NCBI RefSeq assembly: GCF_001457035.1
Contig: NZ_KQ758619.1
Location: 248,001 to 312,000 of the forward strand
From: Fictibacillus enclensis
Lineage (GTDB): Bacteria > Bacillota > Bacilli > Bacillales > Fictibacillaceae
Direction of reading: 5' to 3'
Length of the DNA: 64,000 nucleotides
Shown here: one piece after another, positions 1 through 64,000 of the stretch
Position numbering within the stretch: the first letter of the stretch is position 1
Layout of the letters: each line of letters begins with the position of its first letter
The notes under the pieces: model-generated
Told to the model about the DNA's origin: nothing
Seen by the model: only the letters and a program-made list of their open reading frames with translations
The model's database searches: none
Made by a program: the position numbers and the translations under genes

Positions 1-138
<138 letters not shown>

Positions 139-140
139 AA

Positions 141-167
141 AAACCGGGAAGCTCTCCCGGTTTTTTA
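141..167 (+). terminator. Intrinsic terminator after the VOC gene
   Basis: ACCGGGA-AGC-TCTCCCGGT stem followed by a run of six T. The A-run before the stem would allow some function on the other strand. Confidence 0.85.
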
Positions 168-309
168 TTGTAAAAATGGTGTCTCTGGGTATGCAAACCT
201 TTTCACTTGTGGTAATCTGGTATCAACTTAATAATTTAATTTAACAAAGTTCGATAGACGTGTGATGTTTTTTACAACACTTAATAAATACACTCTAGGA
301 GGAAATACA

Positions 310-1290
310 ATGGCTGAGTTACGTTATAATCCTTTATTAAAGGACTGGACGATGGTAGCGGCAAGCCGGCAGAACCGCCCGCACATGCCGAAGGACTTTT
401 GTCCGTTTTGCCCGGGTTCCGGAAAAGTTCCTGATCACTATGATGTTCATTTATATCATAATGACTTCCCTGTGCTGTCACCGAATCCACCGCAGCCGGA
501 TGCAGTTGGTGGAAGCCTGTATCAAACAAGAGAAGCGCATGGGAAATGTGAAGTGGTTCTGTATTCACCCGGCCACTACGATACCATCCCGGATCTTTCA
601 CGGGAGCATATGAAGAAGCTGATGGACCTGTGGACGGATACGTTCGTACAGCTGGAGCAAGATCCTAACCACGAATATGTCATGATTTTTGAAAACCGGG
701 GAGAGGAAGTCGGAGTAACAATGCCTCATCCACATGGTCAGGTGTATGCTTATCCATTTGTCCCGTTAAAAGTAAAAACAGAACTCAATGCCTGCAAAGA
801 GTATTTCGAAGAGAACAACCGCAACATGTTTGACGATATGATAGCAGAGGAAAAAAGGTTTGGTGAGCGGGTGATATTGGAAACCGAGCATTTTATCGCG
901 TTCATTCCGTTTTTTACAGACTATCCCTATGGCGCCTATATTGTCAGCAAAGATGAAAAAACAGCCATCACCGAGTTTTCCGAAGAGGAAAAAAAGGAAC
1001 TTGGCGATATGCTTCAGGAACTCGTTGGCGGCATGGATTTGATTTACGATAAACTATTTCCGTATATGATGGTCATGCACCAGCGGCCTTCAAACAGAAA
1101 GGATGACTATAACGATTTTTACCGGTTCCACATTGAATTTTATCCTCCGCTTCGTGCAAGTGATAAAATAAAATACAATTCTTCCTCTGAAACCGGTGGA
1201 TGGGCAGCGGCCAATCCGACAAAAGTAGAAGACAACGCAGAAATTTTGCGGAACTGCATACAGCGATATCATGAAAAGAGGGGGAAATAA
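310..1290 (+). CDS. galT: Galactose-1-phosphate uridylyltransferase (class I, HIT-like fold)
   Basis: Transfers UMP between UDP-glucose and galactose-1-phosphate in the Leloir pathway (cytosol). The active-site HPHGQ motif is at residues 140-144, with the second His the expected nucleophile; a CPFC zinc pair is at 31-34; HQRP occurs near the C-terminus. The start at 310 is chosen because AGGAGG at 298-303 is well spaced; an in-frame ATG at 262 has no ribosome site. Product 326 aa, normal for class I. Bacillus subtilis carries the unrelated-looking class II enzyme (about 510 aa), so the presence of class I here is notable. galK starts 2 nt after the stop. Confidence 0.95.
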   Translation: MAELRYNPLLKDWTMVAASRQNRPHMPKDFCPFCPGSGKVPDHYDVHLYHNDFPVLSPNPPQPDAVGGSLYQTREAHGKCEVVLYSPGHYDTIPDLSREHMKKLMDLWTDTFVQLEQDPNHEYVMIFENRGEEVGVTMPHPHGQVYAYPFVPLKVKTELNACKEYFEENNRNMFDDMIAEEKRFGERVILETEHFIAFIPFFTDYPYGAYIVSKDEKTAITEFSEEEKKELGDMLQELVGGMDLIYDKLFPYMMVMHQRPSNRKDDYNDFYRFHIEFYPPLRASDKIKYNSSSETGGWAAANPTKVEDNAEILRNCIQRYHEKRGK

Positions 1291-1292
1291 GA

Positions 1293-2471
1293 ATGGAGCA
1301 ACAGCTCGCAGAACAATTTCTAAACTATTTTCCGGGAAATACCGACGAGGTTCGACTTTTCTTTGCGCCAGGAAGGGTCAATTTGATTGGGGAGCACACG
1401 GATTACAATGGCGGCTATGTTTTTCCTGCGGCACTGTCGATCGGCACGTATATGGCCGTACGCAAGAGACAAGATGGGATTTACCGTTTGAAGAGTGGAA
1501 ATTTTCCGCAGGAAGTAACTGTGGATGCCAATCAGCCTATCGTTTTTTACGATGCTGATGACTGGGCTAATTATCCAAAGGGCATTCTTTTACAGCTGCA
1601 GAAAAGCGGAATCTCTCTTTCTGGAGCAGATGTGTTATACCATGGCAATATTCCGAATGGTGCAGGTCTTTCTTCTTCCGCATCCATCGGAATGGTCAGT
1701 GCGTTTGCTTTTTCAGCGGTTGAAAACAGTGAAATCGATATGCTGGAGCTTGCCAAGCTGTGTCAGCGCATGGAAAATGAATTTATTGGGGTAAACAGCG
1801 GAATTATGGACCAGTTTGCTGTCGGCTTCGGCAAAAGGAATGAAGCTGTATTTCTCAATTGCCAAACCTATGAATTTGAGATGATTCCACTTGAAACAGA
1901 AGGTTACAAGCTTGTGATTACCAACACCAATAAACGCAGGGGGCTGGCCGATTCCAAGTATAATGAGCGAAGAAGCCAATGCGAGCAGGGGCTCCAAATC
2001 ATTCAGCAGCATTTGAAAGATATAGAGACCCTTGGTGAGCTGACTCCTTTTCAATTCAAAAAAGTAGAACAGTATATAGAGGATGAAGTGATCAGGAGAA
2101 GGGTAAGACACGTGGTAACCGAAGATAACCGTGTGCAGAAGGCGGTCGCTGCGCTTGAAAACAGAGATATCACTGCCTTCGGTTTATATATGAACGAATC
2201 CCACATGTCACTAAGAGATGATTATGAAGTGACAGGTACAGAGCTCGACACGCTTTTTGATCTTCAAAAAGAGCAGCCCGGGTGCATTGGAACAAGAATG
2301 ACCGGTGCCGGGTTCGGCGGTTGTACCATTTCTATTGTAAAAGAGGAACAGGTGGAAGATTTCAAAGAAAACGTAGCTGGCCGATATACGGAAAGAACAG
2401 GTTTAGTGCCTGACTTTTATGTTTGCGAAATTGGAGACGGAGTGAAAGAACTTAACGGGGTGAAACGATAA
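1293..2471 (+). CDS. galK: Galactokinase
   Basis: Phosphorylates alpha-D-galactose at C1 with ATP, first step of the Leloir pathway. GHMP-kinase family, 392 aa, normal length. The galactokinase signature GRVNLIGEHTDYNGG is at residues about 27-41, the GHMP ATP loop GAGLSSSAS about residue 120, and the C-terminal GHMP motif GAGFGG about residue 345. GAGGGGGA lies 7-14 nt before the ATG. It sits between galT and galE; its TAA overlaps the galE ATG by one base, so the three are co-translated. Confidence 0.97.
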   Translation: MEQQLAEQFLNYFPGNTDEVRLFFAPGRVNLIGEHTDYNGGYVFPAALSIGTYMAVRKRQDGIYRLKSGNFPQEVTVDANQPIVFYDADDWANYPKGILLQLQKSGISLSGADVLYHGNIPNGAGLSSSASIGMVSAFAFSAVENSEIDMLELAKLCQRMENEFIGVNSGIMDQFAVGFGKRNEAVFLNCQTYEFEMIPLETEGYKLVITNTNKRRGLADSKYNERRSQCEQGLQIIQQHLKDIETLGELTPFQFKKVEQYIEDEVIRRRVRHVVTEDNRVQKAVAALENRDITAFGLYMNESHMSLRDDYEVTGTELDTLFDLQKEQPGCIGTRMTGAGFGGCTISIVKEEQVEDFKENVAGRYTERTGLVPDFYVCEIGDGVKELNGVKR

Positions 2472-3463
2472 TGGCAATCTTAGTTACAGGCGGTGCAGGT
2501 TATATTGGAAGTCATACGGTGCTGCATTTGCTGAATAAAGGGGAAAAAGTAGTTGTATTCGATAACCTGCAAAAAGGCCACCAGGAAGCGGTTATGGAGG
2601 GCGTTTCCTTTTATAAAGGAGACCTTCATGACAGTGAGCTGCTTGATGCCGTGTTTGCAGAAAATGAAATTGAAGCAGTCATCCATTTTGCAGCAAATTC
2701 ACTGGTAGGAGAAAGTGTGGAACATCCAATCTCCTATTATCAAAATAATGTAGCAGGGTCTTTGAATTTAGTAGACCGCATGGTGAAAAGCGGCGTGAAA
2801 AAGATTGTTTTTTCATCCACGGCAGCGGTATACGGTGAGCCTGAAACGGTTCCTATTTCGGAAAGTGACCGCACGGTTCCAGGAAACCCGTATGGTGAAA
2901 CCAAACTGGCTATAGAGAAACTTCTTTTTTGGGCGGATCAGGCCTATGGCTTGAAGTCGGTAGCCCTTCGCTATTTTAATGCGGCAGGAGCAGATCCTGA
3001 AGGCAGAATTGGCGAAGACCATACACCGGAATCCCACCTTATTCCGATCGTTCTGGAAGCGGCTCTCGGCAAGCGGCCGCATGTTTCGATTTTCGGAGAG
3101 GATTACAAAACGGAAGACGGGACATGCATTCGCGATTACATCCATGTGATGGACTTGGCGGAGGCTCATTATCTGGCCCTCGAAAAGCTCAAACGCACAG
3201 AGGAGAGCGGCGTGTACAACCTGGGTAATGGCACGGGGTTTTCGGTCAAAGAAGTGATTGAAACATGCAGGGAGGTGACCGGACGGGAGATTCAAGCGGT
3301 GTCCTCGCCAAGAAGAGCGGGTGATCCGGCTGTCCTGATTGCATCATCGCAAAAAGCGAAGGATGAACTGGGATGGATTCCTCAATATCCAGATTTGAAG
3401 GAAATCGTCAAACATGCATGGAATTGGCATGTGAATCATCCGGATGGTTATTCCGCTCAATAG
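2471..3463 (+). CDS. galE: UDP-glucose 4-epimerase
   Basis: Interconverts UDP-galactose and UDP-glucose using bound NAD, closing the Leloir cycle. Extended short-chain dehydrogenase fold, 330 aa. NAD-binding GGAGYIGSH at residues 7-15, catalytic SST at 115-117 and YxxxK with Tyr141 and Lys145. Starts on the TAATG overlap with galK and is followed by a strong terminator at 3520, which closes the galTKE transcript. Confidence 0.96.
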   Translation: MAILVTGGAGYIGSHTVLHLLNKGEKVVVFDNLQKGHQEAVMEGVSFYKGDLHDSELLDAVFAENEIEAVIHFAANSLVGESVEHPISYYQNNVAGSLNLVDRMVKSGVKKIVFSSTAAVYGEPETVPISESDRTVPGNPYGETKLAIEKLLFWADQAYGLKSVALRYFNAAGADPEGRIGEDHTPESHLIPIVLEAALGKRPHVSIFGEDYKTEDGTCIRDYIHVMDLAEAHYLALEKLKRTEESGVYNLGNGTGFSVKEVIETCREVTGREIQAVSSPRRAGDPAVLIASSQKAKDELGWIPQYPDLKEIVKHAWNWHVNHPDGYSAQ

Positions 3464-3519
3464 GCATTTGTGGCTCGTAAAAAGGGTATTCTACAACTGA
3501 AAGAAGCTAAGACATTGGA

Positions 3520-3553
3520 GGGGACATGAAAAATCATCATGTCCCCTGTTTTT
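3520..3553 (+). terminator. Intrinsic terminator after galTKE
   Basis: Perfect 10-bp stem GGGGACATGA / TCATGTCCCC with a 7-nt loop, followed by TGTTTTT. Confidence 0.88.
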
Positions 3554-3608
3554 AAAGCACCCGGCATGTGAGAGAAATCTGAGCATGCAGACAAAGGAGC
3601 GATTCAGC

Positions 3609-5615
3609 TTGTATATGGGAGTGGATTATTACCCTGAACAATGGCCAAAATCAAGATGGACTGAAGATATCAGATTGATGAAGGAGCTTGGTGTCAATGT
3701 TGTACGGATGGCGGAATACGGTTGGCATTTGATTGAGCCGGAAGAAGGCGTTTATGATTTTAGTCTTTTGAATGAAATCATTGATGAATTGACCGAAAAT
3801 GGAATTAAAATCGTACTGGGCACTCCAACAGCCGCACCTCCTGCATGGATGGTGCAGAAGTATCCGGACATCCTGCCGACGGATCGAAACGGCAATCCCA
3901 TTTCATTTGGGGGGCGCCGGCACTATACGGTTAACAGCACAACCTATCAACGGTTTACAGAAAAAGTAGTGCATAAGCTGGCGGAAAAATATGGTCATCA
4001 TCCGGATGTGATCGGATGGCAGATTGATAATGAATTTGGCCATGAGAAGTCAGACCGCAGTTATGGAAATGAGGACCGTACATCCTTTTTGTTTTGGCTT
4101 CAAAATCGTTATGGCAGCCTTGAGGCTGTAAACGAAGCCTGGGGAACTGCCTTTTGGGGCCAGACCTATACGGAATGGGAGCAGATACCATTGCCGTTGA
4201 ACGTGTACCAGCAGCATAATCCCGGGTTGCTTCTTGATTTTGACCGTTTTTGTGCAGCGAGCTATACAGCCTACAGCAAGCTGCAGGTTGATCTGTTGAG
4301 GGAAATGATTTCCGATCACCAATTTATTACCCATAATTTTGTATTTAATGAACAGGCCATCGACCAGAGGGATATGGCCGAAAACCTGGATTTTGTTTCC
4401 AGTGGCAACTATCCGGTGTGGGGAAGCAGCCCCGAACCCGCCACACCGGCGTCCATAGCCATGCAGCATGACATCTGCCGTTCAACAAAGGATGGAAAGG
4501 GCTTTTGGGTTATGGAAGAGATTACGGGGGCACAAGGTTGGAATCATACCGGCTATCTTCCACGGCCGGGGCAGATCAGGCTTTGGACGTATCAGGCCAT
4601 TGCACGCGGGGCCGAAGCAATTCTTTATTTCCGGTGGCGTTCTTCCCGGTTTGGTACCGAGCAGTTCAGCCACGGCATCCTTGGTCATGATGGAAAGCCA
4701 AAACGGAAATTTGAAGAGGTGAAAGAGACCATTGCCGCACTTAAAACGTTCGGAGATGAATGGGTTGCTTCCGATTATATCCCTGAAGTGGGGATGTATT
4801 ACGATGTGGAAAATGCCTGGGCATGGCGCATTCAGCCGCAAAGCGGGGCATTCGATTACAAACAGGAACTTCTTCGTTTTTACTACGGCGCTTATCATCT
4901 CAACAGTGCGACATGCATCGTATCACCAAAAAGCACCCTTGATGGCCTGAAAGTCGTGGTTGCTCCTGTATATTTCCTGACAGATCCAGAATTTACGGAA
5001 AAACTGAAAAAGTTTTCGGCGGAGGGAGGCACGGTCGTCCTTTCTTACCGTTCGGGCTTGAAAGAACCGAACAATGCGTTGACAGAGCTGACCCTGCCCG
5101 GGGAGCTCGCAGAGCTTGCGGGCGTTTACGTCAAAGAGTTCGAAGCCCTTCAGCCCGGTCAACAAACAAGGGTACGAGGCACCAAGGGAAATATTAAGGA
5201 CATACTGTCACCGGCAACGGTATGGTGTGATATCATTCAGTCCATATCGGCAGACGTAATCGGTGTATACCGCGATGCGTATTACGAAGGCGAACCGGCT
5301 ATAACCAGAAACAGATACGGAAAAGGCGTTGTTTATTACATTGGCACTGCGGTAGAAGAATACTTTTTGATGCGCCTTTATAAAGATATTTTCAAAGAGG
5401 CCGGTGTTGGAATGCTTGAACTTCCTGATGATGTGGAAATGGTAGTCCGCACCGGCAAAGGCGGTAAGAAATATCTATGCTTATTGAATCATTCCACCAC
5501 CGCCAGCCACAGGCTGACACTGCCCAAGGGCAACTGGAAGGATGTTATGACAGGAGAGATCTTTAATGGAGTAGTGCGATTGCCTTCACTGGGTTCCTAT
5601 GTCCTGATGCAATAG
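3609..5615 (+). CDS. Beta-galactosidase, glycoside hydrolase family 42
   Basis: Cytoplasmic retaining beta-galactosidase; no signal peptide. Family GH42 order is visible: an N-terminal TIM barrel starting GVDYYPEQW, the acid/base Glu in IDNEFG (about residue 142) and the nucleophile Glu in VMEE (about residue 303), then a trimerisation domain and a C-terminal beta domain. Product 668 aa from the TTG at 3609, which sits 9 nt after AAAGGAG (3593-3599); an ATG at 3585 precedes that site and has none of its own, and another ATG at 3615 is spaced too far. It would feed galactose from galacto-oligosaccharides or lactose to the galTKE operon just upstream, but is separated from it by a terminator. 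No sugar importer is adjacent. Confidence 0.93.
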   Translation: MYMGVDYYPEQWPKSRWTEDIRLMKELGVNVVRMAEYGWHLIEPEEGVYDFSLLNEIIDELTENGIKIVLGTPTAAPPAWMVQKYPDILPTDRNGNPISFGGRRHYTVNSTTYQRFTEKVVHKLAEKYGHHPDVIGWQIDNEFGHEKSDRSYGNEDRTSFLFWLQNRYGSLEAVNEAWGTAFWGQTYTEWEQIPLPLNVYQQHNPGLLLDFDRFCAASYTAYSKLQVDLLREMISDHQFITHNFVFNEQAIDQRDMAENLDFVSSGNYPVWGSSPEPATPASIAMQHDICRSTKDGKGFWVMEEITGAQGWNHTGYLPRPGQIRLWTYQAIARGAEAILYFRWRSSRFGTEQFSHGILGHDGKPKRKFEEVKETIAALKTFGDEWVASDYIPEVGMYYDVENAWAWRIQPQSGAFDYKQELLRFYYGAYHLNSATCIVSPKSTLDGLKVVVAPVYFLTDPEFTEKLKKFSAEGGTVVLSYRSGLKEPNNALTELTLPGELAELAGVYVKEFEALQPGQQTRVRGTKGNIKDILSPATVWCDIIQSISADVIGVYRDAYYEGEPAITRNRYGKGVVYYIGTAVEEYFLMRLYKDIFKEAGVGMLELPDDVEMVVRTGKGGKKYLCLLNHSTTASHRLTLPKGNWKDVMTGEIFNGVVRLPSLGSYVLMQ

Positions 5616-5637
5616 ATCGAATGAAATACAAACTTTC

Positions 5638-5673
5638 CTCCTTTATGACAAGCGCGCATAAAGGAGTTTTTTT
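5638..5673 (+). terminator. Intrinsic terminator after the GH42 gene
   Basis: CTCCTTTATG / CATAAAGGAG 10-bp stem, 9-nt loop, then seven T. Confidence 0.87.
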
Positions 5674-5706
5674 GGTTCTGGCAAGAACATGAAACTTCTT
5701 CGCCTA

Positions 5707-5735
5707 TTGACCCGTATTATATTGTGTAATATGTT
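5707..5735 (+). promoter_or_regulatory. Putative sigma-A promoter of the ABC-2 exporter
   Basis: TTGACC (5707-5712), a 17-nt spacer and TATGTT (5730-5735), about 50 nt before the start codon of the ATPase gene. Confidence 0.6.
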
Positions 5736-5783
5736 AGTATTTGGAAAAGTTGTAAAGGCAGTAACAAAGTTAAAGGAGGAAGT

Positions 5784-6734
5784 ATGGAAACTGTACATAC
5801 CTTGGAGTTAAAAGAAGTGACGAAAAAGATGAAAGGGAAGAATGTGGTGGACCACCTGTCCTTTGGGGTGAGGAAGGGGGAGATCTTTGGACTTCTCGGT
5901 CCGAACGGAGCAGGTAAAACAACCACCATCCGCATGATTGTGGGCTTGATCTCCATGAGCGGGGGCGAAATCCTGGTAAACGGTCTTGATATCCGTAAAA
6001 ACTATGAAAAAGCAATGGAACAGATTGGAGCCATTGTTGAAAATCCACAGATGTATGATTATTTAACCGGATATAAGAATCTCATGCAATATGCGCGCAT
6101 GTTGCCCGGCGTCACCAGGGAACGGATTGATGAAGTGGTAAAGCTGGTGGATCTGGAACAGGCCATCCATAAAAAGGTGAAAACCTATTCTCTGGGCATG
6201 AGACAGCGGCTGGGTGTTGCGCAGGCACTGCTGCATCGTCCCTCCCTCCTCATTCTGGATGAACCGACCAATGGATTGGATCCGCAGGGAATGCACGATC
6301 TCAGAAACTATTTGCGGCTGCTTGCCGACCAGGGAACTTCTGTCGTCGTATCCAGTCATATTCTGGCCGAAATGGAATTGATGTGTGACAGAGTGGCTGT
6401 TATGCAACATGGGAAACTCGTCCGAATTGATAATGTGACGAATGTAACCGATCAGGCGCAGGCCAGGGTGCACTTCCTGCTGGAAAACGAAATGAACGAA
6501 GCCAAATCTCTCCTTGCTGAACACTTTCCGGCAAAAACAGTGGAGGTGTCCGAAAAGGAACTGATTGTAGAAGCAAACACAAATCAGGAAATCGGCGATA
6601 TCAACAAAAGGCTCGTTGAAGCCGGTTTTTTGGTGTATGGGATCCAGGTGAAAAAGAAAACGTTGGAAGAGCGCTTCCTTGAAATGACTGGAAAAGGAGG
6701 GAATCTGAATGAAGTTTCTGTCGCTGGTCAGTAA
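5784..6734 (+). CDS. ABC transporter ATP-binding protein (ABC-2/bacitracin-export type)
   Basis: ATPase subunit of a two-gene exporter, 316 aa. Walker A GPNGAGKTT about residue 40, signature SLGMRQRLG about residue 138 (divergent from LSGGQ as in BcrA/CcmA-like ATPases), Walker B LLILDEP and a C-terminal DUF4162-like extension. AAAGGAGG lies just before the ATG. The stop lies 26 nt inside the next gene, so the two are translationally coupled. Members of this class export peptide antibiotics, lipids or toxins; the substrate is not visible here and no two-component system is adjacent. Confidence 0.9.
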   Translation: METVHTLELKEVTKKMKGKNVVDHLSFGVRKGEIFGLLGPNGAGKTTTIRMIVGLISMSGGEILVNGLDIRKNYEKAMEQIGAIVENPQMYDYLTGYKNLMQYARMLPGVTRERIDEVVKLVDLEQAIHKKVKTYSLGMRQRLGVAQALLHRPSLLILDEPTNGLDPQGMHDLRNYLRLLADQGTSVVVSSHILAEMELMCDRVAVMQHGKLVRIDNVTNVTDQAQARVHFLLENEMNEAKSLLAEHFPAKTVEVSEKELIVEANTNQEIGDINKRLVEAGFLVYGIQVKKKTLEERFLEMTGKGGNLNEVSVAGQ

Positions 6735-7665
6735 TGAATGGATCAAGATTTTCAGCAGAACCCGGACATGGGTATTTATCGCGCTTCCTATTTTGATCGT
6801 TTTAGGCGTAGCCATTTACGGAAAAGTGACGGAAGACGACACTGTAAAATCCAACTGGAAGCAGGAGGTTACTCAACAAAATAAAGAGTTAAAGAGCCAG
6901 ATTGCTGAAGCCAAAAAGGACAACAGTCCAAAATTTGTTGCCCAGTCGCTCGAAAACGAGTATAAACAAAATCAATACGCATTGAAAAATGATATCTCTC
7001 CTTATGAAACAACAAGCTGGAAGTTCATGAAAGACATGGCGCCTCTTTCCTCCCTGCTGGGCTTGTTCGTAATTGTGATAGCCAGTGATATTGTGGCCGG
7101 AGAATTTGCCAAAGGAACCATCAAGATGCTGCTCATCCGTCCATACAGCAGGTGGAAGATTCTCCTTTCCAAGCTGATCGCCACCTTGGCCTTCGCCTTT
7201 TTCCTTTGGGTGATTCTCGTGGTTGCTACATGGCTGTTCGGCAGTATTTTGTATGGGTTTGGCGGGATGGATCAGCCGTATTTGTCAATGATTGACGGCA
7301 AGGTCCATGAAAAGCTCATCTCAGAATATGTGCTGGCCAACATGGGATTGGAGTTTATCGAGTTTGCGGTAACGGTTTTTCTTGCCTTTATGGTTTCAAC
7401 CCTTTTCTACAGCAGTTCTGTAGCCATCGGGATTTCCTTGTTTCTTACATTTGCAGGAAATGCGCTCGTTCTGTTTATCAGCAGCAAGTCATGGGCGAAA
7501 TACACGCTGTTTCCGAACATGGATCTTACCCAGTACCTGGATGAAGGACTTCAAGTGGTAAAGGGAATGTCTTTATCCTTTTCGCTTGGGATGCTTGCGA
7601 TCTATTCAGCTCTCTTTTTGATTATTACCTTTGCCGTCTTTCAAAAGCGCGACGTCAAAGCCTAA
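6709..7665 (+). CDS. ABC-2 type transporter permease
   Basis: Membrane partner of the preceding ATPase, 318 aa. One N-terminal membrane helix (about residues 20-38), an extracytoplasmic Lys/Glu/Gln-rich segment (about 45-110) that looks partly coiled coil, then about five helices to the C-terminus. This is the layout of the ABC2_membrane families. The ribosome site AAAGGAGGGAATCTGA is inside the ATPase gene. A terminator follows directly. Confidence 0.88.
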   Translation: MKFLSLVSNEWIKIFSRTRTWVFIALPILIVLGVAIYGKVTEDDTVKSNWKQEVTQQNKELKSQIAEAKKDNSPKFVAQSLENEYKQNQYALKNDISPYETTSWKFMKDMAPLSSLLGLFVIVIASDIVAGEFAKGTIKMLLIRPYSRWKILLSKLIATLAFAFFLWVILVVATWLFGSILYGFGGMDQPYLSMIDGKVHEKLISEYVLANMGLEFIEFAVTVFLAFMVSTLFYSSSVAIGISLFLTFAGNALVLFISSKSWAKYTLFPNMDLTQYLDEGLQVVKGMSLSFSLGMLAIYSALFLIITFAVFQKRDVKA

Positions 7666-7671
7666 ACGTAA

Positions 7672-7715
7672 AGAGCCAGTACCTTATGCTGTGTGCATGG
7701 GTACTGGTCTTTTGT
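7672..7715 (+). terminator. Intrinsic terminator after the ABC exporter
   Basis: AGAGCCAGTACC ... GGGTACTGGTCT stem followed by TTTTG. Confidence 0.75.
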
Positions 7716-7720
7716 TGTGA

Positions 7721-7882
7721 TCAGCATTCTTCTTCCTCTTCACTCGGGTGAGCAAGATGATGAACGATGCCGCTGATTACCGCCTGATCTGAAAACTCCA
7801 GTTCTTCATACACCTCATCAGGTGACACATCCTCACGATTGCTTTCAGATGGTTGCCCGATTCCTTCTTTCTTTTCATCCAT
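7721..7882 (-). CDS. Small acidic hypothetical protein (53 aa)
   Basis: An open frame of 53 codons with a textbook ribosome site (AAAAGGAGG, 8 nt before the ATG) reading on the minus strand. The product is strongly acidic, starts MDEKKEGIGQ and ends in a run of five Glu and a Cys. No membrane segment or known motif. It faces the M20 gene with a 152-nt shared upstream region. I do not recognise the family; coding is supported by the ribosome site, start and composition. Confidence 0.65.
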   Translation of the reverse strand: MDEKKEGIGQPSESNREDVSPDEVYEELEFSDQAVISGIVHHLAHPSEEEEEC

Positions 7883-7972
7883 GACGCACGCCTCCTTTTA
7901 TCATATCCTTTTCCCTGAGAGGCACTTTTATTAAAGTCTTTTTGTACAATTAAGATGTCAGTATATTAAATC

Positions 7973-8001
7973 TTTTCAAATTATTTCATTTCTTATATAA
8001 T
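7973..8001 (+). promoter_or_regulatory. Putative promoter of the M20 amidohydrolase gene
   Basis: TTTTCA, 17-nt spacer and a perfect TATAAT (7996-8001), 33 nt before the start codon. A second candidate (TTGTAC, 16 nt, TATTAA) lies at 7942-7969. Confidence 0.5.
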
Positions 8002-8034
8002 GACCACCATATACAACAGAGGAAGTGACGAGTC

Positions 8035-9231
8035 ATGAAGGTATTACCCGCAGTGAAAGAAAGCAGAGAACTGAAGGATCAGGTCATTGAATGGCGCCGG
8101 CATTTGCATAGAAATCCCGAATTGTCATTCCACGAGGAACAAACCTCGCAATTTATATACGAAACCCTTGAGTCGTTTGGAAACCTGGAGCTCTCCCGCC
8201 CCACAAAAAACAGTGTTATGGCAAAGTTGACCGGGAGCGAAAAGGGCCGTGTGCTTGCCATTCGGGCGGATATTGATGCACTGCCCATTACGGAAGAAAA
8301 CGACGTTGATTTTATCTCCCAAAATTCTGGTGTAATGCATGCTTGTGGCCATGATGGCCATACAGCGATGCTTTTGGGAGCGGCCAAGATCCTTTCACAA
8401 AAAAAGGATCAGATGAAAGGAGAAATCCGGTTTATCTTTCAGCATGCCGAGGAAGTTTTCCCGGGCGGTGCTGAAGAAATGGTTCAGGCGGGTGTCATGG
8501 ACGGTGTGGATGCAGTCATTGGAACCCATCTTTGGTCACCACTTGAAGTTGGCAAAATAGGAATCGTTTACGGGCCGATGATGGCTGCACCGGATACCTT
8601 TTTCCTGACCGTAACAGGAAAGGGCGGACATGCAGCACTTCCGCATCAGACCATTGACAGCATCGCAGTCGCTTCGCAGGTGGTCACCAACCTGCAGCAC
8701 ATTGTATCCCGCAACATTGATCCTCTCGGCCAGCTGGTGATTTCCGTAACCAAGTTTGCAGGGGGAACCACCCATAATGTTATCCCGGGATCGGTGGAAT
8801 TGTGCGGAACCGTTAGAAGCTTTGATCCTGAAATACGGGACCAGGCTCCACTGCTTATGGAGCGGGTCATCAAAGGAATTACGGAAGCCCACGGTGCGGC
8901 CTATGAGTTTAAGTATGAAAAAGGCTACCGTGCCGTCATCAATGAAGATAATGTTACACGGCTGCTGCAGGAAACCGCTGAAGAACTATACGGCGGAGAA
9001 AGCGTGGAACAGATGAAGCCTACGATGGTGGGAGAGGACTTCTCTGCGTTTTTACAGCAAACCGACGGCTGCTTTTTCTTTACAGGTGCCAGAAATGAGG
9101 AGAAGGGCATTACCTATCCCCATCATCACGCCCGTTTTACAATCGATGAGGACGCCCTGGAGCGGGGAGTCGCCATGTTTGTCAGAACAGCGGAAAAAAT
9201 GCTTGGTAAAAAGGAAGAAGTAACTGTATAG
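8035..9231 (+). CDS. M20 family metallo-amidohydrolase (N-acyl-amino-acid/hippurate type)
   Basis: Zinc peptidase family M20D, 398 aa. Shows IRADIDALPI, the ACGHDGHT metal-binding motif at about residue 104, the HAEE motif with the catalytic Glu about residue 140 and a GEDFSAF motif near 340, all typical of enzymes that cleave N-acyl amino acids, hippurate or indole-acetyl conjugates. No signal peptide, so cytosolic. Start has GAGGAAGTGA before the ATG. Single-gene transcript ended by a terminator at 9242. The acyl substrate cannot be assigned. Confidence 0.9.
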   Translation: MKVLPAVKESRELKDQVIEWRRHLHRNPELSFHEEQTSQFIYETLESFGNLELSRPTKNSVMAKLTGSEKGRVLAIRADIDALPITEENDVDFISQNSGVMHACGHDGHTAMLLGAAKILSQKKDQMKGEIRFIFQHAEEVFPGGAEEMVQAGVMDGVDAVIGTHLWSPLEVGKIGIVYGPMMAAPDTFFLTVTGKGGHAALPHQTIDSIAVASQVVTNLQHIVSRNIDPLGQLVISVTKFAGGTTHNVIPGSVELCGTVRSFDPEIRDQAPLLMERVIKGITEAHGAAYEFKYEKGYRAVINEDNVTRLLQETAEELYGGESVEQMKPTMVGEDFSAFLQQTDGCFFFTGARNEEKGITYPHHHARFTIDEDALERGVAMFVRTAEKMLGKKEEVTV

Positions 9232-9241
9232 AAAACTCAAT

Positions 9242-9272
9242 GGCGGCAATGTAAAAGCATTGCTGCCTTTTT
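9242..9272 (+). terminator. Intrinsic terminator after the M20 gene
   Basis: GGCGGCAATG / CATTGCTGCC stem with a 6-nt loop, then five T. Confidence 0.8.
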
Positions 9273-9304
9273 ACTAAAGGAATGATGTGGGAAGGAGAAA
9301 GAAG

Positions 9305-10075
9305 ATGTATGCATTTGATCACCTGGTGTACTTTACCGGCGAGTCACTGGACAGCCATATGGAAGAATTAAAGAGACAGAGGCTTCACCCGATATTTGGA
9401 GGAAGCCACGAGAGCTGGGGAACCCACAATGCATTGTGTTATTTTGGCCTCCGTTATGTTGAATACTTAGCGATAAAAGAACAAGGGATTGCACAAAAAG
9501 CGACAGAAAACCCTTTGATTGGCCAGTTGTTGAGGGATCTTCCTGATCAACCAGGTCCCGGACAGTTTGCCATTCGTACAGACAGGATTCAAGAGGTAAA
9601 GAAGCAGTTTGAGCAAAAAGGAGTAAAGACCCGTTTGTTTCCCGGAAGCCGGAAGAGTGAGGACGGATCCACCTTGGAATGGAAACTCCTTTTCTTGCAG
9701 TATAATGCGGCAGATGGTACATTAGCTCCTCCTTTTTTCATAGATTGGCTGAAGCCTGACGAGAGCAGGGAAAAGGAATTGAAGGAGAGCGGTATGATTG
9801 GGAATCACCCTGCCGGTGAATTGACTATGGAACATCTAAAAATTATGGTAGATAACAGCAGGGTGTCTTCTTCACTGTGGCAAGAGCGGCTGGATCTGCC
9901 GGCTGGCGGATCGTATCACGATTCTGATCTCAAAGCCGATTGCTTTGTGTTGAAACTGAAGGACTGCGACCTTCACTTTTGTTCGCCATCCTCTGAAGGT
10001 AAGGCGCAGCGCTTTTTGGAAGAGAGGGGAGAGCGGCCGTACAAATTAGTGCTCTCAAACGGGATGACGATATAA
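9305..10075 (+). CDS. VOC family (glyoxalase_3-like) protein
   Basis: Cytosolic protein of 256 aa starting MYAFDHLVYF, with GGxHExWGTHNALxYF following, the pattern of the large two-module glyoxalase_3-like VOC proteins found in many bacilli. The start at 9305 follows GGAAGGAGAAAGAAG; an ATG at 9287 lies before that site. The function of this subfamily is not established. It precedes a DCC-type thioredoxin-like gene by 18 nt and is probably co-transcribed with it. Confidence 0.75.
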   Translation: MYAFDHLVYFTGESLDSHMEELKRQRLHPIFGGSHESWGTHNALCYFGLRYVEYLAIKEQGIAQKATENPLIGQLLRDLPDQPGPGQFAIRTDRIQEVKKQFEQKGVKTRLFPGSRKSEDGSTLEWKLLFLQYNAADGTLAPPFFIDWLKPDESREKELKESGMIGNHPAGELTMEHLKIMVDNSRVSSSLWQERLDLPAGGSYHDSDLKADCFVLKLKDCDLHFCSPSSEGKAQRFLEERGERPYKLVLSNGMTI

Positions 10076-10093
10076 GGAAGGTGAGATAGCATC

Positions 10094-10495
10094 ATGCGCA
10101 ATGGCCCGGTATTATTGTTTGATGGTGTGTGCAACTTCTGCAACAGCATCGTAAACTTTTTAATTAAGCAGGATAAAAAAGGGACGATTTCCTATGGTTC
10201 GCTGCAGTCAGAAGCCGGGAAGCAGATTCTGCAGCACTTCCTTCTTCCTGCGGATTCATTTGAAAGCGTGGTTTATATAAAAGACGGCGAAGCCTACCAA
10301 AAGTCAGATGCGGCGATAGTGATTGCAAGAGACCTTGGAGGCGTGTGGAAATTAGCGGTTCTGGCCAAATTCATTCCGCGCCGGGCCCGTGATGCGCTCT
10401 ATGAATGGGTTGCCAGAAACCGCTATAAATGGTTCGGAAAGAAAGACCAATGCATGATTCCTTCACCGGAAGTGCGCCGGCGGTTCATCGATTAA
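10094..10495 (+). CDS. DCC (DUF393) family thiol-disulfide oxidoreductase-like protein
   Basis: 133 aa, with the family-defining LFDGVCNFCN start: Asp at the D of DxxC and a CxxC pair at residues about 12-15. Members such as B. subtilis YuxK have a thioredoxin-like fold and are proposed redox proteins without a defined partner. AAGGAAGGTGA precedes the ATG. Last gene before a bidirectional terminator. Confidence 0.88.
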   Translation: MRNGPVLLFDGVCNFCNSIVNFLIKQDKKGTISYGSLQSEAGKQILQHFLLPADSFESVVYIKDGEAYQKSDAAIVIARDLGGVWKLAVLAKFIPRRARDALYEWVARNRYKWFGKKDQCMIPSPEVRRRFID

Positions 10496-10527
10496 AAAAG
10501 CTGTCCCCAAACAAGGGGACAGCTTTA
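10496..10527. terminator. Bidirectional terminator between the DCC gene and the Spo0E-like gene
   Basis: AAAAGCTGTCCCC / GGGGACAGCTTT stem with a 6-nt loop; A-run on one side and T-run on the other serve the two converging genes. Confidence 0.85.
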
Positions 10528-10686
10528 AGCACAATTGTGAAGTTCATTTAGTTTTTGGTCTAGTAACTGGCTTAACTGTACAAGTAGCGGGTCTGCGAGG
10601 TTGGTTACAGTGGAGCTCATAACGTACATTGTTAAGCGGATGGCATCGATCTCAAGTTTTAACGTAACCATGTTCTGCTGAGTCAT
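10525..10686 (-). CDS. Spo0E-like aspartyl-phosphate phosphatase
   Basis: 53 aa, two predicted helices, with the family motif SQxLD (here SQLLDQKLN) in the second helix. Spo0E, YisI and YnzD of B. subtilis remove phosphate from Spo0A~P and delay sporulation. The start at 10686 is favoured because GGGGG lies 8 nt before it; an ATG two codons earlier is too close to that site. Single gene, with an AT-rich 260-nt region upstream that separates it from the CHRD gene. Confidence 0.75.
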   Translation of the reverse strand: MTQQNMVTLKLEIDAIRLTMYVMSSTVTNLADPLLVQLSQLLDQKLNELHNCA

Positions 10687-10995
10687 ATCCATTCCCCCTA
10701 TACAGAAAAATGTTTTATAACTGCACACCTCAAGTATGTATCACTATATATTCCCATTTTATACTAGATATAGAATGCTGTCTATTTAATTTTCACAATA
10801 TATAGTTTATTTTTAAGCCTTTTTCATAGTTTTTACGTAAAAATTCACGGTTTGTTCATTTTTGTAAAAAATGTATGGCCATTTTTCAAAAATTCCTTGG
10901 GAAATACACTATTTTTCTAAAAGCTAGATAAATAAACAAGCCTCTTTTCCATTCCGGAATATACTGTCAATAGCTATCGGAAAGGAGTGGTTGGA

Positions 10996-11409
10996 TTGTT
11001 GTTAAAGCAATTTTTATGCAGGTTAAAAGGCGATAATGAAGTTTCGCCTGTTCATACCCGGGCATCCGGCACCACCGAATTTGTCCTAAGCTCCAACGGC
11101 AACAAGCTGCATTACCGCATTCAAGTCAACAATGTAAGAAAGTTGACCCAAGTGCGTATTCATATTGGACCGGCTGGAAAAAATGGTCCAGCGGCAGCGT
11201 ATTTATTTGGTAACATCAATCCTGGGATCAGCATCAACACCGGGATTGTAACGGGCAATATCACAAGCAAAGATTTAATTGGGCCACTTCAAGGCATGCC
11301 TTTATCCAAACTTATTGAAGAAATCAGCGCGGGAAACGCTTATGTTAATGTATATTCCGAATTCTGCACGGGCGGGGAGCTGCGCGGCCAGATTGATCCA
11401 ATTAAATAA
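10996..11409 (+). CDS. CHRD (chordin-like) domain protein
   Basis: About 137 aa made of a single CHRD domain: LHYRIQVNNV, THIHxG-like IRIHIG, a long loop, ELRGQI at the end. The usual secreted CHRD proteins have a signal peptide; none is clear here. The start is taken as TTG at 10996, 8 nt after AAAGGAG (10981-10987); the GTG at 10987 is inside that site. Function of bacterial CHRD proteins is unknown. Stands alone. Confidence 0.78.
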   Translation: MLLKQFLCRLKGDNEVSPVHTRASGTTEFVLSSNGNKLHYRIQVNNVRKLTQVRIHIGPAGKNGPAAAYLFGNINPGISINTGIVTGNITSKDLIGPLQGMPLSKLIEEISAGNAYVNVYSEFCTGGELRGQIDPIK

Positions 11410-11461
11410 AAATATCAACGGCGTAGCTTCACTCAGCTAGGCTGTTTTATTTTTCCACTTT

Positions 11462-11490
11462 TAGATTTTGTCCATGATCTTATGTATAAT
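11462..11490 (+). promoter_or_regulatory. Putative promoter of yhdT-panF
   Basis: Perfect TATAAT at 11485-11490 with a weak -35 (TAGATT) 17 nt before it; 46 nt from the yhdT start codon. Confidence 0.45.
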
Positions 11491-11535
11491 AGACAAATGA
11501 TGAGTTATAGTGACAGAGTGAAAGGAGCTGTTTCG

Positions 11536-11814
11536 ATGGATCCTCGTTTCAAAGTATCCAACCGTGAAGCACTCATGGGAATAGGCCTTGCAGTTCTGAA
11601 TTTTATCTGGTGGTACGCGTTTGCCTATGGACTCGGAGGGAAACCCGTTAAAGAATATCAGTACATATGGGGATTGCCTGCGTGGTTTTTCTACAGCTGT
11701 GTAGCCGGTTTCGTGGTCTTTTCCATTCTTGTTTACGTTATGGTGAAGGTTTTCTTTAAAGAATTGCCCTTTGAAGAAGATACCTATCAAGAGACAAAGG
11801 GGGAGGAAAAATGA
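11536..11814 (+). CDS. yhdT: YhdT family small membrane protein (DUF997)
   Basis: 92 aa, two membrane helices (about residues 15-35 and 50-72), with WWYAFAYG and GLPAWFFYSC typical of YhdT. YhdT is the habitual upstream partner of PanF in enterobacteria and bacilli. The start at 11536 follows AAAGGAG by 8 nt; an earlier in-frame ATG has no ribosome site. The stop overlaps the panF start (ATGA), supporting a shared role in pantothenate uptake, possibly as an accessory subunit. Confidence 0.88.
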   Translation: MDPRFKVSNREALMGIGLAVLNFIWWYAFAYGLGGKPVKEYQYIWGLPAWFFYSCVAGFVVFSILVYVMVKVFFKELPFEEDTYQETKGEEK

Positions 11815-13265
11815 ACTGGGAAGTACTCCTCCCCTTGATCGGCTTTTTAATACTTATGTTTTTGGCAGGATTATTTACAGCGCGCCAAGTGACAGAAGGA
11901 CCTGGGTTTCTTAAAGATTACTTTTTGGGAGGCCGGCATCTTGGCGGGTTTGTTCTGGCATTGACAATGGTTGCTACATACGGAAGTGCCAGCAGCTTTA
12001 TCGGAGGACCAGGGATTGCCTATAACCTCGGCCTTGGCTGGGTGCTTCTTTCGATGGCCCAGCTAGTTACGGGATACTTTACCCTGGCGGTCCTCGGGAA
12101 GAAATTTGCCATTGTGGCCCGAAAAATTGATGCGGTGACCCTTATCGATTTTTTGAAAGCCCGCTATGAAAACAAATGGGTGGTGATCTTTTCCGCTGCA
12201 AGCATAAGCATTTTCTTGTTTTCCTCCACCGCTGCGCAGTGGGTAGGCGGAGGCCGGCTGATTGAATCCTTTACCGGTGTTTCCTATCCAACAGCCTTAA
12301 TTATTTTTTCGTTCTCGGTTCTGGTGTATGTGGTAGCTGGGGGATTCAGATCCGTTGTGATTACCGATACGTTAATGGGCATCGTGATGTTCATCGGCAC
12401 ATTGATCATTCTTGCCGGAACCATTGTTGCCGGCGGGGGTGTTCCTCATATTATTTCGACGCTCTCGGCAGAGAACCCGAATCTAATTACGCCATTTGGC
12501 GCAGACAAATCGTTAACGCCGCTGTATCTGTCTTCCTTTTGGCTTCTTGTGGGGGTAGGTGTTGTCGGGCTGCCGCAAATTACGGTAAGGGCGATGTCCT
12601 ACCGTAATTCCAAAGCGATGCATCAGGCGATGATTATTGGCACGTTTGTCGTCGGATTCATCATGCTTGGCATGCATTTGACGGGTGTCTTTGCGCGGGT
12701 GGTGATTCCGGGTATTAAGGTCGGAGACACAGTCATGCCCCTTCTTGCATTGAAAGTACTGCCGGGATGGCTCGCCGGAATCGTGCTGGCGGCACCACTG
12801 GCGGCAGTCATGTCCACGGTGAATTCGATTCTGTTGATTGTCAGTTCCTCCATCGTGAAGGATGTTTACATCAACTACATTAAACCGGATGCGAGCGAGC
12901 AATCCGTAAAGAGACTCAGTTTTTCGGTGACCACCATTATCGGTGTCCTGGTTTTCTTTGTGGCTCTTCATCCGCCTGATCTTCTGATTTGGCTGAATCT
13001 GTTTTCCTTTGGAGGGCTGGAAGCTGCGTTTATCTGGCCGGTGGTTCTCGGACTCTATTGGAAAAAAGGAAATGCCGCAGGTGCAGCAGGATCGATTGTG
13101 GGAGGCGTAGTGTCCTATATCCTTCTGGACCAGCTCGCCCCGAACCTGTGGGGAATGCATACGGTCGTTTTGCCGGTGGCGATATCACTGGCCGCCTATA
13201 TCGTGCTTAGCCTGCTGTTTCAGAAAAATACGGAAAACGAGCTTTCAAGGCAAAATATCATCTAG
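11811..13265 (+). CDS. panF: Sodium/pantothenate symporter
   Basis: Solute:sodium symporter family, 484 aa, about 13 membrane helices, with GGRHLGGFVLALTMVATYGS near the N-terminus, the family pattern of PanF. Imports pantothenate for coenzyme A synthesis. Translationally coupled to yhdT and followed by a strong terminator. The assignment to PanF rather than another SSS carrier rests on sequence pattern and the yhdT neighbour. Confidence 0.88.
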   Translation: MNWEVLLPLIGFLILMFLAGLFTARQVTEGPGFLKDYFLGGRHLGGFVLALTMVATYGSASSFIGGPGIAYNLGLGWVLLSMAQLVTGYFTLAVLGKKFAIVARKIDAVTLIDFLKARYENKWVVIFSAASISIFLFSSTAAQWVGGGRLIESFTGVSYPTALIIFSFSVLVYVVAGGFRSVVITDTLMGIVMFIGTLIILAGTIVAGGGVPHIISTLSAENPNLITPFGADKSLTPLYLSSFWLLVGVGVVGLPQITVRAMSYRNSKAMHQAMIIGTFVVGFIMLGMHLTGVFARVVIPGIKVGDTVMPLLALKVLPGWLAGIVLAAPLAAVMSTVNSILLIVSSSIVKDVYINYIKPDASEQSVKRLSFSVTTIIGVLVFFVALHPPDLLIWLNLFSFGGLEAAFIWPVVLGLYWKKGNAAGAAGSIVGGVVSYILLDQLAPNLWGMHTVVLPVAISLAAYIVLSLLFQKNTENELSRQNII

Positions 13266-13275
13266 TTTTGTACAG

Positions 13276-13305
13276 CAGTGCCTCTTATAGGGGCACTGTT
13301 TTTTT
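13276..13305 (+). terminator. Intrinsic terminator after panF
   Basis: CAGTGCC / GGCACTG stem, short loop, then seven T. Confidence 0.85.
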
Positions 13306-13410
13306 CTTGAACCGCAAGTAATCGATTTTTACACCTTTTCCCATATGTATTTTTACTACTTTCCAGCAAGCTAATAAATATACCATGTTAGCTTCCGGGA
13401 GGTTTTATCT

Positions 13411-13920
13411 TTGAATCGATACAAAATGCTTTTAATCGGTGGTATGTTCTTGATCAGCCTGGTGGTGATGCTGGATCTTCCGTTTGAAAAGGCGGCGGCA
13501 TCCCCGGTTTTCCAGATTCCTTTTCCTCCGGGACAAGTGTGGATCGGCCAGACACGGATGAACCACAATCCTCAAAATGCAGTGGATTTAAACCGCCTTT
13601 ATGACGAGGGGGACGAGGTAACCGCATCGGCGCCAGGGAAGGTCGTAAAAATCAGGAACCTGGGAAATCGAAGTTACGGGCGGTATATCGTAATTTCACA
13701 CGGCGGCAGATGGGAGACGCTCTATGCTCATTTGAGCAGTGTTCAAGTTAAGCTCGGGCAACAGGTGAAGCGCGGCGAAAAGATAGGAGCGGTGGGAAGC
13801 AGCGGGGCAAGCACAGGGGCGCATCTTCATTATGAACAGCGGTACAATGGCAAAGCCCAGCAGATCAGATGGAGGGGGCACAGTATCTTTTACTGGGGAA
13901 GCAAGACCTATCAAAGCTAA
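13411..13920 (+). CDS. M23 family peptidoglycan endopeptidase
   Basis: 169 aa, secreted: basic start, hydrophobic stretch to about residue 28 (AAA cleavage region), then a LytM/M23 domain. Zinc ligands fit NHNPQNAVD (His/Asp) and AHLHYE (second His of HxH); the PGKVVKI and GxVGSSG turns are present. Starts at TTG 13411, 8 nt after GGGAGG. Single gene. The domain begins soon after the signal peptide with no cell-wall-binding modules. Confidence 0.88.
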   Translation: MNRYKMLLIGGMFLISLVVMLDLPFEKAAASPVFQIPFPPGQVWIGQTRMNHNPQNAVDLNRLYDEGDEVTASAPGKVVKIRNLGNRSYGRYIVISHGGRWETLYAHLSSVQVKLGQQVKRGEKIGAVGSSGASTGAHLHYEQRYNGKAQQIRWRGHSIFYWGSKTYQS

Positions 13921-14081
13921 AAGCACAAGCATATCCTCTCTATTTCTTTTCATCGAAGCAAAATTTTTGAAGTTTTGCCACAAAAGATTCCGTTGTTCAC
14001 GGTTTCACTATCTTACGGGAATAAGGTAAAATAGAAGCTGTATCTTTTGTTATTGGATGAAAATGATGAGGGGATGTTGGT

Positions 14082-15038
14082 ATGTACGCGGAACCAATTT
14101 TTTTGCAGCCTGTTTTTAAAGACCGGATTTGGGGAGGAACGAAGCTCAGGGAAGTTTTCGGTTATGAGATTCCATCGGAAACAACCGGGGAGTGCTGGGG
14201 AATTTCAGCCCATCCAAACGGTCCAAGCACGATACTCAATGGTCCGCTTCAAGGTATGACGCTTGATCAGGCGTGGCAAAAGCACAGGGGGCTTTTCGCC
14301 GGACAGGAGGGGAACGATTTTCCTTTGCTTGTAAAAATCCTGGATGCCAAGACCAATCTGTCTGTTCAGGTGCACCCTGATGATGACTATGCGCAACAAG
14401 AAGAGGACGAACCATTTGGAAAAACCGAATGCTGGTATGTTATAGATTGCGAGGAAAATGCTGAACTCGTGTACGGCCACCATGCCAAATCGAAAAGTGA
14501 ATTTCAGCGAATGGTCGACGATGGAGAATGGGATAAGCTTCTCCGCAAAGTGAAAATTCAGCCTGGGGATTTTGTTTATGTTCCAAACGGCACCATTCAT
14601 GCCATTGGTGCCGGTACGATGATCCTTGAAACGCAGCAGAGCTCGGACGTCACGTACCGTGTATACGATTATGATCGCAAGGACGATCAGGGGAATACGA
14701 GGGAACTTCATATCAAGCAGTCGATTGAGGTAGCGATGATTCCCCACCAGGATGCGGATTTCCAGCCGGTTGAAGATAAACGGGACGGTTTGGAGATCAA
14801 GAAGCTGATCAAAGAATCCTATTTTACGGTCTACCACTGGAACCTGGATGGAAAAGCAGAGAACCTGGATAACCCGATGTATCTTCTTGTCAGTGTGCTT
14901 GACGGTGAAGGCGAAATTGAAACGCAAAGCGGATCTTCGTCATTCAAAAAGGGGGACCATTTTATTGTTCCTTCAACGGTAAAGAAATTTTCTTTAAAAG
15001 GAAATGCTTCCTTCATCACTTCGCACAGCACCAAATAA
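14082..15038 (+). CDS. manA: Mannose-6-phosphate isomerase, class I
   Basis: Interconverts mannose-6-phosphate and fructose-6-phosphate; 318 aa zinc cupin, as in B. subtilis ManA/GmuF/Pmi. Visible metal ligands: Gln-x-His in QVHPDD (about residue 98), Glu in KTECWYV (about 115) and His in NGTIHAIG (about 172). GAGGGGATG precedes the ATG. A fructokinase gene follows after a terminator, the same pairing as gmuE-gmuF. Confidence 0.93.
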   Translation: MYAEPIFLQPVFKDRIWGGTKLREVFGYEIPSETTGECWGISAHPNGPSTILNGPLQGMTLDQAWQKHRGLFAGQEGNDFPLLVKILDAKTNLSVQVHPDDDYAQQEEDEPFGKTECWYVIDCEENAELVYGHHAKSKSEFQRMVDDGEWDKLLRKVKIQPGDFVYVPNGTIHAIGAGTMILETQQSSDVTYRVYDYDRKDDQGNTRELHIKQSIEVAMIPHQDADFQPVEDKRDGLEIKKLIKESYFTVYHWNLDGKAENLDNPMYLLVSVLDGEGEIETQSGSSSFKKGDHFIVPSTVKKFSLKGNASFITSHSTK

Positions 15039-15040
15039 AA

Positions 15041-15074
15041 GCCGCAGTCTCTTTTAGGAGGCTGCCTTTTTTTT
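15041..15074 (+). terminator. Intrinsic terminator after manA
   Basis: GCAGTCTC ... GGAGGCTGC stem followed by eight T. Confidence 0.75.
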
Positions 15075-15154
15075 ACCGCGAAAAAGTACGACTGGCGGTC
15101 GGTGAATATGGTACATTAAACAAGAAAAGAACTGAATGCGAGGAGGAAGTCGGA

Positions 15155-16030
15155 ATGAAGCTCGGGGCAATTGAAGCGGGAGGAACCAAGTTTATTTGCG
15201 GCATTGGAGATGAGGACGGCAAGGTGCTGGAGCGGGTCAGCATCCCGACCACCACACCGGATGAAACCATCGGACAGGTTCTGGAGTTTTTTCGCAGCAA
15301 GGAAATCAGCGCGATGGGAATCGGTTCGTTTGGACCAGTAGATTTGAATAAAAACAGCGATACGTACGGATATATCACCAGCACGCCAAAGCCGCATTGG
15401 GCTCAATACAACTTGGTCGGAGAGATTCAAAAGCACATTCGCGTACCGGTTGCTTTTGACACAGATGTAAACGCTGCCGCTATGGGAGAAATGGAATGGG
15501 GAGCGGCCAAAGGACTGGACAGCTGTATTTATATGACGGTCGGAACAGGAATCGGCGTCGGAGCCATCACCGAAGGCAAATTGCTGCACGGCTTAACGCA
15601 TCCTGAAATGGGCCATATCCTGGTCAGGCGTCATCCGGAAGATAGCTTTGCAGGGAACTGCCCGTACCATAAGGATTGCCTTGAAGGCATGGCGGCTGGC
15701 CCTGCGCTTGAAAAGCGCTGGGGACAGAAAGGAATTGAACTTGCCGACAGACCGGAAGTATGGGAATTGCAGGCGTATTATCTGGCCCAGGCACTTGTAA
15801 ACTATATTCTCATCCTGTCACCGAAAAAGATGGTGATCGGCGGTGGCGTGATGAAACAAGAGCATCTTTTCCCAATGGTACGTCAGCAGGTGATCAGCCA
15901 GCTGAACGGTTATGTGCAGCACAGCCAGCTGACAGAGGAAAATATCAGGAATTATATTGTTCCTCCGGGTCTTGGCGACAATGCCGGCCTTTGCGGTGCA
16001 TTGGCACTCGCCAAAACGCTCAAACATTAA
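15155..16030 (+). CDS. ROK family fructokinase
   Basis: Phosphorylates fructose to fructose-6-phosphate; 291 aa. N-terminal phosphate loop EAGGTKF, central GTGIGVGA, and the ROK zinc site (His in HPEMGH followed by a CxxHxxC cluster around residue 170). This ScrK/GmuE/YdhR-type group is a sugar kinase, without the DNA-binding domain of ROK repressors. Strong GAGGAGGAAG ribosome site. With manA just upstream it channels fructose and mannose into glycolysis. Confidence 0.9.
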
Positions 16031-16041
16031 ATTTTACACAG

Positions 16042-16073
16042 GTCCGTCTTTTCTCAGGCGGGCTTTTTTTCTA
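16042..16073 (+). terminator. Intrinsic terminator after the fructokinase gene
   Basis: GTCCGTC / GGCGGGC stem with two GU pairs, followed by seven T. Confidence 0.6.
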
Positions 16074-16100
16074 TATTTATCTAATTTTAGAAAACGAGGT

Positions 16101-16124
16101 GTTTTTTTACCATGTAAAGGGAAA
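16101..16124 (+). promoter_or_regulatory. Possible sigma-B (or sigma-F) type promoter of the catalase gene
   Basis: GTTTTT (16101-16106), 12-nt spacer, GGGAAA (16119-16124), close to the sigma-B consensus GTTTaa-N12-15-GGGtAt and 41 nt before the start codon. The homolog katX of B. subtilis is known to be under sigma-B and sigma-F. Confidence 0.4.
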
Positions 16125-16164
16125 TGTAGGTATTGCGACTACATATTACCAGGGAGGTACGAAC

Positions 16165-17772
16165 GTGAATAAAGATCAGTCCAACCCGAATGAAAAAAAG
16201 TCTAAAGAAGAAAATGACCAAACGCTGACGAACCGTCAGGGACATCCTGTAACCAACAACCAGAATATGCGGACCGTAGGCAATCGTGGGCCAGCCACGC
16301 TGGAGAACTACGACTTTCTGGAAAAAATCAGTCATTTTGACCGTGAACGTGTGCCGGAACGAGTCGTACATGCCAGAGGGGCAGGAGCACACGGTTATTT
16401 TGAAGCGTATGGAAAAGTAGGGAATGAACATCCTTCCAAATATACAAGAGCTAAATTGTTTCAGGAAAAAGGAAAGCATACGCCATTGTTTGTCCGTTTT
16501 TCCACCGTTACCCACGGAACCCATTCTCCGGAAACCTTGCGTGACCCGCGTGGATTTGCGGTCAAATTCTATACCGAAGATGGCAATTGGGACCTTGTTG
16601 GAAACAACCTGAAAATCTTCTTTATTCGTGATGCCATTAAGTTTCCGGATTTGATTCATGCCTTTAAGCCGGATCCGGTAACGAACATTCAGGACGGACA
16701 ACGGATTTTTGATTTTATTTCAAGCTCACCTGAAGCAATGCACATGATTACGTTCCTGTTTTCTCCGTGGGGCATTCCGGCCAACTATCGCCAGATGCAG
16801 GGATCAGGGGTTAATACGTACCGCTGGGTCAATGCAGAGGGAGAGGCTGTGCTGGTAAAGTATCATTGGGAGCCGAAGCAGGGCATCAAAAATCTGACGC
16901 AGAAAGATGCGGAAGAGCTTCAAGGGAAGAATTTCAACCATGCGACACAGGATTTATATGAGCATATCGAAAAAGGAGAGTATCCGGAATGGGAGCTGCT
17001 TGTTCAGATTATGAGTGATGACGAGCATCCCGAACTGGATTTCGATCCGCTTGACGATACCAAGCTATGGCCGGAAGACCAATTTCCATGGCTGCCTGTA
17101 GGAAAAATGGTCCTCGACCGCAACCCAGAGGATTATTTTAATGAGGTGGAACAGGCGGCGTTCGGAACCGGGGTGCTTGTGGACGGCATGGATTTTTCGG
17201 ATGACAAAATGCTGCTTGGACGCACCTTCTCCTATTCCGATACACAGCGCTACCGGGTCGGGGCCAATTACCTCCAGCTGCCGATCAATGCTCCGAAAAA
17301 GCGGGTGGCGACCAATCAGCGGGGCGGCCAAATGCAATATAAGGTTGACCTTGGCGAAAATCAAAATCCGCATGTGAACTATGAACCTTCCACAACGGAT
17401 GGACTAAGAGAAGCAAAGCAAAGCGGCAAGGAGCATACACCGTTTGCCTCTGGCCATGTTGTGCGGGAAAGCATTGATCGTCCGAACAACTTTGGACAGG
17501 CGGGTGACACATACCGTCATTTTGAAGAATGGGAGCGCGAGGAACTCATCACCAACCTGGTGAATACACTTGCTCCTTGTGATGAACGCATCAAGAGCAA
17601 AATGATAGAAATGTGTCACCAATGTGATGAAGATTACGGAAAAAGGTTGGAAGAAGGACTTCGCATGGCATCTGATGGCAACAGCTCCACCCAGGAACCG
17701 ATTGGGGCAGAGGGAGCAGCCGACGCGGTCAAGGAAGCAGAAGAAAAAGGACATTCCGAAGATCCTTATTGA
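16165..17772 (+). CDS. katX: Haem catalase, KatX-like
   Basis: Breaks down hydrogen peroxide; 535 aa from the GTG at 16165, which follows AGGGAGG by 7 nt. Catalytic His in [12 protein letters not shown] (His69), the Asn in [10 protein letters not shown] and the haem-ligand Tyr in [12 protein letters not shown] are all present. The Lys/Glu-rich N-terminal extension and DNQN-like start resemble B. subtilis KatX, the spore-coat-region catalase that protects germinating spores, more than vegetative KatA. The open frame continues upstream of the GTG without a start signal. KatX versus another clade-3 catalase is an inference. Confidence 0.88.
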
Positions 17773-17792
17773 TCAACGATAAAGAAAGGCAT

Positions 17793-17838
17793 CAAAAAAA
17801 GCCAGGCACTCCATGAAGCGGAGTGCCTGGCTTTTTTG
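17793..17838. terminator. Bidirectional terminator between katX and yvrJ
   Basis: Perfect 12-bp stem GCCAGGCACTCC / GGAGTGCCTGGC with seven A before and six T after it, so it can serve both converging genes. Confidence 0.93.
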
Positions 17839-17844
17839 TTTTTG

Positions 17845-17982
17845 CTATCGTTGGATCCGTTCGGCCAGCGACAGGATCGAGTGGTTCAATGTATCAAGTT
17901 TGCCTTCGATACGGTGCAGCAAATACAGCGTCACTACGACCGGAAAGCCAACATCGCTTACGAAAGAGAGCCATGTTTCCAT
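17845..17982 (-). CDS. yvrJ: YvrJ family small membrane protein
   Basis: 45 aa, reading METWLSFVSDVGFPVVVTLY then LLHRIEGKLD: the YvrJ family pattern, with one membrane helix and an amphipathic tail. Strong ribosome site AAAGGAGGAAGCG before the ATG. In many bacilli YvrJ genes follow DUF1659 and DUF2922 genes, as here, but their function is unknown. A terminator lies between this gene and the DUF2922 gene upstream, so it may be read through only in part. Confidence 0.85.
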   Translation of the reverse strand: METWLSFVSDVGFPVVVTLYLLHRIEGKLDTLNHSILSLAERIQR

Positions 17983-18017
17983 TTTCGCTTCCTCCTTTGC
18001 ACGAGATCACCCGCTTT

Positions 18018-18057
18018 TTAAAAAACAGGGCTGCTGACACAAGAGGTCAACAGCCCT
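18018..18057 (-). terminator. Intrinsic terminator after the DUF2922 gene (minus strand)
   Basis: On the minus strand GGGCTGTTGACC ... GTCAGCAGCCC stem followed by TGTTTTTT. Confidence 0.8.
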
Positions 18058-18076
18058 TATTTGGTGTTATTTTTGA

Positions 18077-18295
18077 TTATGGAAGTACAATGTCACTGGT
18101 TGATCGGTCCGTGAGGCGCGCGCCTTTCTTTTTTACAAAATCGCCGCCTGTGGAAACAAAGATGTTTTGGGCGATAACAGCGTCCATCGCCGCTTTAACC
18201 GCTGCCGTATCCACCGGTTCTGCCGGGGAGTCAAGCGAGATAGTGACGGTTTTGTCCTGCTCATTGATAAATTGAAGTTCCAACGTTTTTGCCAT
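18077..18295 (-). CDS. DUF2922 family protein
   Basis: 72 aa, starting MAKTLELQFINEQDKTVTIS, the signature of DUF2922, proteins of unknown role almost always next to DUF1659 genes. Strong AAAGGAGG ribosome site. 48 nt downstream of the DUF1659 gene and probably in the same transcript. Confidence 0.9.
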   Translation of the reverse strand: MAKTLELQFINEQDKTVTISLDSPAEPVDTAAVKAAMDAVIAQNIFVSTGGDFVKKKGARLTDRSTSDIVLP

Positions 18296-18343
18296 GGATA
18301 AAAACCTCCTTTCTTTTTAAGCATTTTTAAGAGGGTGAATGTC

Positions 18344-18559
18344 TTAAGCATAGATGCTGTGAGAATCATTGCGTTCCACCGAGAGCAACGGCAGCTGCTG
18401 AAGAGGAGCAAGGGCATTGGCTACCGCATAAAGCTGATCAGGGGTTGCGCTTGTTTTTACGTTGGAGAAATTTTTATTCTTGTAAATTTGCTTGTCGCCG
18501 TCCATTCCTCCGTCAAAAACCAATCGAAGCTGTGTGCTTAGGATTGCTGTTGTGGCCAT
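18344..18559 (-). CDS. DUF1659 family protein
   Basis: 71 aa: an N-terminal part with TQLRLVFDGG and the K-x-F-x-N-V-K-T/S stretch of DUF1659. Start at 18559 just after GGAGGTGAACGAA. First gene of the minus-strand set DUF1659-DUF2922(-YvrJ), divergent from a sigma-factor gene. Unknown function. Its ribosome site can pair with an upstream CCTCC segment (see the regulatory entry at 18568). Confidence 0.9.
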   Translation of the reverse strand: MATTAILSTQLRLVFDGGMDGDKQIYKNKNFSNVKTSATPDQLYAVANALAPLQQLPLLSVERNDSHSIYA

Positions 18560-18567
18560 TTCGTTCA

Positions 18568-18609
18568 CCTCCTTTCACCTATAAGTAGACCGTTTGGTGA
18601 AAAAGGAGG
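18568..18609 (-). promoter_or_regulatory. Candidate hairpin hiding the DUF1659 ribosome-binding site
   Basis: Reading the minus strand, CCTCCTTTTTCACC (18609 to 18596) can pair with GGTGAAAGGAGG (18579 to 18568) with a two-T bulge and a 16-nt loop. The second arm contains the GGAGG used by the DUF1659 gene. Works only if transcription starts upstream of 18609. Confidence 0.45.
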
Positions 18610-18817
18610 CATCTTCACAAAAAAAGATTTCTTTTTTGTTTTTCCTCACTCAGCAAGCCTTCATAAGTCATGTTTCATAGTGTGAAAATCGGTTTTCCGG
18701 AGGATTTAACCCCTTTATTTACCGATTTTCGTAATATGACAGGCGCTGTATCAGAAAGTAGTTTTAAGGTACCGGCGGAATAAAAGAAGGCACGTGTCTG
18801 ATAAAGGATTATGGAAG

Positions 18818-19312
18818 ATGCATATTACGTTTGAAGAATTGGCTCAACAGTTTGAGCCTTTGATCAAATCGCAGATCCGTACACTTGGTGTGGTCAACCG
18901 TTTTGATGAGTACTACCAGGCAGGACTGATTGGCCTGTGGGAAGCAAGCCTGAGGTTTGACGAAAGCAAGGGGGAATTCGGGCCATTCGCGTACAGAACA
19001 GTACGGGGGAAAATGCTGGAACTATTGAAAAAAGAAACGAAATTCAAGTCGGTACATGTGGGTTTTTCTTTGGAACTGACGGAAACCATCCCTTATGAAG
19101 GCGGTGTTCTTCCCCTTGAACAGGAGGTATTGGAGCTGTATTTGTCCAAGCTTACCGCAAGACAGAGAACATGGGTGGTGAAGAAGTTATTTTATCAAAT
19201 GAAAGAGACCGAGATCGCGGATGAGGAGGGGGTAAGTATCAGTGCCGTTAAATCCTGGCGAAAACAGGCACTCGCAAAACTTCGCGGACTGCAAGCGAAT
19301 AATATTTTTTAA
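18818..19312 (+). CDS. Small sigma-70 family RNA polymerase sigma factor
   Basis: 164 aa with only regions 2 and 4. Region 2: FDEYYQAGLIGLWEASLRFD then FAYRTVRGKM (residues about 30-75); region 4: QEVLELYLSKLTARQRTWV then a helix-turn-helix DEEGVSISAVKSWRKQALAK (residues about 110-157). ATG 18818 is preferred because AAAGGA lies 9 nt upstream; GTG 18794 is an alternative. Faces the DUF1659/DUF2922/YvrJ genes across a 258-nt gap; in B. subtilis the split sigma factor SigO-RsoA (yvrI-yvrHa) also neighbours yvrJ. A specialised sigma factor for the facing genes is a reasonable inference. Confidence 0.85.
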   Translation: MHITFEELAQQFEPLIKSQIRTLGVVNRFDEYYQAGLIGLWEASLRFDESKGEFGPFAYRTVRGKMLELLKKETKFKSVHVGFSLELTETIPYEGGVLPLEQEVLELYLSKLTARQRTWVVKKLFYQMKETEIADEEGVSISAVKSWRKQALAKLRGLQANNIF

Positions 19313-19352
19313 TTTTCAGAAATCAGTAGACGACCTTTTATCTGACGTTTAA

Positions 19353-19369
19353 ACTAAAATTAATTTAGT
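19353..19369 (+). promoter_or_regulatory. Inverted repeat upstream of psuK (possible operator)
   Basis: ACTAAA-ATTAA-TTTAGT, perfect 6-bp arms, 28 nt before the psuK start and overlapping a TAAAAT hexamer. PsuK carries its own winged helix, which could bind it. Confidence 0.4.
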
Positions 19370-19397
19370 GAAAAATGGTTGGGAAAGGATGTAGTTT

Positions 19398-20501
19398 ATG
19401 GATAAGGAATCTCAAATCCTTGGTATGATCCAACGGAACCCCTTCATCAGCCAACGAGAAATCGCAGACGAATTAGATTTGGCCCGCCCCGCGGTGTCCG
19501 GCTATATTGCCAGCCTGATAAAAAGCGGCAAGATCAAAGGGCGTGCCTACATTTTGCCGGAGCCAAAAGGAGTTACTTGTATTGGCGGGGCCCATTTGGA
19601 TAGAAAAGCCACCTGCAGAGAAACGATCCAATATGAAACGTCCAACCCGGTGACCATGGCCGAGACCTGCGGCGGTGTCGTTCGAAACATTAGTGAAAAT
19701 CTCGGCCGGCTCGGGGCAATCGTCAGCCTGATCAGTATGGTGGGCAATGATAAAGAAGGAGAATGGGTCATTAAGAATACTGGCAAGTACGGCGTCGATA
19801 CGAGCCAGATTCACAAAGATAAGAAACAGGCAACAGGTACATACACTGCAATTTTGGACAAAAACGGAAATATGGCGGTTGCCGTTGCCGACATGAACAT
19901 CTATGAACAGATGACCGTGCCGTTCATTATGCAAAAATGGCAGCACATCGCCGAGTCCAGCCTGGTGGTACTGGACACGAACCTTCCTGAACAGACATTG
20001 TTTTATCTTACAGAACGCTGCAAGCTGGAAAACATACCGGTGATTGTTGACCCGGTTTCCACAATAAAATCGAAGAAACTGATGAAATCCTTAAGCGGCA
20101 TTCACAGTATACTGCCGAATAAAGAGGAAGCAGAAGTCATCGCCGGCATGGAGATTCACGGGCTGGATCACTGCAAAGAAGCTGCCCGGAAAATTCATGG
20201 ACTCGGCGTAAAAAACGTCATCATCACACTCGGAAGCCAGGGGGTGTTTGCCTCATCCGGACAAGAAGCAGTTCACCTGGCTGCTTTTCCGGTAAGAACG
20301 GTCGATGTCACCGGAGCCGGAGATGCCTTTGCAGCGGGCTATTTGTTTGGCTTATCAAAGAAAATGGAGTTTGTTCAGTCCTGTCAATATGGACTCGCAC
20401 TGGCCTCCTTAACCTTGCAGACCGGATTATCCGTTTACCCGCATCTTACCGCTGAGAGGATGACGAAACTGGTGGAGGAAAACGAATGCATTTCTATTTA
20501 A
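19398..20501 (+). CDS. psuK: Pseudouridine kinase with N-terminal winged helix-turn-helix
   Basis: PfkB/ribokinase family, 367 aa. Residues 1-55 form a MarR-like winged helix ([20 protein letters not shown]) in front of the kinase domain; the PfkB C-terminal signature [12 protein letters not shown] gives the catalytic Asp (about residue 308). Makes pseudouridine 5-phosphate for PsuG. The next gene starts 16 nt inside it. The HTH suggests the protein also acts as a regulator of its own operon. Assigned to pseudouridine rather than another nucleoside because psuG is coupled to it. Confidence 0.9.
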
Positions 20502-21424
20502 CGTATACAGAAGAAGTGAAACAGGCCCTTACTGCAGGAAACCCTGTTGTAGCTCTGGAGACCACCATTATTGCTCACGGCATGCCTTATCCGCAAAATG
20601 TGCAAATGGCCCGGGATGTGGAGCAGATTATTAGAGATAATGGAGCGGTGCCGGCAACCATCGGTATCATGAACGGAAAAATAAAGATTGGCTTAAATGA
20701 CGAGGAACTGCAGGAATTTGCAGAGAGCAGACAGGTGGAAAAAGTAAGCCGCAGGGATTTTCCTTACATCCTTTCCTCTGGAAAAACAGGGGCCACAACC
20801 GTGGCTGCCACGATGATCGCTGCTGATTTGGCCGGCATTTCTGTATTTGCAACAGGCGGTATTGGCGGCGTACACCGGGGAGCGGAAAATTCGATGGATA
20901 TCTCGGCGGACCTGAAAGAACTTGCTCACACCAACGTTGCCGTGGTCTGTGCAGGGGTAAAGTCCATACTGGATATCGGTAGAACACTGGAATACCTTGA
21001 AACAGAGGGCGTACCGGTTGTGGGCTACCAAACGGATGAATTTCCCTCCTTTTACTCAAGAGAAAGCGGATTTGGGGTGGATTTCAGGACCGATACTCCT
21101 GAAGAAATTGCACGCATGCTTCAAACCAAGTGGAAGCTTAACCTGCAAGGCGGTGCTGTGATTGCCAATCCGGTGCCTTTAGCATATGCGATGAATCATG
21201 AAGACATGGAGGATGTAATCCTTAAAGCCCTTCATCAGGCGGATGAACAGCACATAACCGGCAAAGACATCACGCCGTTCCTGCTGAACAGCATCAAGCA
21301 GTTGACCGAAGGAAAAAGCCTGGAAACCAATATCGCACTCATCAAGCATAATGCCGAAGTGGCAGCGAAGATAGCCGTCGCCTTTGTGAAACAGCAGCCG
21401 AGGGCCCAGGTGGGGTTTGTTTAA
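20486..21424 (+). CDS. psuG: Pseudouridine-5'-phosphate glycosidase
   Basis: Cleaves the C-glycosidic bond of pseudouridine 5-phosphate to uracil and ribose 5-phosphate. 312 aa, normal length; [16 protein letters not shown] at residues about 23-38 and the [14 protein letters not shown] block about residues 130-143 are characteristic. GGTGGAGG ribosome site inside the end of psuK. Last gene of the pair, followed by a terminator. Confidence 0.95.
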
Positions 21425-21460
21425 TGAAAAACGGGATGCTTCCAGCGCATCCCGTTTTTA
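21425..21460. terminator. Bidirectional terminator between psuG and the MFS gene
   Basis: AAAAACGGGATGC / GCATCCCGTTTTT with a 7-nt loop; serves both converging genes. Confidence 0.9.
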
Positions 21461-21467
21461 AATCCTC

Positions 21468-22679
21468 TTATTTAACTGTTTTTCGTTCCAATGCCCGGCT
21501 CCATGCTGTAAGAAGAACAGCGCCGACGACCATCAGTCCGCCGACCCATGGGGTGTGAATTAACCCGATGGAGTCAACGACAATTCCGCCAACATAGGCG
21601 CCGATCGCAATCCCTACGTTAAATGCGGCAATATTGATCGCAGAAGCAACATCAACCGCCGATGGGACGTATTTTTCAGCCAGCTGGACCACGTATACCT
21701 GCAGTCCAGGTACGTTCATAAAGGCAAAGAGCCCCATAATCACAATTGTGATCGTTCCAACTGCTTTCATGGGAGCAGTAAAGTATAGGATAAAGAGGAC
21801 GATCGCCTGAACCACGAACATCCAGAACAACGCCTTGATCGGATTTGTATCGGCTGCTTTTCCCCCAATGGTATTGCCGATCGCAATGGCAGCACCGTAC
21901 ACAAGCAAAATGATGCTGACGGTCTTTGGCTGGTAACCGGTGATGTTCTCTAAGATAGGTGCCAGGAAGGTAAACGCGACAAAGGTTCCACCATATCCAA
22001 GAGCAGTAATGGCAAAGGCAAGAAGCAGTCTGCCGTTTGTCACGAGTTTTAACTGGTCACGGAAGGAAGATTTTGCTCCCATTTTTAAATTGTTTGGTAT
22101 GAGAAACAAGCTGGCGAAAAAGGCAATTACACCTAATAAGGCTACTGCGGCAAATGTCGCTCTCCAGCCGAAGGTTTGGCCAACAAAGGTTCCAAGCGGC
22201 ACTCCGGTGACAGTTGCCACGGTAAGGCCTGTAAACATAATGGCAATCGCACTGGCTCTTTTGTTTTCCGGAACGAGATCAGCAGCGATCGTAGATCCGA
22301 TGGAAAAGAAGACACCATGCGAAAATGCCGTGATTACGCGTGCGATAAGCAGCAAAGCAAAGCTGTGGCTAAGCGATGCGACCGTATTTCCGACGATAAA
22401 GACAATCATTAAAAGCAATAATAGCGTTTTTCGGTTCAGCCGGCTGGTGAGCGCGGTAAGGACGGGTGCGCCAAAAGCAACACCCAGCGCGTAGCCTGAA
22501 ATAAGAAGACCGGCAAGGGTAATGGAAACCGATAAGTCATCAGCCAAAGAGGAGAGGAGCCCGACCGGTACAAACTCTGTCGTGCCGATGCCGAAAGCAC
22601 TGATCGCCAGTGCCAGCAGGGCAAATGTTCCTTTCTTCTCAGCTGTTTGTGTTTGTTGTGGAAATGTATGTGAAGACAT
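21468..22679 (-). CDS. MFS transporter, DHA1/AraJ-like drug or metabolite exporter
   Basis: 403 aa, 12 membrane helices, with the MFS motif between helices 2 and 3 in the form LTSRLNRK. IGTTEFVPVGLL in helix 1 is typical of the AraJ/YdhP-like subgroup of exporters. Start chosen at 22679, after AAAGGAGAATTCTT. It is divergent from an HxlR-type regulator with two near-palindromic sites between them, so its expression is probably controlled by that regulator. Substrate unknown. Confidence 0.88.
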   Translation of the reverse strand: MSSHTFPQQTQTAEKKGTFALLALAISAFGIGTTEFVPVGLLSSLADDLSVSITLAGLLISGYALGVAFGAPVLTALTSRLNRKTLLLLLMIVFIVGNTVASLSHSFALLLIARVITAFSHGVFFSIGSTIAADLVPENKRASAIAIMFTGLTVATVTGVPLGTFVGQTFGWRATFAAVALLGVIAFFASLFLIPNNLKMGAKSSFRDQLKLVTNGRLLLAFAITALGYGGTFVAFTFLAPILENITGYQPKTVSIILLVYGAAIAIGNTIGGKAADTNPIKALFWMFVVQAIVLFILYFTAPMKAVGTITIVIMGLFAFMNVPGLQVYVVQLAEKYVPSAVDVASAINIAAFNVGIAIGAYVGGIVVDSIGLIHTPWVGGLMVVGAVLLTAWSRALERKTVK

Positions 22680-22798
22680 AAGAATTCTCCTTTCAAAGTT
22701 GTAAACCATAATAAATCAGCTCAATCTGCACATGGGCCCGGAAATCAGTGCCGCTGACTAGGGTTATTATGGGGCAGAACGGACGCATTGAGAAGTAC

Positions 22799-22812
22799 GT
22801 ACTTTAAAGTGC
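22799..22812. promoter_or_regulatory. Operator copy 1 between the MFS and HxlR genes
   Basis: GTACTTTAAAGTGC, near-perfect palindrome, 120 nt upstream of the MFS start; identical to copy 2 at 22856. Confidence 0.6.
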
Positions 22813-22855
22813 TGCAGATACTCCCGGGTTCTATAGGAACTGATAAGTGCAATAG

Positions 22856-22869
22856 GTACTTTAAAGTGC
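22856..22869. promoter_or_regulatory. Operator copy 2 between the MFS and HxlR genes
   Basis: GTACTTTAAAGTGC, identical to copy 1 and 57 nt from it; flanking bases extend the palindrome to GGTACTTTAAAGTGCC. Lies 14 nt before the -35 of the hxlR-type gene. Confidence 0.6.
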
Positions 22870-22883
22870 CTGTCCCCGGGTTA

Positions 22884-22912
22884 TTGAAACACCGTGAATC
22901 TTATGGTATGAT
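22884..22912 (+). promoter_or_regulatory. Putative sigma-A promoter of the HxlR regulator
   Basis: TTGAAA, exactly 17 nt, TATGAT; 84 nt before the ATG at 22996. Confidence 0.6.
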
Positions 22913-22995
22913 GTGAAAGGTTTTATACGGTTGTTAAAAATATATAGGGTTTTTATTGACATATAGGTGCAAAAAAGTAACTGTAAGGAGGAAAC

Positions 22996-23343
22996 ATGGT
23001 GAAGAAGTATAACATTCCTGTAGAAGCAGCATTGGAAGTGATCGGCGGAAAGTGGAAAGTCGTGATTTTATGCCATCTCATCAAAGGAACGAAACGAACA
23101 AGTGAGCTTAAACGTTCCATGCCCACGATTACTCAGAAAATGCTGACCCAGCAGCTTCGCGAGCTGGAGGCGGACGGTGTGATTGAACGTAAGATTTATC
23201 AGCAGATTCCTCCAAAAGTTGAATACTCACTTACTGAATACGGCTGGTCGCTCAAGGGAATTCTTGATTCTCTCTGTGCATGGGGAGAAAAACACATTGA
23301 ACGAAATTATGATGATAAATCCCTTGTTTTAGTCGAGGGATAA
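22996..23343 (+). CDS. HxlR family winged-helix transcriptional regulator
   Basis: 115 aa, single HxlR domain: VEAALEVIGGKWKVVILCHL at the start, RTSELKRSMPTITQKMLTQQ as the recognition helix region, then EYSLTEYG in the wing. Relatives (YodB, CatR, HypR) often sense quinones, aldehydes or disulfide stress through Cys residues; here Cys occurs at about residue 25 and near 95 rather than at the N-terminus. TAAGGAGG before the ATG. Divergent from the MFS exporter, which it likely represses. Confidence 0.92.
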   Translation: MVKKYNIPVEAALEVIGGKWKVVILCHLIKGTKRTSELKRSMPTITQKMLTQQLRELEADGVIERKIYQQIPPKVEYSLTEYGWSLKGILDSLCAWGEKHIERNYDDKSLVLVEG

Positions 23344-23347
23344 TACA

Positions 23348-23396
23348 GACGGCGGACTTTTAAGGCTTAAAAAGCCAGAAAGTCTGCCGTTTTTTT
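23348..23396 (+). terminator. Intrinsic terminator after the HxlR gene
   Basis: ACGGCGGACTTT ... AAAGTCTGCCGT stem (one GU pair), with a small inner hairpin in the loop, then seven T. Confidence 0.85.
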
Positions 23397-23566
23397 ATGC
23401 TTTTGGCGGGATGGGAAAGGGTCATATGACCTGAAAAAAACAGCATGGAAAAACTGAAGCGAATGATCGGCATCTTGCTTAAATCCATACTTTGGTAAAT
23501 TAATGGTCCAGTCGCTCTGATTGAGGTGTTATAATAAATTCAAACACATGATAAGGGATGAAGACG

Positions 23567-24469
23567 ATGGAATTACTGGGGATATTGCTGCCGGTTTTTT
23601 TTATTTTCGGCATTGGGTTTGTCGGGCAAAAAACGCTTGGGTTGGATCCTAAATCGCTGTCCAAAGTGTCGGTGTATTTACTTTCGCCCTTTTTGGTGTT
23701 TCGTACATTCTATGAAACACATTTTACCCACACCCATGTGTACATGTTTATCTTTACCTTTGCTTTATGTTTTGTCTTAATCGGTGCGGCCTATCTGGTC
23801 AGCTTTATCCGCGGATACAATCAATGCCAGGCATGTGGAATGATTCTTGCATCCGCTTTTATGAACAATGGAAACTACGGTACACCGGTTGCCCTGTTTG
23901 CCTTTGGTGCCGCAGGATTGGACTATGCCATTGTTCTTATGGTGGCCCAGCAGCTTGTCATGTGTACAGTAGGGGTTTACTTTGCTGCTAAAGGAAGCCC
24001 TGACAGCGACGGTTTCCGCTCTGCGCTGCGAGCCGTTGTCCGTTTGCCCATTGTGTATGGAGCCTTCGCTGGTTTAATACTTCAGATGTTGCCTTTTTCA
24101 TTGAGTAAGACTATGTCAGAAGCCATCGATCTTGTTGCGAATGCAACGATTCCTATGATCATGATTGTTCTCGGCATGACACTGGCCAACATCTCCATCA
24201 AAAAGCTTCAGATGGAAAAAATCTCGCTTTCCATTGCCATCAAGCTCGGATTGTCGCCTTTTATTGCGTTTTTGATCACGCTTGCTCTTCCCATAGACAA
24301 TCTCTTGAAATCCATCATGATTTTGATGGCCGCCATGCCAACAGCTGCAAACACGACCATCTATGCGCTTCAATATGGTACCGAACCGGAATTTGTTTCG
24401 AGTGCCACCCTCGTAAGCACCCTTTTAAGTCTCGTTACCTTGCCGTTTTTTCTTTATTTCATGATTTAG
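23567..24469 (+). CDS. AEC family auxin-efflux-like carrier
   Basis: 300 aa, about ten membrane helices, split by a central hydrophilic stretch as in AEC/Mem_trans carriers (NNGNYGTPVALFAFG is the helix-4/5 crossover motif; the second half has LGMTLANISI and MPTAANTTIYA). Bacterial relatives move malonate, malate or amino acids. Start at 23567 because AAGGG is 9 nt upstream; ATG 23558 touches that site. Just upstream of the PrpR_N regulator gene but with its own weak upstream region; substrate unknown. Confidence 0.87.
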   Translation: MELLGILLPVFFIFGIGFVGQKTLGLDPKSLSKVSVYLLSPFLVFRTFYETHFTHTHVYMFIFTFALCFVLIGAAYLVSFIRGYNQCQACGMILASAFMNNGNYGTPVALFAFGAAGLDYAIVLMVAQQLVMCTVGVYFAAKGSPDSDGFRSALRAVVRLPIVYGAFAGLILQMLPFSLSKTMSEAIDLVANATIPMIMIVLGMTLANISIKKLQMEKISLSIAIKLGLSPFIAFLITLALPIDNLLKSIMILMAAMPTAANTTIYALQYGTEPEFVSSATLVSTLLSLVTLPFFLYFMI

Positions 24470-24570
24470 CCGGCAGGGTCTCTGCCCAGACGACCAGTGA
24501 TCCGTTTATAACCTTCACCGGATTTACGCTATACTAAGAATATCATCTTACAAACAGCGGGTGTCGCCTA

Positions 24571-26271
24571 ATGAAAATCAAAACACTGTTCGTGGCTCCA
24601 TATGCCACCATGAAAAATTTAATAGAAAACAGCGCCAGTGAGCAGGATGAGCTGGATGTACATATTGAAATCGGAAATTTGCAAGAAGGTGTGGAAATCG
24701 CCAGGAAGGCGGAAAAGCAAGGCTATGAGGTGATCATTAGCCGTGGAGGTACGGCTAAACTGATTCAGGACGAAGTGGGGATTCCTGTGATCGATGTTCA
24801 CGTTTCCGGATACGACATGCTTCGCGTATTAACACTGGCCAATGATTTTAACGGAAAAAAAGCCATCGTCGGCTTCTCCAACATTACGCTCGGCGCCAGG
24901 GCGATCACGGACGTGCTGGATATTTCGATCGAAGTGTTCACCATCGAAACGGAAAAGGAGACGATTCCTCTTGTACAGCGGCTGAAGCGGGAAGGGTATG
25001 AGCTGATCATGGGGGATGTGGTCACTGTCGATGCCGCTGGACACAATGGAATAACGGGAATATTGATCCAGTCGGGCAAGGAAGCCATTATGGATGCTTT
25101 CGGGCGGGCCGGCACCATGCATCGGGTACTGCAGAAAAAAATACAGGAAACAGGGCTGCAGCGGGCGATCCTCAAGCTCGCAGCGCCAGATTGGATGGTT
25201 CTATCAAAAGAAGGCGCCATTTTATATGAAAACTGGGATACCTTTTCTGCTCGGCCACTGAGCGATCAACTGCTTGAAAGCTTGCAGGCGCCGGAATATT
25301 CCCCGGGTAAAACGTATCATCATATTCTTCAGCAGAAGGAAGAACGGCTGCATCTGGCCGTTCATTCCATCTCAATTGGAGAGGAAGAATTTCTTCTGTT
25401 TTTGGTGAAGCGGACAATGTCCTCAAGTGACCAAAACCAGTTGGAGGTTCAAACCGTTGCTCACCGGCCTTTCCTGATTCATCAAAGTCAGGCGATGATG
25501 GAGTGTGTGGAGCAAGCCTCGTCTTATACATCTTCACAACCACTTCTGCTGCTTGGAGAAAGAGGGACAGGCAAGAGGCTGCTGGCCCATTATGTTCACT
25601 ATCTGCAATTTGGATCTCATGGATTGTTCGCATCCATTTCGGCAAGTGATGTCCTGACTTTGCAGGAATTATCATTCGATCAGGCGATTGCAACCGTTTA
25701 TGTCCATTCGATTCACAGGCTGGATGAAAAACAGGCTGAAGCATTTGTTCAAAAGGTGATGGAAATCAGCAAATCCGGGGTTTTGGTTATTGCTTCCTTG
25801 ACCTCGAACGAAGAAAGATGGAGCAGTCTGCTGTATCATGACCGTCTTAACAGAATAAGAGTGCCGGCCCTTAGGGAACGAAGAGAGGATATACCCGAAC
25901 TTGTCTCCTATTTTATGGCCCGTTTCCACCAGAGAATGGGTACGACAGCCATCCGGATCAGAGAAGATGCTCTTTCTCAGCTGGTGCAATACGACTGGCC
26001 AGGAAATGTGTCACAGCTTAAGGCCCTGATTAAGGATGCCGTCGTCAAAGAAAAAGGATACAGTCTGGAAAAAAAGGCTGTTCTCGAACTATTTAAGCAG
26101 AATGAAGCAAGTGAGGAAAAGGATGTCTCTCATCTGCTGCAGGGAACCATGAACGAAATCGAAGAGAAAATCATTCATCTCGTTTTAAAGGAAGAAGAAT
26201 ACAATCAAACACGGGCGGCCAAGCGTCTGGGAATTACCCGTGCCACCTTATGGAGGAAGCTGAAAAAATAA
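24571..26271 (+). CDS. PrpR_N-type transcriptional regulator with degenerate AAA+ domain
   Basis: 566 aa. Residues 1-190: PrpR_N ligand domain (ISRGGTAKLIQ, VHVSGYDMLR). About 200-290: PAS-like. About 300-480: AAA+ domain of the enhancer-binding type with Walker A GERGTGKR (329-336) and the arginine-finger region RVPALRERREDIPEL, but the Walker B acidic pair is replaced (IATVYVHSIHRLD) and the L1 loop with GAFTGA is absent. 545-566: Fis-type HTH. It therefore probably cannot remodel sigma-54 polymerase and acts as an ordinary DNA-binding regulator of the acid-sugar operon that follows. Its terminator overlaps the stop codon. Confidence 0.88.
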   Translation: MKIKTLFVAPYATMKNLIENSASEQDELDVHIEIGNLQEGVEIARKAEKQGYEVIISRGGTAKLIQDEVGIPVIDVHVSGYDMLRVLTLANDFNGKKAIVGFSNITLGARAITDVLDISIEVFTIETEKETIPLVQRLKREGYELIMGDVVTVDAAGHNGITGILIQSGKEAIMDAFGRAGTMHRVLQKKIQETGLQRAILKLAAPDWMVLSKEGAILYENWDTFSARPLSDQLLESLQAPEYSPGKTYHHILQQKEERLHLAVHSISIGEEEFLLFLVKRTMSSSDQNQLEVQTVAHRPFLIHQSQAMMECVEQASSYTSSQPLLLLGERGTGKRLLAHYVHYLQFGSHGLFASISASDVLTLQELSFDQAIATVYVHSIHRLDEKQAEAFVQKVMEISKSGVLVIASLTSNEERWSSLLYHDRLNRIRVPALRERREDIPELVSYFMARFHQRMGTTAIRIREDALSQLVQYDWPGNVSQLKALIKDAVVKEKGYSLEKKAVLELFKQNEASEEKDVSHLLQGTMNEIEEKIIHLVLKEEEYNQTRAAKRLGITRATLWRKLKK

Positions 26272-26289
26272 TTCAGCTTTCTTTTTTTG
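26256..26289 (+). terminator. Intrinsic terminator overlapping the regulator stop codon
   Basis: AGCTGAA / TTCAGCT stem with A/T extensions, then TTTCTTTTTTT. Confidence 0.7.
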
Positions 26290-26290
26290 T

Positions 26291-26305
26291 GTTTAAAAAT
26301 TAAAC
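26291..26305. promoter_or_regulatory. Upstream inverted repeat of the acid-sugar operon
   Basis: GTTTAA-AAA-TTAAAC, perfect 6-bp arms; same form as the repeat at 26395, 104 nt away centre to centre. An extra TTAAAC half-site lies at 26320-26325. Confidence 0.55.
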
Positions 26306-26332
26306 TATTTTTATTGAATTTAAACATTTCTC

Positions 26333-26362
26333 TTGCGTTTTTTTATAAAAGAGGTTTATTAT
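26333..26362 (+). promoter_or_regulatory. Putative sigma-A promoter of the acid-sugar operon
   Basis: TTGCGT (26333-26338), 18-nt spacer, TATTAT (26357-26362). No -24/-12 (GG/GC) element is seen, in line with the non-sigma-54 regulator. Confidence 0.45.
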
Positions 26363-26368
26363 CATGAG

Positions 26369-26382
26369 TGAAAACGTTTTCC
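26369..26382 (+). promoter_or_regulatory. Catabolite response element (CcpA cre site)
   Basis: TGAAAACGTTTTCC matches the cre consensus at all but the final position and sits where transcription would start, so CcpA with HPr-Ser-P would block initiation when preferred sugars are present. Confidence 0.7.
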
Positions 26383-26394
26383 TCAATAATTGAT

Positions 26395-26409
26395 GTTTAA
26401 TATTTAAAC
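26395..26409. promoter_or_regulatory. Downstream inverted repeat of the acid-sugar operon
   Basis: GTTTAA-TAT-TTAAAC, second copy of the repeat at 26291, placed between the promoter and the permease start. Confidence 0.55.
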
Positions 26410-26431
26410 GATAAAAAGGCGGGGTTAAAAC

Positions 26432-27412
26432 ATGAAGATTAAACAAACGATTGAACGCATTCCCGGCGGCATGATGTTGATTCCATTGCTGATTGGTGCA
26501 TTGATAAAAACATTTTTCCCGGAACTATTTGATTTGCCGGAATTCAAAAGCTCCTTTACGGGCGGGTTGTTAACTGGAACTTCGGCGTTACTGGCGGCAT
26601 TTTATGTGTGCCTCGGTTCAACCATTCGGTTTGAGGCGACTGGCTATATATTGAAAAAGGGAGTATCCTTATGGGTTGGTAAAATTGGAACCGCTCTTAT
26701 TGTAGCGTTGCTGATCAAAGCCCTCGCTCATGATCAGAATCATTTATTTCTCGGACTTTCCGCGCTTGCGATTGTAGCCGCTTTCTCGGATACAAACGGC
26801 GGATTATACATGGCATTAATGGGCCAGCTCGGCAAGAAAAATGAAGACGTCGCAGCCTATTCCATTATGTCATTGGAGTCAGGACCATTCTTTACGATGT
26901 TGATTCTTGGGGTGGCAGGTCTCGCCAGCTTCCCGTTATTGGCATTTGTCTTTGCCATCCTTCCGTTGATTCTCGGTATGATCCTTGGAAACCTGGACGA
27001 AGACATGCGTACTTTCTTAAGCAAGGCTTCAGATGTAATTATTCCACTGTTTGCCCTTGCACTGGGTGCGGGTATTGATTTAACCAAGGTTGTCCAGGCT
27101 GGAGCCTCCGGAATCATCCTTGGGTTGGGTGTTGTTCTTATCACAGGCATTGTTCTTTTCACAGCAGACCGTATAACTGGAGGCGACGGTGTAGCAGGGG
27201 TGGCAGCTGCATCTACAGCCGGCAACGCTTCTGCGGTGCCATTGGCAGTGGCGGCCGTATTTACAGGCTATAAAGAAGTGGCGGCGGTTGCGACACTGCA
27301 GGTGACCGCAGCGGTTGTTGTCACCGCTATTCTTACGCCAATCCTGACCGCATGGCTCGCTAAACGCACACAAAAGAAAAACACCCGGGGAGAAGTCAAC
27401 GTCTCACATTAA
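26432..27412 (+). CDS. KdgT-family 2-keto-3-deoxygluconate-type permease
   Basis: 326 aa, about ten membrane helices. [20 protein letters not shown] start and [16 protein letters not shown] block are typical of KdgT. The family imports 2-keto-3-deoxygluconate or related sugar acids by proton symport. First gene of a three-gene operon with a DUF1537 kinase and PdxA2, which points to uptake of a four-carbon sugar acid rather than KDG. Weak ribosome site GGCGGGGTT. Confidence 0.88.
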
Positions 27413-27447
27413 CGATCAAAAAGTTTTTAAAAAAGGGGTTTTCTTAC

Positions 27448-28749
27448 ATGCAATTATTTATACTGGCGGATGATCTCACGGGTGCAAATGATTCCGGCGT
27501 CCAATTGTCAAAACAAGGCTTTCGGTCCAACGTTTGGTTTGATGCCTCCCGGGGAGAGGGAGATCGGGCTGATGTGGTGATTTATGATACGGACAGCCGG
27601 GCTGTACAGGAAGAAACAGCATATGACCGGGCACGGCAGGCGGTTACCTTTCTTGAAAACAGAGAGGATGTCCATGTATATAAAAAAATGGATTCTACCC
27701 TCAGGGGGAATATCGGAAGCGAGCTGAAAGCCGTAAGTGACGGCTACAGGCCGGAAATGGTAGTGATTTCTCCGGCCTTCCCGAAGCTCAAAAGGCAGAC
27801 CATCAACGGCACTCTGTTTGTTGACGGATGTCCTGTGGAAAAAACGGAGTTTGGGAGAGACCCAAAAACGCCAGTGAACGAAAGCCATATTCCCACACTT
27901 CTTACGGGGCATGCTACTGGTCAGATTCAAACGATCGATACACAGCTGCTGTCCCGTTCGATTCCGGAGGTCAAAGCAGCTGTCGCTCAAGCGCTGGATG
28001 AAGGGAAAACATGGTTTGTCTGTGATGCTGAAACCGAAGAGCATTTAAAGAAAACAGCATCTGTATTTGCATCCTTCCAAAAAAAAGCGCTGTGGGCAGG
28101 ATCAGCAGGATTGATTGAATACCTTCCGGATGCGCTTGGCCTGCAACCCCCCAAAGAAGCGAATGATGAAACAAGGGAAATCGGAAAAACCCTGACCGTT
28201 TCTGCGAGCTTGTCAGGGACAACAAAAACCCAGCTTGACAGGGTAAAAGAAATGAATGACGTCTGCATGCTCGAAATGGATCCTGCCGATCTTATCCAAG
28301 AAACATATGATGTGCAGACGATTGTGGATGAGGTAAAGCAAAAGAAGGAACAAAAGCATTTTCTCCTTTATGTTGACAGCTGCGAGGAGAATAGGAAAGC
28401 TGCAGAAAAGCTCAGTGTTCAACTGAACATGGACAAAAATCAGATTGGTGAAGCCATTTCAAGAGAGCTTGGCCGCATTGCCCGAAGCCTTTTAATTGAG
28501 TTTCCTGCCATACAGGGACTGGTTTTGACAGGTGGAGATACGGCTAAGGCGGTATGTTCAGAGCTTGGCATGGACAGGATGGAGCTCCGGTCCGAAATCG
28601 AGGCAGGCTTGCCGATCGGCAAATTAAGCAACGAAAACAGTGAATATTGGGCGGTCACCAAGGCTGGTGGATTCGGAAACGAACAATCCTTGGTACACGC
28701 GTTGAAATACATGACAGGAGAGGTGCTGGAATATGAGTCAAGATCATAA
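27448..28749 (+). CDS. Four-carbon acid sugar kinase (DUF1537), D-threonate/D-erythronate type
   Basis: 433 aa, two-domain OtnK/DtnK family. N-terminal ADDLTGANDSGVQLSKQG carries the substrate-binding Asp residues; a TLRGNIGSEL block follows about residue 87; the C-terminal nucleotide domain ends with LTGGDTAKAV and GGFGNEQSLV. The family phosphorylates C4 of D-threonate, D-erythronate or related acids. It overlaps the pdxA2-type gene by 17 nt, which matches the experimentally described pair DtnK-PdxA2 (D-threonate to its 4-phosphate, then oxidative decarboxylation to DHAP). Confidence 0.9.
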   Translation: MQLFILADDLTGANDSGVQLSKQGFRSNVWFDASRGEGDRADVVIYDTDSRAVQEETAYDRARQAVTFLENREDVHVYKKMDSTLRGNIGSELKAVSDGYRPEMVVISPAFPKLKRQTINGTLFVDGCPVEKTEFGRDPKTPVNESHIPTLLTGHATGQIQTIDTQLLSRSIPEVKAAVAQALDEGKTWFVCDAETEEHLKKTASVFASFQKKALWAGSAGLIEYLPDALGLQPPKEANDETREIGKTLTVSASLSGTTKTQLDRVKEMNDVCMLEMDPADLIQETYDVQTIVDEVKQKKEQKHFLLYVDSCEENRKAAEKLSVQLNMDKNQIGEAISRELGRIARSLLIEFPAIQGLVLTGGDTAKAVCSELGMDRMELRSEIEAGLPIGKLSNENSEYWAVTKAGGFGNEQSLVHALKYMTGEVLEYESRS

Positions 28750-29743
28750 AAGTATTGTCGGAATTACTATGGGAGACGCAGCCGGAGTTGGACCGGAAAT
28801 TATTTTAAAAAGTCTCGCTCACCAGGAAATTTATGATCTTTGTGCACCGTTTGTGATCGGTGATGCAAAAATACTCGAGCGTGCAAAAAGCTATGTGAAC
28901 AGTGAGCTTGCCGTTCAAACGATCACAGAAGAAGAACTGGACAACCCTGATTTTCAGTTTGGAACGGTCTACTGTCTGGATCTGAATCTTGTACCTGGAG
29001 ATCTTCCGGTAGGAGAAGTGTCCTCCATTGCCGGACATGCTGCGTTTGAATATTTAAGCAAAGCCATTGACCTGGCCAACCAAAAGAGAATTGATGCGAT
29101 TTGTACTGCTCCTCTTAATAAAGAGGCATTGCATAAAGGCGGCCACAAGTATCCTGGCCACACCGAAATCCTTGCTGAATTGACCAACACCGACGAATTT
29201 TCCATGATGCTTTCTGCGCCGAATTTAAAAGTCATTCATGTGACCACTCATGTTGGCATTTTGGATGCGGTGAAGATGATCAATCCTGAACGAGTGTACC
29301 GTGTCATCAAACTGGCTCATGATACATTGAAAAAGTCAGGCATTGAAACACCGAGGATTGCGGTCTGCGGTATTAACCCGCATGCCGGTGAAAATGGATT
29401 GTTCGGCTATGGGGAGGAAGAAGAAAAAGTAATCCCAGGCGTCCGGAAAGCTCAGGAAGAGGGCATTAAGGTAGTTGGCCCGCTTCCTGCAGACACCTTG
29501 TTTTTCCGCACAGTTCGCGGTGACTTTGATATCGTCGTCGCCATGTACCATGACCAGGGCCACGGGCCGGTAAAAGTGCTCGGGCTCGATGCAGGCGTGA
29601 ACATTACCGTCGGGCTTCCGATCATCCGTACCAGCGTCGATCATGGAACAGCCTTCGATATTGCCGGAAAAGGCATTGCCGAAGAAAAAAGCATGTCCGA
29701 GGCGCTTCGCCAGGCGGTTGAACTGGCTCCAAAAAGAGTTTAA
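28733..29743 (+). CDS. pdxA2: PdxA2-type 4-hydroxythreonine-4-phosphate dehydrogenase family enzyme
   Basis: 336 aa, NAD-dependent oxidative decarboxylase. GITMGDAAGVGPEI start, metal-ligand His residues in VTTHVG (about residue 167), GINPHAGENGLFG (about 212) and YHDQGHGPVK (about 265). In this operon it most likely acts on a four-carbon acid phosphate from the preceding kinase, giving DHAP and CO2, not in vitamin B6 synthesis. Terminator follows. Confidence 0.9.
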   Translation: MSQDHKSIVGITMGDAAGVGPEIILKSLAHQEIYDLCAPFVIGDAKILERAKSYVNSELAVQTITEEELDNPDFQFGTVYCLDLNLVPGDLPVGEVSSIAGHAAFEYLSKAIDLANQKRIDAICTAPLNKEALHKGGHKYPGHTEILAELTNTDEFSMMLSAPNLKVIHVTTHVGILDAVKMINPERVYRVIKLAHDTLKKSGIETPRIAVCGINPHAGENGLFGYGEEEEKVIPGVRKAQEEGIKVVGPLPADTLFFRTVRGDFDIVVAMYHDQGHGPVKVLGLDAGVNITVGLPIIRTSVDHGTAFDIAGKGIAEEKSMSEALRQAVELAPKRV

Positions 29744-29759
29744 TCATTTAAAAGAGGAA

Positions 29760-29790
29760 GAGAAGGCAGAAGATGCTTTCTCTTTTTTTG
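29760..29790 (+). terminator. Intrinsic terminator after pdxA2
   Basis: GAGAAGGCA / TGCTTTCTC stem (one GU pair), 5-nt loop, then seven T. Confidence 0.82.
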
Positions 29791-29796
29791 TTCTTT

Positions 29797-29836
29797 ATGA
29801 AAATGACGTGATATGCAACTATTTTTTGTCGAACCG
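29797..29836 (+). repeat. 40-nt dispersed intergenic repeat, copy 1
   Basis: Matches 55471-55510 at 36 of 40 positions, same strand, starting a few bases after the T-tract of an operon terminator in both cases. Core words GTGATATGCAA and TTGTCGAAC are shared. Confidence 0.7.
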
Positions 29837-29971
29837 CTAGTAATGTGCTCCAATCCGCAACTAATCACCCACCTTGGTTCCAACTTACTATGCCACCCTG
29901 CTTCCTATCTACCTCCCCCTGCCTAACACCCACGACCATTTCCTCATTTTGGAAAAACGAAGCCTTTGTGA

Positions 29972-30000
29972 TTGAATTTTCAGAATACGTCTCTTACAAT
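29972..30000 (+). promoter_or_regulatory. Putative sigma-A promoter of the ROK/PIG-L/ABC/lyase operon
   Basis: TTGAAT, exactly 17 nt, TACAAT. The start codon is 120 nt downstream. The inverted repeat AGTTAG-N9-CTAACT at 30009-30029 overlaps the expected start of transcription. Confidence 0.65.
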
Positions 30001-30119
30001 GGACGCAAAGTTAGGCATCTTTACTAACTAACCATTTTTTTATCCCCACTTTTATTTCCACATCAAGAGGCTTCATCATCCCATTGATCAAAGGAAGACT
30101 AAATAAAAGGAGAGAAGTG

Positions 30120-31322
30120 ATGAAATCCAATCACAAGAGCGGGACCGCCTTTATGAAGGAAAAGAACAAGCGATGTGTTCTCCGTTGTGTAAAAGAAAAA
30201 GGACCGATCTCACGCTCTGAAGTCGCCGATCAGCTTCAGCTGTCCAAACCGACCGTTTCTGCCCTTGTGGAGGAGCTTCTTCAGGAAAATTGGCTAAAAG
30301 AAGTCGGACCGGGAAGCGCCGGCCTGGCTGGCGGGCGAAAGCCTATCCAGCTGTTATTCAACTCCAGGGCGGCTCACGTCATCGGAATCGATATGGGGGG
30401 CACAAAGGTAAGGGCGGGCATCTGTGATCTCGATGGCCAATTGCTTGCTGCCGATGAATTTCCAACCCAAACCCAAAAGAAATCGCTTTTGAAAGCATTG
30501 AAGCAAAACGTAGAAAACCTTTTGAATCAAGCTTCCCTAAATCCTGATGACATCCTCGGCATGGGCATTGGCGCGCCCGGAATGACGGATACAGAAAGAG
30601 GAGTAGTAATTGATGCCCCTAGTTTGAACTGGACGCAGTATCCTTTAAAAAAAGAGGCGGAGGCTTTATTTCCGTGGCCGGTCATGGTGGATAACGATGT
30701 GAATGTGGCTGTCCTTGGTGAACAGTGGCTTGGCGCGGCCAAAGGGATGGACCATGTGGTGCTGATTTCCATTGGTACTGGAGTAGGGTGCGGAATGCTG
30801 ATCAATGGCCAGCTTTACCGTGGAGCGACTTGGGCTGCAGGCGAAATCGGCTATATGGTCACGGATATGGCTAAAGCGAGATGTGCAGACCTTCCGCCAC
30901 CACATGAGGGGTACGGCTTTTTAGAACAATATGTGGGAGGCGCCGGAATCGTCCAGAGCATGAAGCAGGAACTAAAAGACCAGCCAGAGTCGCTCTTTCC
31001 AAATCATTTCTCCGCAAAGGATGTTTTTCAAAAAGCGAAGGATGGAGACCGGGCAGCAGGTAAGGTCCTTGATGAGGTAATTGATCATATTGGATTTGCT
31101 GCAGCCAACATGATTTCAATTATAAATCCTGAAGTTGTTCTTTTAGGAGGTGGCATTTCAAGAAGTGCAGATTGGTTTTTGCCCAGGATTCAGAAGACCA
31201 TCCAAGATTTTGCTCCGGTATCGGCCCCGGTGCTTCCCACAGCTTTGAGAGAAAACCTCGGGGTTGTCGGTGCTGTATCGCTTGTGCTTAGGGAAACGGA
31301 AAGTGTACTTAAAGAGCTGTAA
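30120..31322 (+). CDS. ROK family transcriptional regulator (NagC/XylR type)
   Basis: 400 aa. N-terminal winged helix (residues about 15-75: GPISRSEVADQLQLSKPTVS), then a full ROK sugar-kinase-like domain with DMGGTKVRAG (about 97-106) and ISIGTGVGCGM. The usual ROK zinc cluster CxCGxxGCxE is not kept: the segment reads CADLPPPHEGYGFLE with a single Cys, so zinc binding may be lost or altered. Start at 30120 after AAAGGAG. First gene of a six-gene same-strand run; likely a sugar-responsive repressor of that operon, with an inverted repeat in its leader. Confidence 0.9.
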   Translation: MKSNHKSGTAFMKEKNKRCVLRCVKEKGPISRSEVADQLQLSKPTVSALVEELLQENWLKEVGPGSAGLAGGRKPIQLLFNSRAAHVIGIDMGGTKVRAGICDLDGQLLAADEFPTQTQKKSLLKALKQNVENLLNQASLNPDDILGMGIGAPGMTDTERGVVIDAPSLNWTQYPLKKEAEALFPWPVMVDNDVNVAVLGEQWLGAAKGMDHVVLISIGTGVGCGMLINGQLYRGATWAAGEIGYMVTDMAKARCADLPPPHEGYGFLEQYVGGAGIVQSMKQELKDQPESLFPNHFSAKDVFQKAKDGDRAAGKVLDEVIDHIGFAAANMISIINPEVVLLGGGISRSADWFLPRIQKTIQDFAPVSAPVLPTALRENLGVVGAVSLVLRETESVLKEL

Positions 31323-31337
31323 AAAGGAGATGGATTC

Positions 31338-33845
31338 ATGAAACGTTTCATGGCTGTTATGATATCTGTCCTGTTGACCTCTATCTTGATGGTTCCAGCG
31401 AGTGCGCAGGAACAAACAGCAAGTGAAAAGCCGAAAGATCTATGGAGTGCGTTAAAGCCCCTTGATACCATCATCAGTTTCCTCAATACAGGCGCCCATC
31501 CGGATGATGAGCGAAGCGACCTGCTTGCCTACTTATCCCGTGGAAAAGGGGTAAGGACGGCGAGCCTGATCGCGAACCGTGGAGAAGGAGGCCAGAATGA
31601 AATCGGTAACGAGCTCGGAAATGCGCTCGGCATCATTCGTTCAAGAGAGCTGATTGAAGCCTCAAAAGTGACAGGGGTAACGGTGTACCACCTCAGCCGC
31701 AAACCGAGCGATGAAATTTATGACTTTGGGTTCTCCAAATCAAAAGAAGAAACGCTGGCGAAATGGGGAGAACAAACTGCCTATGAACGGGTCATCCGCA
31801 TGATTCGTACATACCGCCCGGATATTGTTATGCCCTCGTTTTTGGATGTGGATACGGAGCACGGCCACCACAGAACGATGAATTACCTGACGATTAAAGC
31901 CTATCAGGATGCTGCAGATCCCAATGTGTTTCCGGAGCAGCTGAAAGAAGGGCTCAAGCCATGGGCCATCAAGAAGCTTTATCTGCCCTCCGACCAGAAA
32001 AATGCGACCACTTCCTTTGAAATCGGCATGATGGATGACGTATATGGCAAAACCTATCCGCAAATCGGTGAAGAATCCCGTTTTCTACACAAAAGCCAGG
32101 GGATGGGCCAGGACATACCTGCTGTACCAAGAACCATCAACCTGAAGCTTGAGAAATCCAGAGTGGGAACACCGGGAAAAGAACAAACTCTTTTTAATGA
32201 GATTCCTTATGATTTTAAAGAGTATGCCGGCACGCTCAGCGATAAACGTGTGAAGAAGAAGCTGGTAAAGCTGCAGGAAGAGTTTGATGGGATGATTGAA
32301 GAATATCCGAACAGAGCGGCGATTGCCAAAGATGTATATCCGGCCATCAAGCATACCGAAAAGCTGGAGAAACTTGTGAAAAACAGCTCAATGCCAACGG
32401 AAACAAAGAGTGATTTGCTTTTCCGTCTCGATATTAAAGAAAAGCAGCTTATGAATTTGGCGGCAGAAGCATCCAATGTGGATGTGCGTGTGGATCTCAA
32501 CCAGCCTGTACTTGTTCAGGGCGGCTCTGCAAGAGTCACCGTCACTGTAAAAAATAACGGAAAGCAAACGCTCAAATACGTGAAGCCAGCCCTTCACCTG
32601 CCAAAAGGCTGGAAACAGGCGGGGAATGTACCAAAAACAAAGCTGAAGCGCGGCCAATCGCAAAAATTCACGTACGGAATTAAGGTTGCGAAGAATGCTT
32701 CTTATTATCAGCCGTATGATCCTTCTGTCATCACGGCCAGTATTGCTTATAAGGTTCATGGAACAACATCACAAAAAACGTATGAACCGGAACAGACAGC
32801 AGCGGTCCTGCCGGATGTATCGGTTACAAATGATCCGGAGAGCCTGGTGGTCAATACGGCCGACCTGAAAGATTCAATCCAAGTGAAGGTAGAAGCGAAA
32901 AACAATACTGCCGGAAAAGAATCAGCGGTGCTGCATCTTAATGCCCCAGAAGGCTGGAACGTGACCAACAATGATCAGGAGATTACCTTCAAGGAGAAGG
33001 GTGAAGTTCAAAGTGCCACGTTTACCATAGACCTTCCTCAATCGGTAAAAGAGAACGACTACAACCTCCAGCCGGAAGCCAGGGTGAACGGAAAACAGCT
33101 GAGCACATCGGTTCAGGTCATCTCGTACCCTCATATTGGCACCTTCTATTACTTGTATGATGCGGGAACGAAAGCAACCGCTTTTCCACTCCACTTTGAT
33201 GTGGATAAAAAAATCGGCTATGTGGAAAGCGGGTTTGACAGCGTGTCCGGCAAGCTGCGTGCGGTAGGAATGAACGTTGTCTCCCTTGAAAAGGGTGAGC
33301 TGGAATCAGCGGACCTTTCCCAATTCGACACGATTGTGGTCGGCATAAGGGCATACCTCTCCAGGGAGGATTTGCTTCAAAATAACAGCAAGCTGCTGGA
33401 TTTTGTGAAAAATGGCGGTCACCTGGTGGTTCAATATCACAAGCCGGAAGACAAGTGGGATGCTGAAAAATCAGCGCCGTACAAGCTTGTGATCGGCAGC
33501 CCGTCTATCCGCTGGAGGGTAACGGACGAGAATGCAAAGGTAACGATGACAAAGCCGGAACATCCTTTATTTAATACACCAAACAAAATTACCGACAGTG
33601 ACTGGGACCACTGGGTACAGGAACGGGGTCTCTATTACCCAAGTGATTGGGACAACCATTTTGAGACGTTTGTCAGTATGGCCGATCCCGGTGAGCAGCC
33701 ATTTAACGGAGGCATTTTGATGACGGACTATGGAAAAGGAAGCTATTTGTATACCAATCTCGTATGGTACCGCCAAATCCAAAACAACGTGCCGGGCGGA
33801 TACCGGATTTTTACGAATTTAATTGATTACTCCAAAGAGCAGTAA
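31338..33845 (+). CDS. Secreted PIG-L family N-deacetylase with NEW3-like and ThuA/GATase-like domains
   Basis: 835 aa, with a signal peptide (residues 1-23, cleavage near ASA-QE). Residues about 45-280: PIG-L/LmbE zinc deacetylase with AHPDDE (53-58) and EHGHHRTM as the second metal His region. About 385-600: two beta-sandwich NPCBM-associated (NEW3) modules. About 605-835: class I glutamine-amidotransferase-like (ThuA-type) domain. PIG-L enzymes remove N-acetyl groups from GlcNAc conjugates or related amides. Starts 15 nt after the ROK gene and is followed by binding protein, ATPase, permease and lyase. Acts outside the cell, so it probably prepares a substrate before uptake. Confidence 0.88.
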   Translation: MKRFMAVMISVLLTSILMVPASAQEQTASEKPKDLWSALKPLDTIISFLNTGAHPDDERSDLLAYLSRGKGVRTASLIANRGEGGQNEIGNELGNALGIIRSRELIEASKVTGVTVYHLSRKPSDEIYDFGFSKSKEETLAKWGEQTAYERVIRMIRTYRPDIVMPSFLDVDTEHGHHRTMNYLTIKAYQDAADPNVFPEQLKEGLKPWAIKKLYLPSDQKNATTSFEIGMMDDVYGKTYPQIGEESRFLHKSQGMGQDIPAVPRTINLKLEKSRVGTPGKEQTLFNEIPYDFKEYAGTLSDKRVKKKLVKLQEEFDGMIEEYPNRAAIAKDVYPAIKHTEKLEKLVKNSSMPTETKSDLLFRLDIKEKQLMNLAAEASNVDVRVDLNQPVLVQGGSARVTVTVKNNGKQTLKYVKPALHLPKGWKQAGNVPKTKLKRGQSQKFTYGIKVAKNASYYQPYDPSVITASIAYKVHGTTSQKTYEPEQTAAVLPDVSVTNDPESLVVNTADLKDSIQVKVEAKNNTAGKESAVLHLNAPEGWNVTNNDQEITFKEKGEVQSATFTIDLPQSVKENDYNLQPEARVNGKQLSTSVQVISYPHIGTFYYLYDAGTKATAFPLHFDVDKKIGYVESGFDSVSGKLRAVGMNVVSLEKGELESADLSQFDTIVVGIRAYLSREDLLQNNSKLLDFVKNGGHLVVQYHKPEDKWDAEKSAPYKLVIGSPSIRWRVTDENAKVTMTKPEHPLFNTPNKITDSDWDHWVQERGLYYPSDWDNHFETFVSMADPGEQPFNGGILMTDYGKGSYLYTNLVWYRQIQNNVPGGYRIFTNLIDYSKEQ

Positions 33846-33855
33846 GGAACGGAAG

Positions 33856-33881
33856 CAGGAGAGCAGCGCCTCTCCTGTTTT
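33856..33881 (+). terminator. Internal hairpin between the PIG-L and binding-protein genes
   Basis: Perfect 8-bp stem CAGGAGAG / CTCTCCTG, 6-nt loop, then TTTTCC. A weak terminator or an RNA-stabilising stem inside the operon. Confidence 0.5.
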
Positions 33882-33913
33882 CCCTAATTATTTTTTTAAA
33901 GGAGTGAACCGTA

Positions 33914-35002
33914 ATGGCTGGAAAAAAAGCATTATCCTCTATAGCAGGTGCTGTTGTCAGTTTATCGCTGCTCTTAAGCGGATGCATGGCGGGCAGCCAG
34001 ACTGACAAAGCGAGCGGAGATAAAAGCAAGAGTAATTTGGAAGAAAAGGTTGTCATCTATTCACCGCACGGCAAGGATATTCTGCAGGAATTTGAAAAAA
34101 AGTTTGAAGCTAAAAATCCGAATGTCGATGTGGAATGGCTCGATATCGGATCCCAGGAAGTGCTGGACCGGGTTCGTTCGGAAAAGAAAAATCCTCAGGC
34201 CGATGTTTGGTGGGGCGCTCCTTCTGTCATGTTCAACCAGGCGAAGGGGGAAGGGCTGCTCGAGCCGTATAAACCAACGTACGCCAAGGCACTCGAAGAT
34301 GAGTTTCATGACAAAGACTGGGCATGGAGCGGAACGAGCCAGACGCCCGAAGTCATCATGTACAACAGCAAGAAGCTGTCAAAGGGAGAAGCGCCAAAGG
34401 ACTGGGATGACCTCTTGGATTCCAAATGGAAGGATAAAATTATTATTCGTTATCCTCTCGCATCCGGAACGATGAATACCATTTTCTCCGCAATGATATA
34501 CCGCGATTACAAAGATTCAAAGGATCCCAAGAAAGGCTACGAGTGGCTGCAAAAGCTTGATGCCAACACGAAAGAGTATTCCGCGAACCCTGAAATCATG
34601 TACAGCAAAGTGGCTAAAGGGGAAGGAACGGTATCGGTTTGGGATATGCCGGACGTTGTCATGCTGAAGGAAGAAAAAAATTATCCGTTTGACTTTGTCA
34701 TTCCCGAGAGCGGGACGCCTGTACTGACCGAAGGAATCGCTCTTGTGAAAAATGCCAAACATCCAAAAGCAGCGAAAGCGTTCTATGAGTTTGTGAATTC
34801 CAAGGAAGCCAACAAAATTCTCGCTGAAAAGCATTACCGCATCCCGACCCGTACGGATATTGATAACCTGCCAAAATGGATTGAAGAAACAAAAATCAAG
34901 CCCATGGACATTGACTGGAAGGTCTTTGAAAGCAAGTCCAACGGGTGGATGGAATATTGGGATAACAACATTAAAAACAAAGAAAAAGAACAAAAAGAGT
35001 AG
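33914..35002 (+). CDS. ABC transporter substrate-binding lipoprotein
   Basis: 362 aa. Lipoprotein signal with lipobox LLSGC (Cys at about residue 24). The mature part, beginning VVIYSPHGKDILQEF, belongs to the cluster of Fe(III)/phosphonate/polyamine-type binding proteins (SBP_bac_6-like). The Tyr ligands that mark ferric-binding proteins are not obvious to me, so an organic ligand is possible. Encoded with its ATPase and a fused permease; AAAGGAG ribosome site. Confidence 0.88.
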   Translation: MAGKKALSSIAGAVVSLSLLLSGCMAGSQTDKASGDKSKSNLEEKVVIYSPHGKDILQEFEKKFEAKNPNVDVEWLDIGSQEVLDRVRSEKKNPQADVWWGAPSVMFNQAKGEGLLEPYKPTYAKALEDEFHDKDWAWSGTSQTPEVIMYNSKKLSKGEAPKDWDDLLDSKWKDKIIIRYPLASGTMNTIFSAMIYRDYKDSKDPKKGYEWLQKLDANTKEYSANPEIMYSKVAKGEGTVSVWDMPDVVMLKEEKNYPFDFVIPESGTPVLTEGIALVKNAKHPKAAKAFYEFVNSKEANKILAEKHYRIPTRTDIDNLPKWIEETKIKPMDIDWKVFESKSNGWMEYWDNNIKNKEKEQKE

Positions 35003-35028
35003 TTTTTCGAGGAGAGGGGGAGCTGGAC

Positions 35029-36141
35029 ATGTCATCCGTAACGCTGAAAAACATCACAAAGTCATTTAAAACCGTTCAGGCGGTAAAAGAACTCAGTCTG
35101 GACATTCAAAAAGGGGAATTCTTTACCTTTCTGGGTCCGAGCGGCTGCGGAAAAACGACGACACTCCGGATGATTGCCGGATTTTATTACCCTACAACAG
35201 GTTCCATTTTCTTTGGGGACCGGGAAATGACGAAAGTCGCCCCGGAAAAGCGTAATACCGGCATGGTTTTTCAAAATTATGCCCTGTTTCCGCACATGAC
35301 GGTTTATGAAAATGTCGCATTCGGTTTGAAGGTCCGGAAGCTGGCATCGGCCGAGGTGAAAAAGAGAGTAGAGGAAGCGCTTGCCAAAGTCCGGCTGAAT
35401 GCTTTTATCAAGCGGCAGGTTAGCCAGTTGAGCGGGGGCCAGCAGCAGCGGGTGGCCCTCGCCCGCTCTCTGGTCATTCAACCGGAAATCCTGTTGCTCG
35501 ATGAGCCGCTAAGTAACCTGGATGCCAGGCTGAGAGATGAGATGAGAACGGAAATTTTGCGGCTGCAGCGGGACTATGGAATTACCACCATTTATGTTAC
35601 GCATGACCAGATCGAGGCGCTCTCGATGAGCGACCGGATCGCTGTGTTTAATGCGGGAGAATGCCAGCAAATCGGCACGCCCAAAGAAATTTACAACGAA
35701 CCGGCCAATGACTTTGTGGCCTCTTTTATCGGGGAGACGAACTTGATTCCGATCCAGATGGAGGGGCGGGAAGGAGAAATACTTCAGTTTTCATGGGAGG
35801 ATGACAACAACAAGAGGCTTATGGCAGAGATGCCGGCTGCGTTTTCTGAAGAAGAGCTTTTGTCCGTTTCGATACGGCCCGAGGCAGTAGAGGTGTACGG
35901 GGAGCCCCCTGTAAATCTGCAAAACGTGTATGAGGGGACCATCGAGCTGGCCCAGTTCACGGGAGCCTCTCTTAATCTCTTTATCTCACTTGGTGGAAAA
36001 GTGGTGCAGGCGATGGTGCTGAACACCATGGCACAACCGGAGCCCGAGCCCGGGGACCGGGTGTGGGTAAGGCTCCCTGAATCCCGTGTGCGTGTCGTTC
36101 CGCGTGTGCTGGAGCCAAAGGAAGGACGGAGGATTTCATGA
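35029..36141 (+). CDS. ABC transporter ATP-binding protein (PotA/FbpC type)
   Basis: 370 aa. Walker A GPSGCGKTT (about residue 36), Q-loop VFQNYALFPH, signature LSGGQQQRVALAR (about 135), Walker B LLLDEPLSNLD and H-loop VTHDQ. C-terminal TOBE-type domain. Energises import together with the lipoprotein and the fused permease; its TGA overlaps the permease ATG. Confidence 0.93.
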   Translation: MSSVTLKNITKSFKTVQAVKELSLDIQKGEFFTFLGPSGCGKTTTLRMIAGFYYPTTGSIFFGDREMTKVAPEKRNTGMVFQNYALFPHMTVYENVAFGLKVRKLASAEVKKRVEEALAKVRLNAFIKRQVSQLSGGQQQRVALARSLVIQPEILLLDEPLSNLDARLRDEMRTEILRLQRDYGITTIYVTHDQIEALSMSDRIAVFNAGECQQIGTPKEIYNEPANDFVASFIGETNLIPIQMEGREGEILQFSWEDDNNKRLMAEMPAAFSEEELLSVSIRPEAVEVYGEPPVNLQNVYEGTIELAQFTGASLNLFISLGGKVVQAMVLNTMAQPEPEPGDRVWVRLPESRVRVVPRVLEPKEGRRIS

Positions 36142-37823
36142 AGAACCGGGACCATCGTTTCACACTTCTCCTTTTAATCCCGGTTGTTCTTGTTCTGGTG
36201 GCGTACGTTCTCTATCCATCGCTGCGCACACTGATTGAGAGCTTTCAAAACAAGGAAGGCTGGAGCGGCGGAAATTACAAAGATTTCTTTGCCTCTGAAA
36301 GCCGGTCCAACCTGCAGGCGCTTTGGAATTCGGTTTATATCTCCCTTTTGAGTGTTTTCTTTTCCGCCCTGATCGGTGTGCCGCTTGCCTTTATTTTTAA
36401 CAAATATGAATTTCCGGGCAGGAGTTTCTTCTCGAGCGCTGCCATCCTTCCAATTGTTCTTCCGTCACTTGTTGGAGTAATGGCGTTCATGTTTTTGTAC
36501 GGAGAGTCGGGGCTTGTTCCCAATGCGATGAAAGACCTGTTCGGACTGGAAAATGTGCCGTTTAAAATCGGCGGTGTGTCCGGCATCCTTATCGTTCATG
36601 CGTATACGATGTACGTTTACTTTTATATGACCGTCTCGAGCACAATCCGGAGCATTGATCCCTCTCTTGAGGAAGCGGCATACAACCTGGGCGCCAGCCG
36701 GATGACCGTGTTCAGAAAGGTGACGCTTCCCCTTTTGACCCCCGCGATTGTGGGAGCATCGCTTTTGGTGTTTATGACCTCCATGGCTTCTTTTAGTGCT
36801 CCTTTCCTGCTGGCGGGGGGCTTCAGGGTGCTCAGTCTGCAAATCTATTTTTCAAAAGTCAACGGCAACCTGTCCATGGCTGCCACCCAATCTGTCATTT
36901 TATCCATCGTATCCATCTCATTTTTGCTGTTCATGAGATGGTACCAGAACCGTCGTGATTACCGGATGGCCACCAAAGGGATTGGCGCTCACCGCAGTGA
37001 AATCAAAAATCCTTTGTTAAAAGGACTGATGGTTGCGGTTGGGATTGTGGGTGTCATCATTCTTCTTCTTCCGCACATGACCATTTTGATCCTGTCGCTC
37101 GTCCCGGACGGCACGTGGACGTATCAAACCTATCCTTCCGCGTTTAATGGAGAAAATTATTTATTTTTATTTACAGAGCCAAAAATATGGAACCCGGTGC
37201 GGAACAGTTTGATTCTGGCGTTTCTGGCCACGCTCGGAAATCTGGTGTTTGGCGTGCTGACGTCCTATGTCCTCGTGAAACGAAAGTTTGTCGGCAAGAA
37301 TATGCTGGATATTATGGTGATGCTTCCGTGGGCATTGCCTGCTACGGTGGTGGGGATGAATCTCGTGCTGGCGTTTAATGAATCCTCCATATTTACGTTT
37401 GGGCATATCCTGGTGGGCACCTTCTGGATTTTGCCGCTTGCCTATTTTATCCGGCATATCCCGCTGGTTGTCCGCTCGACTAACGCGACACTCGAACAGC
37501 TGGATGACTCCCTTGAAGAAGTGGCCCGCAACCTCGGGGCCAAGTGGTTTTATCTGTTTCGGAGAGTCGTGCTTCCACTTGTGATGCCGGGAGTGATGGC
37601 CGGCACGCTGCTGGCATTTGTGGAAGCGGTCGGCGAATTTCCCACGTCGGTTTTGCTGTATACGCTCGGCAACCGGCCGATCTCAATTGAAATTATGAAC
37701 CAGCTCCGCATGTTCAACATGGGGCAGGCGGCCGCCTATGGAATGATTCAAATCAGCCTGATCGGCCTGGTGCTGTTCATTTCGAACAAGTTTTTCGGCA
37801 TCAAAGCCGAGCGGTCCCTCTAA
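36138..37823 (+). CDS. ABC transporter permease, two fused BPD_transp_1 units
   Basis: 561 aa, about 12 membrane helices. Two EAA loops are visible, one per half: LEEAAYNLGASRMTVFRKVT (about residue 180) and LEEVARNLGAKWFYLFRRVV (about residue 460), as in FbpB/ThiP-like fused permeases for iron, thiamine or phosphonates. Starts on the ATGA overlap with the ATPase gene; 21 nt before the lyase gene. Confidence 0.92.
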   Translation: MKNRDHRFTLLLLIPVVLVLVAYVLYPSLRTLIESFQNKEGWSGGNYKDFFASESRSNLQALWNSVYISLLSVFFSALIGVPLAFIFNKYEFPGRSFFSSAAILPIVLPSLVGVMAFMFLYGESGLVPNAMKDLFGLENVPFKIGGVSGILIVHAYTMYVYFYMTVSSTIRSIDPSLEEAAYNLGASRMTVFRKVTLPLLTPAIVGASLLVFMTSMASFSAPFLLAGGFRVLSLQIYFSKVNGNLSMAATQSVILSIVSISFLLFMRWYQNRRDYRMATKGIGAHRSEIKNPLLKGLMVAVGIVGVIILLLPHMTILILSLVPDGTWTYQTYPSAFNGENYLFLFTEPKIWNPVRNSLILAFLATLGNLVFGVLTSYVLVKRKFVGKNMLDIMVMLPWALPATVVGMNLVLAFNESSIFTFGHILVGTFWILPLAYFIRHIPLVVRSTNATLEQLDDSLEEVARNLGAKWFYLFRRVVLPLVMPGVMAGTLLAFVEAVGEFPTSVLLYTLGNRPISIEIMNQLRMFNMGQAAAYGMIQISLIGLVLFISNKFFGIKAERSL

Positions 37824-37844
37824 TGCAGAAGGAGGACACTAAAA

Positions 37845-39353
37845 ATGAAATTTAAGGAAGCATTTATAAAGGAAGAAGGACGAACATTTCCGGGGAAAAC
37901 GTATGAGGAACATTTACTAAAGCATGTGTTCAATGATCAGCGCGATTACCTGTTTACAGAGATGTTTGCCATTCACAGGGCGCATGTCGTGATGCTTGCC
38001 GAGCAGAATATCATTAAAAAGGAGGAAGCGGCGAGGATTCTGGCCGGTGTGGAAAAAGTAAGGCAGATCGACTGCAGCCAGCTGATTTATGATCCTCTTT
38101 TTGAAGACCTATTTTTTATGATGGAAAGCAGGCTTGCTGATGAAATCGGTCCGGACCTTGCTGGGAAAGTTCACATCGCCAGAAGCCGGAATGATATGGG
38201 TGTCGCGATGTACCGGCTTGTGTTACGGCGGCATATTTTAACGCTCATTGATCATGCACTCGGGCTTGGTGATGCGCTGTTGGAACAGGCAAAGGAGCAT
38301 ACCGAAACTGTGATGACCGCCTATACTCATACCCAGCCGGCCCAGCCCACCACGCTTGGCCATTATTTGTTGGCGGTCTACGACATACTGGACCGGGACA
38401 TTCGCCGGCTTTGGTCAGCTTATCACACGGTTAATGCTTCTCCGATGGGCGCGGCTGCGCTCTCCACGACAAGCTTTCCCATCAGCAGAGACCGGATCCG
38501 TGAACTTCTTGGGTTTAGAAGTATTGTTGAAAACTCCTATGATGCCATTGCAGGAGGAGACTACTTATTGGAGACGGCATCTGCTGTAATGATCCTCATG
38601 ACCGATACCGGCCGCTGGATTCAGGATTTTCTTCAGCAGGCTACACGTGAGTTTGGTGTTATTCGTGTAGCCGATCCCTACGTGCAGATTTCAAGCATCA
38701 TGCCGCAAAAACGAAATCCGGTGTCGATTGAACATTCCCGCTCGTTGGCCAGTTCGGCCGCTGCCGAAGCGATGGCCGCCATTCATATGATCCACAATAC
38801 GCCGTTTGGAGATATCGTGGATACAGAGGATGACCTGCAGCCTCACTTGTACCGAAGCTATGAAAAAGCCTCCCGCGTCCTTAAGCTCATGAAAGCTGTA
38901 ATCACAACGATGGAAGTGGATGTAGAAAAAATGAAACAGCGGGCAAACCAGTCCTTCATCACGATCACCGAGCTTTCAGATGTGCTGGCCCGCGATAAGG
39001 AAGTGCCTTTCCGCAAAGCCCACCAAATTGCCAGTGTGGTTTCTAAAAATTGCGCAGCAGCCGGTAAAGAGCTGTATGAAGTCTCGGCAGACACGGTAAA
39101 CGGCTGGATCAAACCATTTTTTGATGTGACTTTAACCAACGAAGAGTGGGCGGCAATCACAAATCCCCTGGAATTTGTGCAGCGGCGAAGGATTCAGGGA
39201 GGCACAAACCCCGTGGAAGTCAGCAGAATGATTTCGGAACGCGAAAAGACCCATGAGAAGCTGGTCCAAAGACTTGCAGACGAACAATCTTACTTAAATC
39301 AATGCAGCCAGCTGCTGGATACAGCCGTTCAAGACAGGATTGCAGATAAATAG
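37845..39353 (+). CDS. Argininosuccinate-lyase-like C-N lyase (fumarase/aspartase superfamily)
   Basis: 502 aa, complete superfamily fold: HIARSRNDMG (110-119), THTQPAQPTT (161-170) and the signature SSIMPQKRNP (283-292) with the catalytic Ser. Compared with true ArgH, the HTGRSRNDQ motif is changed (IA for TG, Met for Gln), and the enzyme is encoded after an ABC importer rather than with argG. The superfamily eliminates fumarate from N-succinyl compounds; EDDS lyase is a similar-sized relative acting on an aminopolycarboxylate. The likely role is to split fumarate from an imported N-succinyl-type ligand. Strong AAGGAGG ribosome site. Confidence 0.85.
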   Translation: MKFKEAFIKEEGRTFPGKTYEEHLLKHVFNDQRDYLFTEMFAIHRAHVVMLAEQNIIKKEEAARILAGVEKVRQIDCSQLIYDPLFEDLFFMMESRLADEIGPDLAGKVHIARSRNDMGVAMYRLVLRRHILTLIDHALGLGDALLEQAKEHTETVMTAYTHTQPAQPTTLGHYLLAVYDILDRDIRRLWSAYHTVNASPMGAAALSTTSFPISRDRIRELLGFRSIVENSYDAIAGGDYLLETASAVMILMTDTGRWIQDFLQQATREFGVIRVADPYVQISSIMPQKRNPVSIEHSRSLASSAAAEAMAAIHMIHNTPFGDIVDTEDDLQPHLYRSYEKASRVLKLMKAVITTMEVDVEKMKQRANQSFITITELSDVLARDKEVPFRKAHQIASVVSKNCAAAGKELYEVSADTVNGWIKPFFDVTLTNEEWAAITNPLEFVQRRRIQGGTNPVEVSRMISEREKTHEKLVQRLADEQSYLNQCSQLLDTAVQDRIADK

Positions 39354-39362
39354 TAAAGAGAT

Positions 39363-39733
39363 TCAGGGCTTAAGCAAATGATGCATCATACGGTCAGGAT
39401 CATCAAAAAATTGCTTCATCACTTGATAATGCTGGGTTTCCTCCAAGTTCACCTCTTGCATCCCATCTCCAGTCAGTTCCACGATTTTAGCTGAAGGATA
39501 CGCCATTATAATGGGCGAGTGGGTTGCAATAATAAATTGCGAATGGTCGCTGACGAGCTCATGAATCCTGGAAACCATGGACAGCTGCCTGAGGGGAGAA
39601 AGGGCAGCTTCCGGCTCGTCCAGAATTCGTTCAACGATTTTACAGCCGCCAAATTGAAAGGAAAAGAATTGAATCCCGGAACCTTGTCCCGGTTCAGCCG
39701 GATGCTTCGGAAATAAGGAGAATACAGATCCAA
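39363..39733 (-). pseudogene. AAA family ATPase remnant with large internal deletion
   Basis: Minus strand. An intact start (GGAGG, 8 nt, TTG at 39733) opens a frame with FRSIRLNRDKVPGF and SFPFNLAAVKSLNEF, the N-terminus of small AAA_21-like ATPases. A different frame then carries the end of the same kind of protein: LDEPEAALSPLRQL (Walker B), IIATHSPIIMAYPSAKI (sensor region) and a stop at 39363. The Walker A and middle, about 130-150 residues, are missing and the frames differ by two, so the gene is a deletion pseudogene. Confidence 0.82.
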
Positions 39734-39804
39734 GATATCTACCTCCGATCTAAAAAGATAATATTCATATTATAGTATAATGAGAGAAACAGGAGGTGCC
39801 TGAA

Positions 39805-39987
39805 ATGAAACGATCCAAAAATTACACGGTCATGTTCCTTCTTCTTTCTTCTGCATCGGTCTCAGGGGGTATGGGGTTCCATCAATACGTTGAGTATGCG
39901 CCAACCATTGGCTATGGACTCGCTTTCCTTTTTCTCCTTGCGGCTGCCTTTGCACAAGGAAAAAGGGAGGAACCAAAGAATTGTTAA
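39805..39987 (+). CDS. Small membrane protein (60 aa), unknown
   Basis: Starts MKRSKNYTVMFLLLSSASVS after AGGAGGTGCCTGAA. Two hydrophobic segments (about residues 8-25 and 33-52) and a charged tail ending EEPKNC. I do not recognise the family. A GTG two codons earlier lies inside the ribosome site. Followed by a weak terminator. Confidence 0.65.
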   Translation: MKRSKNYTVMFLLLSSASVSGGMGFHQYVEYAPTIGYGLAFLFLLAAAFAQGKREEPKNC

Positions 39988-40026
39988 TGAGTTTCAGACC
40001 GTACATAAGGTTCTATAGCAAGTGGA

Positions 40027-40056
40027 AGCCCCTCCATGTTAGGGCTTTTTTATTTA
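40027..40056 (+). terminator. Probable intrinsic terminator
   Basis: AAGCCC / GGGCTT stem with an 11-nt loop, then six T. Confidence 0.6.
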
Positions 40057-40127
40057 GTACTCGAAATTTTTACGAAGGGTATTCCATATATAGTGAATTT
40101 TAGAAGTAAGCAATAGGAGGTGAGTAT

Positions 40128-40307
40128 ATGCGGATTTTTAACGCTGCTCTTTAGAATCATACTCATGATCGCTTTTATCATTATCGGAGTCAAATTTCTT
40201 TCTTTTTTTCAGCTCCGCCCCCGTCGAAAAGGGATAAAAAAGTAGGTTGGATCCTTGGAATTGTTATGTTTTTCGTCGTGGTTATCTCAGGATTGATAGC
40301 TAATTAG
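40128..40307 (+). pseudogene. Small two-helix membrane protein gene with two compensating frameshifts
   Basis: AGGAGG lies 7 nt before ATG 40128, but the frame stops after 8 codons. Removing one T from the T5 run at 40135-40139 opens a frame with RIILMIAFIIIGVKF; adding one T to the T7 run at 40203-40209 joins it to SAPPPSKRDKKVGWILG and a second membrane helix ending at the TAG 40305-40307. The total span is exactly 60 codons, so the original product was 59 aa. Either a recent pseudogene or two homopolymer read errors. Confidence 0.65.
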
Positions 40308-40378
40308 GGACCCGTTTTCCCAATCGTTCATATACTGGTACGCAGGCTGAAATGATATAAAAAGGGGAGCGGACAGCA

Positions 40379-40840
40379 ATGAATATCACGTTACCCATCC
40401 CATCCCGCTGGGGGATCAGCGCAGAAGTCGGCGGCAGGCCGCTTATCTGGGGAACGGTAGAAATCGATTCGATCATGGATCAAAAAATTGAAGGAAGCAT
40501 CAATTTCAGGGGAGTGCCGATTCCAATTCAAGGCTACTGGACGGAGAACACGAGGCATATTATGTTTGATTCGCCGTACGCCACTTTTTCGGGCAATCTC
40601 TCTATTTATGACGATCCTTCTATCAACACCCGGCATTTTCTGATTAACGGACGGCTGCAGATGAAGCAAACGTCCATGATGGCCGGTGAGTATGGAACAT
40701 GGGTGGCCTCCACCAATGCGCCCCTTGGACAGGGAGGCGGCATACCACAAGGCGAAAGCCAGATACCTCCTGTGGGAGCGTTTACCACCTCCGATTACCT
40801 GAACGGTGCGGTGAACAGAGGACAGCAAACAGCTGAATGA
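40379..40840 (+). CDS. Conserved-looking hypothetical protein (153 aa)
   Basis: No signal peptide or membrane helix. Beta-rich in appearance, with many Gly/Ile/Trp and a Gly/Pro/Gln-rich region near residues 115-130. GGGGAG ribosome site 9 nt before the ATG and a perfect terminator overlapping the stop support coding. Function not recognised. Confidence 0.75.
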   Translation: MNITLPIPSRWGISAEVGGRPLIWGTVEIDSIMDQKIEGSINFRGVPIPIQGYWTENTRHIMFDSPYATFSGNLSIYDDPSINTRHFLINGRLQMKQTSMMAGEYGTWVASTNAPLGQGGGIPQGESQIPPVGAFTTSDYLNGAVNRGQQTAE

Positions 40841-40865
40841 GAATTTCTCATTCAGCTGTTTTTAA
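40829..40865 (+). terminator. Intrinsic terminator after the 153-aa gene
   Basis: ACAGCTGAATGAGAA / TTCTCATTCAGCTGT perfect stem, almost no loop, then TTTTT; it includes the stop codon. Confidence 0.85.
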
Positions 40866-41011
40866 CCAAGGACGTTTGGAAACCTAAAGATCTTCTTGTT
40901 TGTAATTTAAAATTTTTATAGTTTAAATAACTTCCCGATTAACCAAACTTTTAAACAGCTTCTGTTGATATTTTTAGAAGATTCAAACTCTCATTAATTT
41001 ATAGCAGGTAA

Positions 41012-41054
41012 ACAAAAAAACTCTTGCGATGCTTATTAGCAACGAAAGAGTTTT
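41012..41054 (-). terminator. Intrinsic terminator after brnQ (minus strand)
   Basis: On the minus strand ACTCTTTCGTTGC ... GCATCGCAAGAGT stem with two mismatches, then seven T. Confidence 0.65.
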
Positions 41055-41086
41055 AGCTGTTCAAAAATATAAAAAGTTAATAATCG

Positions 41087-42451
41087 TTAAGAAACCTGCC
41101 TGTCACGATTCTGGCCGGCAGCCACTTGCGATTGTACTCCCGAAATCAAGCCTACGAGGTGACCAACGAATGCTCCGACGATGGCCGGAACCACCCAGCC
41201 AAGTCCTGCATCATAGAGCGGCAGCACATGTGAGAAAAAGGAATTGACAGCCGGGATAGAAAGCTTGGCTGCATTTAAACCATCAAATACAGAAACAATA
41301 AACGTAAACAGTAAGCTGATTTGGTAAACCTGTCTGCGTCCTTTAAACAGGTTGTGTGCAAAGCTTAGAACGATAAGCATGATTGCCAGAGGATAAATGG
41401 CGGTCAGTACCGGAACAGAAATGGCGATCAATTCATTTAACCCTAGATTGGCGGTCAATGCACTGAAAACAGAAAGTGCAATCGCGAGGCCTTTGTACGA
41501 TAGTTTTGGAAAAATGCTATGGAAATACGATGAACAGGCTGTCACCAGACCCACACTTGTGGTCAGGCAAGCCACCGTAATCATTAAGCCCAAAAACACA
41601 TTTCCAAGCGACCCGAAATAATAGTTGGCTACAGCGGAAAGAACTTCACCGCCATTGCTCAATTGGCCAAGCTTTGAAACGCTTGAAGCTCCCATGTAAG
41701 AAAGGGAGGTATAGACAATCGCGAGAACGGAAGCAGCAATGAGTGCGGCTTTCGCACAGGTAACAGCGATCACCTTCTTGTCGCTGCCCCTTTTTTCTTT
41801 AATGGCATTGATGATGATGATGCCAAAAACGAAGGCAGCGAGTGTATCCATCGTCAAGTATCCTTCCTGAAACCCTTTAAAGAAGGAATTGGTTGCAAAG
41901 TCCTTGGTCGGCGCCTGGATCGGCCCAATTGGATGAATAAATGCGGCAATCACCAAAATACCGATAAACGTCAATTTGAGCGGTGTTAAAATCTTACCTA
42001 CAATATCAACGATCTTTGTAGGGTTAAGCGAAAGCAAACAGGTGATGCTGAAAAATACGATTGTAAAAATCAGCAGTGGCAAATGCCCGCTGTTTTGCGG
42101 CAAAAACGGTTTTACGCCAATTTCAAATGAAACGCTGCCTGCACGTGGCAAAGCAAACAGGGGACCAATGGCCAGGTACAGAACAAAAGTATAAAGAGCA
42201 CTGAACCACGGATGAACTCGGTTTCCCATATCGCGTAAGTCGTTGCTTCCGGAAATCCCGAAAGCAAATACCCCAAGCAACGGAACGCCAACACCTGTAA
42301 TGAGGAAGCCAGCGTTGGCAATCCAAACGTTGCTTCCGGCACTTTGTCCGAGCATGGCCGGGAAGATAAGATTACCCGCCCCAAAGAAAAGAGCGAATAA
42401 CATAAGGCCAATAACCAATGTATGTGAAGACTGAGTCTTGTTGTTAAACAC
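41087..42451 (-). CDS. brnQ: Branched-chain amino acid : cation symporter
   Basis: Imports leucine, isoleucine and valine with Na+ or H+. LIVCS family, 454 aa, 12 membrane helices; LFFGAGNLIFPAMLGQSAG in the first helix hairpin is the family hallmark. GTG start at 42451 is preferred: it is 7 nt after GGAGG, while the upstream TTG touches that site. Transcribed from a promoter at 42489-42517 that carries three TGTCGA repeats. Confidence 0.92.
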   Translation of the reverse strand: MFNNKTQSSHTLVIGLMLFALFFGAGNLIFPAMLGQSAGSNVWIANAGFLITGVGVPLLGVFAFGISGSNDLRDMGNRVHPWFSALYTFVLYLAIGPLFALPRAGSVSFEIGVKPFLPQNSGHLPLLIFTIVFFSITCLLSLNPTKIVDIVGKILTPLKLTFIGILVIAAFIHPIGPIQAPTKDFATNSFFKGFQEGYLTMDTLAAFVFGIIIINAIKEKRGSDKKVIAVTCAKAALIAASVLAIVYTSLSYMGASSVSKLGQLSNGGEVLSAVANYYFGSLGNVFLGLMITVACLTTSVGLVTACSSYFHSIFPKLSYKGLAIALSVFSALTANLGLNELIAISVPVLTAIYPLAIMLIVLSFAHNLFKGRRQVYQISLLFTFIVSVFDGLNAAKLSIPAVNSFFSHVLPLYDAGLGWVVPAIVGAFVGHLVGLISGVQSQVAAGQNRDRQVS

Positions 42452-42488
42452 AAACAACCCTCCGAATAAGAATATTGTGAATATTTAT

Positions 42489-42517
42489 ATTATAACATGT
42501 CGATTTTTGTCGATCAA
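42489..42517 (-). promoter_or_regulatory. Putative sigma-A promoter of brnQ
   Basis: Minus strand: TTGATC (42517-42512), 17-nt spacer, perfect TATAAT (42494-42489), 38 nt before the start codon. Confidence 0.7.
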
Positions 42518-42525
42518 ACTGTCGA
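42498..42525. repeat. Three TGTCGA direct repeats in the brnQ promoter
   Basis: TGTCGA at 42498, 42508 and 42520 (spacings 10 and 12 nt, about one helix turn), covering the spacer and -35 of the brnQ promoter, so likely an operator array. Confidence 0.6.
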
Positions 42526-42752
42526 ATACAATATACGATGATAACAACGCTCACAGAAGAAATCAAGGGGAAATTCAAAAAGAATTTAGTAAATTTCAAC
42601 TTTTCCCTTTTGAAAGCTTTTTTTATTTAATTCTTAAACGGTTGAAGAAACTTTATACATAAAAAAGCCATCAAATGAGTTTTTTAAAATTAAGCTTTTC
42701 TTAAGGAAACCCCATTACATTGAAATCAGAAACTATGTACAGGGGTATAGAG

Positions 42753-43641
42753 ATGAAGAAAATCAACTACGTAAAGTTTGTGATTGATGTGATCATAGCA
42801 GTTACGTTCGTGCTATTTTTTAACAAAAGGGTGTTGGGCGGGATGAAGTTTCATGAAGTGGCGGGTACCGCCATCGGGGTGGCTTTTTTAACCCACATGG
42901 CAATGAATTGGCGGTGGATCAAGAATGTAACGCGTAAACTTTTTGATAAAAAGCTTCCGGGCAAAACGCGTTTCAGCTACGGCTTGAATTTGCTGCTGCT
43001 CCTCTGCATGGCAACGATCATGGTCAGCGGAATTTTTGTATCAAGAGTGCTTTTTCCAAACGTGAACATAGGAAATGAAGGCTGGTTCAAAATGCTTCAC
43101 ATCTCCTTGTCGTTCCTGTCCTTAATCATTGTTGGCATCCATGTCGGAATGCATTGGAAATAGGTCATCACCGTTTGGAACAAAAATGTTGTCCATTAAG
43201 GAACCGAAATCCTGGATGAACTGGGCGGCCACAGGAGCGATGGCGGTGGTCCTGGTGTTTGGCCTCTTTCAGATCTATGAAACAGGATTTATGGCACGTG
43301 CAGCCAGCCCCTTCGGCTTGGCCGGGGGAAATGCAGTTGCTGCTGGAAAAGGAATGGACAGGGATGGGGATGGAGACGGTGGAAAACCGTTTAACCGACA
43401 GATCCAAAATGATCAAATCAACGGCACGAGTGAGAACAGGGAGGGGCAAGGACCCCCTGAACAGGGCTCATTCCAGCATGATCGTCCGGCTTTTGGCGAA
43501 GAGGGACACAGAGGCAGGGAAGGCTTTGGTGAACGCGGGCATGAATTTGGCGGGAATGTGAGTCCGTTGTCCGTTATATTCGTGATCGCTGCATACTATT
43601 TCACCCAATGGTATTCCAAGAGAAAAGGAAAAATCGTATAA
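42753..43641 (+). pseudogene. DUF4405 (cytochrome b561-like) membrane protein, broken by a stop and a frameshift
   Basis: From ATG 42753 (AGGGG 7 nt upstream) the frame encodes four helices of a DUF4405 protein with conserved His (FHEVAG, THMAMNW, LHISLSF, GIHVGMHW) and stops at TAG 43161. Reading TAG as TGG (Trp) continues with VITVWNK; removing one A from the A5 run at 43182-43186 then joins SIKEPKSWMN and a C-terminal helix plus an Asp/Gly-rich linker to the stop at 43641. The repaired product is 295 aa. Two separate lesions make a true pseudogene more likely than a read error. Confidence 0.75.
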
Positions 43642-43652
43642 GATTGGCCATT

Positions 43653-43691
43653 ATGCCAGGCACACCTGCAGAGGATGCCTAGCATTTTTTT
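43653..43691 (+). terminator. Probable intrinsic terminator
   Basis: ATGCCAGGCA ... TGCCTAGCAT stem with one mismatch, then seven T. Confidence 0.65.
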
Positions 43692-43736
43692 ATTTGTTAT
43701 AATTTAGAAAAAATGCCTTTCCTAGGAGGATGACCC

Positions 43737-44411
43737 ATGGCAATGACGTATCTGGAAACGCTGCATGAAGAAATCCGGAGCCGGAAGAACCCGGCAGACG
43801 CTCTAAAAATGGCCGCATACATGAAAAATAAATTTCCCTTCGCTGGCTTGAAGTCACCCATTCTCAAAGACGTTATGAAGAATCATGTAAAAACATACGG
43901 ATTGCCTGAAATGAGCATCCCAGAGATCACGAAAGCAAGCTGGAACTACAAAGAAAGAGAAATGCAGTATGTTGGCATGTTTCTCGTGGACAAGATGAAG
44001 CAAACCATCCGGGAGGAAGATCTGGACGCACTGGAGCAAACCATAACGAACAAGTCATGGTGGGATACGGTGGATCATATCGCGAAGCATCATATGGGGC
44101 ACTACATCCAGACCTATAAGCACCGAGAAAAAGAATTGGTAGAAAAATGGATCCATTCCCCCAACATGTGGCTGAAGCGGACGGCCATTCTTTACCAGCT
44201 TGGCTATAAACAGGAGACAGATACCGACATTCTTGCCTATGTGATCCAGCAAGAAAAAGAGAACAAGGAATTTTTTATCCGCAAAGCCATTGGCTGGGCA
44301 CTGCGGGAATACGCAAAAACCAATCGGGACTTTGTCGTGCGGTTTGTAGATCGTACGGAACTGCAGCCTTTAAGCCGAAAAGAGGCACTTAAGAACTTGC
44401 AGTTAACCTGA
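43737..44411 (+). CDS. DNA alkylation repair protein, AlkD-like
   Basis: 224 aa, all-alpha HEAT-repeat (ALK) protein. FPFAGLKSPILKDVMK at the start and TITNKSWWDTVDHIAKHH in the middle are the typical AlkD-like family signatures; the Trp pair and Asp in WWDTVD are the putative glycosylase residues. Removes positively charged alkylpurines (N3-, N7-methyl) in described members. AGGAGG 7 nt before the ATG. Stands alone. Confidence 0.88.
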   Translation: MAMTYLETLHEEIRSRKNPADALKMAAYMKNKFPFAGLKSPILKDVMKNHVKTYGLPEMSIPEITKASWNYKEREMQYVGMFLVDKMKQTIREEDLDALEQTITNKSWWDTVDHIAKHHMGHYIQTYKHREKELVEKWIHSPNMWLKRTAILYQLGYKQETDTDILAYVIQQEKENKEFFIRKAIGWALREYAKTNRDFVVRFVDRTELQPLSRKEALKNLQLT

Positions 44412-44602
44412 TTCTCCTTGAACGATAAGGCATACAGGATGGAAGGCCTACAAGCGGAACAACTTTCGGCCTATTGTTTCTCGAACTCTAGTTATTTAGT
44501 ATAACCATATAACAATATTACATATTTTTAACATTCATTTAATAATTTTCCATTACTGTATTCCTGTATGCCTAAATATGTTCACAGGAGGAAGCGATCT
44601 TA

Positions 44603-47600
44603 ATGAAGATACGTTGGAAAAGGAAAATGGCCCCTTCCGCATTGGTTCTGGCACTCGTCACCTCTGCCATCATTCCTGATACTGTCACTGCCCTTGGAGA
44701 ATTTCACCTGACCTCACCTCTGATTAAAACACCCATCAATGAGTACACCGCAGATTTAGCCCCTGGTGTCCAAGAAAAACATTACAGCTATGAAAATCAA
44801 GAAGGAAAGAAGATTGAAAGCTTTGTTGTAGATGTAGACCTTCAGCACCCTGGAGTATCGGTGGAAGCCGGAACCCCAAATGACAAGGGTGCCTATGGCC
44901 TGCAGCCGGTCAGGGCACAGGCCAAGGCTGCCGATTCAGAGAATCACAAAGTCGTAGCCGCCGTGAATGCCGACTTTTACAACATGGCTACCGGGGAACC
45001 GCTTGGCGTGATCTACAAAGATGGACGAGCTGTTAAAGAAAAGAACATGAACGGCTGGAACTTTTTTGGCATCAAGAAAAGTGGTCAAGCCATAATTGGG
45101 AACGCTTCCGAATACGAAGGTTTGAAGGCTGAACTAAAGGAAGCTCTCGGAGGCAATGCCATCCTGGTAAAAAACAAACAAATCTATCAGACGCCCCAAA
45201 CCGGGCAGAACCTGGAGCCCAGGACCGCTGTTGGAATCAAAGAAGACGGAGATGTTTTCTTTGCCGTCATTGACGGACGTCAGGAGCCCTACTCTGCGGG
45301 AATTACGATGAAAGATTTGGCCCAGCTCATGATTGACCTTGGGGCGGTTCAGGCACTTAACCTGGACGGGGGAGGCTCGTCGACATTTGCCACCCGGGAG
45401 CTTGGCGGAGATACGCTTGAGGTGGATAATCTGCCGTCTGACAGAAACGAGAGAAGTGTCGCCAATACCTGGCTGGTGGCGGCCACAGAACCCTCGGACC
45501 ATATTTTCCATTCCGCTTATATCAAGCCTTATGACGCGTCTTTTACCCAGGGGAGCGCGATTGATTTTGAAGCAAAAGGAAGGGACAAGTCAATGGCCTC
45601 GGCACCGCTTCCCGAAAGCGGTATGACATGGGAGCTCTCCAATCCGTCTTTTGGTGATATCGATGAGCACGGAAGGTTTACTTCAAACGGCAAGACCGGT
45701 CAACTTTCCGTTATTGCCAAGCATGATGGGAAAGAGGTGGGGCGCAGCCCGATTGAAATTGAAACGCCGGATCAGCTATATTTCTCATCGACTGAATTAA
45801 CGGTCGGGCGAAACAGTAAAACGAAATTGGACCTGGTGGCTGAATTTCATAAAAGAAAACTGCATTGGAACCGAAATGATGTGGAATTTGATATCCCTGA
45901 GGGAATGGGCACCATTGATGAGGATGGAGTTCTGCATACAGGCAGTCAAAACGTAAAAGGAACGATTACGGCAAGGTTCAAAAACACCCATTTAGAAGCA
46001 AAGATCCATATTTCGGTGGGACAGCTTCCGGTCATTCTTCATGATTTTGAACAGGGAGCGGGTACCTGGAACGTTTCTACCGCCAACCGCGGAGAAAAAG
46101 GAAACTTGTCAGTATCTCAATACCCCCGACCAGTCCGTTTCGGTGACAAAGCACTGAAGCTGGATTTTGACCTGACGAATGCCCAAAGCGGGACAACTCT
46201 TGGCGTGTATGCCGGCCCGGGAACGCCAACCAAGATTGAAGGAAATCCAACCGGCATCGGCATGTGGGTGTATGGCACGCCTGAAGCGCAAGGGTATTGG
46301 CTGAGAATGTATCTTGTAGACGGGAATGGCAAGAACCAGACGATTAATCTGACAGAAGAAAGTCCGGGAATCAACTGGACGGGCTGGAAATACATCGAAG
46401 CAGAAGTTCCCTCCTCTTTTACCGGGCCATTTAAGCTTTCCGGCTCACAGGCCATCCGCATGATGTCTACAAAGTCTGGCATCACCGGACCCATGACAAA
46501 AGGTACGCTGTATGTGGACAATATCCGGGCGGTGTACGGAGAGAAAGTGGATGATCTTAATTCGCCGGTCATTGAATCGGTCAGCACGGAGGACAAAAGC
46601 TATACCACGAAAGAGGTAAATATCACGGCGAAGGTTCATGAATACGAGGATGATCCTTTTAAAACAGGCATCGATTGGGAAAAAATCCGTGTCATGGTTG
46701 ATGGAAGGGATTATTCAAAGGCAGAAGGGCACTTTTCGTTTGATATGGATGGTTCGGTTTCGTTAACCGGGTACCAGTGGGCAGACGGAACCCATAAAGT
46801 TATGTTGATGATCCCGGATAAGTTCGGAAATCAGGCGATTCATACGAGCTATTTCACGGTGAGCACGAACAGCGCCAAAGTGGAACTGAACACTGCCCAA
46901 AAGGAAGCCTATTTAGGAGAGACCTATACTCTTGATCTTAACGTAACAAAAGCTGAGGAAATCACCGGATCCGTCGTAAAGGTTCAGATGGACAAGAATT
47001 TTCCTGTAAAGGATGTAGAGTTCGCGGATGGTTTTTCGGATAGTTCATCAAACTATGATGAAAATACAGGGATACTTACCCTCAACCTGAAAAACAGCAC
47101 GGCAGCTGGAACCCTGAATGCGGCAGCCATTCATGTATCTGTTCCTTCGGATCTAAAAGAAGGAAGCGAGATGATGGTTGAACTCCTGGAAGGAACCATC
47201 AGCTATCAGAAACCAGTGGAAGAAACGTTCAATCCAACGTTTTCTGCCCAACCCGCGAAGGTGCCGGTAAAAGCAGCTTACCAGTTAAACGCTGAGCCGA
47301 TTCTCATCGGAAAGCCAGCAACCCTATCTGTAAAAGACAACAAGGATTCAGCTGTAATCGGAGCTGATATTTATGCGGTGATTGGTGGAAGTAAGGAACC
47401 GACCCGTCTTGGACAAACAGACGCAAACGGCGGATTGACCGTTGATTCCATTACAAATGAAGTCAATGCTATCTCCCTGTATACCGTAAAGGATGGAAGG
47501 TACTCTTTTCCTTTAACGACACAGTCGTATCTACCGCTGGCGAAGGAAGAGGAAATCAAAAATATCCATGCTGCCCCTTCGGCAAACCCATTGACAACGA

Positions 47601-48709
47601 AAGCATTGACCTGGATGTCCAGCCCGCTTGGAAAGGAAAAGGCTCCTTATGTTCAGTACGCGATCAAGGCGGACTATGAAAGACAAGGGGAGGCAGCCTT
47701 CAGGAAGCGTGCCGGTACGTATAAGGACAACGTGTTCAATGGGGAGCTTGATCTCAAGAAAAACGGAATCATCCGCGTGAACACCGTAACGCTCAAAGGC
47801 TTAAAGCCGAGTACCCAATATGTTTACCGGACCGGCAATGGGCCTGCCGAGTCGGAGCTTCATGAATTCGAGACCCAACGTCCGAAAAAAATGTTTGAGT
47901 TTGCGGTCCTGGGAGATACACAGTCGCCTTCGGATTTGAGTCATTTTGACAAGATCCTCGCAGATCTTAACGAGAAAAAGATGCCGTTTATCATCCATGT
48001 CGGCGATTTGATCGATGAAGCATCCAAATTCAAACAATGGGATGATACATTGAGTGTGGTAAGCAAATATAAAAACATTCAGAGCACCGATATGATTTCT
48101 GTGCTGGGAAATCATGAATATATGGGAGACAACAAGGCGGACCTGGCCAAATCCATATTAGGACTTCCGCAAAGAGGGCCACAAGCGGACCAGGGGGGCA
48201 CATACGCTGTGGACTACAACAACATGCACATTGCTGTTCTTGGTTTTACTTCAGAAAAAGAGGTATTGGAACAACAGCTGCAGTGGCTGAAACAGGATAT
48301 GAGGAGTACCGATAAACCGTGGAAAATTCTCGTAACGCATCAGCCGCCATATTACACGAATCCTTTTGGCGGCAATGAGGTCATAAAAGAGAAAATTCCT
48401 CCTGTCGCAGATGAGCTCGGTATCGATATGGTATTTTCCGGACATGACCATTCCTACGGAAGGACAAAAAAGCTGAAAGCCGGAAAGGAAGACAGCAATG
48501 GAACGGTCTATGTTGTGGCAGGCACGACAGGAAACAAGCATTATGACGCAGTCGCTGATGAAAAATTCGAATATGTAAATATGGAGAACATCGCCATTTC
48601 CCTTCAGGCCACAGTGGAAAAAGATGTGATGACAATTTCAGCGATTACATCGGATGGCGAGAACATCGATGAGTTCACGGTGAAAAATAATGTGTATGAA
48701 GGCAAATAA
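44603..48709 (+). CDS. Large secreted phosphodiester glycosidase / metallophosphatase fusion
   Basis: 1368 aa with a signal peptide (about 1-31). Order: phosphodiester glycosidase (NAGPA) domain about 55-295 (NADFYNM, LNLDGGGSSTF); Ig-like region about 300-470; a jelly-roll carbohydrate-binding-like domain about 480-650; Ig-like about 660-770; cohesin-like about 775-910; purple-acid-phosphatase-type fibronectin domain about 1010-1095; calcineurin-type metallophosphoesterase about 1100-1350 with GDTQ, HVGDLID, LGNHEY, THQPPYY and SGHDHSYGR. No cell-wall anchor seen. It could strip GlcNAc-type sugars from a phosphodiester and release the phosphate. AGGAGGAAGCG ribosome site. Confidence 0.9.
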   Translation: MKIRWKRKMAPSALVLALVTSAIIPDTVTALGEFHLTSPLIKTPINEYTADLAPGVQEKHYSYENQEGKKIESFVVDVDLQHPGVSVEAGTPNDKGAYGLQPVRAQAKAADSENHKVVAAVNADFYNMATGEPLGVIYKDGRAVKEKNMNGWNFFGIKKSGQAIIGNASEYEGLKAELKEALGGNAILVKNKQIYQTPQTGQNLEPRTAVGIKEDGDVFFAVIDGRQEPYSAGITMKDLAQLMIDLGAVQALNLDGGGSSTFATRELGGDTLEVDNLPSDRNERSVANTWLVAATEPSDHIFHSAYIKPYDASFTQGSAIDFEAKGRDKSMASAPLPESGMTWELSNPSFGDIDEHGRFTSNGKTGQLSVIAKHDGKEVGRSPIEIETPDQLYFSSTELTVGRNSKTKLDLVAEFHKRKLHWNRNDVEFDIPEGMGTIDEDGVLHTGSQNVKGTITARFKNTHLEAKIHISVGQLPVILHDFEQGAGTWNVSTANRGEKGNLSVSQYPRPVRFGDKALKLDFDLTNAQSGTTLGVYAGPGTPTKIEGNPTGIGMWVYGTPEAQGYWLRMYLVDGNGKNQTINLTEESPGINWTGWKYIEAEVPSSFTGPFKLSGSQAIRMMSTKSGITGPMTKGTLYVDNIRAVYGEKVDDLNSPVIESVSTEDKSYTTKEVNITAKVHEYEDDPFKTGIDWEKIRVMVDGRDYSKAEGHFSFDMDGSVSLTGYQWADGTHKVMLMIPDKFGNQAIHTSYFTVSTNSAKVELNTAQKEAYLGETYTLDLNVTKAEEITGSVVKVQMDKNFPVKDVEFADGFSDSSSNYDENTGILTLNLKNSTAAGTLNAAAIHVSVPSDLKEGSEMMVELLEGTISYQKPVEETFNPTFSAQPAKVPVKAAYQLNAEPILIGKPATLSVKDNKDSAVIGADIYAVIGGSKEPTRLGQTDANGGLTVDSITNEVNAISLYTVKDGRYSFPLTTQSYLPLAKEEEIKNIHAAPSANPLTTKALTWMSSPLGKEKAPYVQYAIKADYERQGEAAFRKRAGTYKDNVFNGELDLKKNGIIRVNTVTLKGLKPSTQYVYRTGNGPAESELHEFETQRPKKMFEFAVLGDTQSPSDLSHFDKILADLNEKKMPFIIHVGDLIDEASKFKQWDDTLSVVSKYKNIQSTDMISVLGNHEYMGDNKADLAKSILGLPQRGPQADQGGTYAVDYNNMHIAVLGFTSEKEVLEQQLQWLKQDMRSTDKPWKILVTHQPPYYTNPFGGNEVIKEKIPPVADELGIDMVFSGHDHSYGRTKKLKAGKEDSNGTVYVVAGTTGNKHYDAVADEKFEYVNMENIAISLQATVEKDVMTISAITSDGENIDEFTVKNNVYEGK

Positions 48710-48725
48710 AAGATTCAAGGAAAGA

Positions 48726-48756
48726 GAAGCCCAACTATTTCGGGCTTCTTTTTTTT
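48726..48756 (+). terminator. Intrinsic terminator after the glycosidase/phosphatase gene
   Basis: GAAGCCC / GGGCTTC stem, 9-nt loop, then eight T. Confidence 0.85.
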
Positions 48757-48959
48757 GTGAAAAGTTGAAAGACCGATTGGAGAAAAAAGAGAGCAATAAG
48801 GATAACAGCCACAGTAATCTCGACAAGTTCCATTACCTTAAAGGGAGAAAGCTCAATCATGTAGGCGGTCCTCGCGCTGTAGCCTTGCACAAGGTCGAGA
48901 ACATAAGAAAAGACGGTCAAAAAACAATACATGAAAAAAGTAATTAAAAAAATTTTCAT
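48735..48959 (-). CDS. Small membrane protein upstream of the ger operon
   Basis: 74 aa, starting MKIFLITFFMYCFL after GGGAGG (10 nt). Two hydrophobic helices (about residues 3-23 and 45-65) and a basic tail ending KKRSPK. Divergent from gerA by 129 nt and converging on the preceding gene, with its stop inside that gene's terminator loop. Family not recognised; its location suggests a sporulation or germination link. Confidence 0.6.
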   Translation of the reverse strand: MKIFLITFFMYCFLTVFSYVLDLVQGYSARTAYMIELSPFKVMELVEITVAVILIALFFLQSVFQLFTKKRSPK

Positions 48960-49088
48960 TACATGATCACCTCCCATGTTTTAGTTTCTCCAAACCCATC
49001 GATTTCATGTTGTGATAAAGATTTAGAATAGTAAAAAGTGCGGACGGAAACGATAAGAGAAAACATGCAGGAAAGGTGTTGTACGCAT

Positions 49089-50693
49089 ATGCCGTCTTTT
49101 TTTAAAAAGAAATCTCAAAAAGGCAAAAAGACTGCAGAGAAACAAAAGAAACCGGCCGTATCTTCACCGCTTTCTGAAGTTTTGGAAGAAAACTTGGCAG
49201 TCATAACATCCAAGACAGGAAACAGTACAGATATCATTATCCGCCGTCTTAAACATTCGCCTCGTTTTAAAACAGAGTCCGCTATCGTTTATTTAAAGGG
49301 GCTGACCGATACCCAGACGGTTCAGGAAATATTGATAGAATCTCTCATGAAATCGGATCCTGTTGAACAAGAACCTTCAAGCATGCAAGAAATGGTTGAA
49401 GGGTATCTCCCTTTGGGTATTATGGAGTCGCTAAAGGATTGGGAAACGTTGTTTCAGGCACTGATGTCAGGCCACACGATTATTTTCGTAGATGGGTTTT
49501 CTGAAGCGATGAGTACCTCTACAGAGGGGGGAGAACAGCGCTCCATCGAGGAGCCGAGCACTCAGCGTGCCATTCGTGGTTCAAGGGAAGGGTTCACGGA
49601 ATCGATTGAAACCAATATCTCGATGGTTCGCAGGATTATCCAAAATCCTACTCTTTGGACAGAAACGATGACCATTGGAAGAGTCACCAAAACAAAGGTG
49701 ACGATTATGTATATCAAGGGAATCGCAAGAGATGACATCATTGAGGAACTCCGCAATCGATTGAAAAAAATTGATATTGATAGCGTCCTGGAGTCCGGGT
49801 ACATAGAGCAGTACATCGAAGACCAGTCTCTCACCGTGTTCCCTACCCTTTATCACTCGGAGCGTCCGGATGTGGTGGCAGGTAACCTTCTTGAGGGTCG
49901 ATTTGCTCTCTTTGTTAATGGATCCCCTTTTGTTCTCTTGGGACCCGTCGTATTCATACAGTTCTTTCAGTCGATTGAGGATTATACCGAACGGTTCTAC
50001 ATCTCAACCGCTCTGCGTTTATTGCGTGTTCTGATCTTTTTTATTTCGCTCATCGGTCCGGCAACGTATATTGCGGCCACCACCTTTCACCAGGAAATGA
50101 TTCCGACCCAGCTGTTGGTTGCGATCGCTGCTCAGCGGGAATCCGTTCCGTTTCCGAGCTTTGTTGAAGCGATAATTATGGAAGTCACCTTTGAAATTTT
50201 AAGGGAAGCAGGTATTCGAATGCCTAAAGCGATCGGGTCTGCCATATCCATCGTTGGTGCGCTGGTCATTGGGCAGGCAGCCGTTCAGGCTGGTGTTGTT
50301 TCGGCGGCCATGGTGATCATCGTTGCCATCACAGCCATTGCAAGTTTTGCGACGCCCTCTTTCGGGATTGCAATCTCAACCCGCCTGCTCCGGTTTTTAT
50401 TTATGATCAGCGCAGCCACGTTTGGATTTTATGGCATGATTCTGGGCTTTATCATACTGGTCGTTCATTTGTGCGGTCTGCGTTCATTTGGTGTTCCTTA
50501 CATGTCACCGCTGGCTCCCTTTGTTCCAGCTGACATTAACGATACCGTTATACGAGGTCCGTTGTGGGCCGATAGAAAACGGCCATCCTTTATGAGTGGC
50601 CAGAACCAATTAAGGCAGGGTGAGGAGACAGGCAGACCTGAACCGGATAAAAGCAGGCAGATGGTTACAAAAAACGAGGGCGATGCCCAATGA
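49089..50693 (+). CDS. Spore germination protein GerA family (A subunit)
   Basis: 534 aa. A hydrophilic N-terminal half (Lys-rich start MPSFFKKKSQKGKK, then the GerA cytosolic domain with VFVDG and EPSTQRAIRGSREGF about residue 155) followed by four or five membrane helices from about residue 300. Part of an inner-spore-membrane germinant receptor that senses nutrients. Start at 49089 follows AAAGGTG at 10 nt; the frame opens at 49038. The C-terminal tail after residue 500 is charged. Overlaps the gerC ATG by 4 nt. Confidence 0.92.
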   Translation: MPSFFKKKSQKGKKTAEKQKKPAVSSPLSEVLEENLAVITSKTGNSTDIIIRRLKHSPRFKTESAIVYLKGLTDTQTVQEILIESLMKSDPVEQEPSSMQEMVEGYLPLGIMESLKDWETLFQALMSGHTIIFVDGFSEAMSTSTEGGEQRSIEEPSTQRAIRGSREGFTESIETNISMVRRIIQNPTLWTETMTIGRVTKTKVTIMYIKGIARDDIIEELRNRLKKIDIDSVLESGYIEQYIEDQSLTVFPTLYHSERPDVVAGNLLEGRFALFVNGSPFVLLGPVVFIQFFQSIEDYTERFYISTALRLLRVLIFFISLIGPATYIAATTFHQEMIPTQLLVAIAAQRESVPFPSFVEAIIMEVTFEILREAGIRMPKAIGSAISIVGALVIGQAAVQAGVVSAAMVIIVAITAIASFATPSFGIAISTRLLRFLFMISAATFGFYGMILGFIILVVHLCGLRSFGVPYMSPLAPFVPADINDTVIRGPLWADRKRPSFMSGQNQLRQGEETGRPEPDKSRQMVTKNEGDAQ

Positions 50694-51904
50694 AACGGCA
50701 TGTGGCAGTTTTTTTTATCATGGTCCTTTCTCTATCTTTCCTGGCCGGCTGCTGGAGCAAAAAAGAGCTGAATGATCTGGCCATCGTGTCTGCGGTAGCC
50801 CTTGATCTGGACAAACAAGGGCGATTTATCGGAACGTTTCAGTTCGTTAATCCCGGAAATGTCACCGGCGGTTTTCAGGGGGGCGGTGGCGGGCAGGGAA
50901 ATGCTGTCTCTGTCTATTCCGCTAAGGGAGACAATATGGATGAAATCAGCCGCAGAATGTCGACCAAAGTTTCCCGAAACCTTTACTATGCCCACGCAAA
51001 CCTGTTGGTGATCAGTGAAGAACTTGCAAAGAAAAAAGGCATTCTTCCCATTCTGGACGCGTTTGACCGGGATCCAACCTTCCGCAATACGGCAACCGTT
51101 GTCATTTCCCATCAGGCAAAAGCAGCAGATCTGGTTAAAACCTTAACAGCTATCGATAAAATTCCCGCCAATAAAATGATCAAAATGCTTCGTTTCTCGG
51201 AAAGAGTATATGGAGGAACAATGAACGTGATGATTATGGATGTGGTCAGGGATTTAACGGATGATGGCAAACAACCGGTGATCAGTGGTTTAAATTTAAA
51301 AGGATCTGCCGAGACAGGTAAAACGTTGCAAAACATCATGCAAACCACACCGGAATCAGCACCCCAGATTGGCGGGCTAGCCCTGTTTAAAGACGGAAAG
51401 CTTACGGGCTGGCTTAATGGCAGTAAGGCAAGAGGCGCAGTATGGACATTAAACAAAATCAAGAAAACAGAAATCAATATTAATAAAAAGGGAAAAAAGG
51501 CAGCCATTGTCCTGGAAGTGATCCGCCAGAATACAAAAATATCGGCCACAACAATCGATGGGACTGCCCATCTCATGGTAAAGGTTGAAACGGAAGGAAA
51601 TATCGGTGAAACGAAAGTGCCGATCAACTTGAAGGATCCGATGGTTATTAAACGTTTGGAATATGGTTTTGAAGGAGCCATAGAAAAAGAGATCAAATCC
51701 GCAATAACTGTTGCGCAGAAGAAAAAAACCGATATTTTTGGCTTTGGAGATGCCGTTCATCGGTCACAACCAGAAACGTGGAAAAGAATATCAAAAAATT
51801 GGGATGAAGATTATTTTGCCAAGGCAAACGTGAAGATAAAAGTAGATGTATTTGTAAGAAGAACAGGGCTTAGGAGCAATTCCTTTTTATCCGACGTCAA
51901 ATAA
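50690..51904 (+). CDS. Ger(x)C family germination lipoprotein (C subunit)
   Basis: 404 aa lipoprotein: short signal and lipobox LAGC (Cys at about residue 21), then KKELNDLAIVSAVALDLD typical of Ger(x)C. Described members are anchored at the outer face of the inner spore membrane and are needed for receptor function. ATGA overlap with gerA; the order A-C-B in this operon is common in bacilli. Confidence 0.92.
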   Translation: MKRHVAVFFIMVLSLSFLAGCWSKKELNDLAIVSAVALDLDKQGRFIGTFQFVNPGNVTGGFQGGGGGQGNAVSVYSAKGDNMDEISRRMSTKVSRNLYYAHANLLVISEELAKKKGILPILDAFDRDPTFRNTATVVISHQAKAADLVKTLTAIDKIPANKMIKMLRFSERVYGGTMNVMIMDVVRDLTDDGKQPVISGLNLKGSAETGKTLQNIMQTTPESAPQIGGLALFKDGKLTGWLNGSKARGAVWTLNKIKKTEININKKGKKAAIVLEVIRQNTKISATTIDGTAHLMVKVETEGNIGETKVPINLKDPMVIKRLEYGFEGAIEKEIKSAITVAQKKKTDIFGFGDAVHRSQPETWKRISKNWDEDYFAKANVKIKVDVFVRRTGLRSNSFLSDVK

Positions 51905-51924
51905 TTAGCGAAAGGGGCAGACAA

Positions 51925-53034
51925 ATGGAAAAAGCAAAAATAACGGCATACCAGTTGTTTGCCTTGGTTCTTTTATTCGAGCTGGGGAGCGCCCTTCTTG
52001 TGGCCTTAGGAATTGAAGCCAAGCAGGACGCCTGGATTGTCATTCTTTTGGGAATGATTGGAGGATTGCTGATATTCTTTGTCTTTTATCGCCTTTATTG
52101 CTTTTATCCGGATTGTTTACCTACGGAATATTTACAAAAAATTATGGGGAAAGGTCTCGGCAAGTCGGTTGCTTTTTTGTACATGCTGTACAATGTGTAT
52201 TTGGCGGCCAGGGTGCTCAGGGACTTTGGGGCCATGCTTCTGACGTTTGCTTACATAGAAACTCCGCTTTTTATTGCCAACACCCTGATGATTCTCGTCA
52301 TTGTCTATTCTGTCTCCAAAGGAATCGAAGTGTTGGCGCGTACCGGAGAATTGTTTCTCGTATTTATTTATTTTTTGGCGGGTTCAGGCGTCTTGCTTGT
52401 CTTGTTTTCAGGCGTGATTGATTTGCATAACCTTCAGCCTGTCCTAGAAAATGGATGGAAACCGATTATTAAGACGACGGTTAGAGAAACGATTTATTTC
52501 CCATTCGGGGAACTTATCGTCTTTACGATGATCATGCCGTATTTAAGGGATGCCAAGAAGATAAGAAATGTAGGCATTTTCGGTGTTATCGTAAGCGGAA
52601 TCTCTCTTGCGCTTGTGATGGTGATCAACATCAGTATCCTTGGGGTGGATCTTACTGAACGGTCACAGTTCCCATTACTCAGCACGATTCAAACGATACA
52701 GGTGGCTGATTTTCTTGAGCGTCTGGATGTTTATTTTGTAATTGCTTTGATCGTTGGGGGATTTTTTAAAGTCGCTATGTTTATCTATGCAGCTGTCATA
52801 GGAACAGCGAACATCTTTACTGTTACACCTCCTTCTCGGCTGAGTTATCCCATAGGTCTTGTTGTTCTGATATTGTCCATGACGATGGCCAGCAGTTTCC
52901 CGGAGCATCTAAAAGAAGGGGTAAGCATCGTACCTCTCCTCCTCCATCTGCCCTTCCAGATCATTTTCCCTGTCTTGCTTCTTGGTGTGGCCTACTGGAA
53001 GAACAGAAAACATAAAAAACAAGGTACCGGATAA
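51925..53034 (+). CDS. GerB family endospore germination permease (B subunit)
   Basis: 369 aa, about ten membrane helices, APC-superfamily fold; KITAYQLFALVLLFELGSAL start and FPFGELIVFTM block are characteristic. Thought to bind the germinant. GAAAGGGGC before the ATG, 20 nt after gerC. The gene is closed by a terminator that overlaps its stop codon. Confidence 0.92.
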   Translation: MEKAKITAYQLFALVLLFELGSALLVALGIEAKQDAWIVILLGMIGGLLIFFVFYRLYCFYPDCLPTEYLQKIMGKGLGKSVAFLYMLYNVYLAARVLRDFGAMLLTFAYIETPLFIANTLMILVIVYSVSKGIEVLARTGELFLVFIYFLAGSGVLLVLFSGVIDLHNLQPVLENGWKPIIKTTVRETIYFPFGELIVFTMIMPYLRDAKKIRNVGIFGVIVSGISLALVMVINISILGVDLTERSQFPLLSTIQTIQVADFLERLDVYFVIALIVGGFFKVAMFIYAAVIGTANIFTVTPPSRLSYPIGLVVLILSMTMASSFPEHLKEGVSIVPLLLHLPFQIIFPVLLLGVAYWKNRKHKKQGTG

Positions 53035-53054
53035 CTGAACCGGCACCTTTTGTT
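53019..53054. terminator. Bidirectional terminator after gerB
   Basis: AAGGTACCGG ... CCGGCACCTT stem with TTTTG on the plus side and a T-run on the minus side; serves gerB and the minus-strand small gene at 53070. Confidence 0.75.
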
Positions 53055-53069
53055 CCCTAGTAAGCTTTT

Positions 53070-53249
53070 TTAATATGGGTAACCAGGACGAACGCCCTGG
53101 CCGTCATGGGAGATCAAATGCTGAAGCTCATGGCAGAAGGAAAGCTCTTTCTTTACAAGATGCTCCCCGAAACGGTCGTTCGTCTCTCTGAACGTCACGT
53201 GAAAAGAAAAATGGTCGCAAAAGTAAAACAATAAGAACGGATGGCGCAT
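53070..53249 (-). CDS. Small protein with HELQH motif (59 aa), unknown
   Basis: Minus-strand frame from ATG 53249 (AAGGA, 8 nt upstream) to TAA 53070, ending next to a bidirectional terminator. No membrane helix. Contains ETNDRFGEHLVKKELSFCHE followed by LQHLISHDGQG: an HExxH-like zinc motif in a very small protein. Family not recognised. Converges on gerB. Confidence 0.55.
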   Translation of the reverse strand: MRHPFLLFYFCDHFSFHVTFRETNDRFGEHLVKKELSFCHELQHLISHDGQGVRPGYPY

Positions 53250-53292
53250 AGGTGTCATCCTTTTTTATGATGAAAAAAAGGAGAGTTGGAAT

Positions 53293-53418
53293 TTGTTTCG
53301 AATTAGGAAGGCATATGGTGGGGAGCCTTACGTGTTCAGTGTGATGGGGTTAATGCTCCTTGTTATTATTGTGCGTATTGTTCAAGTGGAAAAGCGGCTG
53401 AAAGAGCTTGATAAATAA
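53293..53418 (+). CDS. Small single-helix membrane protein (41 aa), unknown
   Basis: TTG start 9 nt after AAAGGAG; product MFRIRKAYGG, then a hydrophobic helix and an Arg/Glu/Lys-rich coiled tail ending ELDK. Too short to assign. Lies between the ger operon and the Gfo/Idh gene. Confidence 0.5.
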   Translation: MFRIRKAYGGEPYVFSVMGLMLLVIIVRIVQVEKRLKELDK

Positions 53419-53493
53419 GTTTTTGATCAAAAAATAGCGGGAAAAGAATAAGGATAAAAAAGTATTCAATGCGATTGTAGAGGAGCGGAGTCT

Positions 53494-54510
53494 ATGTTGA
53501 ATGTTGCACTGCTGAGTAAATGGCATGTCCACGCAAAGGATTATGCAAAGGAAGCCAGCGAAAATAAACAAATCAACATTATGAAAGTCTGGGATGAAGA
53601 TCAGGAGCGTGGGAAGCAATGGGCAAAGGAGTTGAACGTGCCGTTTGAGGCAGATCTTGAAAACGTTCTATCCGATGAGGAAATCCATGGGGTGATTGTT
53701 ACCACTCCTACCTCCATACATAAGGAAGTGATTGTTACTTGTGCCCGGCACAAGAAACATGTGTTTACAGAAAAAGTGCTGGCGACTACTCTGAAGGAAT
53801 GCGACGAAATCCTGGCAGTTGCAGAGGAAGAAGGTGTGCAGCTGATGGTTTCACTGCCCCGGCTGACAGAACGGTTCTACCTGTATGCCCAAAAGATACT
53901 GGATGAGGGCCTGTTGGGTGAGTTGACTTCCCTCCGTTGCCGAGTCGCCCATAATGGTGCCGTTCCGACGGAAGACAGCGAGCATGGCTGGCTGCCTTCC
54001 CAATTTTTTAAAAGGGAAGAAACGGGAGGCGGTGCCCTGATCGATCTTGGCGCCCATCCGATCTACTTGTCCAACCGGTTGGGAGGGAAAGTAAAGGCGG
54101 TCACCGCACGGCTTCAACAGACAAAAGGCCACGAGGTCGATGACAATGCGGCGGTAATTGTGGAATTTGAATCAGGAGCCCTCGGGATGATTGAGGCCGG
54201 CTTTTTATCATACGGCTGTCCCGATCAGCTTGAACTTTACGGCACAGAAGGCACCCTTCTTTTTGAAAGCCGCCAGCCAAAAGAGCTGATTTCAATCCAC
54301 GTGGAAGACGACGGGCTTATCATGTCCGACCAGATTCCTAAAGCGCTGCCGTCTGCCATGGAACAGTGGGTGGATACCATTTTGAATCAGAGCACACCTT
54401 CTATTCATAAAGAGGATATTCGCAACCTGACACTGGTTAACGAAGCGGCAGCGCTCTCTCATCGCGAAGGACGGCGGGTCGAGCTTTCTGAAATACAAAG
54501 AGGACGGTGA
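53494..54510 (+). CDS. Gfo/Idh/MocA family NAD(P)-dependent sugar dehydrogenase
   Basis: 338 aa. N-terminal Rossmann fold starting LNVALLSKWHVHAKDY (the usual GxGxxG is relaxed), with VTTPTSIHKE and TEKVLATT (Lys of the EKP-like motif), then the alpha/beta domain with LIDLGAHPIYLSNRL. Oxidises a sugar or cyclitol. The next gene, a lactonase, overlaps by 4 nt, so the pair probably turns an aldose or uronate into an aldonic acid via a lactone. GAGGAGCGGAG ribosome site. Confidence 0.87.
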   Translation: MLNVALLSKWHVHAKDYAKEASENKQINIMKVWDEDQERGKQWAKELNVPFEADLENVLSDEEIHGVIVTTPTSIHKEVIVTCARHKKHVFTEKVLATTLKECDEILAVAEEEGVQLMVSLPRLTERFYLYAQKILDEGLLGELTSLRCRVAHNGAVPTEDSEHGWLPSQFFKREETGGGALIDLGAHPIYLSNRLGGKVKAVTARLQQTKGHEVDDNAAVIVEFESGALGMIEAGFLSYGCPDQLELYGTEGTLLFESRQPKELISIHVEDDGLIMSDQIPKALPSAMEQWVDTILNQSTPSIHKEDIRNLTLVNEAAALSHREGRRVELSEIQRGR

Positions 54511-55406
54511 AGGAAGTGACAGATAAATTGGAGTTGGTTCATGATGCAAAAGCGATACTCGGAGAAGGCCCGATCTGGGACGAGCGGAGCGGCAAGCTTT
54601 ATTGGGTGAATATCCTTGGGAAAAGTATTCAGTCGTTTGACCCGCGTTCAGGAAACACAAAGGTCTATGAGCTTGACCAGTATCCGGGAACATTGGCACT
54701 GAAGGAAGATGGTGGGTTTGTTTTAGCCGCCCAGAACGGGTTTTACCGCCTGGAGTTAAATGAGGATGGAACCAGTGATCTTGAGAAAATTGCGGATCCT
54801 GAGGAGCACCTCCCGGGAAATCGTTTTAATGACGGCAAATGCGATCCGCGGGGACGCTTTTTGGCAGGGACGCTTTCCTTAAAAGAGGATAAAGGTGCAG
54901 GATCACTGTACCGGCTGAATGTGGATGGCACAGTGGATGTACTGATGAACGATTTGACCATCTCTAACGGTATGGCGTGGAGTGACGATGGCACGGTTTT
55001 TTATTTTATTGATACGCCAACCATGCAGGTAAAGGCGTACTCCTACAACCTTGATATTGGAGAAGTGGGCGAGGGCAGAGTTGTAAAAGACTTTACCGAT
55101 GAACTCGGAGCACCCGATGGCATGACGATTGATGATGAAGGAATGCTTTGGGTGGCACTCTACGGCGGCTGGGGTGTTGTGCAAATCGACCCGGCGGACG
55201 GAAAAGTGCTGCAAAAAATCGACGTGCCTGCTTCCAATGTGACGTGCTGTGCCTTTGGAGGAGAGAATCTTGATGAGCTGTACATCACAACCGCAAGGCA
55301 GCAGCTGAGCGACAACGATTTGAAGGAACAGCCCCATGCCGGCGGCCTTTTCCGCTATCGTCCGGGTGTGAAGGGACGGCCATCGTTCCGGTTTGCGGGG
55401 GAGTAG
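54507..55406 (+). CDS. SMP-30/gluconolactonase family lactonase
   Basis: 299 aa six-bladed propeller. GEGPIWDERSGKLYWVNI start with the metal-ligand Glu, RFNDGKCDPRGRFLAG in the middle (Asn and Asp ligands) and GAPDGMTIDDEGMLWVALYG for the last ligand. Hydrolyses the lactone made by the preceding dehydrogenase. GTG start at 54507 overlaps it; an alternative GTG at 54516 is badly spaced. Confidence 0.9.
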   Translation: MKEVTDKLELVHDAKAILGEGPIWDERSGKLYWVNILGKSIQSFDPRSGNTKVYELDQYPGTLALKEDGGFVLAAQNGFYRLELNEDGTSDLEKIADPEEHLPGNRFNDGKCDPRGRFLAGTLSLKEDKGAGSLYRLNVDGTVDVLMNDLTISNGMAWSDDGTVFYFIDTPTMQVKAYSYNLDIGEVGEGRVVKDFTDELGAPDGMTIDDEGMLWVALYGGWGVVQIDPADGKVLQKIDVPASNVTCCAFGGENLDELYITTARQQLSDNDLKEQPHAGGLFRYRPGVKGRPSFRFAGE

Positions 55407-55421
55407 GACGAGTACGCACGA

Positions 55422-55462
55422 ATAAAGCATTGCTGATTGAGCGAGCAGTGCTTTATTTTTTT
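55422..55462 (+). terminator. Intrinsic terminator after the lactonase gene
   Basis: ATAAAGCATTGCT / AGCAGTGCTTTAT stem (one GU pair) followed by TTTTTTT. Confidence 0.85.
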
Positions 55463-55470
55463 GTCAAAAA

Positions 55471-55510
55471 ATGAAAATGATGTGATATGCAAGTATTTCT
55501 TGTCGAACTG
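55471..55510 (+). repeat. 40-nt dispersed intergenic repeat, copy 2
   Basis: 36 of 40 positions identical to 29797-29836; starts nine bases after the terminator T-tract. Confidence 0.7.
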
Positions 55511-55557
55511 GCAATTAACGCACAGGCCAGATGCACCTATCACCTCAAATCCACGAA

Positions 55558-55602
55558 AAAACAGGCCAGATCACATGGTTTTCTGTGATTTGGCCTGCTT
55601 TG
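55558..55602 (-). terminator. Intrinsic terminator after the LCP gene (minus strand)
   Basis: AACAGGCCAGATCACA / TGTGATTTGGCCTGCTT 16-bp stem with GU pairs, followed on the minus strand by TTTTTT. Confidence 0.82.
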
Positions 55603-55610
55603 GACCCCAT

Positions 55611-56552
55611 TCAATCATTAGCGGATAAAAACTCCTGCAGTGCTTCCTTATTTTTTTCAAGATCAATGCTAAGGACATCCCCTACATTGTGGCGCTCGTT
55701 TTGGAAGGAATTGTCCAATGGAATGCGGAGCGTTTTGACGTTATGAGCCTGGCCGGTAATAAAATCTTTGCCTACAATCAGCTTGGATTTGGAATCGACA
55801 TTGGTCTCGATGTAAGGATCCAGCAAGCCAACGATTTTCGGCAGTTTAAATACATTTTTGATACTGGTGGCTTCATTTTTTAATTTGGACAGCACTTCTT
55901 GCTGCCGGGCGACACGGCCAAAGTCACTTTGGGCATCATGGCGAAAACGGACATAGCTGAGCAGCTCTTTTCCGTGAAGAGTCTGGTATCCGGGCTTTAA
56001 GTCCAAGTTCATATCGTCGATCAGATTCTGTGGCACATTCACTTTAACCCCTTTGGGGGCAATTGTATCAGCAATTTTGGAAAAGCCCTGAAAGTCAACA
56101 ACCGCGTAGTAGTTAATATCTACCCCGAAATTTTGTTTAATGGTTTGGCGCAGCAGCTCGGGACCGCCAAAGGCATAGGCAGCATTAATCTTTTGCATGC
56201 CATGGCCCGGAATATTAACATAAGTATCCCGCATGATAGAGACAATTTTCGGCTGATTGCCCTTCTGGTCATACTGTCCAATTAAAATGGAGTCTGTCCG
56301 GGAATGGGCTTCTCCACGGGAATCGCTCCCCAGCATCAGAACATTAATCTTCCCATTCTCCGGGAGATCCCCTTTAAACTGTTCTTCGTTTTTCTTATCG
56401 TCTTCAAATTTCCCATCCCTTGCCTGGGACAATCCTTGTTTATATTGAGCATAGCTGTACACTCCCCCTGCAACGATCAGGAGAATAAGGAGCAGCAATA
56501 TGAATCGTCCCCAGCGGAACTTTCGCTTTTTGCGTCTTTGAACTCGAGCCAA
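55611..56552 (-). CDS. LytR-CpsA-Psr (LCP) family wall-polymer ligase
   Basis: 313 aa, single N-terminal membrane helix (about 15-35) after a basic RRKKRKFRWGR segment, then an extracellular LCP domain: MLGSDSRGE with the pyrophosphate-binding Asp/Arg, RTDSILI, SIMRDTYVNIPG and GELLSYVRFRHDA-like VRFRHD. Attaches teichoic acid or capsule polymers to peptidoglycan. TTG start after GGGGG. Single gene. Confidence 0.92.
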   Translation of the reverse strand: MARVQRRKKRKFRWGRFILLLLILLIVAGGVYSYAQYKQGLSQARDGKFEDDKKNEEQFKGDLPENGKINVLMLGSDSRGEAHSRTDSILIGQYDQKGNQPKIVSIMRDTYVNIPGHGMQKINAAYAFGGPELLRQTIKQNFGVDINYYAVVDFQGFSKIADTIAPKGVKVNVPQNLIDDMNLDLKPGYQTLHGKELLSYVRFRHDAQSDFGRVARQQEVLSKLKNEATSIKNVFKLPKIVGLLDPYIETNVDSKSKLIVGKDFITGQAHNVKTLRIPLDNSFQNERHNVGDVLSIDLEKNKEALQEFLSAND

Positions 56553-56667
56553 TTTCTACCCCCGCTTCTTTTATTATCCCAGTCACATAGTTACTGACCA
56601 CATTGTATCAAGAAAGGAATCATATTCCCAGCAATTCTACTATTGTAATATAGGTTGATAGTAAAAT

Positions 56668-56703
56668 AAGCCCTCTCAACTTTTCATAGAAGGAGGGCTT
56701 TAG
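56668..56703 (-). terminator. Probable terminator after the cytochrome oxidase genes (minus strand)
   Basis: AAAGCCCTCC ... GAGAGGGCTT stem on the minus strand followed by ATTTTA. Confidence 0.65.
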
Positions 56704-56728
56704 ATTTAAATTCTATTAAAGTGACAGT

Positions 56729-57334
56729 CTACAAAAACTGGCCTAAAGCATAGAGCAGTAAAAAGATGAAGACCCAGACGGAATCGACAAAGTGCCAGTA
56801 GATGCCAAAGGAAACAAACCGGCCATGGTTAGCGACTGTAGAGCCTTTGGTTTTCACATGGATAAGCAGAAGGGCCATCCACAGGATGCCGAACAGCACA
56901 TGACATCCGTGCAGTCCGACAAGCAAGTAGTAGGAGGAGATAAAAGGGCTTCTGCTCAGTGTATACCCTTCTCCTATATTCTTTAGAAACTCTATCATTT
57001 CCAGGGAAAGAAAGCCAAGGGCCAGGAGGGCGGTCAATCCGATGAAAAACAAGGTTTTTCCCTTTTCACGTAGATGCAGGGTTTTTTCTGCCAGATACCA
57101 GGTCAGGCTGCTGGAAAGAAGCAAAATGGTCGGAAGAATAATTTCTTTAAATTTAAAGAATTCCTTTGGTCCGGGACCGTCTCCCAAATGGTGGAGCATC
57201 ACAAAATAGGTAGCAAACAAGGATCCGAAAATGACAGCCTCCGCACAGATAAACAAGAACATGGATGTCTTCCTTGGCGAAGAATATTCGAGAAGGGTTT
57301 CGGTTGAATTTTCTACGTTGCTTTCCACGCCCAT
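56729..57334 (-). CDS. ctaE: Cytochrome c oxidase subunit III
   Basis: 201 aa, five membrane helices; SSPRKTSMFLFICAEAVIFG start and LLVGLHGCHVLFG helix are typical of the Bacillus caa3 subunit III. ATG directly abuts the ctaD stop (TAAATG). Last gene of the minus-strand operon; no subunit IV (ctaF) follows before the terminator. Confidence 0.9.
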   Translation of the reverse strand: MGVESNVENSTETLLEYSSPRKTSMFLFICAEAVIFGSLFATYFVMLHHLGDGPGPKEFFKFKEIILPTILLLSSSLTWYLAEKTLHLREKGKTLFFIGLTALLALGFLSLEMIEFLKNIGEGYTLSRSPFISSYYLLVGLHGCHVLFGILWMALLLIHVKTKGSTVANHGRFVSFGIYWHFVDSVWVFIFLLLYALGQFL

Positions 57335-59281
57335 TTACGCTTCCTCCCTTCGAATGGCTTCTTCAAGCTGTTCACTCGTATAAAGATCGATGCTCCGCTC
57401 ATACGTAATCGAGCGCCAGGCCATCAGGAGCAATGTCCCTGCAAACCCGGTAATCGTGATGAGCGGCACCGCGAAGATCAGTCCAAAGGAAATGGTAAAA
57501 AATCCGCCGCTGAGCAACAGAGGAATGATGGTAGGCTTCTCGACCACGATCCGCTTTTCTTCTTTTTTGGAAAACGGCAGGGTGCCATTTCCATGTTCCT
57601 TTGCATACCAAAGGTTTTCCAAATCCCTGACGACCGGCAAATACGGCCAGCGCATATGAGAGGAAGGGGAAGAAACCGCCCATTCCATGGTGCGTCCATC
57701 CCACGGATCGGCCACACCCCGCCGTGATTTTTTCTGGTAGCTGTAAAACACATTCCAGATGAAAAGAAGGACACTGATGGCCATTAGATAGGCGCCCATT
57801 GTACTGATAAAGTTAAATTCGAACAGTCCGTCCTCCGGCAGGTAGGTAAAGGTTCTACGAGGCATCCCCTGCAGACCGGAAAGGTGCATCGGCAAAAACG
57901 TCATATGAAATCCGATAATAAACGTCCAGGCCTGCCATTTACCAATCTTGTCATTGAGAATATATCCGAACATTTTGGGCCACCAGTAATAAAAACCGGA
58001 AAAGGCGCCAAACACCGTACCGCCTACCATGACGTAATGCAGATGGGCTACGACAAAGTAAGAGTCATGGTATTGGTAATCGGCCGGCACGACGGCCTGC
58101 ATGACTCCGGTTACTCCCCCGATAACAAATGAGGGAATAAAGGCAAGTGAATAGAGCATCGCCGTGGTAAAACGGACAGAGCCTCCCCGGATCGTAAACA
58201 GCCAGTTAAAGATCTTTATCCCGGTCGGAACGGCAATCAGCATGGAGGTAATGGCAAATACCACATTGGCAAATGCACCAAGACCTACGGTAAACATATG
58301 GTGAATCCAAACCATGAAGCTTAAAAAACCGATGACGAGCATCGAAAGAACCATAGATGAATAGCCAAAGATCCGTTTGGAAGCGAATGTAGAGATGACC
58401 TGGGAAAACACCCCGAAAGCCGGAAGAATCACAATATAAACCTCCGGATGGCCAAAGGCCCAAAACAAGTGCTGCCAAAGTACAGGGTTACCGTGTTCGC
58501 CACTGAAAATCTGGGTGCCGAACTGATTATCAAACAGCAGGATCAGTAAAGCTGCACTCAGTACCGGGAAGGCAAAAAGAATAAGGATCGAGGTGATCAA
58601 GGCCGACCAGGTGAACAGTGGAATCTTCATGAATCCCATGCCGGGTGCGCGGTGCTTTAAGATGGTGGTGATCATGTTAATCGAGGTCATGATGGTACCG
58701 ATCCCGGAAACCTGGACACCCATGTCATAAAAGGCTGTCCCATTCCCCACAATATCCTTGTCCACAGCCAGCGGAACATAAGAAGTCCACCCTGTAGATG
58801 GTGCGCCGCCCATCACAAAGCTCATGTTGATCAACAAGCCGCCGATCACAAAGAGCCACATGCTCAATGAGTTGAAAAAGGGGAAGGCAATCTCCCTTGC
58901 CCCGATTTGAAGAGGTACGGCGATGTTCATCAAACCGATCAAAAAGGGCATCGCCACAAAAAAGATCATGAGAGTCCCATGTGTCGTCATGACCTGATCA
59001 TATTTATCCCCTTGAAAAACCCAGAAGTGGAAATTCGGAAAGGCTAACTGTGTCCTCATCAGCATGGCGTCGAGACCGGCGCGAAGGAAAAAAATGAATC
59101 CCCAGGCAATGTAAAGGATGCCGATTTTGCGGTGATCCATCGTACGAATCAGCGACCACGTCATCTTCCACTTTTTAGCCAAAGAGATATATATAACAGC
59201 AGCAATCAAAATGACAAGAATGGAAATATTGGCGGCAACGATGTCAGAAGCGAATTTGATTTGTGTATTGAAAAACGGCAT
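57335..59281 (-). CDS. ctaD: Cytochrome c oxidase subunit I
   Basis: 648 aa with about 14 helices and a charged C-terminal extension. Haem-copper ligands visible: low-spin haem His in VMTTHGTLM, CuB/Tyr cross-link in GHPEVYIVILPAFG, HHMFTVG, and the haem a3 and a His pair in VVAHLHYVMVGG. Proton-pumping haem-copper oxidase, reduces oxygen to water in the cytoplasmic membrane. 32 nt after ctaC. Confidence 0.95.
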   Translation of the reverse strand: MPFFNTQIKFASDIVAANISILVILIAAVIYISLAKKWKMTWSLIRTMDHRKIGILYIAWGFIFFLRAGLDAMLMRTQLAFPNFHFWVFQGDKYDQVMTTHGTLMIFFVAMPFLIGLMNIAVPLQIGAREIAFPFFNSLSMWLFVIGGLLINMSFVMGGAPSTGWTSYVPLAVDKDIVGNGTAFYDMGVQVSGIGTIMTSINMITTILKHRAPGMGFMKIPLFTWSALITSILILFAFPVLSAALLILLFDNQFGTQIFSGEHGNPVLWQHLFWAFGHPEVYIVILPAFGVFSQVISTFASKRIFGYSSMVLSMLVIGFLSFMVWIHHMFTVGLGAFANVVFAITSMLIAVPTGIKIFNWLFTIRGGSVRFTTAMLYSLAFIPSFVIGGVTGVMQAVVPADYQYHDSYFVVAHLHYVMVGGTVFGAFSGFYYWWPKMFGYILNDKIGKWQAWTFIIGFHMTFLPMHLSGLQGMPRRTFTYLPEDGLFEFNFISTMGAYLMAISVLLFIWNVFYSYQKKSRRGVADPWDGRTMEWAVSSPSSHMRWPYLPVVRDLENLWYAKEHGNGTLPFSKKEEKRIVVEKPTIIPLLLSGGFFTISFGLIFAVPLITITGFAGTLLLMAWRSITYERSIDLYTSEQLEEAIRREEA

Positions 59282-59313
59282 ATCTATCCCCCCAGCCTTT
59301 TGTTATAGCTTCT

Positions 59314-60318
59314 TCATTTTTTCAGCGTCTTCAAGTAAGCGGAAAGAGCAGCGTAATCATTATCACTGAGTCCCTTGGCTTTGGGCATATCCGTGCCCGG
59401 CTTTACTTTTTTGGGATCCTTCAGCCACTTCAACACATTTTTTTCTGTGTTGGGCATGAAGCCGGCTACACGTTCCCGGTCCCCGAAATCAGCCAGGTTG
59501 GGTCCTTCTTTTCCTTGATTGGCGCTTGCAGTACTGCTTGTCGCGTGACAGCTTAAACAGTTACTTTTAAAAACTCTTTGCCCTTCGGATTCCTGGGCGC
59601 TGAGTTTTGTTGAACCGTTCTCTTTTTTCATTTGGTTTACCCATTGCTGATAATCCTTTTGACTGTCTACCTTCACGAGAAATCGCATAAAGGAATGGCC
59701 CGCTCCGCAAAATTCGCCGCATTTCCCCTGATAGGTGCCGACTTTCTCGGGAGTAAGGGCCATTTTGTTCGTTCTTCCGGGAATTAAATCCTGTTTTCCC
59801 CCTAATTGAGGTACCCAGAACGAATGAATCACATCCTTGGAGTGAAGTTCAATCACCACTCGCTTTCCTTTGGGCAGATGAAGTTCCTGGGAGGTGACAA
59901 TGTCCTTTTCCGGGTATTCGAATTTCCACCAGTATTTACTTGCGGTTACTTTCACTTTCATTGCTCCCGTGTTGTCCTGTTTTTCTTCTCCAAATACGCT
60001 TTTTACCATCGGGACGGCCAGGATCAGCAGAAGGACAAAGGGGAGGATAGTCCAGGTGAGCTCCAGTTTTTTATTACGGTTTTCCTGATGCTTTTCGGGC
60101 GTAAAGCCGGGCCGTGCTCTGTATTTGTAAACAAACCGGATAAAAAGAACAACCACTGTAACCATGACGATTAACATAATATAAATGCTTAGCTTAATTA
60201 ATGAATATTGTTCTTCTGCCTGGCTGCCGGCAGGATTCAGGACGTCCATATTTTGGATGGCTGAACAACCGGACAATAAAAGAAGGCAGCTGCCCCAGAT
60301 TCCTGCAATTTTTTTCAT
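59314..60318 (-). CDS. ctaC: Cytochrome c oxidase subunit II with C-terminal cytochrome c domain
   Basis: 334 aa lipoprotein-type start (LLLSGCSAI), two membrane helices, a CuA cupredoxin domain with GKCGEFCGAGHSFM (Cys, Glu, Cys, His, Met ligands) and a fused cytochrome c with CLSCH about residue 262 and a distal Met (MPKA). This is the caa3 layout. The start at 60318 follows AAAGGAGAGACT; the frame is open further upstream without a ribosome site. Confidence 0.93.
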   Translation of the reverse strand: MKKIAGIWGSCLLLLSGCSAIQNMDVLNPAGSQAEEQYSLIKLSIYIMLIVMVTVVVLFIRFVYKYRARPGFTPEKHQENRNKKLELTWTILPFVLLLILAVPMVKSVFGEEKQDNTGAMKVKVTASKYWWKFEYPEKDIVTSQELHLPKGKRVVIELHSKDVIHSFWVPQLGGKQDLIPGRTNKMALTPEKVGTYQGKCGEFCGAGHSFMRFLVKVDSQKDYQQWVNQMKKENGSTKLSAQESEGQRVFKSNCLSCHATSSTASANQGKEGPNLADFGDRERVAGFMPNTEKNVLKWLKDPKKVKPGTDMPKAKGLSDNDYAALSAYLKTLKK

Positions 60319-60816
60319 AGTCTCTCCTTTCAGCTGGTTTTTTTGAGAATCCAAAAAAATTTGTTTGACATGGAACGGCAAATGGCAGCAGAACATCCAT
60401 TCAGCTGCAGGTATGTAAACGTTCTTTTAGATGTAATCCCCTTTTTTTTTAGATTAAAACGTAGTCATCTTCTCTTTCGCATGGAAATATTTAGAAAATT
60501 GTTGTCATGATGTTTATGTTTACGGTAGATCAGGGAAGAAAATAAAAGATACGTATAAGCAACCAAAGAGGGAAGAGTGAGGTGAATCCATGATTGAAAA
60601 ACCAGGAGTAATGCTGTTGCTGCGGCTTCCGTTACCATACAGGACGGCGTGCAAGCCCTGCTTTTTGTTCGTGGCCAGTTTGCCTGCCACTCTTCTTTTT
60701 TCTGACTAAAACTTTACAATGTAAGGAATTAACTTCGTGTACGGTGCTCCTGTTCTTTTAAAAAATGGATATTAAAACTTTTTATTTCGCATTAAACCAC
60801 GTTGAGGAGGAGACAG
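60319..60816. other. Divergent intergenic region ctaC / formate dehydrogenase
   Basis: 498 nt. Holds the (not clearly defined) ctaC promoter area, with a half-matching cre-like TGTAAACGTTCT at 60415-60426, and a structured leader candidate at 60572-60701. Also an inner open frame of 39 codons (ATG 60590 to TAA 60709) after AGGTGAA, low complexity and hydrophobic, probably not a gene or possibly a leader peptide. Confidence 0.6.
60572..60701 (+). ncRNA. Candidate structured leader RNA of the formate dehydrogenase operon
   Basis: Perfect 8-bp pairing GAAGAGTG (60572-60579) with CACTCTTC (60688-60695), enclosing a nested stem (GGCTT/AAGCC around CCGT/ACGG, about 60624-60657), then a terminator-like hairpin GTGGC (60671) / GCCAC (60685) before TCTTCTTTTTT. 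The GCCAC arm and the CACTCTTC arm overlap, so the two pairings exclude each other, like an antiterminator/terminator switch. Not matched to a known riboswitch. Confidence 0.4.
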
Positions 60817-63762
60817 ATGGAAAACAAACTTTCAGTTGTCATAAACGGGGATCAATTCGAGGCTGAACAAGGGCAAAGTGTTCTGCAGGTTCTACTGGAC
60901 AAAAATATTTACCTTCCGCACGTTTGCTACCAAGAGAGTCTTGGCCCGATCGAAACGTGTGATACGTGTGCGGTCCTTGTGAATGGCCAGGTCGTCAGAG
61001 GGTGCGGCACGTTTATCAAGGAAGGAATGGAAATCCAGACGGATACGCCCCAAGTGAAGGATGCCCAGTTTAAGGCGATGGACAATATACTTGAAAATCA
61101 TGAATTGTATTGCACGGTATGTGACAACAACAATGGTGACTGCACCATTCACAATACCGTGAAGGACATGGGGCTGGAACATCAAATCAAAAATTTTAAA
61201 GTCAAAGGATACGACCTCGATAAAGGGCAATTTTACAGATATGACCCTGATCAGTGTATTCTGTGCGGACAATGTGTGGAAGTATGCCAGACGGTTGAAG
61301 TCAATGAAACACTTTCCATTGATTGGGACCTGCAGCAGCCACGGGTGATCTGGGATGACAATGTTCCGATCGAAGAATCTTCCTGCGTAAGCTGCGGACA
61401 ATGTGTAACTGTATGCCCGTGCAACGCACTGATGGAAAACAGCATGCAGGGCCAGGCCGGTTATTTGACTGATATCCGCCCCGATTTTTTGCGTTCCATG
61501 ATTGATGTGACGAAGGAAGCCGAAACAGGCTATGGACCGCTTTTTGCCATTTCGGATTCGGAAGCGAAGATGAGAGAAGACCAGATCAAGAAAACAAAAA
61601 CGGTTTGTACGTATTGCGGAGTCGGCTGCAGCTTTGAAGCCTGGACCAAAGGCCGTGAAATCCTCAAGATGGAACCGGTTCCGGAAGGTCCTGCCAACGG
61701 CATCATGTCCTGCATCAAGGGGAAATTCGCCTGGGGCCATATCAACAGCGAAGCCCGTCTGACCCGTCCGCTGATCCGTGAAGGAGAATATTTTAAAGAA
61801 GTGGAATGGGACGAAGCCCTTGACTACATTACGGATAAGTTCAAGGAAATAAAGGAAAAGCACGGCCCTGATGCTCTAGGCTTTATCGCTTCGTCCAAAG
61901 CGACCAATGAAGAGTCCTATCTAATTCAGAAAATCGCCCGCCAGGTCATCGGAACGAACAATATTGATAATTGCTCCCGTTACTGCCAGTCCCCGGCCAC
62001 AGAAGGCCTTACCCGGACAGTGGGATACGGGGGAGATGCCGGGTCCATGCATGATCTTGAAGCAGCAGAGCTCGTGATCATTGTAGGCTCCAATACGGCC
62101 GAGGCTCATCCAGTGCTTGCCTCCAAAATCAAGCGCTCCCACAAGATGTTTGGACAAAAGTTGATCGTTGCCGATCTCCGGAAGCATGAAATGGCAGAAC
62201 GAGCGGATCTTTACATCCATCCTGAGCCTGGAACAGACCTCGTGTGGATTTCAGCCATTGCTAAATACATCATTGACATGGGATGGCATGATGAAGCATT
62301 TATAGCAGAAAAAGTGAATGATTTTGAAGAGTATGTTGAAAGCCTTAAGCCTTTTACATTAGGAACAGCCGAAGAGATTACGGGAATTTCAAAGGAAACA
62401 CTGATTCAAGTGGCAGAAGCTATTCGTGATTCAGACAAAACGTGTATTTGCTGGGCGATGGGAATCACGCAGCATCAGATCGGCGCGGACACGTCCACTG
62501 CCATCTCCAATCTGTTGCTTGTTACCGGCAATTATGGCCGTACCGGAACCGGTGCATACCCGCTGCGCGGCCACAATAACGTGCAGGGGGCCAGTGACTT
62601 CGGAAGCATGCCGAACACATTGCCAGGGTATCAAAAAATCAGTGATGCGGATGCGGTGGCGAAGTTCGAACAGGCTTGGCAAGTCAAGCTGTCCACGAAT
62701 GAAGGAATGGATAACCATGAGATGGTACAGGGAATCTATGACGGCAAGCTGAAATCTCTCTATGTTACCGGGGAAGACATGGGTGTGGTCGACTCCAATA
62801 TTAATTATGTGACCCAAGCGTTTGAAAAACTGGATTTCTTTGTGGTGCAGGATCTCTTTTTAACCAACACGGCGGAGTATGCCGATGTTGTGCTGCCCGC
62901 TTCACCAAGTCTTGAAAAAGAAGGAACCTTCACAAATACAGAGCGGAGAATCCAGCGTTTGTATCCGGCCATGGATCCGCTTGGCGAATCCAAGCCGGAC
63001 TGGAAGATTTATTGCGAGATTGCCAAACGGCTTGGGTTTGACTGGAACTATTCTTCTCCTGCCGATATTATGGCCGAGGCGGCAGGTCTGGTACCGATCT
63101 TTGCCGGTGTCAGCTATGAGCGGCTCGAGGACTTTGAGAGCCTGCAGTGGCCGGTAAATGAAGAGGGAAAAGATACACCTCTTTTATTCACGGACGGTTT
63201 CCCGTTCCCGGATGGTAAAGCAAAGCTGCATCCGGTTAATTTTGCCCGCCACTATCATATCGATGAGGAGCACCACCTCCATATTAACAATGGCCGTATT
63301 CTGGAGCATTTCCATGAAGGCAATATGACGTACCATACAAAAGGAATCCGTACAAAAGTGCCCAATTCATGGATTGCAGTGTCAGAGGAGGCGGCAGAAA
63401 AGTATGGAATGGAAGAAGGCTCGAAGATAAAAATTTCCAATGAAAATGGAGAAGCGGTCACCCAAGTGCATATTTCAAAGGAAGTGTTCGGACAGGAGGC
63501 CTACCTTCCGCTCAATGACAACGGTAAAAGCGCCATCAACTATTTAACGAGCAACGTTACGGACAAAGATACCAATACCCCTGCTTACAAAGAAGTGCCA
63601 GCCAAAATCGAAGTGCTGGAGAAAAAAGGAGATTCACCGCTGCCGCTGTACAACTACAGAAGAGGAAAACGCAATCCGCAGTATGGCGTGGATGTTCAGA
63701 AGAAGTGGGATCGGGAGGATTATATTTTTCCTGGAAATGAGGAGGTAAAACAAGATGGCTGA
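60817..63762 (+). CDS. Molybdenum formate dehydrogenase alpha subunit (YrhE/YjgC type)
   Basis: 981 aa, oxidises formate to CO2. N-terminal 2Fe-2S ferredoxin-like domain (Cys in HVCYQESLGPIETCDTC), then a His-Cys cluster, two 4Fe-4S sites CILCGQCVEVCQ and CVSCGQCVTVCP, a 4Fe-4S Mo-domain site CTYCGVGC, and the Mo-bisMGD domains. The active-site motif reads NCSRYCQSPATEGL: the metal ligand is Cys rather than selenocysteine, and Gln replaces the usual His after it, as in the B. subtilis relatives. ATG 60817 follows GAGGAGGAGACAG. Overlaps the next gene by 8 nt. Confidence 0.95.
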   Translation: MENKLSVVINGDQFEAEQGQSVLQVLLDKNIYLPHVCYQESLGPIETCDTCAVLVNGQVVRGCGTFIKEGMEIQTDTPQVKDAQFKAMDNILENHELYCTVCDNNNGDCTIHNTVKDMGLEHQIKNFKVKGYDLDKGQFYRYDPDQCILCGQCVEVCQTVEVNETLSIDWDLQQPRVIWDDNVPIEESSCVSCGQCVTVCPCNALMENSMQGQAGYLTDIRPDFLRSMIDVTKEAETGYGPLFAISDSEAKMREDQIKKTKTVCTYCGVGCSFEAWTKGREILKMEPVPEGPANGIMSCIKGKFAWGHINSEARLTRPLIREGEYFKEVEWDEALDYITDKFKEIKEKHGPDALGFIASSKATNEESYLIQKIARQVIGTNNIDNCSRYCQSPATEGLTRTVGYGGDAGSMHDLEAAELVIIVGSNTAEAHPVLASKIKRSHKMFGQKLIVADLRKHEMAERADLYIHPEPGTDLVWISAIAKYIIDMGWHDEAFIAEKVNDFEEYVESLKPFTLGTAEEITGISKETLIQVAEAIRDSDKTCICWAMGITQHQIGADTSTAISNLLLVTGNYGRTGTGAYPLRGHNNVQGASDFGSMPNTLPGYQKISDADAVAKFEQAWQVKLSTNEGMDNHEMVQGIYDGKLKSLYVTGEDMGVVDSNINYVTQAFEKLDFFVVQDLFLTNTAEYADVVLPASPSLEKEGTFTNTERRIQRLYPAMDPLGESKPDWKIYCEIAKRLGFDWNYSSPADIMAEAAGLVPIFAGVSYERLEDFESLQWPVNEEGKDTPLLFTDGFPFPDGKAKLHPVNFARHYHIDEEHHLHINNGRILEHFHEGNMTYHTKGIRTKVPNSWIAVSEEAAEKYGMEEGSKIKISNENGEAVTQVHISKEVFGQEAYLPLNDNGKSAINYLTSNVTDKDTNTPAYKEVPAKIEVLEKKGDSPLPLYNYRRGKRNPQYGVDVQKKWDREDYIFPGNEEVKQDG

Positions 63763-64000
63763 GCGGATCACAGACATAAAGCGAATGGAGATTCCCAAGG
63801 AAAAGATAAAGGAAGACAATCTGACTGAATTGCTTGATGTGTTGTCAGATAATAAAGAGGCTATGCTTGAGACTGTACGGTTTTTCAGTCTTTTGCATGA
63901 GAGCGGCAACCTTGCCATGATGAATGCAATGGTCGCCAAACAGGAGCATATTATGGGGAATCTCGCCTTTGAAGCCAACAATAAGCCGAATTCAACCATT
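63755..64000 (+). CDS. DUF1641 family protein (YrhD/YjgD type), partial
   Basis: The first 82 codons, cut by the window end. GAGGAGGTAAAAC precedes the ATG, inside the end of the formate dehydrogenase gene. DUF1641 proteins are regularly coupled to YrhE/YjgC formate dehydrogenases and are taken to be accessory subunits; the segment reads ELLDVLSDNKEAMLETVRFF, all-helical. Confidence 0.88.
   Translation, partial: MAERITDIKRMEIPKEKIKEDNLTELLDVLSDNKEAMLETVRFFSLLHESGNLAMMNAMVAKQEHIMGNLAFEANNKPNSTI

What the first reader, a model, noticed from the sequence alone, without database searches (positions are those of the whole stretch)
30120..39353. Six-gene operon: ROK regulator, secreted PIG-L deacetylase, ABC importer, fumarate-type C-N lyase
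All six genes are on one strand with gaps of 15, 68, 26, -4 and 21 nt, from one good promoter (29972-30000). The combination gives an external N-deacetylase, a lipoprotein/ATPase/fused-permease importer and an internal lyase of the argininosuccinate/aspartase superfamily that usually releases fumarate. That is a complete route: trim outside, import, split inside. I know no described pathway with this set. Inferred substrate: an N-acylated or N-succinyl amine, perhaps a sugar-amine or aminopolycarboxylate metal chelator; this is speculation.
Basis: partly seen in the sequence, partly recalled or inferred. Interest (0 to 1): 0.75.

Follow-up and report, generated by a model that had tools for sequence, protein, structure and literature searches.

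The report
Operon for eating a glucosamine-malate conjugate
This is a self-contained gene cluster, shared by many unrelated bacteria, that most likely takes up a glucosamine joined to malic acid (the core of the thiol bacillithiol) and splits it into ordinary glucosamine and fumarate for food; I found no description of such a route.

Summary
The six genes are real and at the stated places. They form one regulon: a palindromic operator at 30009-30029 recurs upstream of rok in 51 of 52 rok-bearing relatives, and where found genome-wide (31 of 35 genomes) it lies only at this locus. All six genes are linked in 52 of 66 loci found with the lyase.

The lyase is not the housekeeping ArgH: argG-argH lie elsewhere, and it falls in a separate 93-row clade across Bacillota and Alphaproteobacteria. 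It keeps fumarate-side motifs but lacks leaving-group residues of ArgH and EDDS lyase.

The clue to substrate is what travels with it. All 21 plasmid records with a full-length PIG-L relative have the lyase within about 5 kb. Related clusters add hexose kinases and, in five, NagB or NagB-II. Characterised PIG-L enzymes act on N-acyl-glucosamine.

Best reading: N-acyl-glucosaminyl-malate (bacillithiol or its precursor) is deacylated, imported and eliminated to fumarate plus glucosamine. Not shown: any activity, the substrate, the O-link.

The parts
29972..30000 (+). sigma-70-like promoter TTGAAT-17-TACAAT
   Evidence: 9 of 12; not above shuffles by itself
30009..30029 (.). proposed ROK operator, inverted repeat AGTTAG-N9-CTAACT; in relatives GTTAGTTA-N7-TAACTAAC
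   Evidence: site in 51 of 52 rok-bearing loci; the only exact copy in the own genome
30120..31322 (+). ROK-family transcriptional regulator (local repressor, inferred)
31338..33845 (+). secreted PIG-L/LmbE-type N-acyl-glucosamine deacylase (activity inferred) with beta-sandwich and C-terminal alpha/beta regions; motifs AHPDDE and HGHH
   Evidence: fold matches include diacetylchitobiose deacetylase, LnmX, MshB
33851..33882 (+). hairpin in the pigL-sbp gap, perhaps setting expression ratio (inference)
33914..35002 (+). substrate-binding lipoprotein of the Fbp/Phn type; nearest PDB sequence is a pyridoxal-phosphate binding protein, then Fe3+-type binding proteins
35029..36141 (+). ABC transporter ATPase with TOBE domain
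36138..37823 (+). fused two-domain ABC permease
37845..39353 (+). aspartase/fumarase-superfamily lyase of a distinct clade (NPV at 291-293, HNTPFGD at 317-323); proposed hexosaminyl-malate lyase giving fumarate

Best explanation
A locally regulated catabolic operon for an N-acylated glucosaminyl-malate, most likely bacillithiol (Cys-GlcN-malate) or its precursor GlcNAc-malate released by other cells. (1) The secreted PIG-L enzyme removes the N-acyl group. (2) The lipoprotein/ATPase/fused-permease importer brings the anionic GlcN-malate in. (3) The lyase removes the malyl group by beta-elimination, giving fumarate and free glucosamine. (4) Glucosamine is phosphorylated and deaminated by NagB, encoded in the cluster in some lineages and elsewhere in this genome. 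(5) The ROK protein represses the set through the palindrome and is released by a sugar ligand. Shown: anatomy, shared palindrome, conservation, separate lyase clade, and linkage to PIG-L, importers, hexose kinases and NagB. Inferred: every enzyme activity, the substrate's identity, the C-O rather than C-N bond, the repressor role and the inducer.
For: Six-gene linkage in 52 of 66 loci. Palindrome upstream of rok in 51 of 52 loci, two separate sites in 44; with at most one mismatch it is in 31 of 35 genomes, always at this locus by coordinates. Own argG-argH, aspA-, fumC- and purB-like genes lie elsewhere. Lyase clade of 93 rows excluding ArgH. Fumarate-side motifs kept, leaving-group Asp changed to Val in 64 of 64 lyases of the loci that could be read. 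21 of 21 plasmid records with full-length PIG-L carry the lyase within about 5 kb. NagB or NagB-II linked in L107, L112, L115 (of 14 annotated plasmid regions) and L125, L151 (of 15 Bacillota clusters); in G272 (L125) it is the only TIGR00502 match in the genome. Sugar-kinase-type genes in 9 of the 14 (two of them ROK proteins that could instead be regulators) and 3 of the 15. Importers are sugar-type in the 14 and in 11 of 15 Bacillota clusters, anion-type in 4 of 15 and in the window type: a sugar that is also an anion fits both. LmbE/PIG-L enzymes identified to 2014 all act on an N-acetyl- or N-acyl-glucosamine core (PMC4101496, passages).
Against: No direct evidence of substrate or activity. 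Bacillithiol producers such as the host (BshC) should hold GlcN-malate in the cytosol, where the lyase would compete with BshC unless tightly repressed. 11 of 15 other Bacillota host genomes lack a BshC match (two of the 11 are under 90% complete), so the cluster does not track bacillithiol synthesis. By motif spacing the PIG-L protein lacks BshB's substrate Arg109 (Glu174 here, Gln in most relatives). PIG-L is absent from 5 of 14 plasmid regions and 7 of 15 Bacillota clusters; ROK was not found in 3 of 14 and 3 of 15. The lyase stands without the other genes in 13 of 66 loci. NCBI's argH model passes its cut-off. Three of 14 plasmid regions (L113, L114, L116) have neither PIG-L nor kinase nor NagB annotated. 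Cysteine genes near some clusters proved weak support.
Confidence: 0.5

Rival explanations
1. The substrate is a hexosamine whose nitrogen carries the succinyl group, for example the Heyns product of fructose and aspartate, N-(1,2-dicarboxyethyl)-glucosamine. The lyase breaks a C-N bond, giving glucosamine and fumarate; PIG-L would serve acylated or polymeric forms.
For: Also yields glucosamine and fumarate, so it explains kinase and NagB; the lyase's nearest solved relatives break C-N bonds; several clusters lack PIG-L.
Against: Does not explain why PIG-L is so often present (52 of 66 loci, 21 plasmid records, 8 of 15 Bacillota clusters); the Asp of the C-N lyases compared is Val.
Confidence: 0.18
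2. One reading: the lyase splits an aminopolycarboxylate such as EDDS or iminodisuccinate, or a related N-succinyl amine, taken up for nitrogen or metal.
For: EDDS lyase is the best PDB match (variant 5e-63, wild type 3e-62); in three Fictibacillus genomes a lyase of the same clade follows an operon with MmgE/PrpD and fumarase genes; in one of 14 plasmid regions (L115) siderophore-uptake genes are neighbours.
Against: EDDS lyase Asp290 is Val and Tyr320 is not Tyr; linked sugar kinases, NagB and sugar-type importers; ROK-type regulator. I did not search for metal-regulator sites.
Confidence: 0.07
3. The lyase is a second argininosuccinate lyase and the operon imports argininosuccinate or an arginine derivative.
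For: TIGR00838 argH above cut-off (342 vs 279.5 bits); annotated as argininosuccinate lyase in 14 of 14 plasmid regions read.
Against: Canonical argG-argH elsewhere; 29% identity to own ArgH; separate clade; ArgH's NPD and LAYN residues replaced; PIG-L, NagB and kinases unexplained.
Confidence: 0.05
4. The sugar is a hexosamine, but the eliminated acid is another fumarate-like unit, or the sugar is a larger N-acyl-glucosamine glycoside (for example a chitin- or wall-derived fragment with a dicarboxylic ether).
For: Diacetylchitobiose deacetylase is the highest-ranked PIG-L-type fold match; NPCBM_assoc and beta-sandwich regions suggest a carbohydrate surface; one of 14 plasmid regions (L112) has a glycoside hydrolase gene nearby.
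Against: No glycosidase is annotated in the other 13 plasmid regions; I know of no such common ether apart from glucosaminyl-malate (recall).
Confidence: 0.15

Closest known systems
Bacillithiol pathway enzymes BshB/Bca (PIG-L family; passages of PMC4360819 and PMC4101496)
   Same: PIG-L-type metal deacylase, in known members acting on N-acyl-glucosamine; in the model the same conjugate GlcN-malate
   Different: Linked to importer and lyase; protein is 835 aa, apparently secreted, multi-domain; BshB Arg109 not matched
EDDS lyase (PDB 6g3d; passages of PMC12363623) and argininosuccinate lyase
   Same: Fold family, SSxMPxKxN and SRND motifs (ArgH also TH); fumarate as expected product
   Different: Leaving-group residues changed (Asp to Val; no Tyr at the Tyr320 place; HN.P[FY]xD motif); linked to sugar genes; proposed C-O cleavage
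N-acetylglucosamine/chitobiose catabolic operons (NagC/ROK regulator, NagA, NagB; recalled)
   Same: ROK regulator, sugar importer and, in some clusters, hexose kinase and NagB
   Different: No NagA annotated in the 14 plasmid regions; a fumarate-type lyase frees the hexosamine
Phn/Fbp/AfuA-type ABC importers
   Same: Binding protein, ATPase and permease families
   Different: All nine listed NCBIfam cut-offs missed for the binding protein; the ATPase passes only the broad potA subfamily model among those listed, the permease the modB model; ligand unknown

Membership tests
Argininosuccinate lyase (ArgH) | score above NCBI TIGR00838 cut-off | tested here: met
   342 vs 279.5 bits
Argininosuccinate lyase (ArgH) | NPD and LAYN residues as in the own ArgH | tested here: not met
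   NPV and HNTPFGD instead
Argininosuccinate lyase (ArgH) | the genome's arginine-pathway copy, next to argG | tested here: not met
   argG-argH at another locus, L004
EDDS lyase | Asp290 and Tyr320 near the substrate | tested here: not met
   Val293; at the Tyr320 place Asp323 or Ile324, depending on gap placement
Aspartase/fumarase superfamily | SRND, TH and SSxMPxKxN motifs | tested here: met
   S114-D117, T161-H162, S283-N291
PIG-L/LmbE deacylase | Pfam PIG-L above cut-off, HPDD and HxxH metal motifs, fold | tested here: met
   56.3 vs 28.2 bits; HPDDE at 54, HGHH at 175; fold matches
BshB/Bca/Mca | Mca and MshB equivalog models; BshB Arg109 | tested here: not met
   Mca 36.6 vs 277 and MshB 23 vs 224 bits, no BshB model listed; Glu174 at the Arg109 place by motif spacing
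GlcNAc catabolic operon | NagB in the cluster | tested here: inconclusive
   present in 5 of 29 related clusters, absent from the window operon; own nagB lies elsewhere
Bacillithiol/GlcN-malate catabolism (proposed) | turnover of GlcN-malate | not testable with these tools
   needs enzyme assay

The most novel reading that the evidence does not exclude
A catabolic pathway for bacillithiol (or its GlcNAc-malate precursor), spread over Bacillota and Alphaproteobacteria, built on a new reaction in the aspartase/fumarase superfamily: beta-elimination of a sugar hemiacetal from a glycosyl-malate, so that a glycoside is opened by a fumarate-releasing lyase rather than a glycosidase.
Probability: 0.42. 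Interest if true: 0.85.

Novelty: new variant of a known kind. Interest (0 to 1): 0.72.

Why it matters
The lyase is annotated as argininosuccinate lyase in all 14 plasmid regions read, and the deacylase only as a PIG-L protein. If the reading is right, both names can be corrected in many genera. [quoted passage not shown] The superfamily would gain a C-O glycoside elimination. One synthetic compound and a 240 nm assay would test it.

Tried and rejected
Substrate from cysteine genes: a SufS-like aminotransferase (L104, L107; beside a Blh-like MBL protein below cut-off in L104), an annotated cysteine dioxygenase (L110; no NCBIfam or Pfam match) and an SDH_alpha protein (L126) lie near some clusters and would fit bacillithiol's cysteine. 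But the aminotransferase gene is on 79 plasmid records, of which at least 52 must lack the lyase, since only 27 records have it. It lies about 10 kb or less from the lyase in six Aminobacter records and in L107, and far from it in two Aminobacter MSH1 records and one A. niigataensis record. I give this little weight.

A wider regulon that would reveal the pathway: the palindrome lies only at this locus wherever found (31 of 35 genomes; the reversed control pattern matched once in each of 5 genomes). The own genome has one 1-mismatch site elsewhere, whose neighbours I did not identify. No further genes were gained.

Structure of the binding protein: the model was poor (pLDDT 53) and was not used. 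Promoter strength: not above shuffles. Rfam: no match in the window at gathering scores.

Four lyases of the phylum search (L158, L160, L161, L162) fell outside the clade and lack the signature; they were dropped, leaving 15 of the 19 hits in 398 genomes.

Literature: searches listed no paper on such a pathway by title and start of abstract; only three papers were opened, for passages. Only open-licence papers were searched.

Full report
Observation. Families are ROK, PIG-L plus NPCBM_assoc, SBP_bac_8/6, ABC_tran, fused BPD_transp_1 and Lyase_1/ASL_C2. The upstream unit kdgT-dtnK-pdxA2 (26432-29743; D-threonate kinase and dehydrogenase models match below their cut-offs) ends before a terminator-like hairpin at 29753-29789. 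pdxA2 is linked only in L006-L008, the closest relatives, so this is a separate unit.

Regulation. An inverted repeat AGTTAG-N9-CTAACT lies at 30009-30029, eight bases after the -10 box. In relatives it extends to GTTAGTTA-N7-TAACTAAC. At 13 of 16 matches or better it is found within 450 nt upstream of rok in 51 of 52 rok-bearing loci, two separate sites occur in 44, and 8 further hits occur in all 1.37 Mb of loci. The one miss, L007, has a split rok frame; a 13-of-16 site lies upstream of its first part. In divergent loci one site lies near pigL and one near rok. With at most one mismatch the site was found in 31 of 35 genomes, and every match falls inside the locus by its coordinates; four genomes had none at that stringency and L024's genome was not held. 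The own genome has one exact site and one 1-mismatch site elsewhere. The window has one exact match to the longer form and one with two mismatches at 44491-44513 (0.25 expected). The genes are therefore best seen as a self-contained regulon; that ROK binds the site is inference. The single-operon layout is a minority form: pigL is collinear in 7 of 52 loci and divergent in 45.

Conservation. A pattern-based scan of the genome collection with the lyase gave 66 loci, mostly Bacillaceae and Fictibacillaceae. All six genes are linked in 52 (a few copies are split or partial, such as rok in L007 and pigL in L038 and L068). In 13 the lyase stands without rok (L011-L014, L016, L018, L020, L023, L054, L058, L062, L065, L066); L020 and L054 carry remnants of the permease, and L020 also of pigL. 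The remaining locus, L071, is a fragment.

Not ArgH. The own genome has five Lyase_1 genes: AspA-like beside an asparaginase-like gene, FumC-like, PurB-like, ArgH directly after ArgG (names by my reading of the sequences), and this one. The lyase is 29% identical to the own ArgH. NCBI's argH model nevertheless passes its cut-off. A quick maximum-likelihood tree of 98 rows separates 93 rows (the window, 64 loci, 13 alphaproteobacterial and 15 further Bacillota lyases) with support 100 from ArgH and four other lyases. The tree is midpoint-rooted and warns of long branches, so inner order is not used.

Active site. Kept: SRND (114-117), TH (161-162) and SSIMPQKRN (283-291), which in this superfamily hold the fumarate half (roles recalled). 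In EDDS lyase R112, N113, Q159, N288, D290 and Y320 lie near the substrate (PMC12363623, passages). The D290 place is Val293 here, Val in 64 of 64 lyases read and in 17 of 18 diverse rows of the clade (Ser in L126). At the Y320 place there is no Tyr: Asp323 or Ile324, depending on where the gap is put. A motif HNTP[FY]GD is found in 63 of the 64; more distant rows read H[NA]..[FY].D. ArgH has KGLPLAYN there. Loss of the Asp suggests a leaving group that is not a cationic amine. This is inference.

What travels with the lyase on plasmids. Of 72,556 records, 32 match the PIG-L protein, 21 over at least 80% of it; 27 match an alphaproteobacterial lyase of the clade at E below 1e-70. All 21 are among the 27, with the two genes within about 5 kb. 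I read 14 annotated regions of these 27 records and fetched one that has no annotation. All 14 have the lyase, annotated as argininosuccinate lyase, and a carbohydrate-type importer. Nine have PIG-L beside ROK (L104-L111, L117). Eleven have a ROK regulator; L113 and L114 have another regulator and L116 none seen. Nine have a sugar-kinase-type gene: PfkB, ribokinase or 'sugar kinase' in L104, L105, L108-L111, a short ROK protein in L115, and ROK proteins with N-terminal extensions in L107 and L112 that might be regulators. Three have NagB or NagB-II (L107, L112, L115). L112, without PIG-L, reads ROK | SBP-permease-permease-lyase-ATPase-ROK protein-nagB. NagB of L107 and L112 passes TIGR00502; the SIS protein of L115 fits NagB-II best but below cut-off (313 vs 430 bits). 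The eight PIG-L proteins of L104-L111 start without a signal peptide (by eye).

What travels with it in Bacillota. In 398 genomes a profile of 18 lyases gave 19 hits at E below 1e-110. Fifteen belong to the clade: L125-L129, L149-L157, L159. Importer genes are linked in all 15, four Fbp-type (L125, L127-L129) and eleven sugar-type; L153 is cut by its contig end after the binding protein. ROK is linked in 12 (not found in L126, L150, L156). PIG-L is linked in 8 (partly recovered in L152 and L153), Amidohydro_2 in 4, a creatininase-family protein in 2, none of these in L125. That unrelated metal amidohydrolases fill the deacylase slot is inference. L125 reads rok-sbp-abcA-permease-lyase-PfkB-nagB in one row; its nagB is the genome's only TIGR00502 match. 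L151 has a nagB (53% to that of L125) before Amidohydro_2, ROK and lyase. L129 has a BadF-family kinase closest to hexokinase and N-acetylglucosamine/N-acetylmuramate kinases of the PDB, and L149 a relative of it (28%). By my own rough arithmetic, one nagB per 3-4 Mb would fall within 10 kb of a given gene in under 1% of cases, so five in 29 clusters is well above chance; the clusters are not fully independent.

Deduction. LmbE/PIG-L enzymes identified by 2014 act on N-acetyl- or N-acyl-glucosamine (PMC4101496, passages). The linked kinase and NagB say that glucosamine is left. The lyase says that a succinyl-type unit leaves as fumarate. No NagA is annotated in the 14 plasmid regions; I did not search the Bacillota regions for it. 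An N-acylated glucosamine does not easily carry a second N-substituent, so the succinyl unit is probably on oxygen: glucosaminyl-malate. The one such natural compound I know is the core of bacillithiol, Cys-GlcN-malate, whose precursors GlcNAc-Mal and GlcN-Mal are made by BshA and BshB, and which reaches 3.5-5.2 mM in stationary-phase cells (PMC4360819, passages). An anion-type importer in the window type and a sugar-type importer elsewhere both suit an anionic sugar.

Doubts. The host has BshC, as have the seven other genomes tested, so a cytosolic GlcN-malate lyase must be kept off until needed. Of the 15 other Bacillota hosts, BshC is found in G090, G129, G383 and G101 and not in 11; this fits scavengers but does not prove the substrate. 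The PIG-L protein lacks BshB's Arg109 by motif spacing and may remove an acyl group other than acetyl. An N-linked hexosamine conjugate remains possible, mainly for clusters without PIG-L. The lone lyases may have another use.

PIG-L architecture. The predicted structure (pLDDT 79.5, lower around parts of the catalytic motifs) suggests an N-terminal catalytic domain, a helical linker, beta-sandwich domains and a C-terminal alpha/beta domain. Fold matches are headed by RbmA, a beta-sandwich protein, followed by diacetylchitobiose deacetylase (E 4.5e-8, TM by target 0.58), LnmX and MshB; assigning these to domains is my reading. By sequence only LnmX is found at E below 0.001.

Noticed in passing
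L011 174-11497; also L012, L013: In three Fictibacillus genomes a lyase of the same clade follows, about 120 nt on in L011, a gene row with ATP-grasp (SucC-like), MmgE/PrpD, fumarate-reductase-type flavoprotein, a further FAD protein and two fumarase-type subunits; it may serve another dicarboxylate conjugate.
   Followed up: partly
window 26432-29743: kdgT-like permease, D-threonate-kinase-like and PdxA2-like genes form a separate unit upstream, linked only in the closest relatives.
   Followed up: partly
window 39363-39749 (- strand): Open stretch of 128 codons that by eye resembles the C-terminal part of an AAA/ABC-type ATPase (LDEPEAALSP, IIATHSPIIMAYP), perhaps a gene remnant just after the operon.
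   Followed up: no
L158, L160, L161, L162: ArgH-like lyases outside the clade (NPI or NPT where readable), beside GntR-like regulators in L158, L160 and L161 and a dehydrogenase-like gene in L158 and L162; substrate unknown (names by eye).
   Followed up: no
L019: Record named Chryseobacterium sp. ISL-80 carries a locus very close to one of Cytobacillus oceanisediminis (L070); the name is probably wrong.
   Followed up: no
L110 15294-15947, L104 15323-17686, L107 1716-3734, L126 8301-9533: Genes that may handle cysteine or sulfur lie near some clusters; linkage is weak for the one tested.
   Followed up: partly
L127 8222-9331, L128 10922-12019: A creatininase-family protein sits between permease and lyase, where other clusters have PIG-L or Amidohydro_2.
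   Followed up: no
L115 1-6354 and L112 3174-5543: Siderophore-uptake genes lie beside the Roseomonas cluster, and a glycoside hydrolase family 9 gene near the Paroceanicella one.
   Followed up: no
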